Shown here: one piece after another, positions 1 through 35,026 of the stretch
How the letters are laid out: each line of letters opens with the position of its first letter
How positions within the stretch are numbered: the stretch's first letter is position 1
Virus record (IMG/VR): IMGVR_UViG_3300042691_030415
Location: 1-35,026 of that record
Source of the DNA: a virus
Reading direction: 5' to 3' (one strand)
DNA length: 35,026 bases
Translations under genes and position numbers: made by a program
The notes under the pieces: generated by a model
Databases searched by the model: none
What the model saw: the letters and a program-made list of their open reading frames with translations, nothing else
Told to the model about the DNA's origin: nothing

Positions 1-43
1 TTTTATCATCTTTTAACCAATTTTCAATCGAAAATCAAAAGTA

Positions 44-478
44 TCACCGTTTCCCGATTATCAGCATGGCCGCATCCCTCATGTGGTGTTCTCCCTTTAA
101 AGTCTTTATCCCGGTCAGCTGCTCAAAGTATTCCGGGCTGGTTTTGGTTATCCGGTAATTCGGGGTTACCATGCGATGCGGGTACCGCCTCAGTTGACAG
201 AACGCTTCCCATTCCTTTGAGTAGGCTTTCACATAGCCCACGCCTTGATCCTTTGCTTTGGTTTGAGTCCGGGCATGGTAGGCAGTCTTAATTGCTAACC
301 TCGCATCTTCAATTGTCAATTCAACATCCCAATCATTTGCCAACTCAATCACGAAAAACATCGCTTCGATATTGGATTTAAACTGGTAGACATTCGGGCT
401 TCGGCTTCCGGATTGTAAGGTTGCGATGCCGCAGGTGCTGCCGGGGTCCACTCCGATAAATAATTTAGGTCGTGCCAT
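44..478 (-). CDS. RuvC-like Holliday junction resolvase
   Basis: Probable endonuclease resolving branched DNA during phage replication or before packaging. The RNase H-like fold is suggested by the opening strand with GVDPGSTCG (first acidic residue about D11), a second acidic motif TIEDAR (about E57) and a late HHMRDAAM (about D135), the usual spacing of the RuvC/phage resolvase superfamily. Length (144 aa) fits. I chose the ATG at 476-478 (MARPKLFIG) rather than the longer reading from 517, because the longer one overlaps the upstream gene ending at 486. It is the last gene of the minus-strand replication block, downstream of a DnaB helicase. The family is fairly sure; the exact substrate is inferred. 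Confidence 0.8.
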   Translation of the reverse strand: MARPKLFIGVDPGSTCGIATLQSGSRSPNVYQFKSNIEAMFFVIELANDWDVELTIEDARLAIKTAYHARTQTKAKDQGVGYVKAYSKEWEAFCQLRRYPHRMVTPNYRITKTSPEYFEQLTGIKTLKGEHHMRDAAMLIIGKR

Positions 479-485
479 TTCGATT

Positions 486-695
486 TTAAACCCTATCAAG
501 GAAAGTTTGAAGTTCAAGAATTACCTTATCGGCTGTCTTTTGCTCATCTCGCAAAACTTGCCGGTCAGGTCCAAGAAGTTCATCGCAAATTTCGTAAAAA
601 GTTTTTCGCAAAAAAGATGCACTTCTTCGGTCCCTAAGTGCATTCAAGTAGGCGACGGCAAAAGGCCGGATTTGTGTTTTTTGTTCTTTTGTCAT
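486..695 (-). CDS. small hypothetical protein
   Basis: A 69-residue charged, probably all-helical protein (MTKEQKTQIRPFAVAYLNAL...) with no motif I recognise. It sits between the DnaB helicase gene (2 bp away) and the RuvC-like gene (7 bp away), so it is very likely co-transcribed with the replication genes and may be an accessory factor, but nothing in the sequence shows a function. Confidence 0.6.
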   Translation of the reverse strand: MTKEQKTQIRPFAVAYLNALRDRRSASFLRKTFYEICDELLGPDRQVLRDEQKTADKVILELQTFLDRV

Positions 696-697
696 GA

Positions 698-2122
698 TTA
701 GAAAATATCAAATTCATTTAAACCATTGGAAGTAATCGGCTTTGGAAACTGGGTAAATTCCGTGACTTGCCTTGCATGGTAGTCAGAAAACCTCATCACC
801 TTATTTTCAAATTTGAGCGCAAATTCACCAACCGAACCATGCCTGTTTTTGGCAAGGCTACCGACCGCAAGGCCATCAACTGGATATTCTTGATTATCGA
901 CTAAAAAGTTCCCGGTCAGGCCGTAGTATTCAGGCCTCATCAGGAAAAGAACTTGGTCAGCATCTGATTCGATGTTTCCTGATTCTCGCAAGTCGGAAAG
1001 TTGCGGTATTTTATCTGACCGCTTTTCAACCTCCCGATTCAGAGAGGAAAGGCAGACCACCGTAATGCCCAATTCTTTTGCAATGGCTTTCAGCGTTGCT
1101 GAAACTTCGCCCATCTCTTGGTCTCGATTCAGGTTTTTAAAGTTCAGGTTGCTCCCGGAAATCTTTTGCAGGTAATCCACAAAAAGAATCTGAATGCCAA
1201 ACTTTCGCTTCCAGATGTGGGCTTTGGTGCGGATGCTTTGGACTCTGATTGTTGCCGGGTCAGAAATGTAAATCGGCAGTTGTGCGGCCATCCCTTCGTA
1301 ATGGGTAAGCCTTTGCAGGTCGGTATCGGATAGCGTGTTGCTATTGCGCAACTTGATTGCCTCGACATCGGAAATATTGCTCAGAATCCTTTGCGTAATT
1401 TGTTCACCCGACATTTCAAGCGAAACCACCCCTACCGGGATGCCTGCCATTGACAAGGTTTTTATGGTGGTGGTCATCCAACTTGTTTTACCGGATCCGG
1501 GCCTTCCACCCAAAACCCAAAAGTCAGTTGGCACAAATCCACCCGTCAAAGAGTCCAAAACCTTTGAGCCAGTCGAAATACCACCGCCACCGTTTTTAAT
1601 TTTCCTTGCCCGGTTTTCTCTTTCGATTTCAATCCTTTCCTGCATGGTCAGGTCATTGGACTTGAAATTGTTGGTCATTACATCTGATACCCCCTTTTGA
1701 ACAAATTCGGCAACTTCGAAAATATCCTCTTTTTCGTTTAGGCTTTTGGAAATGCCTTCGGTAACGACTTGGTTAATTTTACCCCGAATGTATTGCTCGA
1801 GTAGAATCCGGGAATGGACTTCAACATAAGCTGCAGTTGAAACCTTCATGGCCAAAAATCCAAGTTGCGTTGCGCCTCCGGCTTGTTCGTAGGCGCCCTC
1901 TTTTCTCAGGGTTTTGGCCAAAGTGATGGTATCAATCTGAATCCCATCGGCTGACATTTTTTGCAGCGTTTGGAAAAGAATTTGATTTGCCGGATTGGTA
2001 AAGCAATCTGCAGTCGGTAAAATATCCAATGCCTTTATTAAGGCTTGGCCATCTAAAATCATTGCTCCTAAAACTGCGTATTCAGTTTCAAGGCTTTCAT
2101 CGTAAATTGGTTTTGCTGTCAT
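698..2122 (-). CDS. dnaB: replicative DNA helicase, DnaB family
   Basis: Hexameric 5'-3' helicase that unwinds the phage replication fork. The protein (474 aa) has the DnaB N-terminal helical domain (residues about 8-110, starting LETEYAVLGAMILDG), a linker, and a RecA-like ATPase domain with Walker A GGRPGSGKTS (about 205-214), Walker B ILFVDYL (about 312-318) and the H4 region with SDLRESGNIESDAD (about 376-389). Length equals that of bacterial DnaB, with no sign of an intein. Its ATG (2120-2122) overlaps the stop of the upstream initiator-like gene by 4 bp, so the two are probably translationally coupled. Confidence 0.95.
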   Translation of the reverse strand: MTAKPIYDESLETEYAVLGAMILDGQALIKALDILPTADCFTNPANQILFQTLQKMSADGIQIDTITLAKTLRKEGAYEQAGGATQLGFLAMKVSTAAYVEVHSRILLEQYIRGKINQVVTEGISKSLNEKEDIFEVAEFVQKGVSDVMTNNFKSNDLTMQERIEIERENRARKIKNGGGGISTGSKVLDSLTGGFVPTDFWVLGGRPGSGKTSWMTTTIKTLSMAGIPVGVVSLEMSGEQITQRILSNISDVEAIKLRNSNTLSDTDLQRLTHYEGMAAQLPIYISDPATIRVQSIRTKAHIWKRKFGIQILFVDYLQKISGSNLNFKNLNRDQEMGEVSATLKAIAKELGITVVCLSSLNREVEKRSDKIPQLSDLRESGNIESDADQVLFLMRPEYYGLTGNFLVDNQEYPVDGLAVGSLAKNRHGSVGEFALKFENKVMRFSDYHARQVTEFTQFPKPITSNGLNEFDIF

Positions 2123-2847
2123 GGTCTGGATCGGGGGTTAATTTTTGTTTCTGTTTGAAAGTTTGAAAAGCCAGGTATGGCCGGATTGTTTTGGTCCTTT
2201 ATTAGCCAATTGCGCAAGGTTAGGTTCACGCTGACATAATCAAGTTTCCGCTTGTTCTCCATTGCCAAAAGTTTGTTGATTATCTGTTCCCGGTCAAATT
2301 CGGCAGCTATGCTTTCGGCTTGTTCGTAAGTCAGTTGTTTGTCAAGTTTGGCAACCCTTGGGCAGTTTTGTTTTATCCATTCTTGCATGGGATGGATTTT
2401 TTCCTCTGGCTTGATTTCTTGTTTTACTTTTTTTGTCTTTATGTTATCTGTTGTAGGTTGTAGGTTAATATATGGGTGTAGGTTGTGGTTCGCATGCGGT
2501 ATAGGTAGCGGTTCACTTTGTGGTATTGTAGAGGTATCGGTAGCGGTGTATTTTAATACCTCTATTTTTATCTTTGGAGCCTTCCACATATTCTCACCTT
2601 TTTGATAAACCAACAAGCCCCACGCCTGCAAATCATCTAAGCATTGGTAATAGGTTTTTTTACTCCCAATGCAGGAACCAGTCATGCCTAAATCAATAGG
2701 ACATTTAAACCATTCTACCCAATTGTTACGATTGTTTTGATTGAGCAGAAACATGTATAGGCTAATATGCTGCGGCTTAAAATCGTATTTCTGACTAAAA
2801 ACGATTGAGTAAAAAGCCGAAATCTGATGAAATCCGTTAATCCTCAT
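2119..2847 (-). CDS. replication initiation protein, winged-helix N terminus
   Basis: Probable phage replication initiator or helicase loader. The N-terminal about 100 residues (FHQISAFYSIVFSQ, HISLYMFLLNQNN, GSKKTYYQCLDDLQAWGLL) look like the winged-helix domain of initiator proteins in Bacteroidota phages, followed by a low-complexity linker and a helical C-terminal part (LTYEQAESIAAEF...LDYVSVNLTLRNWLIKD) resembling DnaD/DnaT-type helicase-loading tails. I chose the ATG at 2845-2847 because the longer reading would begin at 2904 inside a strong RNA hairpin (2858-2922). Its stop overlaps the DnaB start (ATGA), which supports a loader role. The function is inferred from architecture and position. 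Confidence 0.65.
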   Translation of the reverse strand: MRINGFHQISAFYSIVFSQKYDFKPQHISLYMFLLNQNNRNNWVEWFKCPIDLGMTGSCIGSKKTYYQCLDDLQAWGLLVYQKGENMWKAPKIKIEVLKYTATDTSTIPQSEPLPIPHANHNLHPYINLQPTTDNIKTKKVKQEIKPEEKIHPMQEWIKQNCPRVAKLDKQLTYEQAESIAAEFDREQIINKLLAMENKRKLDYVSVNLTLRNWLIKDQNNPAIPGFSNFQTETKINPRSRP

Positions 2848-2857
2848 AAAACAAAAA

Positions 2858-2922
2858 CCCCATCCGGTTTTCCTGCGTGGAACCAGCGAAGGTAAACGCT
2901 GCACAGTACTGGCCGAATGGGG
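2858..2922 (-). ncRNA. structured 5' leader of the replication initiator mRNA
   Basis: A 10 bp outer stem (2858-2867 with 2913-2922) encloses two small hairpins: 2870-2873/2879-2882 with a 5 nt loop, and CAGCG/CGCTG at 2884-2888/2897-2901. Read as minus-strand RNA the one imperfect outer pair (2864/2916) is a G.U wobble; read as plus-strand RNA it would be a C.A mismatch, so the structure suits a minus transcript. The stem is followed by a T-rich run and then the initiator ATG (2847), so it could act as an attenuator or a regulatory leader. The class is not one I recognise. Confidence 0.5.
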
Positions 2923-2985
2923 CTTTTAAAAATCTTCATTACCTTTATTTTTTACCCGGGTTCCAATCGGGGTCTTTCGACACCG

Positions 2986-2993
2986 CAAAGTTA
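2986..2993 (-). promoter_or_regulatory. -7 element for the replication operon
   Basis: Minus-strand TAACTTTG matches the Bacteroidota -7 consensus TAnnTTTG. It lies about 140 bp upstream of the initiator ATG and upstream of the structured leader, so transcription from it would include the leader. The -33 region overlaps the T tract of the preceding terminator and is a poor match. Confidence 0.45.
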
Positions 2994-3010
2994 AAAAAGT
3001 TTTTGGAAAT

Positions 3011-3036
3011 AAAAAAACCCTCCGAATTTCAGAGGG
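3011..3036 (-). terminator. intrinsic terminator of the upstream minus-strand genes
   Basis: On the minus strand CCCTC (3036-3032) pairs with GAGGG (3022-3018), with an internal GAA/TTC, followed by seven T residues (3017-3011). It directly follows the stop of the gene at 3074-3376 and precedes the next promoter, separating the tRNA/small-gene unit from the replication unit. Confidence 0.75.
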
Positions 3037-3073
3037 CGTTTCCACCGTTTAACTGTATCAAAAAGTAATGGTA

Positions 3074-3376
3074 TTACTCGGCCAATTTCCGATACTTTTT
3101 TTCGTTCTGCAAAACCTCAATCAGCCTTTTAAGACAGGCCAATTCCGCCTCTTCGTACGATTGAAACCCAAGTACACCGCCAATGTCATGAATGTCGTAC
3201 TCATAGACACCTCTACTGTCGTAGGTATCCACAATCCGAAATTTCAGCCAGCTATGCTTTTCCCGGATATACCGGAATGCAGCGGAAAAGCTGACATACA
3301 ATGTAGGAGTTTCCATGCCCAATAACCTGAGCGAAACAACCTCATTAAGTGGCACCCTGTCTAAATCGTTACTCAT
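3074..3376 (-). CDS. conserved small phage protein
   Basis: This 100-residue protein has the layout of a small family frequent in Bacteroidota phages: a segment ending in an REKH motif (FRYIREKHSW), a middle stretch with tyrosines (YEYDIHDIGG) and a C-terminal helix starting with SYEEAE and ending in LKRLIEVL. The family has no known function that I can name. Its ATG overlaps the stop of the upstream gene by 4 bp (ATGA), so the pair is translationally coupled, and an intrinsic terminator follows at 3011-3036. Confidence 0.75.
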   Translation of the reverse strand: MSNDLDRVPLNEVVSLRLLGMETPTLYVSFSAAFRYIREKHSWLKFRIVDTYDSRGVYEYDIHDIGGVLGFQSYEEAELACLKRLIEVLQNEKKYRKLAE

Positions 3377-3681
3377 GATGCTTCCTTTTCCGGAAATTCA
3401 AATGCGTTGAGGTGGTCGAGGTACAACTCCAATTCGGCATCTTCCATTTCAAATATTTTCCAAACCAATTCAATCAAGGCATGGTTTGTTTCTTCCTCGG
3501 CCACAACGGTTGCCGGACCCAAAGACTTGTGAACTGCCTTTTCCATCTCCAGAGCCGATGCCATCAAGCGGTTGAAGTGCATCTTCATTTCGTTCTTTAG
3601 AATCTTATCTCCGTACTTAATCACGGTGCCGGATTCGATTACACCCTTGACGAAAAAGAAAAACTTTGTGAAATCTCGCAT
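3373..3681 (-). CDS. hypothetical protein, coupled pair
   Basis: A 102-residue acidic, mostly helical protein (MRDFTKFFFFVKGVIESG...) with no recognised domain. It starts just downstream of the tRNA-like cluster and its stop overlaps the start of the next gene. The hydrophobic FFFFV run near the N terminus is too short for a membrane segment. Function unknown. Confidence 0.65.
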   Translation of the reverse strand: MRDFTKFFFFVKGVIESGTVIKYGDKILKNEMKMHFNRLMASALEMEKAVHKSLGPATVVAEEETNHALIELVWKIFEMEDAELELYLDHLNAFEFPEKEAS

Positions 3682-3730
3682 TTTGTTTTTTATGTTAAAA
3701 TCTCTTTCCTGATGTCAGTAAAATGATAGC

Positions 3731-3829
3731 GGTGGGATCGGGAGTCGAACCCGTAACCATACAACTTACTGATTTTACAGGCGAGTCGGCCTAACTCTCG
3801 CTGTATGTGTGCAACCAACGCACCCCACC
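3731..3829 (-). tRNA. tRNA-like gene 1, expanded anticodon region
   Basis: On the minus strand the ends form a 7 bp acceptor stem (GGTGGGG with TCCCACC, one G.U). A T arm with the TTCGACT loop lies between CGGG and CCCG, and a D-like arm GTGC/GCAC carries a GTTGGTT loop. Where an anticodon arm is expected there is a stem CATACA/TGTATG enclosing 38 nt instead of 7, which contains its own hairpin GCGAG/CTCGC. The D arm also crowds the acceptor, so positions 8-9 are not normal. No anticodon can be assigned with confidence. It could be a tRNA with a small insertion, a degraded tRNA or a tRNA mimic. Confidence 0.55.
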
Positions 3830-3856
3830 GAGTGACTAATTATTTCTTTTTTAGCG

Positions 3857-3960
3857 GATGGGGGCAGGACTCGAACCATGCATCTTTTACTTACTTTCTT
3901 TTCGGCCAGACTGTACACATCCTAATAAGTAACTGCTTTAACCACTTAAGCCACCCCACC
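3857..3960 (-). tRNA. tRNA-like gene 2, expanded anticodon region
   Basis: Minus strand: acceptor GGTGGGG/CCCCATC (7 bp, one G.U), a good D arm GCTT/AAGC, and a T arm with TTCGAGT loop (GG/CC plus GCA/TGC with a bulged T). The anticodon position holds a stem TTACTTA/TAAGTAA; counting from its five outer pairs, 36 nt replace the 7 nt loop. The GGCCGA hexamer in this insert also occurs in the insert of tRNA-like gene 1. The spacer repeat at 3961 abuts the 5' end. Isotype not assignable. Confidence 0.55.
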
Positions 3961-3984
3961 GTTTTGCCGTCTTTCCGGCTGTCA
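3961..3984 (-). repeat. spacer repeat copy A before tRNA-like gene 2
   Basis: A 17 nt segment (GTTTTGCCGTCTTTCCG, 3961-3977), followed after zero or one base by GCTGTCA, is repeated at 4156-4180. Each copy abuts the 5' end of a tRNA-like gene. On the minus strand copy A forms a small hairpin GCCG/CGGC with a 6 nt loop. It may be a processing or leader element. Confidence 0.6.
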
Positions 3985-4018
3985 TTCCTATTATTTGGTA
4001 AGGGTGGAACATCCTTGT

Positions 4019-4155
4019 AGTCAGGACAGGATTCGAACCTGTAAGTTTGTACGACCTCTTTTACAACCTTATGATTAGGGTAACGTAGGTCTTTGAGAAC
4101 GTTCCTTTTTCTAAACACTTGGTGTCGCTGCGTCTACCAATTCCGCCACCTGACC
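4019..4155 (-). tRNA. tRNA-like gene 3, Leu-type D arm, expanded anticodon region
   Basis: Minus strand: acceptor GGTCAGG/CCTGACT (one G.U), D arm TGGCGGAATTGGTAGACGC that is almost identical to bacterial tRNA-Leu, and a perfect T arm ACAGG-TTCGAAT-CCTGT. Length is 137 nt against about 85-90 for tRNA-Leu. A stem GCGAC/GTCGT encloses 68 nt. Alternatively the first seven of these (ACCAAGT) could be an anticodon loop with CAA (Leu), but then only three of five stem pairs form and the variable arm is huge. No CCA is encoded. Confidence 0.6.
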
Positions 4156-4180
4156 GTTTTGCCGTCTTTCCGAGCTGTCA
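4156..4180 (-). repeat. spacer repeat copy B before tRNA-like gene 3
   Basis: Second copy of the spacer found at 3961-3984: the first 17 nt are identical, then one extra A, then GCTGTCA. It abuts the 5' end of tRNA-like gene 3 exactly as copy A abuts gene 2, which suggests the tRNA-like units arose by duplication or share a processing signal. Confidence 0.6.
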
Positions 4181-4230
4181 GTGCTGTATTGTCTATTGGG
4201 AATCCTTAGTCACCCGAACCCAGTAATTTA

Positions 4231-4461
4231 TCAATCCAAATTCTTAAACTTTGGCCCCTTCTTCGCCTCCTCCAGGTTCTTTGCCAACTCCAGATTTTTG
4301 GAATTATCAATCAACATCAGCCGGCCATTTTCAAGTTGGATGTCCTGAAACTTGCGCAAAAGCAAATCCCTGCGAACTAAATGGTACCTTATATTAGAAC
4401 TCAGGTTTTCGTACTTCCTGACGAAGGCGAGAACCGAGATGGGTAGATTCGTAAAACTCAT
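4231..4461 (-). CDS. hypothetical protein, first leftward gene
   Basis: A 76-residue, charged helical protein (MSFTNLPISVLAFVRKYENL...). I chose the ATG at 4459-4461 rather than the upstream reading from 4509, because the promoter -7 box TACTTTTG (4486-4479) and the divergent control region lie upstream of 4461. As the first gene of the leftward unit facing the rightward early operon it occupies the position where phages often keep a regulator, but no DNA-binding motif can be seen. Function unknown. Confidence 0.55.
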   Translation of the reverse strand: MSFTNLPISVLAFVRKYENLSSNIRYHLVRRDLLLRKFQDIQLENGRLMLIDNSKNLELAKNLEEAKKGPKFKNLD

Positions 4462-4526
4462 TTTCAAAAATATTTTTGCAAAAGTAAAACCAACTAATTT
4501 AATTTGCAAAACATTTTTAAAAACAA
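4462..4526. promoter_or_regulatory. divergent early control region
   Basis: Leftward promoter: -33 TTTG (4510-4507) and -7 TACTTTTG (4486-4479) with a 20 bp spacer, a close match to the Bacteroidota consensus. Rightward promoter: TTTTTG (4473-4478) and a degenerate -7 TAATTTG (4500-4506). The two overlap, so they probably compete. A perfect 14 bp palindrome CAAAAATATTTTTG (4465-4478) lies between them and is a candidate operator; the same palindrome recurs at 8106-8119. Confidence 0.6.
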
Positions 4527-5162
4527 ATGGAAGTCAAAAGAAGAACAGTCGAACTTGTATCGGGGATGCGGTTCGGTATCGGTGTCGGTAAGTTCACCGT
4601 TGAAAAAGTAACTGACGAACTTTGTCAGGTCTCTTACAATCGGAAAGCCGGAAGCGAGGTTGAATCGACCTTTTACATACAGCCTGAACCGCTGAGGAAC
4701 CTCATTCAAATCGAGGAAACCGAAAGGCTTCTGAAAAATGCAGAGGAAAAAGCCCGGTATTGGAAGCAGGAAAGGAATGACTGGCACAAGCGGAATATGG
4801 AATGCCATATTAAACTTGACAAGGCCGAAAAGTTAGCGCAGCATTGGCAGGATGACCGCAATCGGGAAACCGAGAAACTGAAAGAGTGCCAAAACCAAAT
4901 GAAGGCTCAAGAACTTCTGCATTTGGATAGACTCAATGCCAAAGGTGCATACATTGATGATCTCAATCAAAGACTTTTGGACCTTAACAAAATAACCATC
5001 GAAAAAGACGATGCGATTAAGGTGGCCAAACGGGAAATTAGGGAACTGGAAGACGATTTGGCCGCAGCCAAAAGGAAATACCGAAAGGATATGTTTTTGG
5101 TAGGCTTGGCCAATGTAGTGTTTTTCCTTGGCTTTGCCGCTTATATCGCTTGCTTTGTATGA
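4527..5162 (+). CDS. coiled-coil protein with C-terminal membrane anchor
   Basis: First gene of the rightward early operon, 211 aa. Residues about 1-55 form a small N-terminal region with basic and beta-prone sequence (RFGIGVGKFTVEKV). About 55-185 are highly charged heptad-like helix (long coiled coil). The C terminus (LVGLANVVFFLGFAAYIACF) is a single hydrophobic transmembrane segment with almost nothing after it, so the long coiled coil would project into the cytoplasm. I do not recognise the family. An early tail-anchored protein might act on the host membrane or superinfection, but this is only inference. Its stop overlaps the next start (ATGA). Confidence 0.7.
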   Translation: MEVKRRTVELVSGMRFGIGVGKFTVEKVTDELCQVSYNRKAGSEVESTFYIQPEPLRNLIQIEETERLLKNAEEKARYWKQERNDWHKRNMECHIKLDKAEKLAQHWQDDRNRETEKLKECQNQMKAQELLHLDRLNAKGAYIDDLNQRLLDLNKITIEKDDAIKVAKREIRELEDDLAAAKRKYRKDMFLVGLANVVFFLGFAAYIACFV

Positions 5163-5419
5163 GCAAAAAAATTTATAAGGAATTTGCATCGGCAAACATT
5201 ATCGGTGTAACCTTAGAACACAATGGGTTTCAAGGCGGTGATGCCGGGCATGGTGGTTTTGTTCGCTTGGTTATTCAAAATTTGTCTTCAACATTTATGC
5301 AAGTTAATGGGCAGATGTCTGAAGAATTTGAACTTGTATTTAGAGGCACAACAGAGCGAGAAACATTTTTATCCGCATTAAAAATGGTCGTTGAAGAACT
5401 TGACAAAAACGATGTATGA
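5159..5419 (+). CDS. small hypothetical protein
   Basis: An 86-residue protein (MSKKIYKEFASANIIGVTLEHNG...). The ATG at 5159 overlaps the previous stop (ATGA) and is preferred to the ATG 9 bp upstream. It has an alternating beta-like N-terminal half and a C-terminal helix (ERETFLSALKMVVEEL). No recognised domain. It is tightly coupled on both sides, so it belongs to the phage early operon. Confidence 0.65.
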   Translation: MSKKIYKEFASANIIGVTLEHNGFQGGDAGHGGFVRLVIQNLSSTFMQVNGQMSEEFELVFRGTTERETFLSALKMVVEELDKNDV

Positions 5420-5772
5420 CGCTCGGAGATTTCAAAAAACACATCGAGCGCTTTCCGATTGGAACCCAATTCAAATTTGGCATTTCTGAACCTTTCTCAT
5501 GGCGAGGGGTCTATGCTGAAGTAGCTTTTGCAATTACCGAAAACCCGATGACTCGGGAAGAGGTATTGGCCAAAATTCGGCTTGCTTACCGGGGTACTTT
5601 CTTCGGCTACAAAGGTGGCGAGTATAGTTATGATGACGACACAGATGTTCACTTTGAACCCGATAGTAAAACTTGGACTGACGGTGGTTATGTGTCAGGT
5701 TGGATTGCTCGAATTGAGAATCAGGAAGAATACAAGACTCAGGAGCATAGGCTTGTTAAGTTGGCTTTTTGA
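5416..5772 (+). CDS. conserved phage protein of the SxRGxY type
   Basis: The 118 aa protein has the pattern of a small phage family: an N-terminal helix (LGDFKKHIERFPIGTQFKFG), a motif EPFSWRGVYAEVAF resembling the PxSYRGYYxDLAF motif, and a later GYKGGEYSYDDDTDV segment. Members occur in phages of varied hosts; the function is unknown. It is coupled to the preceding gene by ATGA. Its TGA stop sits inside the first R''-like box of the cassette array (TGATAAC, 5770-5776), so it is either the last native gene before the array or itself the remnant of a cassette. Confidence 0.7.
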   Translation: MTLGDFKKHIERFPIGTQFKFGISEPFSWRGVYAEVAFAITENPMTREEVLAKIRLAYRGTFFGYKGGEYSYDDDTDVHFEPDSKTWTDGGYVSGWIARIENQEEYKTQEHRLVKLAF

Positions 5773-5855
5773 TAACGTTTTGCAGATAGGCGAAGGCACA
5801 AATAGCGTTGGCATTGTGCGGTTGGATTTGGGCTTTTGCTTATGTGCTGTTAGCT
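5770..5855 (+). repeat. attC-like site 1
   Basis: R''-like TGATAAC (5770-5776) and R'-like GTTAGCT (5849-5855). Arms 5782-5795 and 5833-5847 pair over 12-13 positions with one unpaired G, like the extrahelical bases of attC. A terminal hairpin GCACAA/TTGTGC lies at 5796-5801/5814-5819. The predicted cut is after G5849. Confidence 0.7.
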
Positions 5856-5886
5856 GCCGTTTTTTAACAATAAACAAATTTTTAAA

Positions 5887-6210
5887 ATGAATACAAAAGG
5901 AAACAATTTAGACACAGTAACAGAAAGATTGGTAGATGCTATTCTTTCAGATAATTTTTTGCAAAGGGATAAACTTATTCCAAGATGTAGAGCAATAATC
6001 CAAGCGTGGGTAAAAGCAAACGATAGACCCTCTAATTATGACGAACCTCAAACCTCTAATGGCAAATTGCAAAAAACTGTCGAACAAAGAGGAATTGAAA
6101 AAGAATATTGGCGGGCAAAATTAATTGAGGTTGTAGGTAAAGAAAATATGCAGCCCTATTATGATGAGTTAAAAAACAAACTAATTGATACGGGTTATCT
6201 GTCTTCCTAA
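5887..6210 (+). CDS. cassette 1 protein, unknown
   Basis: A 107-residue hydrophilic helical protein (MNTKGNNLDTVTERLVDAIL...), AT-rich compared with the phage genes around it. The start lies 37 bp after the preceding R' box behind an A-rich leader, and the stop is 6 bp before the next R'' box, the usual packing of an integron cassette. I do not recognise the family. The C-terminal half (EYWRAKLIEVVGKENMQPYYDELKNKL) is a plausible amphipathic helix pair. Confidence 0.65.
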   Translation: MNTKGNNLDTVTERLVDAILSDNFLQRDKLIPRCRAIIQAWVKANDRPSNYDEPQTSNGKLQKTVEQRGIEKEYWRAKLIEVVGKENMQPYYDELKNKLIDTGYLSS

Positions 6211-6216
6211 AATGGC

Positions 6217-6351
6217 AGCTAACGCTTGCCCTGCTTTGCGATGGGCTGGACTTGAAAGAACAAAATTAACTTTTAGAACAAAATAAAATGGAAAGCACAA
6301 AAGATTCAAATCAGCACGAAAGCCAGCCTATTGCAAAACAGGCTGTTATGG
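6217..6351 (+). repeat. attC-like site 2, carries a start codon in its loop
   Basis: R''-like AGCTAAC (6217-6223) and R'-like GTTATGG (6345-6351). Arms 6229-6249 and 6323-6342 match at 17 of 20 positions; two of the differences are G.T pairs on the top strand. The 73 nt loop (6250-6322) contains an A-rich leader and the ATG at 6288, from which a reading frame runs through the right arm into the next cassette gene. Confidence 0.75.
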
Positions 6352-6629
6352 GAAGTTTTAATACTCCGGTTAAAAGACTTTTTGATATGCTTTTTCAAAA
6401 TTTGACTCCAACAAGAAAACAACTTGCTGCGCTAAAAAGGTTTCAAAGAGAAGAGCAAAAGATAATCGCAAAAGCAATTCATTTTGGATGGCTGGACGAA
6501 TCTGACCATACAGGTATTGATTTTTTTTATGATAAAGAATTTAATGGTGGAAAACGGATTTGTCCTGATTGTAAACAAGGTTTGTTACGGTTGGAAAGGC
6601 CAGGGAAAGAAGGCTGTTCTTTTTGCTAA
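6288..6629 (+). CDS. cassette 2 protein with C-terminal zinc ribbon
   Basis: Reading from 6288 gives 113 aa; a second in-frame ATG at 6348 lies in the R' box and gives 93 aa (MGSFNTPVKRLFDM...). I list the longer form because the A-rich leader typical of Bacteroidota starts (AACAAAATAAAATG) precedes 6288, but the first 20 residues are then encoded by attC-like site 2. The C terminus has CPDCKQG...GCSFC, two CxxC pairs of a zinc ribbon. The middle is helical (TRKQLAALKRFQREEQKIIAKAI). It may bind nucleic acid or another protein; function not known. Confidence 0.65.
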   Translation: MESTKDSNQHESQPIAKQAVMGSFNTPVKRLFDMLFQNLTPTRKQLAALKRFQREEQKIIAKAIHFGWLDESDHTGIDFFYDKEFNGGKRICPDCKQGLLRLERPGKEGCSFC

Positions 6630-6634
6630 ATTTC

Positions 6635-6764
6635 CCATAACGGCTTACGCTATACGAAGGTGGGGATTAAGATGCACAACCCTCCGCTTACCTAAAAAGC
6701 AAATTAGATGCACAACTATACATATTTGGCACACAGCCCCACTTTTGTATAGCGTATGTTATAG
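6635..6764 (+). repeat. attC-like site 3
   Basis: R''-like CCATAAC (6635-6641) and R'-like GTTATAG (6758-6764). The arms give a perfect 10 bp stem TACGCTATAC/GTATAGCGTA (6646-6655/6747-6756) and a second stem TGGGG/CCCCA (6661-6665/6737-6741) separated by an unpaired block, as in long attC sites. The loop holds a direct repeat GATGCACAAC. Confidence 0.8.
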
Positions 6765-6784
6765 GCTGATAAATTTTACGGATT

Positions 6785-6991
6785 ATGGCAAAGAAATTTT
6801 ATTTAAAAGAAAGACACAACCCACAATTTAAAAACCCATATTATGTTGCTTGTGGACAACTAACCAAGAAAGATGCAAAGGCAAAAGAAAATTCTCTTTA
6901 CGGAGATAACTTTATGATTGCATACGAAACGGAAAAGGAATACAACGATGCTATTGAAAAGTTGAAAGCTAATGGTCAACGAGTGCAGTAG
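6785..6991 (+). CDS. cassette 3 protein, unknown
   Basis: A 68-residue basic protein (MAKKFYLKERHNPQFKNPYYVACGQL...). The start is 27 bp after the G of the R' box of attC-like site 3. The layout (short N-terminal strands, then two helices with TKKDAKAKENS and EKEYNDAIEKLKANG) resembles small single-domain proteins, but I recognise no family. No toxin or antitoxin motif is evident. Confidence 0.6.
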   Translation: MAKKFYLKERHNPQFKNPYYVACGQLTKKDAKAKENSLYGDNFMIAYETEKEYNDAIEKLKANGQRVQ

Positions 6992-7005
6992 TAAAATTTA
7001 TTTGC

Positions 7006-7087
7006 CGATAACGGTAGGCAGCTTGGCGACAGTAGCCGAAGAGTTGGCTTGCAGCGTGGCGGCTATTGCGCAAAACTGCGGTTATCG
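7006..7087 (+). repeat. attC-like site 4
   Basis: R''-like CGATAAC (7006-7012) and R'-like GTTATCG (7081-7087), embedded in a perfect GCCGATAAC/GTTATCGGC pair. The inner arm TAGCCG/CGGCTA (7033-7038/7060-7065) and GCAG/CTGC (7018-7021/7076-7079) form the stems. At 82 bp it has a typical attC length. Confidence 0.8.
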
Positions 7088-7132
7088 GCTGCCCTTCTTT
7101 CGGAATGATTAACAATTTAAACAACAAATAAA

Positions 7133-7504
7133 ATGAACAGAAAAATCAAATTTAGAGGAATTAGAGAAGAATACAACCCTGCTTGGCATCAGTCAATATT
7201 TAGGTTTGGAAATCTTTTAAATAACAATTCAATTGGGGAGGTAGGATATGACCTTTCTCATTATGAATACGCAAAAGTAAAGCCTGAAACCATTGGGCAA
7301 TTTACTGGATTGACTGACAAAAATGGAAACGAAATATATGAAGGCGATTTAGTTCAGCACGATGCTTGGAACTACCCATTTGAAATAATTTTCAATGATG
7401 AGAAAGCAAGGTTTGTCTGCAAATTACAAACAGGAGTAACCCAATACATAGATTGTGAAAGATTGGTTGTTGTCGGAAATATTCACGAAACGGTGTCTGC
7501 TTAG
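7133..7504 (+). CDS. YopX family protein in cassette 4
   Basis: Matches the YopX pattern common in phages of Gram-positive and Bacteroidota hosts: N-terminal RKIKFRG, central PETIGQFTGLTDKNGNEIYEGDLVQHD (residues about 59-84) and a closing VVVGNIHE (about 112-119). The length (123 aa) is normal. The biochemical role of YopX proteins is not established. It lies in a cassette between attC-like sites 4 and 5, with its start 52 bp behind the R' box after an A-rich leader and its stop 7 bp before the next R'' box. A typical phage gene carried as an integron-type cassette is unexpected. Confidence 0.85.
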   Translation: MNRKIKFRGIREEYNPAWHQSIFRFGNLLNNNSIGEVGYDLSHYEYAKVKPETIGQFTGLTDKNGNEIYEGDLVQHDAWNYPFEIIFNDEKARFVCKLQTGVTQYIDCERLVVVGNIHETVSA

Positions 7505-7510
7505 GGTTGC

Positions 7511-7643
7511 CGATAACGGTTTCGGGCTTTGTGTCCGTTGGCGATTTAAACCACAAATGTTAAATTAAAAAACAAATATTAATATGAGCAAAAAAGTTGA
7601 ATTGAAAAACGAAACAGCCAATGGCACAAAACCCGTGTTAGCG
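7511..7643 (+). repeat. attC-like site 5, carries a start codon in its loop
   Basis: R''-like CGATAAC (7511-7517) and R'-like GTTAGCG (7637-7643). Arms 7523-7542 and 7617-7635 are complementary except for one G.T pair, one C.A mismatch and one unpaired base. The 74 nt loop (7543-7616) contains an A-rich leader and the ATG at 7584, which opens a frame through the right arm into cassette 5. Confidence 0.8.
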
Positions 7644-8054
7644 GTTCGTTCCTTATCTGTTGGAAATCTTCTCAAAAGAAATGGAATTATTGTAAAAATT
7701 GATGCAAAATCAATATTTGATATATGGGATGATAATGGGATAGATAAATTAGGTTATGAGCCAATACCACTAACAGAAGAATGGTTGTTACGGTTTGGGT
7801 TTAAAAAGGAAGAAAAAAGTCCATCGAAAAATCATGGTAATTATTATAGTGTTTGGTTAATGGATTACAAATATTCATTTTCTTATGCTGCATTTCGTGA
7901 AGATTGGGGTTTTTATCATTCTTACACAGATGCCTTAAAAGATGAAGATAATGATAAATTTGATTTTATTTCATGTGGTATCAAATATGTACACGAACTT
8001 CAAAATCTTTATTATTCACTTAGTCAAGATGAACTGTCTTGGAATGACCGCTAA
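7584..8054 (+). CDS. cassette 5 protein, phage EWLLxFGF family
   Basis: The body matches a family frequent in Bacteroidota phages and prophages: VGNLLKRNG near the start, PIPLTEEWLLRFGFKK (about 66-81) and the C-terminal signature IKYVHELQNLYYSLSQDEL (about 134-152). The function is unknown. The conserved part begins at about residue 23; between the R' box (7637) and that part there is no ATG, GTG or TTG in frame, so translation must begin in the loop of attC-like site 5, which belongs to the preceding cassette. Residues about 12-20 (ANGTKPVLA) are encoded by the attC arm. The stop TAA lies within the R'' box at 8049-8055. Strongly AT-rich. Confidence 0.8.
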   Translation: MSKKVELKNETANGTKPVLAVRSLSVGNLLKRNGIIVKIDAKSIFDIWDDNGIDKLGYEPIPLTEEWLLRFGFKKEEKSPSKNHGNYYSVWLMDYKYSFSYAAFREDWGFYHSYTDALKDEDNDKFDFISCGIKYVHELQNLYYSLSQDELSWNDR

Positions 8055-8055
8055 C
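8047..8055 (+). repeat. R'' half-site at the right end of the array
   Basis: ACCGCTAAC is the exact complement of the first nine bases of cassette 5 (GTTAGCGGT, 7637-7645). The rest of an attC is missing: no GTTA-ending arm follows before the phage promoter at 8106. The sequence just after it forms a small palindrome (CGCATAATTGCG). The array therefore seems truncated here. Confidence 0.6.
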
Positions 8056-8105
8056 TAAGAAATAGTCGCATAATTGCGTGATATTTTTCCCCGCCAAATT
8101 ATTTT

Positions 8106-8145
8106 CAAAAATATTTTTGGAATTAAGATTTCTGTCTTAACTTTG
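8106..8145 (+). promoter_or_regulatory. promoter before the gene at 8167
   Basis: TTTTTG (8114-8119), 18 bp, then TAACTTTG (8138-8145), a good Bacteroidota promoter. It shares the block AAAATATTTTTGGAATTA with the promoters at 16247 and 19249, and the 14 bp palindrome CAAAAATATTTTTG with the divergent control region at 4465. It likely restarts early transcription downstream of the cassette array. Confidence 0.7.
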
Positions 8146-8166
8146 CCGGAGTTAAAACACAAAAAC

Positions 8167-8466
8167 ATGACAGAATTATTTGAGACTTACGAGTTTGAGT
8201 ACGAAGGGAAAAATTACCCATTCGAGGCCGAAGTTGAATTTAAGTTTGAGGGATTCGATGGCATCGGATTCTTTGAATTTGGCGGTTCACAGGATTACGA
8301 CAAAGGCAATCCAACTTGGGATGTTGTCAATGTTACAATCAAGTGGGTACACGACCCGGATGCAGGTGAGTTTCTTGACCTTGCTACCCTCAGCCCCGAT
8401 TTAATTGCAACCATCAAGGAGTTCGCCACAGAACATTGCGAAGAACCTGAATATTGCAACGACTAA
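8167..8466 (+). CDS. small acidic hypothetical protein
   Basis: A 99-residue acidic protein (MTELFETYEFEYEGKNYPFE...), probably beta-rich at the N terminus with a C-terminal helix and two late cysteines (EHCEEPEYCND). I chose the ATG at 8167 because an upstream in-frame reading would start before the promoter at 8106-8145. It is the first gene after the cassette array and is followed by a strong RNA pseudoknot before the SSB gene. No function recognised. Confidence 0.65.
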   Translation: MTELFETYEFEYEGKNYPFEAEVEFKFEGFDGIGFFEFGGSQDYDKGNPTWDVVNVTIKWVHDPDAGEFLDLATLSPDLIATIKEFATEHCEEPEYCND

Positions 8467-8480
8467 GAAATTAAAAACCT

Positions 8481-8528
8481 CCTGCCCGATGTTAAGCGAC
8501 CGCATCGGGCAGGCTTTCACCCGGTCGC
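8481..8528 (+). promoter_or_regulatory. H-type pseudoknot in the SSB leader
   Basis: Stem 1 is 11 perfect pairs (8481-8491/8503-8513). Seven bases of its loop (8496-8502) pair perfectly with 8522-8528 (stem 2). Loop lengths are 4 nt, 0 nt and 8 nt, which is sterically reasonable and allows the stems to stack. The structure ends 12 nt before the SSB ATG (8541). By analogy with the pseudoknot at which T4 gp32 nucleates to repress its own translation, this may be an autoregulatory site. It could also simply be a weak terminator hairpin, but it lacks a long T run. Confidence 0.65.
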
Positions 8529-8540
8529 AGAATTACAAAA

Positions 8541-8831
8541 ATGAGTAGTATTATCAACGCCAGTATTGATCTGGCAAAAATCGACAAGGCCAAAATTACC
8601 GCAGGTAAAAACGGTCAGAAGTATTACAACATCAGCATCGTGCTGAACGATGAAGCCGATAAGTTCGGCAACGATGTCAGCATCATTGCGGCCCAATCCA
8701 AGGAAGAGAGGGCAGCGAAGCAGTCGAAGGTTTACCTCGGCAATGGGAAGACTGTATGGACCTCCAACGGAAGCCCTGAGCCAGCCGCAAAGCCTTTGCC
8801 GGCCCCAAGTTCAGACGATTTGCCATTTTAA
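8541..8831 (+). CDS. single-stranded DNA-binding protein
   Basis: A 96-residue protein resembling the compact SSB-like proteins of Bacteroidota phages (INASIDLAKIDKAKITAGKNGQKYYNISIVLNDEADKFGN reads as OB-fold strands). The C terminus is a proline-rich linker ending in the acidic tip DDLPF, the signature by which SSB recruits partner proteins. It would coat ssDNA during replication and recombination. It sits directly before an ERF annealing protein, as usual for phage SSB genes, and behind a pseudoknot that may control its translation. Confidence 0.8.
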   Translation: MSSIINASIDLAKIDKAKITAGKNGQKYYNISIVLNDEADKFGNDVSIIAAQSKEERAAKQSKVYLGNGKTVWTSNGSPEPAAKPLPAPSSDDLPF

Positions 8832-8846
8832 ACCGATCGAAACAAA

Positions 8847-9470
8847 ATGGAAGCACTAATTAAAATTCAAAAAGAACTGAAGGTTCCGAAAGGCAATTTC
8901 AATAGCTTCGGCAAGTACAAGTATCGGTCCTGCGAGGACATATTGGAGGCATTAAAACCAATCCTTGCAAAGCACGGGGCGATGCTAATCCTGACAGATG
9001 AAATTGTTGCGATTGGCAGCAAGTTATTCATGAAGTCCACCGCCTGCCTGACGATGGACGAAAAGCAGATTTGTGTGGATGGGTTTGCCGAATTATCAGA
9101 GCATAAAGGCATGAGTGCTGAGCAATGCACCGGCACCGCATCCAGTTATGCCCGGAAGTATGCCCTGAATGGTTTGTTCTTAATTGACGAAACCGAAGCA
9201 GACCCTGACCATAGTCAGCAGCCGCAGCAATCGCAGCAGCCGCAGCAATCGCAGAAACAGGCCTCTAAACCGCTGATTTCCGAAAAGCAATGGGCAGCAC
9301 TCCTTGACCGGGTTAAAGGCGGTGATTCAGCCGCAATGGAAGCAGCGCAAAAGGCTTTCACCCTCGGTGCTGAACAAGTCAAAGCCCTGACCGATGCCCT
9401 GCCGAAATCAGGCATTAAGTCCGAAGTAATTTCTGAAATCCCTGCCGACCTTGGCGATATTCCTTTTTAA
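8847..9470 (+). CDS. erf: ERF family single-strand annealing protein
   Basis: Phage recombinase that anneals complementary ssDNA. Residues about 1-115 fit the ERF family: IKIQKELKVPKGNFNSFGKYKYRSCEDILEALKPIL, then FAELSEHKGMSAEQCTGTASSYARKYALNGLFLID. Then comes a Q/P/S-rich linker (two 18 bp repeats), a C-terminal helical part and a terminal LGDIPF that imitates the acidic tip of the SSB encoded just upstream. The 15 bp gap to SSB and 3 bp gap to the next gene indicate one operon. Confidence 0.88.
   Translation: MEALIKIQKELKVPKGNFNSFGKYKYRSCEDILEALKPILAKHGAMLILTDEIVAIGSKLFMKSTACLTMDEKQICVDGFAELSEHKGMSAEQCTGTASSYARKYALNGLFLIDETEADPDHSQQPQQSQQPQQSQKQASKPLISEKQWAALLDRVKGGDSAAMEAAQKAFTLGAEQVKALTDALPKSGIKSEVISEIPADLGDIPF
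9216..9251 (+). repeat. two exact 18 bp tandem repeats in erf
   Basis: CAGCAGCCGCAGCAATCG occurs twice in tandem (9216-9233, 9234-9251), encoding QQPQQS twice in the flexible linker of the ERF protein. The exactness at DNA level suggests a recent slippage duplication and possible length variation between related phages. Confidence 0.85.
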
Positions 9471-9473
9471 ATT

Positions 9474-9935
9474 ATGAACGCAGCATCAGTAATAACTTTA
9501 GGTCCGGCAAACAAAGCCGAAATTGAATCTTTTGCGATTCAGACAATTGCGCAAATTCAAGATGGGGAATACTCACCCCTTGAATTGTTCATCAAGTGCA
9601 AGGCATTCAAGGACTCATTAGACTTGATTATGGAAGGCATCGAATCCGATGCTTTGGCCGAAGCCGAAAAGAACGGCAAGTCCTTTAATCTGCATCAGGC
9701 TTCAATCAACATTAGGGAAGTCGGTTCTCGGTGGTTTTTCGACAAAACAAACGACCCAGTAATCAGCAAGATTGCAGAAGAAAAGGCGGCAGTTGTTGAA
9801 AGGGAAAAAGAACGGCAAGCCTTTTTGAAAACCCTGAAGTCAGCTACCTTAATAGTGGATGAGGAAACAGGCGAAGCGGTTAAGATTTATCCGGCAAGAA
9901 AGGAAAGCAAGACCGGATTAGTGGTTGCATTTTAA
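9474..9935 (+). CDS. conserved phage protein near recombination genes
   Basis: The 153 aa protein resembles a family commonly found beside recombination or nuclease genes in Bacteroidota phages: N-terminal LELFIKCKAFKDSLDLIMEGI, a middle GKSFNLHQASINIREVGSRWFFDKTNDPV and a helical ERQAFLKTLK region. The role is unknown; position suggests a recombination or DNA-metabolism accessory protein. It begins 3 bp after erf. Confidence 0.65.
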   Translation: MNAASVITLGPANKAEIESFAIQTIAQIQDGEYSPLELFIKCKAFKDSLDLIMEGIESDALAEAEKNGKSFNLHQASINIREVGSRWFFDKTNDPVISKIAEEKAAVVEREKERQAFLKTLKSATLIVDEETGEAVKIYPARKESKTGLVVAF

Positions 9936-9953
9936 CTTTTAACTTTAAAACAA

Positions 9954-10763
9954 ATGATTGAATTTAAAAAAATGTTGGTTACACCAACGCTTGCAAAACA
10001 GATGTTAGAAGCAAACACTTCTAATAGGCGATTGCGTGAAAATGTTGTAATGCAGTATGCCAATGACATGATTTCCGACCGATGGAAGGAAAACACGGCA
10101 GAAATGATTAAAGTTTCAGAAACAGGAGTTATATTAGATGGTCAGCATCGGCTTCATGGGGTTATTAAAGCCAATAAGCCGATTTACTTTTACATAGCGA
10201 CCAATCTTCCAGATGAGGTTTTTGATGTATTAGATACAGGCTCAAGGCGCAATGCTTCAGATGTATTTATGGTTCAGGGAATTAAAAATCAAAATTTAAT
10301 ACCTTCAATGATTTCAATGTATAATTTGTTGGTTCTCGGCAAGCGATATGGTATTGGAAAGCACGATAAGGCAACTAATGCCATGCTTTTGGACCAGTAC
10401 TATAAGGAAGAAACTTTTTGGCAAAATGTAGCAAGGCAAAGCGGTAATTGGTACATGGCCTTTGCTAAAATCCTTCCAACTTCCTACATAGGCGGGTTTT
10501 ATGCCTACTTCTATAAATTAAACAATGAGAAGGCAGAAGAATTTTTTAAGCAATTAACAACCGGGATTGATGTGGAAAATAATACAATTTTACTGCTTAG
10601 AAATAAATTGATGCAGGACAAAATGTCGCCTCGGAAAATTCCGCAAACTTTAAAGATGGCATTGATTTTAAAAACTTGGAACTATTATATTAAAGGTCAA
10701 GAACCAAAACTTCTCAAGTACGATACAGTAAATGAGGAGTTCCCTGTTGCACTTGCATTTTAA
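9954..10763 (+). CDS. DGQHRL-motif (ParB-like) phage protein
   Basis: The 269 aa protein has LVTPTLAKQMLEANTSNRRLRENVVMQYANDMISDRW followed by a DGQHRLHGVIKANKP motif (about 62-76) and VFDVLDTGSRRNASDV (about 89-104), the pattern of phage proteins related to the ParB/DGQHR superfamily. ParB-type folds bind or hydrolyse nucleotides and some nick DNA; which applies here cannot be told. The second half is helical without recognised motifs. It is the last gene of the rightward early operon and is followed by a strong terminator. Confidence 0.7.
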   Translation: MIEFKKMLVTPTLAKQMLEANTSNRRLRENVVMQYANDMISDRWKENTAEMIKVSETGVILDGQHRLHGVIKANKPIYFYIATNLPDEVFDVLDTGSRRNASDVFMVQGIKNQNLIPSMISMYNLLVLGKRYGIGKHDKATNAMLLDQYYKEETFWQNVARQSGNWYMAFAKILPTSYIGGFYAYFYKLNNEKAEEFFKQLTTGIDVENNTILLLRNKLMQDKMSPRKIPQTLKMALILKTWNYYIKGQEPKLLKYDTVNEEFPVALAF

Positions 10764-10794
10764 CTTGGTGTTTTAACGATTGGAAAATAAAAAA

Positions 10795-10823
10795 GGGAGG
10801 CTTTTGGCCTCCCTCTTTTTTTT
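10795..10823 (+). terminator. strong intrinsic terminator between converging operons
   Basis: GGGAGGC/GCCTCCC with loop TTTTG (10795-10813), followed by TC and eight T residues on the plus strand and preceded by an A-rich run, so it can work in both directions. It ends the rightward early operon and probably also the leftward late operon that finishes with the capsid gene. Confidence 0.92.
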
Positions 10824-10829
10824 GGCAAC

Positions 10830-10898
10830 CTAACCGCCATAGCCGTCCGAATATCCTTCGGAATAACCACGGCCCTCAATTAGGTCGCCTGAGTAAAA
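10830..10898 (-). other. -1 frame extension of the capsid gene (GY-rich tail)
   Basis: Reading the minus strand in the -1 frame relative to the capsid gene, a frame without usual start codons continues past the capsid TAA (10880) to a TAG (10830-10832) and ends in EGRGYSEGYSDGYGG. The tail protein at 29815-32082 ends in EGRAYSDGYSDGYS. Eleven of the first thirteen residues are identical while almost every codon differs in its third base, showing selection on protein sequence. A -1 slip at the TTTT in AGTTTTACT (around 10898) would produce an extended capsid protein, comparable to T7 gp10B. A one-base sequence error is the alternative. Confidence 0.6.
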
Positions 10899-12010
10899 CT
10901 TGCAGACAAGATGCCGTTCACACCATCGAGGCGGTCACCGGCCTTATACATATCCAATGGAGCAGTATAAAGTCCAAAGTGCAGACCCATGATGAAGTCG
11001 TAATCCTCATCGCAGCCATTTTCAACAATGCGCAGGTCAGCATTCAAGCCGGGGATTCCCGGCATTGGGATGGTCATCCTATTTATATTGTCGATTTTGC
11101 CGCCCATATTCCCGACATATTCGTTGTAAGGAATCAACATCGCTGAGCCAGGAGCGAAAATCACCGCATCGTCTTCAGAGTCACCGAAGTCGGTAGCGAT
11201 AAAGTTATCCACGAACCACCTGAATTGAGCAGGGTTGTAAACTTCAGCAAAGTTCACACCGAGAGCAGAGCAGCAGAAATTCAGGCCGTTGATTTCAACG
11301 ATACGCTGAAGCGCACCATATCCACCAACGATATGCCATGAACCATCCCAACCGATTTTTTGCAAATCCTGTTTGAATGTGCTGATACCGGTAAACAAAG
11401 GACCACCACCGTTGGCAGTAGTGTTTTGAACCTGGTAAGTGTTTGAGGCTGCACCGCCTTGGTAGGTTCCAACTGATAAGGCAAACTGAGCCAAAAGGTC
11501 TTTGTTGATTGAATCGATAAGACCGGGAGCCTGATACATGAACTCCTGAGCCATTTCCCTGATAGCAACAAAGCTACCTGACTGGTAAGCAGCCTGCAAT
11601 GCAGATGCACCAACGGGAGAGTTTGACCGGGTTACTCCGGCAATGGCCTGAAGGTCTGAATACTCCTTGCACAAAGTCCTTACGGTGGACTCCTTTACCT
11701 TCCAAGAAATCTGGCGATAAAGGTCGATTGCGAACTCTTGCTCAAGGTATGGATTCTCGGCACCCGGTCCGCAATCCTTCACATCGGATGTATCCGCAGC
11801 AGTTGTTCTTTGTTTAAATGCCAACCGGACAGCACGAGAGTGGCCGTCTGAATAAGCATCTTTGATTTGTGGACCTCTGGTCCGGTTTTCGGCACTCAAA
11901 AGGGCACCGGTAACACCTGCACGGGTGTTGATTTTAGATTCATCCTGAACGCCCTCAGCGATAAGTGTAGTGAGGACGGCCGGACAAATGTTAGCCGTAT
12001 TTACTGACAT
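10880..12010 (-). CDS. major capsid protein (probable)
   Basis: A 376-residue protein directly downstream (5 bp) of a scaffold-like gene, the standard order in tailed phages. Features fitting a HK97-type shell subunit: long N-terminal arm, a spine-like helix region (QAAYQSGSFVAIREMAQEFMYQAPGLIDSINKDLLAQFALSVG, about 140-180), glycine-rich loops and a P-domain-like C terminus (DYDFIMGLHFGLYTAP). No strict motif proves it. The annotated frame ends SASFTQAT; a -1 shift near its end would add a GY-rich tail (see 10830-10898). Expression is probably from the late minus-strand transcript. Confidence 0.72.
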   Translation of the reverse strand: MSVNTANICPAVLTTLIAEGVQDESKINTRAGVTGALLSAENRTRGPQIKDAYSDGHSRAVRLAFKQRTTAADTSDVKDCGPGAENPYLEQEFAIDLYRQISWKVKESTVRTLCKEYSDLQAIAGVTRSNSPVGASALQAAYQSGSFVAIREMAQEFMYQAPGLIDSINKDLLAQFALSVGTYQGGAASNTYQVQNTTANGGGPLFTGISTFKQDLQKIGWDGSWHIVGGYGALQRIVEINGLNFCCSALGVNFAEVYNPAQFRWFVDNFIATDFGDSEDDAVIFAPGSAMLIPYNEYVGNMGGKIDNINRMTIPMPGIPGLNADLRIVENGCDEDYDFIMGLHFGLYTAPLDMYKAGDRLDGVNGILSASFTQAT

Positions 12011-12015
12011 TGTTT

Positions 12016-12909
12016 TTAGTCGTTTGAAAAGCCTGCAAGCAACTTATCATAGTTGCTCGCTGCCAATGTGTTTACATTGGGCTTTTGCGCACCAGCATTG
12101 GCAGTAGTTGCCGTAGTGGTAGTAGTTTGTGTTTGTCCGCCTGATGCACCGTTGCCACCCGGTTGAATCAGATAATCTTTCAGATGAGTTTGAACAGCAA
12201 GCGATTTAATGTCATCGAAGTTGTTCACTTCCTTACCTTGGAGATACAAAGGTACATCTTTTTCATTTTTCTTGTGAATTTTCGTAGTCCCGGAAATCGG
12301 ATCAAGCGAAATTTCACCGCCAATCGAATCGAGATAGGCATTAACCGCAGCTTTCACGGTTGCGGCCTTGGTCAGCTTCGGCACATTCAGGTTCTCGAAG
12401 TCGAACAACCTGGCTTCGAGGTTTTCCAAAAGACGGGATTTCAATACCTGATTTTCCGACTGCACAGGCTGCAATGCTTTTTCCAGTTCAGCCTTAATCC
12501 GGTTGTCTGCTTCGGCCAGTTGCTTTTTCAGTTCTTCTATGGCAGCGGTATTGCCACCTTTGCCTTCGCTTCTTGCTTTTTCAGTCGCTTTCTTAATAGC
12601 GGTAACGAGATTTTCCCGATACATCTTTGACCCGGACATTTCGCTGATTTCGGTTTCTGAAAAACCTTCGGCCTTCAGAAAATCCCGCAGTTCACGGTTG
12701 GCATTATCGGCAAAAGCCGACATTAACTCGGCTTTGAAGACTTGCTTTGCCCGGTCTGGTTTGTAAAAAGTATCGTGGAACTTTGCCTCAAATCCATCGG
12801 GCAAATCCAGACTAATTGTGTTCTTGACAATCTCCGCAACCTTCTCGTTGCTTTGCTCATATCCTGCGGCCTCGAACAATTCGGCCAGCATTTCACCAAG
12901 TTTCTTCAT
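12016..12909 (-). CDS. scaffold-like / prohead core protein
   Basis: A 297-residue protein with a helical N-terminal domain, a charged coiled-coil stretch (about 105-175: NTAAIEELKKQLAEADNRIK then more heptads), an Asp/Lys-rich middle and a Q/T/A low-complexity C-terminal segment (QTQTTTTTATTANAG) before a short C-terminal motif NYDKLLAGFSND. This layout and its position immediately before the capsid gene fit a head scaffold. Catalytic protease motifs are not visible. Confidence is based mainly on architecture and context. Confidence 0.65.
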   Translation of the reverse strand: MKKLGEMLAELFEAAGYEQSNEKVAEIVKNTISLDLPDGFEAKFHDTFYKPDRAKQVFKAELMSAFADNANRELRDFLKAEGFSETEISEMSGSKMYRENLVTAIKKATEKARSEGKGGNTAAIEELKKQLAEADNRIKAELEKALQPVQSENQVLKSRLLENLEARLFDFENLNVPKLTKAATVKAAVNAYLDSIGGEISLDPISGTTKIHKKNEKDVPLYLQGKEVNNFDDIKSLAVQTHLKDYLIQPGGNGASGGQTQTTTTTATTANAGAQKPNVNTLAASNYDKLLAGFSND

Positions 12910-12911
12910 GA

Positions 12912-13334
12912 TTATTCAGTTTCAGCGGTTACGGTTGGTTCGCCCGGGAAAATTTCATTTATTGATGTGTCAGGCACAAATGGCTTTTCTTCTTCAGTTG
13001 CCTTTTTGCGGCCTTTTGCTTTTGCGGCCAACCCTCTTTCCTCCATTGCTTTCATCAAGTCATCATCCGAAAGCAGGGATAAAGCCTTGCGAGCATCCAG
13101 TTTGGCAGGAGCCGCCCCGGTAGCGAAGTCGATTGGCCGAATCAGTTTTTCATTTTGCTTTCTTGCCGACATTGGCTTTGAAAAGATTACCATCGCCTGC
13201 CGGGTTCTGATTTTCTTTTCAACTGATGAGTGACTTTGAGTTTCGGGATTAAACCGAACGATAAGCACAGGTACGAAGTCTTCGCCCTTCCTGTTGGCTT
13301 CCATTATGTAAGCCGGTATTCCAGAGTTAGTCAT
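12912..13334 (-). CDS. hypothetical protein before the scaffold gene
   Basis: A 140-residue protein: N-terminal part MTNSGIPAYIMEANRKGEDFVPVLIVRFNPETQ looks like a small folded domain, then a lysine-rich linker (AAKAKGRKKATEEEKP) and an acidic tail. The segment RKALSLLSDDDLMKAMEERGL resembles a short helix-extension-helix motif seen in phage head-region proteins. Overlaps the upstream glycosyltransferase gene by 4 bp and lies 2 bp from the scaffold gene, so it is in the head module. Role unknown. Confidence 0.6.
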   Translation of the reverse strand: MTNSGIPAYIMEANRKGEDFVPVLIVRFNPETQSHSSVEKKIRTRQAMVIFSKPMSARKQNEKLIRPIDFATGAAPAKLDARKALSLLSDDDLMKAMEERGLAAKAKGRKKATEEEKPFVPDTSINEIFPGEPTVTAETE

Positions 13335-13969
13335 GGATTTGTATGATTAATTGAACTACTTAATTTAATTTGAAAAGCCGGATTTGAGGCAAATGCAAAA
13401 GACTTTAATTCCTTTTGGGCATTGGCCGCAAGTTGATGGTCCAATCCCTGTTTCTGAACTGCCATCAGAGTGAGCAGCTTTTCGGCCCCTGCCTTACTAA
13501 CAGCATAGCAATGGGTCAGCCAATAGCCATGCCCCTGAACCAATCCAGTCGCATGGTTTACCAACTTCTTTTCCACTGGCACATTCCGGTAAGAGTAGCA
13601 GCAGAAATTGAGGAACTCAAATTGGGGCATAAACGGCCAATAGGTCAGTACCTTTTGGAGTTTGTCCATGTCGAATCGGCAATCGTCCTCAAGAATTAGG
13701 GCCGTATCGACATCGGATTTGGCAATCTCCCGCCAAAGGATATAATGCGAGGCATAGCAGCCAATTTCCGACTGCGAAAGCCGATTTTTGCGCTCATAGT
13801 CATCCACCCATTGCGGCACCAGTTTGCCGGTGTTTCCCTCAAATCGGATTGGCTTATTGCCGTTGGCATCAGTCAGGGAAATGGATTCAAGGTACTGCCG
13901 CATTTTCATCTGACGGGCAATGCCTTGACGAGTATTAATCCAATAGATTGCCGAGAACGGTAAAACCAT
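13331..13969 (-). CDS. glycosyltransferase family 25
   Basis: Fits the GT25 (LPS glycosyltransferase LpsA/LgtB-type) pattern: AIYWINTRQGIARQMKM near the start, QSEIGCYASHYILWREIAKS (about 66-85) and TALILEDDCRF (about 89-99) containing the EDD metal/sugar-nucleotide motif. Length 212 aa is near the family's usual size. It would transfer a sugar from a nucleotide sugar, in this context perhaps onto a virion protein. It lies within the late head/lysis transcript. A TATTTTTGC box ends exactly 3 nt before the ATG. Confidence 0.85.
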   Translation of the reverse strand: MVLPFSAIYWINTRQGIARQMKMRQYLESISLTDANGNKPIRFEGNTGKLVPQWVDDYERKNRLSQSEIGCYASHYILWREIAKSDVDTALILEDDCRFDMDKLQKVLTYWPFMPQFEFLNFCCYSYRNVPVEKKLVNHATGLVQGHGYWLTHCYAVSKAGAEKLLTLMAVQKQGLDHQLAANAQKELKSFAFASNPAFQIKLSSSINHTNP

Positions 13970-13972
13970 TTC

Positions 13973-14020
13973 GCAAAAATACTTTTAAAGATATTATCCT
14001 AAAAATCAAAGTATTTTTGC
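13973..14020. repeat. 10 bp inverted repeat before the GT25 gene
   Basis: GCAAAAATAC (13973-13982) and GTATTTTTGC (14011-14020) are exact inverted copies separated by 28 bp of AT-rich sequence. The left copy read on the minus strand is the TATTTTTG -7-like box of the GT25 gene. The arrangement could be a regulatory site or a chance result of AT-rich promoter sequence. Confidence 0.5.
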
Positions 14021-14022
14021 AA

Positions 14023-14271
14023 TTAGTGAGGATTTTGCGGCGGTTGGTTTTGGTTGATTTGGTAGGGTTCAGTCCGGAAAATCTTTGCCGTTATTCCGGC
14101 CCAAACCGAAAGGACATTGCCGAGAATCAGAACCAAGGTGGTATCGTTATTGGCTATCTTTTCAATTTTGTACAGGTAGCCCAACCCAACTATCAGGCCA
14201 ATCAGAATAAGACTTACCAAAGTGAATGCATAGACTTGCATCCGCTTTGTGTAAGTCGAATTGGCCTTCAT
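14023..14271 (-). CDS. small membrane protein, holin candidate
   Basis: An 82-residue protein with two hydrophobic segments (VYAFTLVSLILIGLIVGLGYLY, about 13-34, and TTLVLILGNVLSVWAGITAKIF, about 44-65) and a short polar C-terminal tail rich in Q, N and P. Two transmembrane helices and its place one base after the lipoprotein gene, close to the M15 endolysin, make it a holin or lysis-membrane candidate. The sequence does not prove this. Confidence 0.6.
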   Translation of the reverse strand: MKANSTYTKRMQVYAFTLVSLILIGLIVGLGYLYKIEKIANNDTTLVLILGNVLSVWAGITAKIFRTEPYQINQNQPPQNPH

Positions 14272-14272
14272 G

Positions 14273-14581
14273 TCATAGTCCGGGAATCAGCCCTTTCAAA
14301 ATACCGCCAATAAATCTTCCGGTGTTCTCCCTTCTTTGGGCTTTTTCGGATTTGGCACCAATCAGGGAGTCATGCCGCAGTCCCAATCGGGCAAGTTGCA
14401 GGTTGGCGGCATTAACAGAATCAATGCGCTTATGCAGCCGATTCACCTCATCAGCCAATGCGATAATATGGCCATTCTGAACTGAATCATGCTCGGTTAC
14501 CTGTACGGTTTCCGGCTTTGAAAATTGGCCGCATGAGGCAAGCACAAAGGCTGCAATCAGCGTAAATAATGTCTTTTTCAT
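14273..14581 (-). CDS. lipoprotein, spanin candidate
   Basis: From the ATG at 14579-14581 the protein begins MKKTLFTLIAAFVLASCG, a signal peptide with a lipobox LASC (lipidated Cys 17). The remaining about 85 residues are helical with a heptad-like stretch (IIALADEVNRLHKRIDSVNAANLQL) and a glycine-rich end. This start is supported by an ATGA overlap with the upstream stop (14578-14581); the longer reading from 14623 would bury the signal peptide. An outer-membrane lipoprotein with a coiled-coil region beside an endolysin suggests a spanin, which is inferred. Confidence 0.7.
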   Translation of the reverse strand: MKKTLFTLIAAFVLASCGQFSKPETVQVTEHDSVQNGHIIALADEVNRLHKRIDSVNAANLQLARLGLRHDSLIGAKSEKAQRRENTGRFIGGILKGLIPGL

Positions 14582-14928
14582 ATTGTGAATAATTCTTTTA
14601 GAAACTTTACAAACTTCTGCCACCCGGATAGCTTTCTATCCCTTTTCGCCTCGGCACGAATTAGCGGCATGACATTACTTTCCCATTCCGGTTTTTCCAT
14701 GTCCCTGACCCGCTTCCAAGTGTCAAGTGCGGCATTTACCGCCCTCCAGATTAAGAGGATAAGCCAACCATGAAGAAAGAGCCAAAATTCAAATGGCCCC
14801 ATGAATTGCCGGAAGTCAAACAGAAGAACGGAAGGCCGGATAAGCCCCCAATAAGTAACTTGGTCAAGTATGCAGTGGTAGGTGTCCTGTTTAATATTAC
14901 ACAGGAATTGCTCGGCTAATTGCCTCAT
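14578..14928 (-). CDS. membrane protein of the lysis region
   Basis: A 116-residue protein with an amphipathic N terminus, one strongly hydrophobic segment (FEFWLFLHGWLILLIWRAV, about 46-64) and a basic C-terminal helix (SGWQKFVKFLKELFTI). It overlaps the endolysin stop (ATGA, 14925-14928) and the lipoprotein start (ATGA), so these three are translationally coupled. A role in holin function or inner-membrane spanin is plausible; the family is not recognised. Confidence 0.6.
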   Translation of the reverse strand: MRQLAEQFLCNIKQDTYHCILDQVTYWGLIRPSVLLFDFRQFMGPFEFWLFLHGWLILLIWRAVNAALDTWKRVRDMEKPEWESNVMPLIRAEAKRDRKLSGWQKFVKFLKELFTI

Positions 14929-15284
14929 TTAACCCAAAGAGTTGGAGTTGGTAGGGAGGGGTCGCAATCGACATGAATCCAATTTCGATATACCCCGATT
15001 CGCTGAAAGCCAATCATGATACAGGCTTTCAAGATTTTGAATTTGTTTGCTCCGTCAGGTGCATGAATATCAGCGGCAAAGCCTTTGGTGTGAGGCGAAT
15101 TACTAACACCCTTGACTTTTGCATTATGGGCTTTCGTCCGATATCCAGAGTTAATCCGAAAAGGAACACCGGCCAAATCCCTCGCCTCATCCAGCATCTG
15201 CAAGAAGTTTGGATTCATATTGCTACCGCTGCCGGGCAGGTCGGGTGAATCAAACTCGGATAACTTGAAGTGCTTCAAATTCAT
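14925..15284 (-). CDS. M15 family peptidase, endolysin
   Basis: A zinc D-Ala-D-Ala/L-Ala-D-Glu type peptidase that would cleave peptidoglycan cross-links or stem peptides during lysis. The M15A pattern is clear: FRINSGYRTKAHNAKVKG (about 42-59), SPHTKGFAADIH (about 63-74; zinc ligands His 65 and Asp 72) and NWIHVD (about 101-106; His 104). At 119 aa it is a bare catalytic domain. It has no signal peptide, so it needs a holin. A TATTTTTGC box ends 3 nt before the ATG (15284), with TTG 19 bp upstream of that box. Confidence 0.92.
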   Translation of the reverse strand: MNLKHFKLSEFDSPDLPGSGSNMNPNFLQMLDEARDLAGVPFRINSGYRTKAHNAKVKGVSNSPHTKGFAADIHAPDGANKFKILKACIMIGFQRIGVYRNWIHVDCDPSLPTPTLWVK

Positions 15285-15302
15285 GGCGCAAAAATAGTAT
15301 TA

Positions 15303-15755
15303 CTAACAACCTTTGCAATCGACATTTTCAAGGACTGAAAACTCGATGGTGTAAAAGTAGGTATCGAGATTGACCTGACTAAGCCCGAAAAACTCGCTTC
15401 CAATTGCAGTCTGGTCAAAAGACTCATTCGACCAATCGAAGTACTCGAGGCTGTTTATTATGTCCAAAATAGTGGCTGAAATATCCCTTTTGCTGCTTGC
15501 TGCCAAAGTATAGTTTACAACCTTCCGTTTTGCAGAGCGATTGCCGAAACTTGGGTCTCCGGCCTTTTCGGCACCGTTTTTTGTCCAAAAAATAACCCCT
15601 TCAAGGTTATTATTGACTGCGCAAGGTTGGTTTTTTTCGTTTACATAAACGACCCCGGGCAATGAATCCTGCCTGATTTCCCGACCTTCGCCATAGACAT
15701 GGACGAAAGGAATCCGGATGCAAAGTTTATTTTTTAAAGAATCAATGTTGCTCAT
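15303..15755 (-). CDS. hypothetical virion/neck region protein
   Basis: A 150-residue protein (MSNIDSLKNKLCIRIPFVHVYGEGREIR...) of alternating polar and hydrophobic stretches, probably beta-rich, ending in VDCKGC. It overlaps the upstream gene by 4 bp. Its position after a gp10-like neck protein suggests a head-tail connector or tail completion function, but no motif confirms it. Confidence 0.6.
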   Translation of the reverse strand: MSNIDSLKNKLCIRIPFVHVYGEGREIRQDSLPGVVYVNEKNQPCAVNNNLEGVIFWTKNGAEKAGDPSFGNRSAKRKVVNYTLAASSKRDISATILDIINSLEYFDWSNESFDQTAIGSEFFGLSQVNLDTYFYTIEFSVLENVDCKGC

Positions 15756-16219
15756 GCTGATTTTCGTTTCATAATCGCCTTGAATTGCCTATTTATTTCG
15801 GCCAATCCGATTTTATGTTCGGTTTTGGACGGGGAAAAAATTTCGCCAAATAATCGCTGATTGCTAATCGCTTTTTCCATCTCCTCTTTACGGATAAAGG
15901 TAGCACCCCAACCCTTTTCAGTTGGCACAGGCAACCATGCTTTCCACATATCATTTGTAAACGATAAATCAATAATAGATGTTTGAAATCCTTTGGAGGC
16001 CCTAACTTCACCCCATGACCGAGAGTAAGCACCGTACTTTTCTTTTGCCCTACTTTTCATCTGACTACCAGATGAGTTCTTGCCCTCGTTTTCGATTCTT
16101 CGCTTGATTTCACCGGCCACCACAATGGCGGCAGCCCGCATAACCGTATCGGCATCGGTGACGGCCATTATATTGATTGCCTGACTTTTGGCAAACTCAG
16201 CAAAGGACTTGTAAACCAT
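15752..16219 (-). CDS. HK97 gp10-like / virion morphogenesis protein
   Basis: The 155 aa protein has an N-terminal helix with paired-repeat AAAIVVAGEIKRRIENEGKNSSG, a middle IIDLSFTNDMWKAWLPVPTEKGWGATFI and a C-terminal IFSPSKTEHKIGLAEINRQFKAIM, the last resembling the closing (F/I)xPSxxE motif of phage neck or tail-completion proteins of the gp10/gpG family. It probably works at the head-tail junction. A TATTTTTGC box ends exactly 3 nt before the ATG, and a divergent promoter region toward 16309 follows. Confidence 0.55.
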   Translation of the reverse strand: MVYKSFAEFAKSQAINIMAVTDADTVMRAAAIVVAGEIKRRIENEGKNSSGSQMKSRAKEKYGAYSRSWGEVRASKGFQTSIIDLSFTNDMWKAWLPVPTEKGWGATFIRKEEMEKAISNQRLFGEIFSPSKTEHKIGLAEINRQFKAIMKRKSA

Positions 16220-16246
16220 AGGGCAAAAATAAATTGAATAAATTGA

Positions 16247-16285
16247 AAAATATTTTTGGAATTAAGAAAAACGGTTTTAGCTTTG
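16247..16285 (+). promoter_or_regulatory. promoter of the accessory island
   Basis: TTTTTG (16253-16258), 19 bp spacer, TAGCTTTG (16278-16285): the best Bacteroidota-type promoter in the window. It includes the shared block AAAATATTTTTGGAATTA (16247-16264) and faces the plus-strand accessory genes, opposite to the late operon. Confidence 0.78.
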
Positions 16286-16308
16286 CAGCAAGTTAAAACA
16301 AAAACAAA

Positions 16309-16659
16309 ATGGAAAAAGAACTTTGGGCCAATGCCCGGACAGAAGACCAAAAACTGATTCAGGCGATTATTGCGCTGAGCGAGGTAGTTAAAAATGAAAC
16401 TACACTTAATTTTGGCACCGTTGAATGGCCAACAATTCAAACTCTTGCTCTATTTGGTGGGAAATTTGAATTAGATAGCGGGGGGTGCGGGTTTTCATTA
16501 TTAACCCTTATTATTAAAGTTGGTAGCCTTAACATCTATGCATTCCGGAACTTGACCGCTGCGGCCTACGAAAAACAGCTGATTGCATTTGGTGGTCATA
16601 CTTTTATTTTTAAAGCCGGAAAGCAATTCACCTTAATCGATAACGCTTATTTGGTATGA
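16309..16659 (+). CDS. hypothetical protein, first gene of accessory island
   Basis: A 116-residue protein (MEKELWANARTEDQKLIQAIIALSEVVKNE...) with an N-terminal helix and a beta-rich remainder (LNIYAFRNLTAAAYEK, HTFIFKAGKQFTLIDNAYLV). No recognised family. Preceded by a strong promoter at 16247-16285 and coupled by ATGA to the small membrane ORF at 16656. Confidence 0.65.
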   Translation: MEKELWANARTEDQKLIQAIIALSEVVKNETTLNFGTVEWPTIQTLALFGGKFELDSGGCGFSLLTLIIKVGSLNIYAFRNLTAAAYEKQLIAFGGHTFIFKAGKQFTLIDNAYLV

Positions 16660-16775
16660 GATTCCTCGCAAAAAAAGCGGCAAAGTTCATTTTCCTGAAC
16701 TTCTTTATCCCGGCCGCAATCATTACCATCATTTTTAAACTTGCAAGCCTGTTATGGAACTGGCTTTATTATTAA
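16656..16775 (+). CDS. 39-residue membrane peptide
   Basis: A short ORF starting in the ATGA overlap with the previous stop. It begins MRFLAKKAAKFIFLNFF, basic then hydrophobic, continues IPAAIITIIFKLASLLWNW and ends LYY: one membrane-spanning segment with a positively charged N terminus. The coupling and the next gene 6 bp away argue for a real gene. Function unknown. Confidence 0.5.
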   Translation: MRFLAKKAAKFIFLNFFIPAAIITIIFKLASLLWNWLYY

Positions 16776-16781
16776 TTTTTT

Positions 16782-17450
16782 ATGGAAAAGATAGATTCAA
16801 TTTTAACATCTTGTAATCGATTTGACCTTTTAGAAAAAACCCTTTTTTCGTTTTACAAATACAATACTTATCCCATAGATAATTTTATTGTATGGGATGA
16901 TTCTGGAAAAGAGGTTCCTTCTTCAATTAAACAGACCTATCATAATGTTGATTTTAGAGATAAAAATCCCAAGTTAGGCCAAATTAAGGCTATTGATACT
17001 TTGTTCTCTTTAGCAAAAAATAACTACATTTTTTTTCAAGAAGACGACTGGGAATTTTTTAGAAGCGGGTTTATCGAAGCCTCAAAGTCGGTTATTGATG
17101 AGGTGCCAAACTGCAGCATGGTTTGGATTCGCAATCAAAACGACCGCAATGGTCATCCTGCCGTTGGCAGCATCAGAAGAACAAAAGACCGGGTGCAATA
17201 TCAGCGCATCAGCGACTCGCACGGTGGCGGTATGTGGGCAGGCTTCAGCTTTAATCCCGGACTTCGCAGGAAATCGGATTACGACCGCATTTTCCCGAAT
17301 GGTTATGGAGCAGTTGCGGAGTTCAACCCGAAAACACCTTGGGCAGCTGAATCAGCAGTTGGCAAAACATACAAACGGGCCGGAATGTCGGCATTTACTT
17401 TACTTTCAGGCTATGTTAAACACTCAGGCAATGGCAGGCACATTCAGTAG
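16782..17450 (+). CDS. glycosyltransferase, GT-A fold (family 2-like)
   Basis: A 222-residue enzyme with the GT-A layout: opening strand IDSILTSCNRFDLLEKTLFSF (about 4-24), FIVWDDSGKE (about 35-44), LGQIKAIDTLFSLAKNNYIFFQEDDWEF (about 65-92, the EDD being the metal/donor motif), then a variable acceptor part with GGGMWAGFSFNPGLRRKSDY. It would transfer sugar from a nucleotide sugar. In the accessory island with a second glycosyltransferase, so it may modify virion proteins or host surface glycans. Overlaps the next gene. Confidence 0.8.
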   Translation: MEKIDSILTSCNRFDLLEKTLFSFYKYNTYPIDNFIVWDDSGKEVPSSIKQTYHNVDFRDKNPKLGQIKAIDTLFSLAKNNYIFFQEDDWEFFRSGFIEASKSVIDEVPNCSMVWIRNQNDRNGHPAVGSIRRTKDRVQYQRISDSHGGGMWAGFSFNPGLRRKSDYDRIFPNGYGAVAEFNPKTPWAAESAVGKTYKRAGMSAFTLLSGYVKHSGNGRHIQ

Positions 17451-17853
17451 GCAGGAAGTTTTAAGTCGGCTAACTCGGAAGAGAACCGCAGCCGAATTAC
17501 AACTTATTACCGCCAACCGCAGGACCGCAGATGGCAGTGCGTACTATGCGGTCAAGAAGACTGAATTGGAACTGGAGATTAAGTTCATCCAATCCATTAT
17601 CGACCATATTGCACCAGGCGAAGACATCTCGCTAAGTCCGATTAGGGATAAAGCCATTATCGACTTGCCTATCTCGGTCAGGTTGTACGGGGTTCTGAAA
17701 AAGAACCTCGGCAATGGAAGCCATGATGTTAGTCTTAGAGAAATTGAATCCATACCGCTTTCCGATATCCGGCAATGGCAGAACTTCGGGAAAAAGACCG
17801 AAAAGGAATTGGTTGATTTGTGCGAGTTAAACGAGATTAAATTGCAGCCATGA
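17431..17853 (+). CDS. helix-hairpin-helix protein like RNA polymerase alpha C-terminal domain
   Basis: The reading frame opens inside the end of the glycosyltransferase gene; likely starts are the ATGs at 17413 or 17431 (MAGTFSRQEVL). Residues about 1-60 are helical (RQEVLSRLTRKRTAAELQLI). The C-terminal about 65 residues resemble the alpha-CTD of bacterial RNA polymerase: LPISVRLYGVLKKN...SLREIESIPLSDIRQWQNFGKKTEKELVDL, where NFGKK corresponds to the NLGKKS hairpin that contacts DNA and regulators. A phage protein with such a domain could influence host transcription; this is inference. Its stop overlaps the next start. Confidence 0.6.
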   Translation: MAGTFSRQEVLSRLTRKRTAAELQLITANRRTADGSAYYAVKKTELELEIKFIQSIIDHIAPGEDISLSPIRDKAIIDLPISVRLYGVLKKNLGNGSHDVSLREIESIPLSDIRQWQNFGKKTEKELVDLCELNEIKLQP

Positions 17854-19235
17854 TAGGAGTAGCAATTACAACACACAACCGGGGAAAAGTTGCTTTAGAA
17901 ACTTTTGCAAAATGGAAGGCAATGCTGCCGGAAAAAGCATTATTAATTGTTGTCGATGATGCAAGTGATGAGCCTTTTCCAAATGCTGAATATCGGTTTA
18001 GTTCTAATGTAGGCATTGCCCGAGCAAAAAACAAGTGCATTGAGTTACTAATTGAAAAGGGATGCACCGAACTATTTTTATCCGATGACGATACTTACCC
18101 AACTTCGCCTAATTGGTGGAAGCCCTATATTGGCAGTCCTTACCCATTGCTTTCATACACATTTTCTTCAGTCGGAAGAGGGATTCAAAATGGCAATCGA
18201 CTGATAAAAAGAGAAAGTGCGCACAAGTGGTATTCTAACCCTTGCGGCTGCATGGTCTATGTTTCTAAAATTGTAATTGACACAATAGGAGGCTATGACA
18301 TACAATATGCCCTCTATGGTGACGAGCATCTTGACTTTGCAATTCGGGCCAAAAATGCAGGACTACTGCCGCACTCTTATATCGATGTGGCTGACCATTT
18401 GTTTTATTGCCACGATCAGTCAGGTAATTACCGAACTTCAAGAACAGATAAGCAGGCTCAACTTTATTTAAGTCGCAGAAGATTATTGCAGCAAAAGGAT
18501 AGCAAGGCTTTTTTTTCGTTTAAAGAATCACCCTCAAAAATGCAAAAGCCTTATATCCTATCAAGTTATTTAAACTACGAGAAAGACCCGCAGCGCAATG
18601 TTATATTGCCAAATTCAATAGAGGCGCTCAGGCCTCTCATGAATAGCTGCCAAGATTTAGGCATTCGATTGGTGATTTTAACCAATTGCAAATTTGAAAA
18701 TGAAGGCACAACTGAATTTGTTAGGATTGATAACCCTGACCCAAAATTTACCCCCGTAGATTTTAGGTGGTTAATTCAACTGGACTACATTCAGAAAAAC
18801 CCAACTACAATGGTATGGTGCGTTGATGGTACTGATGTTGAAGTCCTGAAGAATCCTTTTAATATCAACCCAACAAAGCTTTATGTTGGCTATGAAAAAG
18901 GTCAGACCCTTGCTAATGGTTGGCTTTGGCGGCATTTATTGCCTTTTTGTAAAAACCGGAATCACAAATCATGGTTCGCAGCATCTAAGCATCTAACTCT
19001 ACTGAATTGCGGAGTTGTTGGTGGCGGCTATTCGATTGCCCTGAAATTTTATCAGATGATGGCAAATGACATAGTTTTAAATGCCGTTAATGTCAAGGGC
19101 AGGCCAATGGACATGGCCAGTTTGAATTATGTAGTTTACAATCACTTTCCGAAAGACTTTATTTCCGGAGAGCAAGTGGTTACTGAATTTAAGGCTTACG
19201 AGAGAAATGACATTTCACTGTTCAAACACAAATAA
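17850..19235 (+). CDS. two-domain glycosyltransferase
   Basis: N-terminal domain (about 1-200): GT2-type start IGVAITTHNRGKVALETF, LIVVDDASDEPF (about 32-43), VGIARAKNKCIELLIEKG and FLSDDDTYPT (about 76-85), the DDD being the metal-binding motif. C-terminal domain (about 245-461): a second sugar-nucleotide-like fold with MVWCVDGTDVEVL (DxTD-like, about 325-337), LYVGYEKG and GVVGGGYSIALKFYQMM. The enzyme may add two sugars in sequence. It overlaps the alpha-CTD-like gene by 4 bp, so all island genes from 16309 are probably one transcript. Confidence 0.8.
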   Translation: MIGVAITTHNRGKVALETFAKWKAMLPEKALLIVVDDASDEPFPNAEYRFSSNVGIARAKNKCIELLIEKGCTELFLSDDDTYPTSPNWWKPYIGSPYPLLSYTFSSVGRGIQNGNRLIKRESAHKWYSNPCGCMVYVSKIVIDTIGGYDIQYALYGDEHLDFAIRAKNAGLLPHSYIDVADHLFYCHDQSGNYRTSRTDKQAQLYLSRRRLLQQKDSKAFFSFKESPSKMQKPYILSSYLNYEKDPQRNVILPNSIEALRPLMNSCQDLGIRLVILTNCKFENEGTTEFVRIDNPDPKFTPVDFRWLIQLDYIQKNPTTMVWCVDGTDVEVLKNPFNINPTKLYVGYEKGQTLANGWLWRHLLPFCKNRNHKSWFAASKHLTLLNCGVVGGGYSIALKFYQMMANDIVLNAVNVKGRPMDMASLNYVVYNHFPKDFISGEQVVTEFKAYERNDISLFKHK

Positions 19236-19248
19236 TTCCTTATTTGTG

Positions 19249-19289
19249 AAAATATTTTTGGAATTATCGAATTGGCTGTATTATCTTTG
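19249..19289 (+). promoter_or_regulatory. promoter inside the accessory island
   Basis: Contains the block AAAATATTTTTGGAATTA (19249-19266) shared with the promoters at 8108 and 16247, then TATCTTTG (19282-19289). The spacer from TTTTTG is 21 bp, slightly long. It is followed by the conserved small gene at 19312. Confidence 0.6.
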
Positions 19290-19311
19290 CAAAAATTAAA
19301 ACACTAAAAAA

Positions 19312-19602
19312 ATGAACGCAGCAACACAGATTCTTTCTCAATTAGGCGGTAACAAATTTATTGCCATGACAAGTGCAACTTGTTTCTCTGATAACAACGG
19401 AAACACGCTTGTAACAAAGTTCAAAGGTTCAAGGATTGCAAACATTATGTATGTAACTTTGAATAGCATGGATACTTACGATGTTCGCATCTGCAAGTAT
19501 AGAGGCCTTGATGTAAAGCCGGTATCTACTCTTTCAGGAGTTTATTCCGATATGCTAAAATCAATATTCGAAGAAACAACAGGACTTAGAACTTCACTTT
19601 AG
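19312..19602 (+). CDS. conserved small phage protein (LGGNKFIAMT family)
   Basis: A 96-residue protein matching a widespread small phage family: ILSQLGGNKFIAMTSAT near the start, the central TLNSMDTYDVRICKYRG and a C-terminal GVYSDMLKSIFEETTGLRTSL. Family members are found in many Bacteroidota phages and plasmids, without a known function. It has its own promoter (19249) and terminator (19611). Confidence 0.8.
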   Translation: MNAATQILSQLGGNKFIAMTSATCFSDNNGNTLVTKFKGSRIANIMYVTLNSMDTYDVRICKYRGLDVKPVSTLSGVYSDMLKSIFEETTGLRTSL

Positions 19603-19610
19603 TTTTCACC

Positions 19611-19630
19611 GGGGCTTCGGCCCCTTTATT
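19611..19630 (+). terminator. intrinsic terminator after the gene at 19312
   Basis: GGGGC-TTCG-GCCCC (19611-19624), a stable tetraloop hairpin, followed by TTTATT. It lies 8 bp after the stop at 19602 and 16 bp before the next start. Confidence 0.8.
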
Positions 19631-19640
19631 TCTAAAACAA

Positions 19641-19940
19641 ATGGATAATCAAATTTTCAAAAATGACTTGCTGGCAGTCGGTGAGTACACAGTTGACGGC
19701 CTCGGATTCACTCACTTTTATGTGGACATTGCCGGCACATTAGACATGGTTCAGAGGTTTGTAAAGAGCTATGGCGGTAATATCGAGGTTAAGTACGGCA
19801 AGCTTACTTACCGGATGCTGCGCAAAGACTTTGCGCTGATGATTAAGGTTGCAGACCTGAGTGAAGAAAAGCTGAAGGAACTTGCATTGCGGTTCCCGGA
19901 AGAGGTAAAGTTTGAAAAAGGAACCGAAATAACACTATGA
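19641..19940 (+). CDS. hypothetical protein
   Basis: A 99-residue protein (MDNQIFKNDLLAVGEYTVDGLG...) with strands then a helix (LDMVQRFVKSYGGNIEV, SEEKLKELALRFPEEV). No recognised motif. It is coupled to the next gene by a 4 bp overlap (ATGA). Confidence 0.6.
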   Translation: MDNQIFKNDLLAVGEYTVDGLGFTHFYVDIAGTLDMVQRFVKSYGGNIEVKYGKLTYRMLRKDFALMIKVADLSEEKLKELALRFPEEVKFEKGTEITL

Positions 19941-20164
19941 GCGAATCAGCGGAAAAATACGGCAACGGGGCTGAAAAGCGGCCCCTGACGGCAGTGGAGT
20001 GGCTTGAAGATGTGTACAACAAACAAGGGCGCATATTGCCACAACAATTTGAACAAGCTAAAGTAATGCATAAGGAGGAGATAATGGATGCCGTTGATTC
20101 ATGGGTTGTAAATGGAAATATAAAAGGTGAACAATACTACAACGAAACATTTGGCAAGCCATGA
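19937..20164 (+). CDS. small hypothetical phage protein
   Basis: A 75-residue protein with TAVEWLEDVYNKQGRILPQQFEQAKVMHKEEI, resembling a small helix-rich family common in Bacteroidota phages (TAVEWL...EQAKxMxKEQI) and ending YYNETFGKP. Function unknown. Overlaps both neighbours by 4 bp. Confidence 0.7.
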   Translation: MSESAEKYGNGAEKRPLTAVEWLEDVYNKQGRILPQQFEQAKVMHKEEIMDAVDSWVVNGNIKGEQYYNETFGKP

Positions 20165-20301
20165 CCCTTTCCGAAGCACTTGAAATCCTGATTCAGCATC
20201 AAAAATGGCGGCAAGGTCTGACAAACGAAATGCCATACACCCCTTACCAATTAACTGCGGCATTGGATGTGGCCATTGCCGAACTAAGGAAGAATCTTTA
20301 A
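20161..20301 (+). CDS. 46-residue hypothetical protein
   Basis: Starts in the ATGA overlap with the previous stop and reads MTLSEALEILIQHQKWRQGL... to IAELRKNL. Short helical proteins of this kind (an N-terminal helix, QKWRQG, then TPYQLTAALDVAIAEL) are common in Bacteroidota phages, and the coupling supports a real gene. Function unknown. Confidence 0.6.
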   Translation: MTLSEALEILIQHQKWRQGLTNEMPYTPYQLTAALDVAIAELRKNL

Positions 20302-20313
20302 ATCCTGAATGCT

Positions 20314-20805
20314 ATGAAAAGAAAAGATATAACCTTTGAGAATTTCGAGCAACTTTTTCGGGCATTGGTGATGGACAAGCAAGTTGATGTACCAGCACGA
20401 AAAGATGACCCGTATGGGTTTTACTACAATGCCAGCAGCCAGTTAATAGAAATGCAGTTTGTCGCATTCCTAAGAACCCACATGGGATTGCCCGAATTTC
20501 CGATGCGTCCGAATATACAATCCGAACTTGTCAAATATTCTGAAGAAGATATTGAACTTTTAAAAGAAGCGAAAAAAAGAGGATTGGTGAAAAAGTCTCG
20601 TTATGAAATACAATGCGAAGCGTATGAAAAGGAGTATTCCAAAATGCTTACAAAGTCAAATTTGATTGCATTTGTAAGGCAACAAAAAAAAGATGCCAAA
20701 GCTTACCAAGATGAGATGATTCAAAGCTGGAATTCGGCAGAAACCGAACCGCCGTCCGCTGAAAAAAAGAAAAAGCCAAAAGCAAGCAAGCGAAAAAAAA
20801 CCTAA
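20314..20805 (+). CDS. hypothetical protein with basic tail
   Basis: A 163-residue helical protein ending in a lysine-rich tail (EKKKKPKASKRKKT) that could bind nucleic acid. The N-terminal part (FENFEQLFRALVMDKQVDVP) shows no recognised domain. It is the last gene of the accessory island and is followed by an intrinsic terminator. Confidence 0.6.
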   Translation: MKRKDITFENFEQLFRALVMDKQVDVPARKDDPYGFYYNASSQLIEMQFVAFLRTHMGLPEFPMRPNIQSELVKYSEEDIELLKEAKKRGLVKKSRYEIQCEAYEKEYSKMLTKSNLIAFVRQQKKDAKAYQDEMIQSWNSAETEPPSAEKKKKPKASKRKKT

Positions 20806-20837
20806 CCCTGCAATTCCTTATCCATTCCCGAAGAAAG

Positions 20838-20863
20838 CCCCTCCCAAAAAGAGGGGTTTTTTT
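20838..20863 (+). terminator. intrinsic terminator at the end of the accessory island
   Basis: CCCCTC/GAGGGG (20838-20843/20851-20856) with loop CCAAAAA and seven T residues. It separates the plus-strand island from the converging minus-strand structural gene that ends at 20862. Confidence 0.9.
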
Positions 20864-21908
20864 ACGACCTTACTCCGACTGACTGGATGTATTGCGCATC
20901 TCCGCAACTGAAACACATATCTTCACCAGATAGGTTCACCGACTTTGCCCATGTTTTCAATGCCTTTTCCTTCATGCCCCGGAAAGTAACCATAGTCCGT
21001 TCGGTTTGCTCCGGGTTAAATGTCGCATGGAAGTTCTGGTTGAATCCTGCCAACTTATTGAGAAGGATTTGTTCAGCCAAAGCATAGGCAATAAACATTT
21101 TTAAGTGCTCCCGATTGGCGCAAATAAAGGATTCGGTTGAGCAGATCAGTTCGAGGTTAAACATCACCCCGGACTGATTGAAGTCAGTCTTTATCTTATC
21201 CGGCAAAGCCACATTTAGCGGCATGGTTACCGGGTAGATGGTCCAATCCTGATAATTCCAGTAATGATTCGGCCCTCTGTTTGCACAGGCGCAATCGGAT
21301 ACACCCCACTCTGATAAATCCGACAACCAAGGGTTTTTAATCGTTGGCACATCGGTCGTGTCGATGGCTAAAAAGACATTCAATCCGTCAAATTGCAAGT
21401 CAATTACCTGGTTAATTGCAACCTCGGAAAAGCCCGATGGCACTGTTATGGTGGTTTCATAAAGCACTGACCAATCAAAAGTGCTGAATATCTTTAATGG
21501 CACATATTGCGCTGCTGCGCCTGAATTGTAGATCCAAACTGAATTTACCCGCATTTGCAGGTACTTCGACCCAAAAGCCGAAACCCAAATGCCCTTGTAT
21601 TTCGCTTCGGCAGGTGTCGGTTGGATGACCTGCTGAGTAAAAACCGTTGGCCGTTTGGTGAAGAACAAACTTTGGTCCATTGTTGCCTCTGCAATCTCAT
21701 ACAGAGAAGCCCGGACCTGAGACTTGATTTGTTCCAATACAACCCTCTGCACCGATTCGTACATTTGAATAAATGAAGGTTGGTCTTGCGTTGCAATGGC
21801 ATTTAGAAACTCATTGCTCATGCCGGGAAGGTCGTTGATGTAAAGACCGCTGAGTGGCTGTTGAGCGTTGCAGCTTTTCAGGCCGATATAGTTTGTTAAG
21901 CAATTCAT
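20862..21908 (-). CDS. structural protein, head-tail region
   Basis: From the ATG at 21906-21908 the protein has 348 aa (MNCLTNYIGLKSCNAQQPLSG...). Helical N terminus (MYESVQRVVLEQIKSQVRASLYEIAEATMDQ), a beta-rich centre (GIWVSAFGSKYLQMRVNSVWIYNSG...) and a cysteine-containing C-terminal half (CACANRG, ICANREH, CFSCGD). The layout suggests a virion component; position next to the minor head and portal genes suggests head or neck. No family is recognised. TAAATTTGC ends 5 nt before the ATG. Confidence 0.6.
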   Translation of the reverse strand: MNCLTNYIGLKSCNAQQPLSGLYINDLPGMSNEFLNAIATQDQPSFIQMYESVQRVVLEQIKSQVRASLYEIAEATMDQSLFFTKRPTVFTQQVIQPTPAEAKYKGIWVSAFGSKYLQMRVNSVWIYNSGAAAQYVPLKIFSTFDWSVLYETTITVPSGFSEVAINQVIDLQFDGLNVFLAIDTTDVPTIKNPWLSDLSEWGVSDCACANRGPNHYWNYQDWTIYPVTMPLNVALPDKIKTDFNQSGVMFNLELICSTESFICANREHLKMFIAYALAEQILLNKLAGFNQNFHATFNPEQTERTMVTFRGMKEKALKTWAKSVNLSGEDMCFSCGDAQYIQSVGVRS

Positions 21909-21919
21909 GGTTCGCAAAT

Positions 21920-22153
21920 TTACTTTGTTCTTGAAAACTTTTTGGCTTTACTTTTCACGGACTTTTTGCCCACGCATCCCCATGCCTGCCGGGATAGGTC
22001 ATTCGGGCAAGGTGGTTTGGCGCATTTCTTTATGCCGGATGACCTTGCGCAATAGTTATCACCCTTGGGAGTACCGGGTGCAATCGAAAAACCCTTTGCC
22101 CCGAATTTAATCGTCCGGTTCCCGACTTTCTTTTGGAATTTCTTTTCGGCCAT
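21920..22153 (-). CDS. small basic cysteine-containing protein
   Basis: A 77-residue, very basic protein with four cysteines (YCARSSGIKKCAKPPCPNDLSRQAWGC) that could hold a zinc ion, flanked by lysine-rich ends (MAEKKFQKKVGN, KSVKSKAKKFSRTK). It may be a small nucleic-acid or capsid-binding protein. It lies between the minor head gene and the structural gene at 20862, 20 bp from the former. Function unknown. Confidence 0.6.
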   Translation of the reverse strand: MAEKKFQKKVGNRTIKFGAKGFSIAPGTPKGDNYCARSSGIKKCAKPPCPNDLSRQAWGCVGKKSVKSKAKKFSRTK

Positions 22154-22173
22154 TTTATTTCTTGTTTTTCTTA

Positions 22174-23028
22174 TTATTTATTTTCTCGCTTTTTTTGCAT
22201 CATATATTGTGCTTTTGTCGCTGGAAATAAATTGTGACGGCAAGAATAACCACCTAATTTATTAAATATCGTCTGCTTATCGGTTCCGACCATTTTCCCG
22301 TTCCAACTCTGATTGGCCCAACTTTCAACTTCCGATTTCTTAAATATCCGGCCTGCCTTATCCCGGCAGAATGGCCTTGTGGTTTTGATGACCGTTCCCG
22401 AATAAATGAAATACGAAATGTTCAGGTCACTGCTTACGGCATCTATGTACGACCGCTGAAATATCATCATGCTATCCCCTGCCAATCGTTTGATTTCCGA
22501 TTGCAGGATTGGTTTTGTTGTGGGTGTTCCATTGATTAAATCCCGGAGAAGCACCTCAAAACTTGTCTTATTCGCTTTGCTGCTCAACGATGAAATAAGC
22601 GAGGATGTAATTGGGTCGGCAAGTGCGGCCTGAACTCCCGAACCTAACAAGGCATCCTTTGTGGTTTCGATGCTGACTTTCACCAGTGCATCATAAAGGT
22701 CTTGTTTGGGCTTGTAGGTAGAGACCAAGTTGCCGAAATATTCATCGGTCAAATCCCGCAGCTCCTTGTATCCATCGGTAAAGGTCTTTATGGCCTCATT
22801 GTAGGCCGCATTGTTGCCAATCGTAGCCAGTATCTTTTTTTTCAGTTTGACCACCTCAAGAAGCTGCTTTGCCCTTGTATCTGCAGAACCGCCAAATCGG
22901 ATCGGTGCGGTAACTTCGAGCAATTCACGATACAGGTCTTTGAAAATTGCTGGGTACTTGGCTTCCAAATCGGATTCCAGTTTCTCCTGCAATAGTTCAA
23001 TTTTACGGATTAGTTCTTCTTGTGTCAT
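22174..23028 (-). CDS. minor head protein, Mu gpF / SPP1 gp7-like
   Basis: The C-terminal part has the head-morphogenesis motif of this family: SGTVIKTTRPFCRDKAGRIF, then VESWANQSW and GGYSCRHNLFP (cysteine and histidine in the typical positions). The N-terminal 200 residues are helical. Such proteins sit inside the head near the portal and are encoded next to it; here the gene overlaps the portal-like gene by 4 bp (ATGA, 23025-23028). Length 284 aa is normal for the family. Confidence 0.8.
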   Translation of the reverse strand: MTQEELIRKIELLQEKLESDLEAKYPAIFKDLYRELLEVTAPIRFGGSADTRAKQLLEVVKLKKKILATIGNNAAYNEAIKTFTDGYKELRDLTDEYFGNLVSTYKPKQDLYDALVKVSIETTKDALLGSGVQAALADPITSSLISSLSSKANKTSFEVLLRDLINGTPTTKPILQSEIKRLAGDSMMIFQRSYIDAVSSDLNISYFIYSGTVIKTTRPFCRDKAGRIFKKSEVESWANQSWNGKMVGTDKQTIFNKLGGYSCRHNLFPATKAQYMMQKKRENK

Positions 23029-24785
23029 GCACCCAATCCGAAATCAACTCTTCCAATCTGCTTTTGTGAAATCTTTTCGGCCTCGGCTTTGGCTAATGCC
23101 TCAAGGTCGGCTTTCTTTTGAAGGAAGTCCTTTTCCCACCACTTGTCATCCTGTGCCGCCAAAAGGTTTGTGAAGTAGTCAATTTTCACCGCCAACATCG
23201 CATCTTCATCAGATACCAATCCGGATTCTTTTAGCAGCGCAATCTCATCCGGTTTGTAATTCGGCAAGGGATTCAGCTTTTGCCTAATCTCGTTTTTCTT
23301 CACCGCCATACTGCCCTCTCCGTATTGCTTTATCAGCAAATCCCTTTCAAGACCATTGCTGATTTCAGGGCCAAAACCTTTATCCCGGGCCATCGCCAAA
23401 GCATCAGCAATTTCCGCAGCGGTATAGATGTCAAAGTCGGTCGGGATGGTAATTTTCGGAAGGTTTTGGTCTATCCTTTCATCGGTCACCAGGTTTGGAA
23501 GGACTGAATACTTTTGAAGATACAACTCTTTGGCCACCCATGAATAAACCGTTACATAATGGACTGCAACTTGGTAGAGGAAAGTATGCACCTCTTTCTT
23601 ATCCTGAATCTTAGCTTCACCGGATACGGCCAATGGGTTTTCAAAAAGGTATTCCAAACCAAGTGCCCTCATGCCGTTGTATAATCGCTGCTGAATCTCG
23701 ACTCCGAACTCTTTAATCGTGGCCAAATCCCTTTCGATTATGCCGGCAGGTGGCGTCGGTATATTTGTTAGCTGATTTTCGTTTGTCAGCGCATTTGTTT
23801 TCGGGATGGAAATAACAATCTTTTGAAATGGTGTTTCGACCACATCGTTTCCGCTGCCATTGCAGGATTTGCAGGTCGTTTCCGAACCTTTGCCCCGGCC
23901 TGACCCTTTGCAGGTCTTACAGCTTGCCGACTTGTATTCCCATTCCTTTGGATAGGCTTGTTTAATCCAAAGTATGTTATTGTCATCCGCCCTCCTGAGT
24001 GCCTGGTTCCACTCGGGTATGGCCGCCTGAAGAATTGATTCAAAAATGATGTTGTAGTCTTCGACTTCATACACAACCGAACCAACTGAATGAATCGGGT
24101 AAGAGGTGAAGTTGGGAAAAGCATCAATCGTGAGGACTGCATCTGTGTCAGCGGTCCGGTCCTTTAGCGTGACGTAGTAGAATGTTGTTGAATCCTGCGC
24201 CCCGAAATAACGGTAGCCTTTGGATTTGTCATGCTCGATTAGCCAGATAGCGTAATCATCGCCAATTTCGACAATGTCTTCAGATTCAATTATCTGAGGG
24301 AATGGTTTGTCAAGATTTATCCCCTCACGGATGTCATCGCATTTAGGCGCAACCCAAATCAAAGCATTTGGATCGGACAGGTAGAACTTTTGAAAGGTCT
24401 GGAAAAGCCAGTCTTCAAGTGATTTGTACACCGGTAATTTATACTCGCAATAATCCCTGAATGAATTATCCTGAGCGATTCCGGTTTCGATTTCATTTTC
24501 TAACCAGTTAATACGAAAATCATCTGCCTGCCTGATTTTGCTCAGCAGGTTTTCGACTCTCTTAATTGGAACCCGGGAGGGGCATTCCCATACCCGCTCC
24601 CGTTCCAATTTCATCCAACCTTCTTCATTTGGCCGTGTCGATTCAAGTAGCTTCTTAGGATAGTCATCATCAAAGTGGTATTCCAGTTGTTCATAGATTT
24701 CCCGAACTTCTTCATGAAAGTCTGTTTGGAAATTTACCTTTTTCGGGTTCCTGAGAACCTCTATAATGTATTCCTGAGTCAGCAT
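23025..24785 (-). CDS. portal-like protein with zinc-finger insertion
   Basis: A 586-residue protein, the size of a portal subunit, immediately before a Mu gpF-like gene, the classic portal position. It is mixed alpha/beta with a long helical C-terminal part. At residues about 289-312 there are two CxxCxGxG units (CKTCKGSG, CKSCNGSG), as in the DnaJ zinc finger, which probably form one zinc site and are an insertion in the portal body. The portal call rests on size, neighbours and general composition; the zinc motif is directly visible. Confidence 0.65.
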   Translation of the reverse strand: MLTQEYIIEVLRNPKKVNFQTDFHEEVREIYEQLEYHFDDDYPKKLLESTRPNEEGWMKLERERVWECPSRVPIKRVENLLSKIRQADDFRINWLENEIETGIAQDNSFRDYCEYKLPVYKSLEDWLFQTFQKFYLSDPNALIWVAPKCDDIREGINLDKPFPQIIESEDIVEIGDDYAIWLIEHDKSKGYRYFGAQDSTTFYYVTLKDRTADTDAVLTIDAFPNFTSYPIHSVGSVVYEVEDYNIIFESILQAAIPEWNQALRRADDNNILWIKQAYPKEWEYKSASCKTCKGSGRGKGSETTCKSCNGSGNDVVETPFQKIVISIPKTNALTNENQLTNIPTPPAGIIERDLATIKEFGVEIQQRLYNGMRALGLEYLFENPLAVSGEAKIQDKKEVHTFLYQVAVHYVTVYSWVAKELYLQKYSVLPNLVTDERIDQNLPKITIPTDFDIYTAAEIADALAMARDKGFGPEISNGLERDLLIKQYGEGSMAVKKNEIRQKLNPLPNYKPDEIALLKESGLVSDEDAMLAVKIDYFTNLLAAQDDKWWEKDFLQKKADLEALAKAEAEKISQKQIGRVDFGLGA

Positions 24786-24808
24786 TTGAATCTTTGTTGG
24801 CTAATGAA

Positions 24809-25675
24809 TTAAAGGCCTGTGCAGATTACCGTAACATCGATATAACCGAAGAAGCAATCAGAGCAAGTTCCGGTGTACTTGATTTTCATCGTGAAAGTAT
24901 CGGCACCTGTTTGCTCGGCAGGCGTTGTAATGGTAAGCATTCCTGCCCCTCCGTTTTGGTTGATTGAATACTCGAAGAAGTCTTCATATCCCGGCTCAAT
25001 GTAATCCACTGAGTAGAACATACTGCAATTCGTTTGTACCGACCTGTTAGAGACAGCACCAATGCTCTCAGTCTTAGAGTCATCAACATTGATGGTAATC
25101 GTTAGTTGGTTGCTTCCTGAACTTGGATAGTAGTACAGTCCTTCAAGGAAGTCATCTGAATCATAGTCATCAAAAATTGCCAAAGGCGAACCCTTCTGAA
25201 TCCACTTTATGGTAACCATGCCTTCGAGAAGGTCAGTCGGGCCATCGGTATGGACCGCATCACCATAGATTGTAATGGTAGACCCAGAGGCATCCCATAT
25301 CAACTCTTTGGTAAAGTAGTACAGGTCATAACGGCTTCCGGCCTTTCTGATTGAATTGTAGAAGTCCTGATTCTCTTTGATATATTGGTCTACGTATTCA
25401 ATAGTGTGGCTTGTGTTGCCTACTTTGATAGACTGATTTCCGAAACCACCAAGTTCAGCAGTTTCAGGACGGGCTTTAGAACCCCGAATATTGAGGATTG
25501 TTTTTACATCCCCGGTTAGCATTCCCGACCAAATTGAACCCAAAAAGGTATCTGAGTTGGTTTTATTTACAGGGTAATCTTTTCTGACGAGTGCAATCGC
25601 AATAATGCGGCTACTGAATTCAGAGTCGCATTGAGGTTGGATGTAGCACTTGTCTTCACCGCAATTAAAATTCAT
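24809..25675 (-). CDS. structural protein, possible tail tube or sheath-like
   Basis: A 288-residue beta-rich protein (strand-turn patterns such as TITIYGDAV, LTITINVDDSKTESIG, TFTMKIKYTGTCSDCFFGYIDVTVICTGL). Several cysteines at both ends (CGEDKCYIQPQC; CSDC). Position between the large tail protein at 25682 and the portal gene suggests a tail or connector component. No family recognised. Confidence 0.55.
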   Translation of the reverse strand: MNFNCGEDKCYIQPQCDSEFSSRIIAIALVRKDYPVNKTNSDTFLGSIWSGMLTGDVKTILNIRGSKARPETAELGGFGNQSIKVGNTSHTIEYVDQYIKENQDFYNSIRKAGSRYDLYYFTKELIWDASGSTITIYGDAVHTDGPTDLLEGMVTIKWIQKGSPLAIFDDYDSDDFLEGLYYYPSSGSNQLTITINVDDSKTESIGAVSNRSVQTNCSMFYSVDYIEPGYEDFFEYSINQNGGAGMLTITTPAEQTGADTFTMKIKYTGTCSDCFFGYIDVTVICTGL

Positions 25676-25681
25676 TGATTA

Positions 25682-27481
25682 TTAGCAGTTTACGCAGCCT
25701 TGATTTATCGGCTGATAGTTCTGTTTTTTCGCTTTGATTTTGACTTGCGCCAAACCAAAATAAGAGGTTATTGTGCTGAAGTCTTGGTTGTGGCCTACCT
25801 CGAAATCAGTAACATAAAGAGACTGAGTGCCGATGTTAAAAGTCCTGTGATTCGTGGCAGATTGCAGGGCTTTCAGTGTCGGGTCGTCAATCCAATTGGT
25901 GTGCAAATTTAAGATTAAATCGGTTCGTACGCTTGTACTTCGTGAATTTCCGTTTGAATCCCGATAAACCGAAACTTGATTTTCAAATTCAGGCCCGGCA
26001 CCGTTGATTCCCATTCTGACTTGCTGAAACCAACCGTTAAAGTATTCAAAGCCTTCCGCAATGTTATTGCCTTGGAACTGAATTATCTGGCTGAACTCAT
26101 CGGTTGAATCCACCTGAATGATGTTGCTAAAGCAATAGACCGCCCCTGTATAGTTGTCGGTAATGGCTATCTTGTAGGTGCCATCGGGCAGCGTAAACGG
26201 AATGATTAAGGTCGCTTGGTATTGAGTGCCTTCTGTTTTACAGGTTATTGGATTGTATAATCCAACAGCAGTTATTACTTCAGGTGGAAATGTATAAGTA
26301 AAATCAAAATCAATAGCTACAACATTACAAAGGTCCGAAGTTATTTTAATAGTTATTTCAGGCCTATCTGTTAGGCCGCTGCCACCCGTAAAGGTTACTT
26401 CACAAGCATATCCAAAAAAACTAGTTAGAAGTGCCTCTAATTGGGTACAGAAACTATTAACAGTTATGCCAACTAGTATATCTTGACCGGGAACTATATT
26501 CAAAGAAAATTCAACTAAAAACTCTTTGTTTAATGATGGGTCAATAGCATATACTTTAAGATATGATGGCTGAAATGTTGCTCCGGTATAAGTCCCAAAC
26601 CATTCAAAAAACTGATTAGTTGAAAAATCATACAATATTTTGGTTTCATAAGTTTGAACACAACTTACCCAAACTATCTCTGACTGCATCGGTATTTCAT
26701 TGCCTTCGCAATCGACCAAAGCGGCAGATAACTCACCATTCTCCGGCAAGTTGGTGCCTTCGACCGGGATATTGATTTGAAACACATCGCCCTGCTTTGC
26801 CGGTAAGAAATATTCCTGCAATGGCGGTTCGCTGAAGTCGCAAAAGTCAAGGTCAAGGAAGTCTGATTGGAATGTGAAGCCACTTAGGTCGGCATCAAGC
26901 GGTAAGTTGGGTGATAGCGGTGGTGTAAAGTAGGCTTGGTAAAATTCCACTATTGCAGTCGGCTGAAACGCGATAAACCATTGGGCATACCATTTGCCGG
27001 AAACTTTCTGACCGATTAAATGCAAACTTCGGTTTATGCCGCCTTCTGTTAATGCTATCTCGAAGTAATCGGGAAACCACTCGTAAAATTTAGCTGTGTA
27101 TGGAAGCCCTGCCGGAAGTAAGCCCGGTGCAATGGTGTTTTTAATGTCAGACGAAGTTTCGGAATTCGACAATACCGAAAGAACCGCACTAAAGTAGTTT
27201 TTGCCGACTTGCTCCCACTTTGTCAGAGCCGGAATCCTTTGCACGGGTGCCAACTTGCATGGCCCCGGCACCTGCCAGTCGTTGTCGTTTGCAAAGCGAT
27301 TAAACCAATTGCCTCCTGACTCGTAATAGCCAAATGGGTACTGAACAAACGCATTACCTTCCTGTGCTTCAATTTCCCGAATCCGTGATGTTTTCGGCAA
27401 GTTTAAGCCCATGCCTAACCCAACGGCAAAGTCCATCAGGTTGTGGTCGGTAAAGCGAAGGAATGGCTGCGGTTGGTTCAT
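25682..27481 (-). CDS. large structural (tail) protein
   Basis: A 599-residue beta-rich protein with many aromatic and threonine-rich strands and a domain reading TYKIAITDNYTGAVYCFSNIIQVD typical of immunoglobulin-like or baseplate/tail-fibre modules. It ends in NQGCVNC. Its ATG overlaps the upstream stop (TAATG). Probably a tail-tip or receptor-interacting component, by context only. Confidence 0.55.
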   Translation of the reverse strand: MNQPQPFLRFTDHNLMDFAVGLGMGLNLPKTSRIREIEAQEGNAFVQYPFGYYESGGNWFNRFANDNDWQVPGPCKLAPVQRIPALTKWEQVGKNYFSAVLSVLSNSETSSDIKNTIAPGLLPAGLPYTAKFYEWFPDYFEIALTEGGINRSLHLIGQKVSGKWYAQWFIAFQPTAIVEFYQAYFTPPLSPNLPLDADLSGFTFQSDFLDLDFCDFSEPPLQEYFLPAKQGDVFQINIPVEGTNLPENGELSAALVDCEGNEIPMQSEIVWVSCVQTYETKILYDFSTNQFFEWFGTYTGATFQPSYLKVYAIDPSLNKEFLVEFSLNIVPGQDILVGITVNSFCTQLEALLTSFFGYACEVTFTGGSGLTDRPEITIKITSDLCNVVAIDFDFTYTFPPEVITAVGLYNPITCKTEGTQYQATLIIPFTLPDGTYKIAITDNYTGAVYCFSNIIQVDSTDEFSQIIQFQGNNIAEGFEYFNGWFQQVRMGINGAGPEFENQVSVYRDSNGNSRSTSVRTDLILNLHTNWIDDPTLKALQSATNHRTFNIGTQSLYVTDFEVGHNQDFSTITSYFGLAQVKIKAKKQNYQPINQGCVNC

Positions 27482-27888
27482 TATTGAAAGTTGTAAAACT
27501 CGTTCAAAGTTTCTTCAAAATTGTACAGGTAATTGGCGAGATACACGATTCCAACGGCTTGTTCCAATTCCTGCCAACTTAACTTTTCAAACTCAGGTGC
27601 AATTACTTCTTTTTCCAAAAGACTTTTGTAGGCCTTGCGAAATGCTTTTTCACCCTCAGCGGTCCACTTATAACCACCTTTTTCATCCCGCAGGATAATG
27701 TTTTGTTCCTTGGCGCAATGGTCAAGGCGGAGGTCTTCAACGGCCTCGTCAAAGGCTTCGATTTGTGGAGTAAGTTTCTTAACTACCTTCCCTTGTTGAA
27801 TAATCGGCAATATGTTTTGCGCATTTTCAACCGTATTCAAAAGGTCTTGCTGAAAAGACCGGATTACAAATAGATGTTTGTTGTGCAT
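27481..27888 (-). CDS. hypothetical protein of the tail region
   Basis: A 135-residue helical protein (FQQDLLNTVENAQNILPIIQQGKVVKKLTPQIEAFDEAVEDLRLDH...). The first part is coiled-coil-like and the C-terminal half contains YKWTAEGEKAFRKAYKSLLEKEV. Possibly a tail chaperone or a small tail component. Function unknown. Confidence 0.55.
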   Translation of the reverse strand: MHNKHLFVIRSFQQDLLNTVENAQNILPIIQQGKVVKKLTPQIEAFDEAVEDLRLDHCAKEQNIILRDEKGGYKWTAEGEKAFRKAYKSLLEKEVIAPEFEKLSWQELEQAVGIVYLANYLYNFEETLNEFYNFQ

Positions 27889-27897
27889 GATTTATTA

Positions 27898-28269
27898 TTA
27901 ATTGAATCTACCTTCAGAATCGGCCCAAAGGATTTTCTGCGTCACCTTATCGGCAATGATTACACTATTGTGGAGCATACTCATGTAGAACTCAAACTCC
28001 GTCATCACGGCATCGGGGCTGCCACAGGGAACAATGGCCCCGTTTCGGTCCACGCAGGTGGTTTTGTCGGCAATCAGGTTTGTAATGCGAGCCGGAATGA
28101 TGTCAATCGGCTTGTCGTCCTGTTCGAAATAGTTTACCTGAACGGACAAGTTGATGTTCTCCCCCATAAAGGGCAGGGCATTGATAAGAAGTCCGGCCAT
28201 TGTAGCCACCCTTTTGAACCCGTAGTTCGGGTCGGGGCTAATCGGTACAATTATCTTGTAGTTGCTCAT
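27898..28269 (-). CDS. hypothetical protein of the tail region
   Basis: A 123-residue protein, probably beta-rich (YKIIVPISPDPNYGFKRV, NLSVQVNYFEQDDKPI, FEFYMSMLHNSVIIADKV). It lies 4 bp after the tail fibre gene and is a likely virion component or fibre assembly partner. No motif recognised. Confidence 0.55.
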   Translation of the reverse strand: MSNYKIIVPISPDPNYGFKRVATMAGLLINALPFMGENINLSVQVNYFEQDDKPIDIIPARITNLIADKTTCVDRNGAIVPCGSPDAVMTEFEFYMSMLHNSVIIADKVTQKILWADSEGRFN

Positions 28270-28273
28270 GTTG

Positions 28274-29815
28274 TTAATTGTTAATCAATCCGTGAGTTCT
28301 AAGGTCGGTAATTACTGCTTTTAATGCTTGTATTGTGTCCGTTAATTCGGCCTGAACATAGGTAGCAGAAGCCGTTGCGGTAAACGCTGCTCTGCTGATT
28401 GTACCAGTTGGTGCGCCCCATCCAGTTATTCTTGCCCTCACAACCTGAATGCCATTAATCTGAATAATGCCCGATGCGTTACTTAAGTTGATTGTCGGAT
28501 TTCTTAAGGTCATTGTTCCTGTCGTTGCGCCTATCGTCAGCGTAGTGGCCGCCCCTGCTACATTAACAGTCGTGGCTACGGTGTTAAAAACATTAGCGGT
28601 TGTGGCTGTGGCCGCAATCAGAGAAACATTGGTGGCACTTGTAAGCGTTAGATTTGAATTGTTGGCATCCCCATCAATTGTTGCTCTTACAGTGCTTCCA
28701 TTATTGGTAAAAAATTGTACAGACCCGGGAGAACTAATCCAAGCTATTAAGCCTGGTGCAACCCCTAATGCGTAGTCAAATAGATTTGGATCAACCACCT
28801 TAACATCCCATAATACAATTTTTGTTCCACCACTTCTACTGGTTGGAGAAGGAAGTGCTTGTGTGCCACCACCCAAACTTATCCATTGGATGGTGCTTCC
28901 CGTTATTGTCAATTGGGCATTTGCCAAGCTGCCCGTTGTAGGGTTAATTGTTACGCAACTGGTAACAGCAGGACTTGAATTGAATGCGGCTAGACCTGTA
29001 AAGGTTTTTTGACCTGCAATGGTTTGAAATCCTGTGGTAACCATTCCGGGGTTTGTCCCATCGGCAGGGCCAAAAGTAATTGTAGAGCCTGCAATGCTTG
29101 CGCCATTGGTCTGTGAGGATGCCGAAAAAGCGCCTACTGTGGTTACTCCGCCACCGCCACCGCCTGTTGCAGCTATCGTAATAGTTCCATTACCGTTGGT
29201 GATGGTAATGTTTGACCCTGCGGTTAGTGTGGCCTTAGAAAGCCCTCCTGTCGCTGTATTGCCAATCAGAAGCTGCCCATTTGTGTATGATGTCTGCCCA
29301 GTTCCACCCATACCGACCGGTAGCCGACCTGCATAAGAGTTTAGCCGCCAAACACCACCGCCCTCTGAGATGAACTCAGCCAATGCGCCTGCGGTGGTTT
29401 GTAAATCAACCGCCCCGGGCAAAATCAGATTTGCCGAATGTTTTAGATTGGGGGTTGATGCGAAATAAAGCAGCATTCTGGTACCATGCTGCTTAGTACT
29501 TAGTGTTTGAATTTCAACCGCCCCGGTTACATGGTGGAAGTTGCCGGTATTGCCTAAATCGATGTTAGATGCACTTGCGAGGCTAACTCCCTTATGCCAC
29601 CTAACCTCCTTGGTATGGTCATTAACCCCATTAAAAATGCTATTATCGTTGAATGTATTAACAGCGTTAAAAGTGTTGGCATCATCGATAAATGCGGAAG
29701 CCGTTATGGACTCCGATTCAACTTGCCGATGCTTTACCGGGGTAATTTGTTTTGTAGTATTATTTGGCAGATTGGCATTCACCAATGCCAGTTGTTGCGC
29801 TCTTGTATTGGCCAT
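28274..29815 (-). CDS. tail fibre protein
   Basis: A 513-residue protein of low-complexity beta-repeat type, rich in T, S, G, A and N. It contains the phage fibre module GMGGTGQTSYTNGQLLIGN...LTAGSNITITNGNGTITIA (about 168-216) followed by a glycine run, and several GxxTxxGxxT-like strands that suggest a trimeric fibre. The C terminus ends in QALKAVITDLRTHGLINN, a helix common at fibre ends. It likely contacts the host receptor. Its start overlaps the stop of the preceding tail gene (TAATG at 29813-29817). Confidence 0.78.
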   Translation of the reverse strand: MANTRAQQLALVNANLPNNTTKQITPVKHRQVESESITASAFIDDANTFNAVNTFNDNSIFNGVNDHTKEVRWHKGVSLASASNIDLGNTGNFHHVTGAVEIQTLSTKQHGTRMLLYFASTPNLKHSANLILPGAVDLQTTAGALAEFISEGGGVWRLNSYAGRLPVGMGGTGQTSYTNGQLLIGNTATGGLSKATLTAGSNITITNGNGTITIAATGGGGGGVTTVGAFSASSQTNGASIAGSTITFGPADGTNPGMVTTGFQTIAGQKTFTGLAAFNSSPAVTSCVTINPTTGSLANAQLTITGSTIQWISLGGGTQALPSPTSRSGGTKIVLWDVKVVDPNLFDYALGVAPGLIAWISSPGSVQFFTNNGSTVRATIDGDANNSNLTLTSATNVSLIAATATTANVFNTVATTVNVAGAATTLTIGATTGTMTLRNPTINLSNASGIIQINGIQVVRARITGWGAPTGTISRAAFTATASATYVQAELTDTIQALKAVITDLRTHGLINN

Positions 29816-32082
29816 TATGAATAACCATCGGAGTAACCGTCTGAGTATGCTCGCCCTTCGGTGGATGCAGGTTCGGTTGCAATAAGAGTAAACTCTGTCT
29901 CGCCACCTGCCTCGCCCGTTGGAGTGTTCTGACTATCGAGTAGGAACCCTGCAAAGTTACTATTGCCGCAGGAAAATTCAATTACTTTTTTGCCCTGAAT
30001 AGAATATTGGATAAAGTCGCAAAGTTCTTGCGGCACCTTGAAGGTGTACTCGACCGGGTTCACCAATACTGTTTCAGTCGATAACTCCTGCACAATGTCC
30101 GCATTTTCGTAGATGGTGTTTTCGACTTCGTTCGCCTCGTTGCATTGGGTCGGGATGTCATCACTGCCCAACTTGCTGCCCATTGCTGTGTAATATTCAC
30201 CCACCTGGAAAAACAGTTTCTTTTGCGCATTCGGTAGGCCGTAAACATTTTGACCCAACCATTTCCACCACCTAATGGCAACCCGGGCAGGGGTGTGAAG
30301 GATGTTGTAGATGTTGGCAATCGGGGCATCGCAAAAGTCGATGAAGTTGCTGCCATAGCTGACACCACCGGGAAGGAATGAAAATGGACCGGTTTGATCG
30401 GGAACCTCATATCCGGTGCCTTCTATTTCCTCGAATGAAACCTCATTTCGGTTCAGCCAAATGATGAATAACTCGTAGTCATTCGGCCTGTCTGATGTCG
30501 CGGAATTGTCTTCAAAGAACTGCAACCGCCTCGAATATTCGATTGCATAGCCTGATGCGATTATCTCAGAACGCAGGTCAAGTTTCTTTGTGGTCCCATT
30601 TTCCATTGCCTTATTTCGGGCAAAGTAGGTTCTTTCGGTGTGCATCTCGAAGATCCCGGATAGTGCGGTGTTTTTCCAATTGTCGGTATAGCCAACCGTG
30701 ATGCTGCCAAATACATTGTCGAGATACGGCCTTCTGGTAATGCCTGATACATTGGCAAAGGTGCTGATAACTTGCCTTTGGTAGAAATAAGACCTTGGTT
30801 CAATTCGGATGCACCAATCGGTTCCATCCGGTTCAAACTCCCATCCGAGGCAGAAGATTTTATCAATCCCTTCAAAGAACTTTTGAAATGTAGTCGGGAT
30901 TTGCGGTTCGGCTTCTTCCAAAAGCTGACCATTCCTGATAAACAACCCTGTCGTGATTAGGTGGTTCCACTCGCATCCTCCAAACTCAAAGTAATCGGAT
31001 TTGACCTTGCCCACCTGCCCGGTTACTTTGGTAACTATCCTATCGAGAAAGTCGTAGATGTAAACTCCCCGGCAAAGGGAAGCGGTGCCCATATTGTATT
31101 CTTCCCAGTTCAGGTAGTTTTCATCGGGAAATATAAACTTAAACTGAACCCCTCCCTGAATTGATGTGGATAGATACGCTTGAACTTGGAATGAATAATC
31201 CGGGGGCAGGACTAAGTTATAATTCGTAACCACTCCTGTAAAGTCCAATCCAGGTTCTCCGTTGGTTACAAAAACCGTTACCACATAAAAGTCAGATGAA
31301 ATTGCGCCAAATTGGTCATAGATTACGAATCGAATAGATACATTAATACCCATGCCCAATGGGTCTATTGGCTTTGTAACTCGTGCTTTCAAGTTACCAT
31401 TTAGAATAAATGTCCGTGTAATCTGTGTGTTATTTTTGAAAATAACATTTGTTCCTGAAAAGTTTATGCCAACAGGGTCAAATGAACTACCCAATGGGCC
31501 TTTAAAGTCACTATTTTGCCAATACAATGGCCATATCTTATCTGTGGTGTCTGTATCTGTTCCGACTGGCGATATCTGCCTGCAAAAACCCTTCAAATAC
31601 AACTCCTGCGAATGCAGCGTAACCTGACCCAAATTAAAAGGCCCGACATCGGTGCCATCCAGCGCATCCTCATTCAGCAAGTCCAGTTCTACATCCTGAT
31701 TCCTCAAAAAGGATTCCCGCCATTCGTCCTCAATTATGCTGACTTTAACCCCGTCTGAGCAACCATCGCAAACCTCGGTTTCTTCATAGGTTGTGAAATT
31801 AATCAGGCCGTTGAACTGCCATTGGTTGCCTTCAAAAACGAAGTCGGATTCAATGCGGACATCAACTGAACCATTTATAAATTCATTTACAAAGACAAGT
31901 CGAAGAATCCCGGCACCATTGGCCATCTGAGGCATCCGGTCTTGGTCTCCGGTAAAAGTTAGCCCGGTGGTAAACGATTGGTCAATGCCATGCGACTCCA
32001 TCCGCTTTATGGCGAAAATCACTTGGTCCCAACCGACCGGCTCATCGACTTGCTGATTGTTTAGGAAAAACCTGTAATTCAT
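29815..32082 (-). CDS. large tail protein with GY-rich C terminus
   Basis: A 755-residue structural protein immediately downstream of the tape measure gene (4 bp overlap), the usual place of a distal tail or baseplate protein. It begins MNYRFFLNNQQVDEPVGWDQ and has long beta-rich stretches. The last residues EGRAYSDGYSDGYS match a -1 frame extension of the capsid gene (10830-10898), so this short tail is shared by two virion proteins in the genome. Role: tail tip or baseplate by context. Confidence 0.65.
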   Translation of the reverse strand: MNYRFFLNNQQVDEPVGWDQVIFAIKRMESHGIDQSFTTGLTFTGDQDRMPQMANGAGILRLVFVNEFINGSVDVRIESDFVFEGNQWQFNGLINFTTYEETEVCDGCSDGVKVSIIEDEWRESFLRNQDVELDLLNEDALDGTDVGPFNLGQVTLHSQELYLKGFCRQISPVGTDTDTTDKIWPLYWQNSDFKGPLGSSFDPVGINFSGTNVIFKNNTQITRTFILNGNLKARVTKPIDPLGMGINVSIRFVIYDQFGAISSDFYVVTVFVTNGEPGLDFTGVVTNYNLVLPPDYSFQVQAYLSTSIQGGVQFKFIFPDENYLNWEEYNMGTASLCRGVYIYDFLDRIVTKVTGQVGKVKSDYFEFGGCEWNHLITTGLFIRNGQLLEEAEPQIPTTFQKFFEGIDKIFCLGWEFEPDGTDWCIRIEPRSYFYQRQVISTFANVSGITRRPYLDNVFGSITVGYTDNWKNTALSGIFEMHTERTYFARNKAMENGTTKKLDLRSEIIASGYAIEYSRRLQFFEDNSATSDRPNDYELFIIWLNRNEVSFEEIEGTGYEVPDQTGPFSFLPGGVSYGSNFIDFCDAPIANIYNILHTPARVAIRWWKWLGQNVYGLPNAQKKLFFQVGEYYTAMGSKLGSDDIPTQCNEANEVENTIYENADIVQELSTETVLVNPVEYTFKVPQELCDFIQYSIQGKKVIEFSCGNSNFAGFLLDSQNTPTGEAGGETEFTLIATEPASTEGRAYSDGYSDGYS

Positions 32083-34808
32083 AGCTTTGCGCCTCGCTGT
32101 TTGTTCAGAATCTTAGTGGTTCTGTTTCCTTTCGTAACATATCGCTCCAGACCTCTTTCGGAGATTTCCAAAGACTGCACTGGAATTGCTTTGATAGCCT
32201 GCGCAATCGGGGCCGTATCGATTGCCGTCCATTGGTTTTGCCGATTCAGGAAGGTGCTATTCCCCTGCAATAACTCCCTTGTCTTCGGTGCGGTGATAAC
32301 ATCCGAACCTTTGGGCAGGTAGGTCATTGTTGCCTTGTCAGGGGTCAGGAATAAGCCTTTATCAGTCCTGACCAACTCACGGCCTTGCTCACCTACAATG
32401 GCCGGACCGCCTTCAAAGTTTTCAACTCCTTTGGCAAATTCGGGCATCGGTTGGGCGAGGATGAAACCGGTTTGTGCGGCAAGTGCGCCCAAGGTTAGGG
32501 CAAGGTTTCCTGCCGTTACCGGAAGCCCTGATGTGTACTTAATTATGTATGGCGCAGCGGTAAAAATAGCATTGGCAATGGCTTGCATTTGATTTGCCCT
32601 AAATTCCTTTTCCCGATATTCCTTTTCGGCCTGCCTGCGCTTTTCTTCAATCTCAGTTATCTTTTGAACATTGCCATCGGCAAGCCTGATTTCTTCATCG
32701 AACTGCCGATTCTTTTGCGCCATTTCTGCGGCTGCGTATTGGCTTTGCAGTTCAAAAATGGCATTGGTATTGGTCACGATAAAGTCATACACCTGCTGCT
32801 GAAGTTCTTGTCTTGCTTCGGCTTTTCTTTTTTCTAAGTCTATGGCTGCCTGCAATTCCGCTTCATTAGCGGCTTTGGTCGCATTCATTTGCCTCGTACG
32901 CCGTTCCTCTTCTGCTTTGGCGGCCTTGTCCATTTCGGCATTTCTCTTATCGTTGAATGCCTTGATGCCGTCAAGAGTCTGAAGTTGCTGTTTGGCCTCC
33001 TGTTTGACTTGTTCTTCCCCTGCCTTTTTTGCCTCTAATCCGGTGACGGTTATTTCCATTTTTGAAATATCCATCCCTTTTGCGGCAAACTCTTGTTTGA
33101 GTTTTGTCAGTTTTTCAAGGTATTGCCTTTCGGCTGCAAATCGTGCAATTGGGTCTCCTGCCAATTCACCCTGCAAGGTTCGATACTGCTTTTCGAGTTC
33201 GAGTTGTTTCAGCCGGATAGAATATTGCTCTTTCAACAACTTTAAATCCTCTTTGGTCATTTCCTTCGCCTCTTGTTTCGGGGCTACAATATCAAGGCCA
33301 ATTATCTTAGTGTATTCGGCCTCCATTTGCTTTAATACCGCCAATTCGTTTTCTCCGGCCTTTAGATTCAGTTTTGCGGTGGTATTGAAAGCCCCTGCTG
33401 CCGCCTGCCTGAATCGGGCATTATCATTCATTTGCTTTTCAATCCGTTCCTGCAACTTAATCAGAAGCAAAACCCCTTCTTGCTGCCGAAGGTACTTCAT
33501 ATTGCTTACGGTGGCATCACCGCCATACTTGACCATCGATTGAGCCAACTCAGCCTCAACCCTTTTAAGTGCAATGTTTTCAGTGGTTTGTTTTTTGGCC
33601 TGATTGCCTATTCCGGCAAGTTGTTTGGCAATCCCTGCGGCAAGGTCATAAGAGCCTTTCAGGAATGGTTCAAGTTTGTTGCCGATTGCCAAAACTAATC
33701 CATCAATAGCCGAATTAAATCGGTTTTGCGAGTTCACCAATCCATTTAGATTTTTCTCCGCTTGCGGTCCAAATGTCTTTTCAAGTTCTGCGGCAAACTT
33801 TGGCAAAGCATCACGGGAAAGGACTTGGCCTTGTTCGAGCATCTTATTTAACTGCCTTTCGTTTACATTCAATGCTTTGGCCATCAACGAAAATGCACCA
33901 GGAATCCGTTCACCTAATTGCCCCCTCAATTCTTCGGCCTGAACCGTGCCTTTCGACATCATTTGACCGAGTGCAAGGAAGGCACCCTGCATCTGATCGG
34001 TGGTTAGTTTCAGCACCGTTCCGGCTTTTGTTACGGCAAGAAACTGCTTATTGGTTTCCTCCTGACTTTGCCCCGCAAGAGTTGAGGCGGTAAAAAATTG
34101 CTTGTATGCCTCTGTGGTAGTTCGCAAGTCAAGGCCGAACTTGTTTATTGTTTCGGTTAGAAAGGACTGATTCTTAGCGTAGTTTTCGGCACTCCCCGAA
34201 CCGAACTCGATTGCTTTTTGATATCCCTGAAAAGCGATTGTAGTGTCGATTACCTTACTGGCAAAGGCTGAAATGGCAGCGACTGAAAAGGCAGATGCAA
34301 TCAGAGGCCCGACCGTTTTAAGCGAGCCTGCAAAGTTGTTAGCTTGGTTTTTGGTTTCCTCAAAACTGGTTTTCGCCTGTGTTGCGGCCTGTGCAACCTC
34401 CTTGATTGGCTTTGCAGAAATACCGCCTAATGCCGTTGCAAATGTTCTTGCGGCTGCTGATGCTGCTTTGGTATTGGCTTCGGCACCTGAGAATCCTGCT
34501 TTGGCTTTATTGGCTGCTTCCTGTGCTGCTACACCTGCTGCTTTTAATTGAGTAACAAACGCTGCAACTCCTTGTCGATTGGCATTTAATGGCCCTGCAA
34601 TGCGAGCCATTGCGGTTTCAACACCCTTGCCTGCATTTGCCCCCTCGGTGCCAGTCCTTTTTATTTCCTCGTTTACCTCTTTGGCTTTCTTAATTACCTT
34701 CTCCTCTTCCTGAGTAATTTTTTGGAATTGATTGGAAAGCTGAGTCAATGCCGATACATCGCCTAGCTTGTAATTGACAATTATATCATTAGTGCTAATC
34801 GTTGCCAT
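32079..34808 (-). CDS. tape measure protein
   Basis: From the ATG at 34806-34808 (MATISTNDIIVNYKLGD) the protein is 909 aa; the longer reading begins with TTG at 34826 and is less likely. It is a long alanine/glutamine-rich coiled-coil protein (AAAARTFATALGGI, QEQVLSRD-like heptads, EKRKAEARQELQQQVYD) with a hydrophobic region about residues 750-800 (YIIKYTSGLPVTAGNLALTLGALAAQTGF) and the usual PxFAxGxxxFxGGPAIVGEQGxE end domain. At 1.5 angstrom per residue this suggests a tail of roughly 130-140 nm, i.e. a siphovirus. Overlaps the next gene by 4 bp. Confidence 0.88.
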   Translation of the reverse strand: MATISTNDIIVNYKLGDVSALTQLSNQFQKITQEEEKVIKKAKEVNEEIKRTGTEGANAGKGVETAMARIAGPLNANRQGVAAFVTQLKAAGVAAQEAANKAKAGFSGAEANTKAASAAARTFATALGGISAKPIKEVAQAATQAKTSFEETKNQANNFAGSLKTVGPLIASAFSVAAISAFASKVIDTTIAFQGYQKAIEFGSGSAENYAKNQSFLTETINKFGLDLRTTTEAYKQFFTASTLAGQSQEETNKQFLAVTKAGTVLKLTTDQMQGAFLALGQMMSKGTVQAEELRGQLGERIPGAFSLMAKALNVNERQLNKMLEQGQVLSRDALPKFAAELEKTFGPQAEKNLNGLVNSQNRFNSAIDGLVLAIGNKLEPFLKGSYDLAAGIAKQLAGIGNQAKKQTTENIALKRVEAELAQSMVKYGGDATVSNMKYLRQQEGVLLLIKLQERIEKQMNDNARFRQAAAGAFNTTAKLNLKAGENELAVLKQMEAEYTKIIGLDIVAPKQEAKEMTKEDLKLLKEQYSIRLKQLELEKQYRTLQGELAGDPIARFAAERQYLEKLTKLKQEFAAKGMDISKMEITVTGLEAKKAGEEQVKQEAKQQLQTLDGIKAFNDKRNAEMDKAAKAEEERRTRQMNATKAANEAELQAAIDLEKRKAEARQELQQQVYDFIVTNTNAIFELQSQYAAAEMAQKNRQFDEEIRLADGNVQKITEIEEKRRQAEKEYREKEFRANQMQAIANAIFTAAPYIIKYTSGLPVTAGNLALTLGALAAQTGFILAQPMPEFAKGVENFEGGPAIVGEQGRELVRTDKGLFLTPDKATMTYLPKGSDVITAPKTRELLQGNSTFLNRQNQWTAIDTAPIAQAIKAIPVQSLEISERGLERYVTKGNRTTKILNKQRGAKL

Positions 34809-34870
34809 GCCGTTTGTTTTTTGCAAAAATACCCTTTTGGAAATTACGATAATTGCAAAAGTATTTCCAT

Positions 34871-34897
34871 AAAAAAACCACCCGCAAAACAGGTGGT
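34871..34897 (-). terminator. intrinsic terminator upstream of the tape measure gene
   Basis: On the minus strand ACCACC (34897-34892) pairs with GGTGGT (34882-34877) and is followed by seven T residues (34877-34871). It follows the partial gene at 34929 and lies before the tape measure start, so it may reduce read-through between the two. Confidence 0.75.
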
Positions 34898-34928
34898 CTT
34901 TCGCTTCAAAGTTAAAACAAAATGGACC

Positions 34929-35024
34929 TTATTTCTTGCCTTTCAGCATCTGGATTAGTTCGTCCTTTACGACATTGTGCTGCCAGATGCTCATTTTTTC
35001 CAGTTTCTCAAAGTCTGATAAATT
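34929..35024 (-). CDS. partial hypothetical protein (C-terminal 31 residues)
   Basis: The minus-strand frame from the right edge reads NLSDFEKLEKMSIWQHN..., ends LIQMLKGKK and stops at 34929-34931. It continues beyond the window. A gene just upstream of a tape measure is often a tail assembly chaperone, but the visible fragment is too short to tell. Confidence 0.5.
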   Translation of the reverse strand, partial: NLSDFEKLEKMSIWQHNVVKDELIQMLKGKK

Positions 35025-35026
35025 TC

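Follow-up and report, generated by a model that had tools for sequence, protein, structure and literature searches.

Five short genes separated by palindromes lie between phage genes in a viral DNA record of 35,026 nucleotides (hereafter the window), raising the question of whether they are gene cassettes of an integron and, if so, which recombination system moves them. Comparison with other phages and with bacterial genomes makes it very probable that they form an array of five mobile cassettes and that these belong to a site-specific recombination system that resembles integrons and occurs in Bacteroidota as well as in their phages.

The array and its cassette unit

The original prediction of five co-directional, AT-rich ORFs split by TAAC...GTTA palindromes agrees with the ORF list (5887-8054), with the GC content (35.4% in the array, 42.8% in the flanks) and with a TAACG/stem/GTTA detector, which found exactly five palindromes in the whole 35 kb, with scores of 29-37 against a best score of 25 in 20 dinucleotide shuffles. 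Positions 5773-8055 thus comprise five units of one gene each, together with as many imperfect palindromes of the form TAACG...GTTA (Table 1). The phage surroundings were also read correctly: DnaB, Erf, portal and tape measure genes are present, and no tyrosine recombinase is encoded in the 35,026-base record.

Table 1. Features of the cassette array and its borders in the window
Feature	Position	Strand	Basis or remark
Left phage gene, 118 aa	5416..5772	+	TGA stop overlaps first TAAC of the array
attC-like site 0 (TAACG...GTTA), part of cassette 1	5773..5852	+	Detector; R1 51.5 bits
Cassette 1: site 0 + gene 1 (5887-6210, no assigned family)	5777..6223	+	Tail GGCAGCTAAC; head GTTAGCTGCC at 5849
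attC-like site 1; loop holds listed ATG of gene 2	6220..6348	+	Detector; R1 96 bits
Cassette 2: site 1 + gene 2 (6288-6629, no assigned family)	6224..6641	+	Tail TTTCCCATAAC; head GTTATGGGAAG at 6345
attC-like site 2	6638..6761	+	Detector; R1 90 bits
Cassette 3: site 2 + gene 3 (6785-6991, no assigned family)	6642..7012	+	Tail TTGCCGATAAC; head GTTATAGGC at 6758
attC-like site 3	7009..7084	+	Detector; R1 51.5 bits
Cassette 4: site 3 + gene 4 (7133-7504, YopX family PF09643)	7013..7517	+	Tail GGTTGCCGATAAC; head GTTATCGGC at 7081
attC-like site 4, 127-nt class	7514..7640	+	Detector; R1 127 bits
Cassette 5: site 4 + gene 5 (7584-8054, no assigned family)	7518..8055	+	Tail GACCGCTAAC; head GTTAGCGGT at 7637
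Fixed right boundary: bare TAAC box, then TAAGAAATAGTCGCATAATTGCGTGATATTTTT	8052..8100	+	Same boundary in sister phages L043 and L263

The array opens with a palindrome and closes with a bare box (TAAC 8052-8055), both overlooked by the original prediction, and this arrangement implies that each palindrome goes with its downstream gene. The reverse unit, a gene with the palindrome behind it, is rejected for phages by the junctions in the Freya isolates (see below) and by blocks repeated between phages, most of which begin at TAACG and extend across the palindrome and on into the gene that follows; a single exception (L051/L083) extends upstream of the site. Genes 2 and 5 both start within the upstream palindrome, and the loop of site 4 supplies an ATG and a leader of 18 aa, MSKKVELKNETANGTKPV, which continues in frame into gene 5. 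Phage sites often provide an ATG and a short leader for the captured gene, and 94-95% identical copies of the 127-nt class stand ahead of unrelated genes in other phages.

The first bases of each unit had been said to pair with the box at its own end and not with those of its neighbours, as in unit 1 (GTTAGCTGCC/GGCAGCTAAC) and unit 5 (GTTAGCGGT/ACCGCTAAC), and permutations bear this out. Beyond the invariant GTTA/TAAC, heads in the window match their own tails at 6.0 of 8 positions and other units' tails at 3.1 (155 of 20,000 permutations as good), while the two boxes within one palindrome match at 2.8 of 8, the background level. The corresponding values are 5.35 and 2.82 for 65 units of other phages, and 5.59 and 2.73 for 37 chromosomal units, with none of 20,000 permutations as good in either set. 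As in classical integrons, the cassette ends are mutually complementary, so that the site would be completed in the circle.

The genes of the phage arrays are inverted relative to their sites, unlike those of chromosomal arrays, a layout that does not support the original prediction as it was worded. By folding energy, the better-folding strand is the coding strand at 5/5 window sites and 77/82 phage sites, whereas at chromosomal sites the strand opposite the gene folds better in 33 of 52.

Mobility and spread of the sites

Sister phages whose flanks are about 80-90% identical share this right boundary but differ in the units found there, which number one, five and at least six, and differing units at one boundary imply that the array is mobile. 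Specifically, L043 has no cassette in common with the window despite ~90% identical flanks, and L263 carries one cassette between flanks matching at 79-88%; the left gene is truncated at codon 26 in L043 and missing from L263. Moreover, L083 (224-527) and L101 (10617-10920) have exactly one TAAC-to-TAAC cassette in common, at 96% identity, in different surroundings. Relatives thus carry different genes here, rather than the same five in fixed order, and homologous palindromes exist in recombinase-adjacent arrays; the original prediction therefore survives its own refuting conditions.

The Polaribacter phage Freya isolates F1, F2, F5, F6, F8, F9 and F10, nearly identical where compared, differ by whole segments that are nested from the recombinase end, one of them being absent from F8. 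Their junctions read AAC|ACCCCTATAAC or AAC|cassette, with 3 nt (AAC) common at each, which is consistent with a G^TT / AA^C crossover and insertion at attI, as in classical integrons. The Freya sites are divergent and are scored poorly by the covariance model described below, and two segments have their own head only ~60 nt ahead of the tail, so they may hold several cassettes or genes inside the loop. A text search of the Freya paper, which gives a genome size range of 44.0-48.9 kb, found no mention of integrons or cassettes. Taken together, the sister phages and isolates show whole cassettes gained or lost at a fixed position, putatively attI-like, where the array ends on its 3' side (8055/8056 in the window). 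We infer that the right boundary is this insertion point; it matches the TAAC|TnnTTATATATA attI poorly, and, because its box is also present in L043, the exact cut point is taken from Freya.

Bait searches with the YopX gene (gene 4) returned mostly unrelated phages without sites, a nucleotide search of named phages found no relatives of the array, the terminase profile PF17289 used as a phage marker matched nothing, even in the window, and so was uninformative, and the palindromes match no family in an Rfam scan of the window. When named genomes were scanned with the motif of the 127-nt class, three matches came up, about the chance expectation, and the single one inspected had no site, so that a looser model was needed. 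Covariance model R1, built without the window sites and with covariation partly built in because sites were chosen by arm complementarity, matched all five palindromes on the + strand only and detected arrays in many IMG/VR contigs. R1-type sites occur in 173/395 Bacteroidota genomes and in 1/274 Gammaproteobacteria. The chromosomal arrays, with which the Chryseobacterium plasmid NZ_CP041688 was counted as support, consist of same-strand sites ending in attI and a tyrosine recombinase. Chromosomal and phage sites are alike (about 65-80% over 100-150 nt); whole cassettes common to both were not found in the sample.

The recombinase and the proposed mechanism

In other phages, such arrays are followed directly by a tyrosine recombinase of 260-300 aa, separated from them by an attI-like junction; AAC boxes usually stand 46-52 nt ahead of its ATG, and a search by recombinase sequence alone recovered contigs mostly with an array directly upstream. 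The chromosomal enzyme adjoins attI, points towards it and has an extra N-terminal part. The classical arrangement of a recombinase adjoining attI and an array is therefore found in related phages and chromosomes, and not in the window. Boxes I and II are 86-92 residues apart, compared with 98 in XerD and 133 in most IntI; the IntI-specific insertion is absent, which sets these enzymes apart from classical integrons. The phage enzymes score 94-155 bits against TIGR02249 (cut-off 265), with best family scores for XerA (160-206 bits) and XerD (119-171). In the tree they form their own clade (support 0.9), separate from the IntI clade (1.0) and apart from Bacteroidota XerD. On these comparisons, the recombinase that drives the system apparently does not belong to the known integron (IntI) family.

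In the proposed mechanism, a cassette would consist of a folded site (TAACG-arm-loop-arm-GTTA) and the downstream gene, with TAAC at its end; it would circularise, its own tail and head making the full site, the coding strand would fold, and a Xer-like tyrosine recombinase would carry out crossover between the site, at AA^C (G^TT on the opposite strand), and attI. This enzyme would be a relative of those encoded behind arrays in other phages and beside attI in chromosomes. The window phage has lost its recombinase or never had one, and would thus depend on supply in trans. The inversion of phage genes relative to their sites would have them read along the phage operon, a presumable advantage.

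Alternatives and relation to known systems

The original prediction called the array CALIN-like. The window does hold at least two attC-type sites without an integrase, namely five R1-type sites, and the mobile one-gene cassettes and attC-like palindromes completed in the circle stand; the identification with classical attC does not. A classical CALIN, with IntI-type attC cassettes from a host chromosomal integron and IntI as recombinase, would follow an identical logic of sites and circles, and IntI genes occur in 46/148 sampled Bacteroidota genomes. Phage-borne CALINs are published, and IntI1 recombined 5/6 phage attC sites, one from Polaribacter phage P12002L (Qi et al. 2023, PMC9892861); in the genome of that phage, similarly arranged sites lie on the gene strand. 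However, none of the five window boxes fits GTTRRRY or RYYYAAC (10/88 and 9/88 phage sites and 4/52 and 9/52 chromosomal sites do), R1 has no match around true IntI genes (40 loci, with flanks of about 1.5 kb), and the recombinases next to such sites are without the IntI insertion and belong to another clade. A classical CALIN is thus improbable, and the natural partner is probably not the classical host integron with which exchange had been proposed.

Homologous recombination between similar palindromes, with no dedicated recombinase, is less probable still: 127-nt class sites up to 95% identical between phages are a possible substrate, and sister phages could exchange arrays via conserved flanks, but the Freya junctions have just 3 nt in common, most sites within an array are dissimilar and a recombinase gene repeatedly adjoins arrays. 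Transposon- or MITE-like units with GTTA...TAAC terminal inverted repeats are very unlikely: the head and tail of each unit do form an inverted repeat, but the moving blocks begin at the palindrome, insertion is at a single fixed position, often beside a recombinase, and the junctions examined show no target-site duplication. Lastly, although co-directional phage genes are commonly separated by hairpins, static genes between terminator hairpins with chance complementarity are refuted by the differing array content of sister phages and contradicted by the own-tail specificity of 65 phage and 37 chromosomal units and by same-strand arrays across Bacteroidota, and retain virtually no credence.

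Beyond the window's mobile cassettes, we moderately favour the existence of a second integron lineage that is independent of IntI, common across Bacteroidota, where >40% of the species sampled have sites, and shared with their phages in inverted form, with att sites carrying start codons and leader peptides, operon-read genes and single-cassette differences at AAC|attI within one population. Integrons are currently defined by IntI, and a RefSeq survey found one complete integron in Bacteroidota, where they are regarded as rare (PMC9024848); the literature searched, with most subscription journals and preprints outside it, does not report this system. If true, a phylum-wide non-IntI system that extends to phages would amount to a large route of phage-bacteria gene exchange that has been overlooked, its swappable cassettes allowing modular single-gene exchange between phages and Bacteroidota, and would explain single accessory-gene differences among closely related phages. 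It would also make approachable the needs of a non-IntI enzyme for cutting a folded single strand, the phage delivery of cassettes to host arrays and, from the natural Freya isolate series, attI insertion.

The system resembles sedentary chromosomal and mobile integrons (IntI, attI, attC) in the recombinase gene adjoining one fixed site, the one-gene cassette arrays, the imperfect palindromes completed in the circle, the AA^C / G^TT junction, growth nested from the recombinase end and long arrays, with 42 sites across 38 kb in G005. It differs in its boxes (GTTAknnGCnGT, not GTTRRRY; spacers of 4-5 nt and 1 nt on the two sides), in a recombinase outside the IntI clade and in phage genes inverted to the sites. 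The published phage CALINs are likewise integrase-less attC clusters, with cargo including DNA methyltransferases, but classical attC models were used to find them and IntI1 to test them (PMC9892861); the present comparisons identify a distinct recombinase with its attI, an inverted arrangement of the cassettes and natural insertion variants. Simple Xer/XerA-type tyrosine recombinases (NF040815, TIGR02225; PMC8138268) are alike in family scores and two-domain size, whereas the enzymes described here form a separate clade and adjoin cassette arrays. Finally, in Treponema-type integrons (PMC3607928), as in the chromosomal arrays, the recombinase points to attI and reads the same way as the cassette genes; the recombinase clade differs, and the phage arrays are opposite, their cassette genes running towards the downstream recombinase.

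Sites and units of the window array

Five ORFs and five palindromes of the form TAACG-arm-loop-arm-GTTA lie between one phage gene and the next, in a neighbourhood of phage-type genes (DnaB, Erf, portal, tape measure, endolysin); a simple palindrome detector run over the whole 35 kb picks out only these five, and 20 shuffles yield no comparable palindrome. The original prediction of complementarity between a unit's head and its own tail was borne out (6.0/8 against the own tail versus 3.1 against those of other units, beyond the invariant TAAC/GTTA), whereas the two boxes of a single palindrome pair at background level, a combination that points to units once closed into circles. Folding energies favour the coding strand in 5/5 window sites and 77/82 phage sites, and of 28 aligned sites, 27 have a G.T pair at one position of the arm.

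R1, a covariance model of attC-like palindromes derived from 28 sites found in other contigs, with covariation that is partly circular because the detector demands complementary arms, recovers all five window sites, on the + strand only (127 to 51.5 bits), and finds sites in 18 of the 22 records tested. It also detects a long array in G005, a 169,658-base IMG/VR record with a tail-fibre match and a transposase; some of the IMG/VR records may be non-viral. With one genome per species and rough E-values, R1 matches occur in 173/395 Bacteroidota genomes versus 1/274 Gammaproteobacteria; the chromosomal loci carry long arrays, with every site of a locus on the same strand.

The first element of the window array is a palindrome and the last a bare TAAC, and blocks repeated between unrelated contigs mostly run from TAACG across the palindrome into the downstream gene, so that a phage cassette consists of a palindrome plus the gene behind it. 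Two contigs, L083 and L101, have exactly one TAAC-to-TAAC unit in common (96%); one block, shared by L051 and L083, runs in the opposite direction. The 127-nt site of gene 5 has 94-95% copies before unrelated genes in other phages, each providing its gene with a start codon and with a leader, either MSKKVELKNETANGTKP or a near variant, and the longest ORF begins within the site in 26/65 phage cassettes.

Coordinates of features in the window and in retrieved loci
Record	Positions	Feature
Window	3856-3960 (-)	Rfam tRNA match, 40 bits; no ARAGORN call
Window	5416-5772	Phage gene preceding the array
Window	5773-8055	Five-unit array
Window	about 8095-8180	Counterpart of L263 8584-8656
Window	19240-19324	About 75% identical to the sisters' leader behind the array; possibly a repeated phage promoter
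L043	10637-10717	Leader behind array
L264	12260-12340	Leader behind array
L263	about 7841-8540	Single cassette
L263	8584-8656	Leader behind array
L083	224-527	Unit shared with L101
L101	10617-10920	Unit shared with L083
Freya_10 (from L200/L195)	1314-2155, 3058-5948	Variable region
L175	10945-11870	Frameshifted chromosomal recombinase beside long array
G005	77-116 kb	42 R1 sites, one strand, ending at recombinase

Recombinase and attI-like junction

In some array-bearing records, the last cassette is directly followed, on the same strand, by a tyrosine recombinase roughly 265-306 aa long. A reverse search with the recombinase alignment alone retrieved 14 viral loci, most of which, where upstream DNA suffices, carry an array just upstream; a TAAC box, often followed by TnnTTATATATA, usually lies 46-52 nt ahead of the recombinase ATG. 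In record G004, a terminase lies behind the recombinase. DNA methyltransferases are among the cargo near the recombinase and might serve to evade restriction by the host.

Chromosomes show a similar attI-like sequence at the array end, beside a longer recombinase pointing towards it, and a Chryseobacterium plasmid has this chromosomal-type layout. Among the fetched loci, which are not a random sample, genes oppose the R1 strand in 30/31 chromosomal cassettes and follow it in 65/67 phage cassettes. The frameshift in L175 may mean that this array is on the way to losing its recombinase, or may be an error of sequencing. Two isolated phages, Cellulophaga phage Ingeline (L196) and Polaribacter phage Leef (L197), have a recombinase preceded by an attI-like GCTAAC box and no R1 match, and are candidate empty platforms.

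Cassette movement between related phages

The sister phages L043 and L263 share the window flanks at about 80-90% and have the same right boundary, at which they carry other cassettes, at least six in L043 and one in L263. The gene preceding the window array is absent from L263, so it may itself be an old insertion.

Polaribacter phage Freya is the clearest case of movement in the sequence comparison. Its isolates, published at 44.0-48.9 kb in a paper (PMC8776804) in which a text search found neither integrons nor cassettes mentioned, share one host and show few or no differences in the stretches that were compared, namely the surroundings of the recombinase and the record ends. Their arrays stop at 1313, 2155, 3057 or 5948, or run full length, and in every case continue as ...AAC|ACCCCTATAAC...recombinase; isolate F6 has a different last cassette and F8 lacks one internal segment. 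In the variable region of Freya_10, a segment's own head and the tail after it are only about 60 nt apart, as if genes sat inside the site loop or several cassettes moved together.

At the sequence level, these comparisons establish the unit boundaries, the insertion point, the junction triplet and the recombinase adjacency. The cassette would move as a circular intermediate, with the folded coding strand as the probable substrate and the array-adjacent tyrosine recombinase as the putative catalyst, which may be supplied in trans in the window phage; the cassettes would be transcribed from the phage operon.

Relation to integrons and CALINs

Phage CALINs as such are already known (PMC9892861), and P12002L, one of the phages studied there, carries similarly arranged sites, but these score poorly with R1. 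True IntI above the TIGR02249 cut-off occurs in 46/148 sampled Bacteroidota genomes, far above what RefSeq-based surveys suggest, and some Bacteroidota genomes hold both systems. R1 has no match in 40 loci around true IntI genes, within their short flanks of about 1.5 kb. The array recombinases, with 86-92 residues between the boxes where IntI has 133, lack the IntI insertion; in a tree they branch apart from both IntI and XerD. The original prediction of an integron-type array holds for the manner of working, which resembles that of integrons. Two features that define the IntI family do not fit: the recombinases lack the IntI domain, and the box consensus is matched by none of the five window sites and by a minority of sites elsewhere, which places the array system outside that family.
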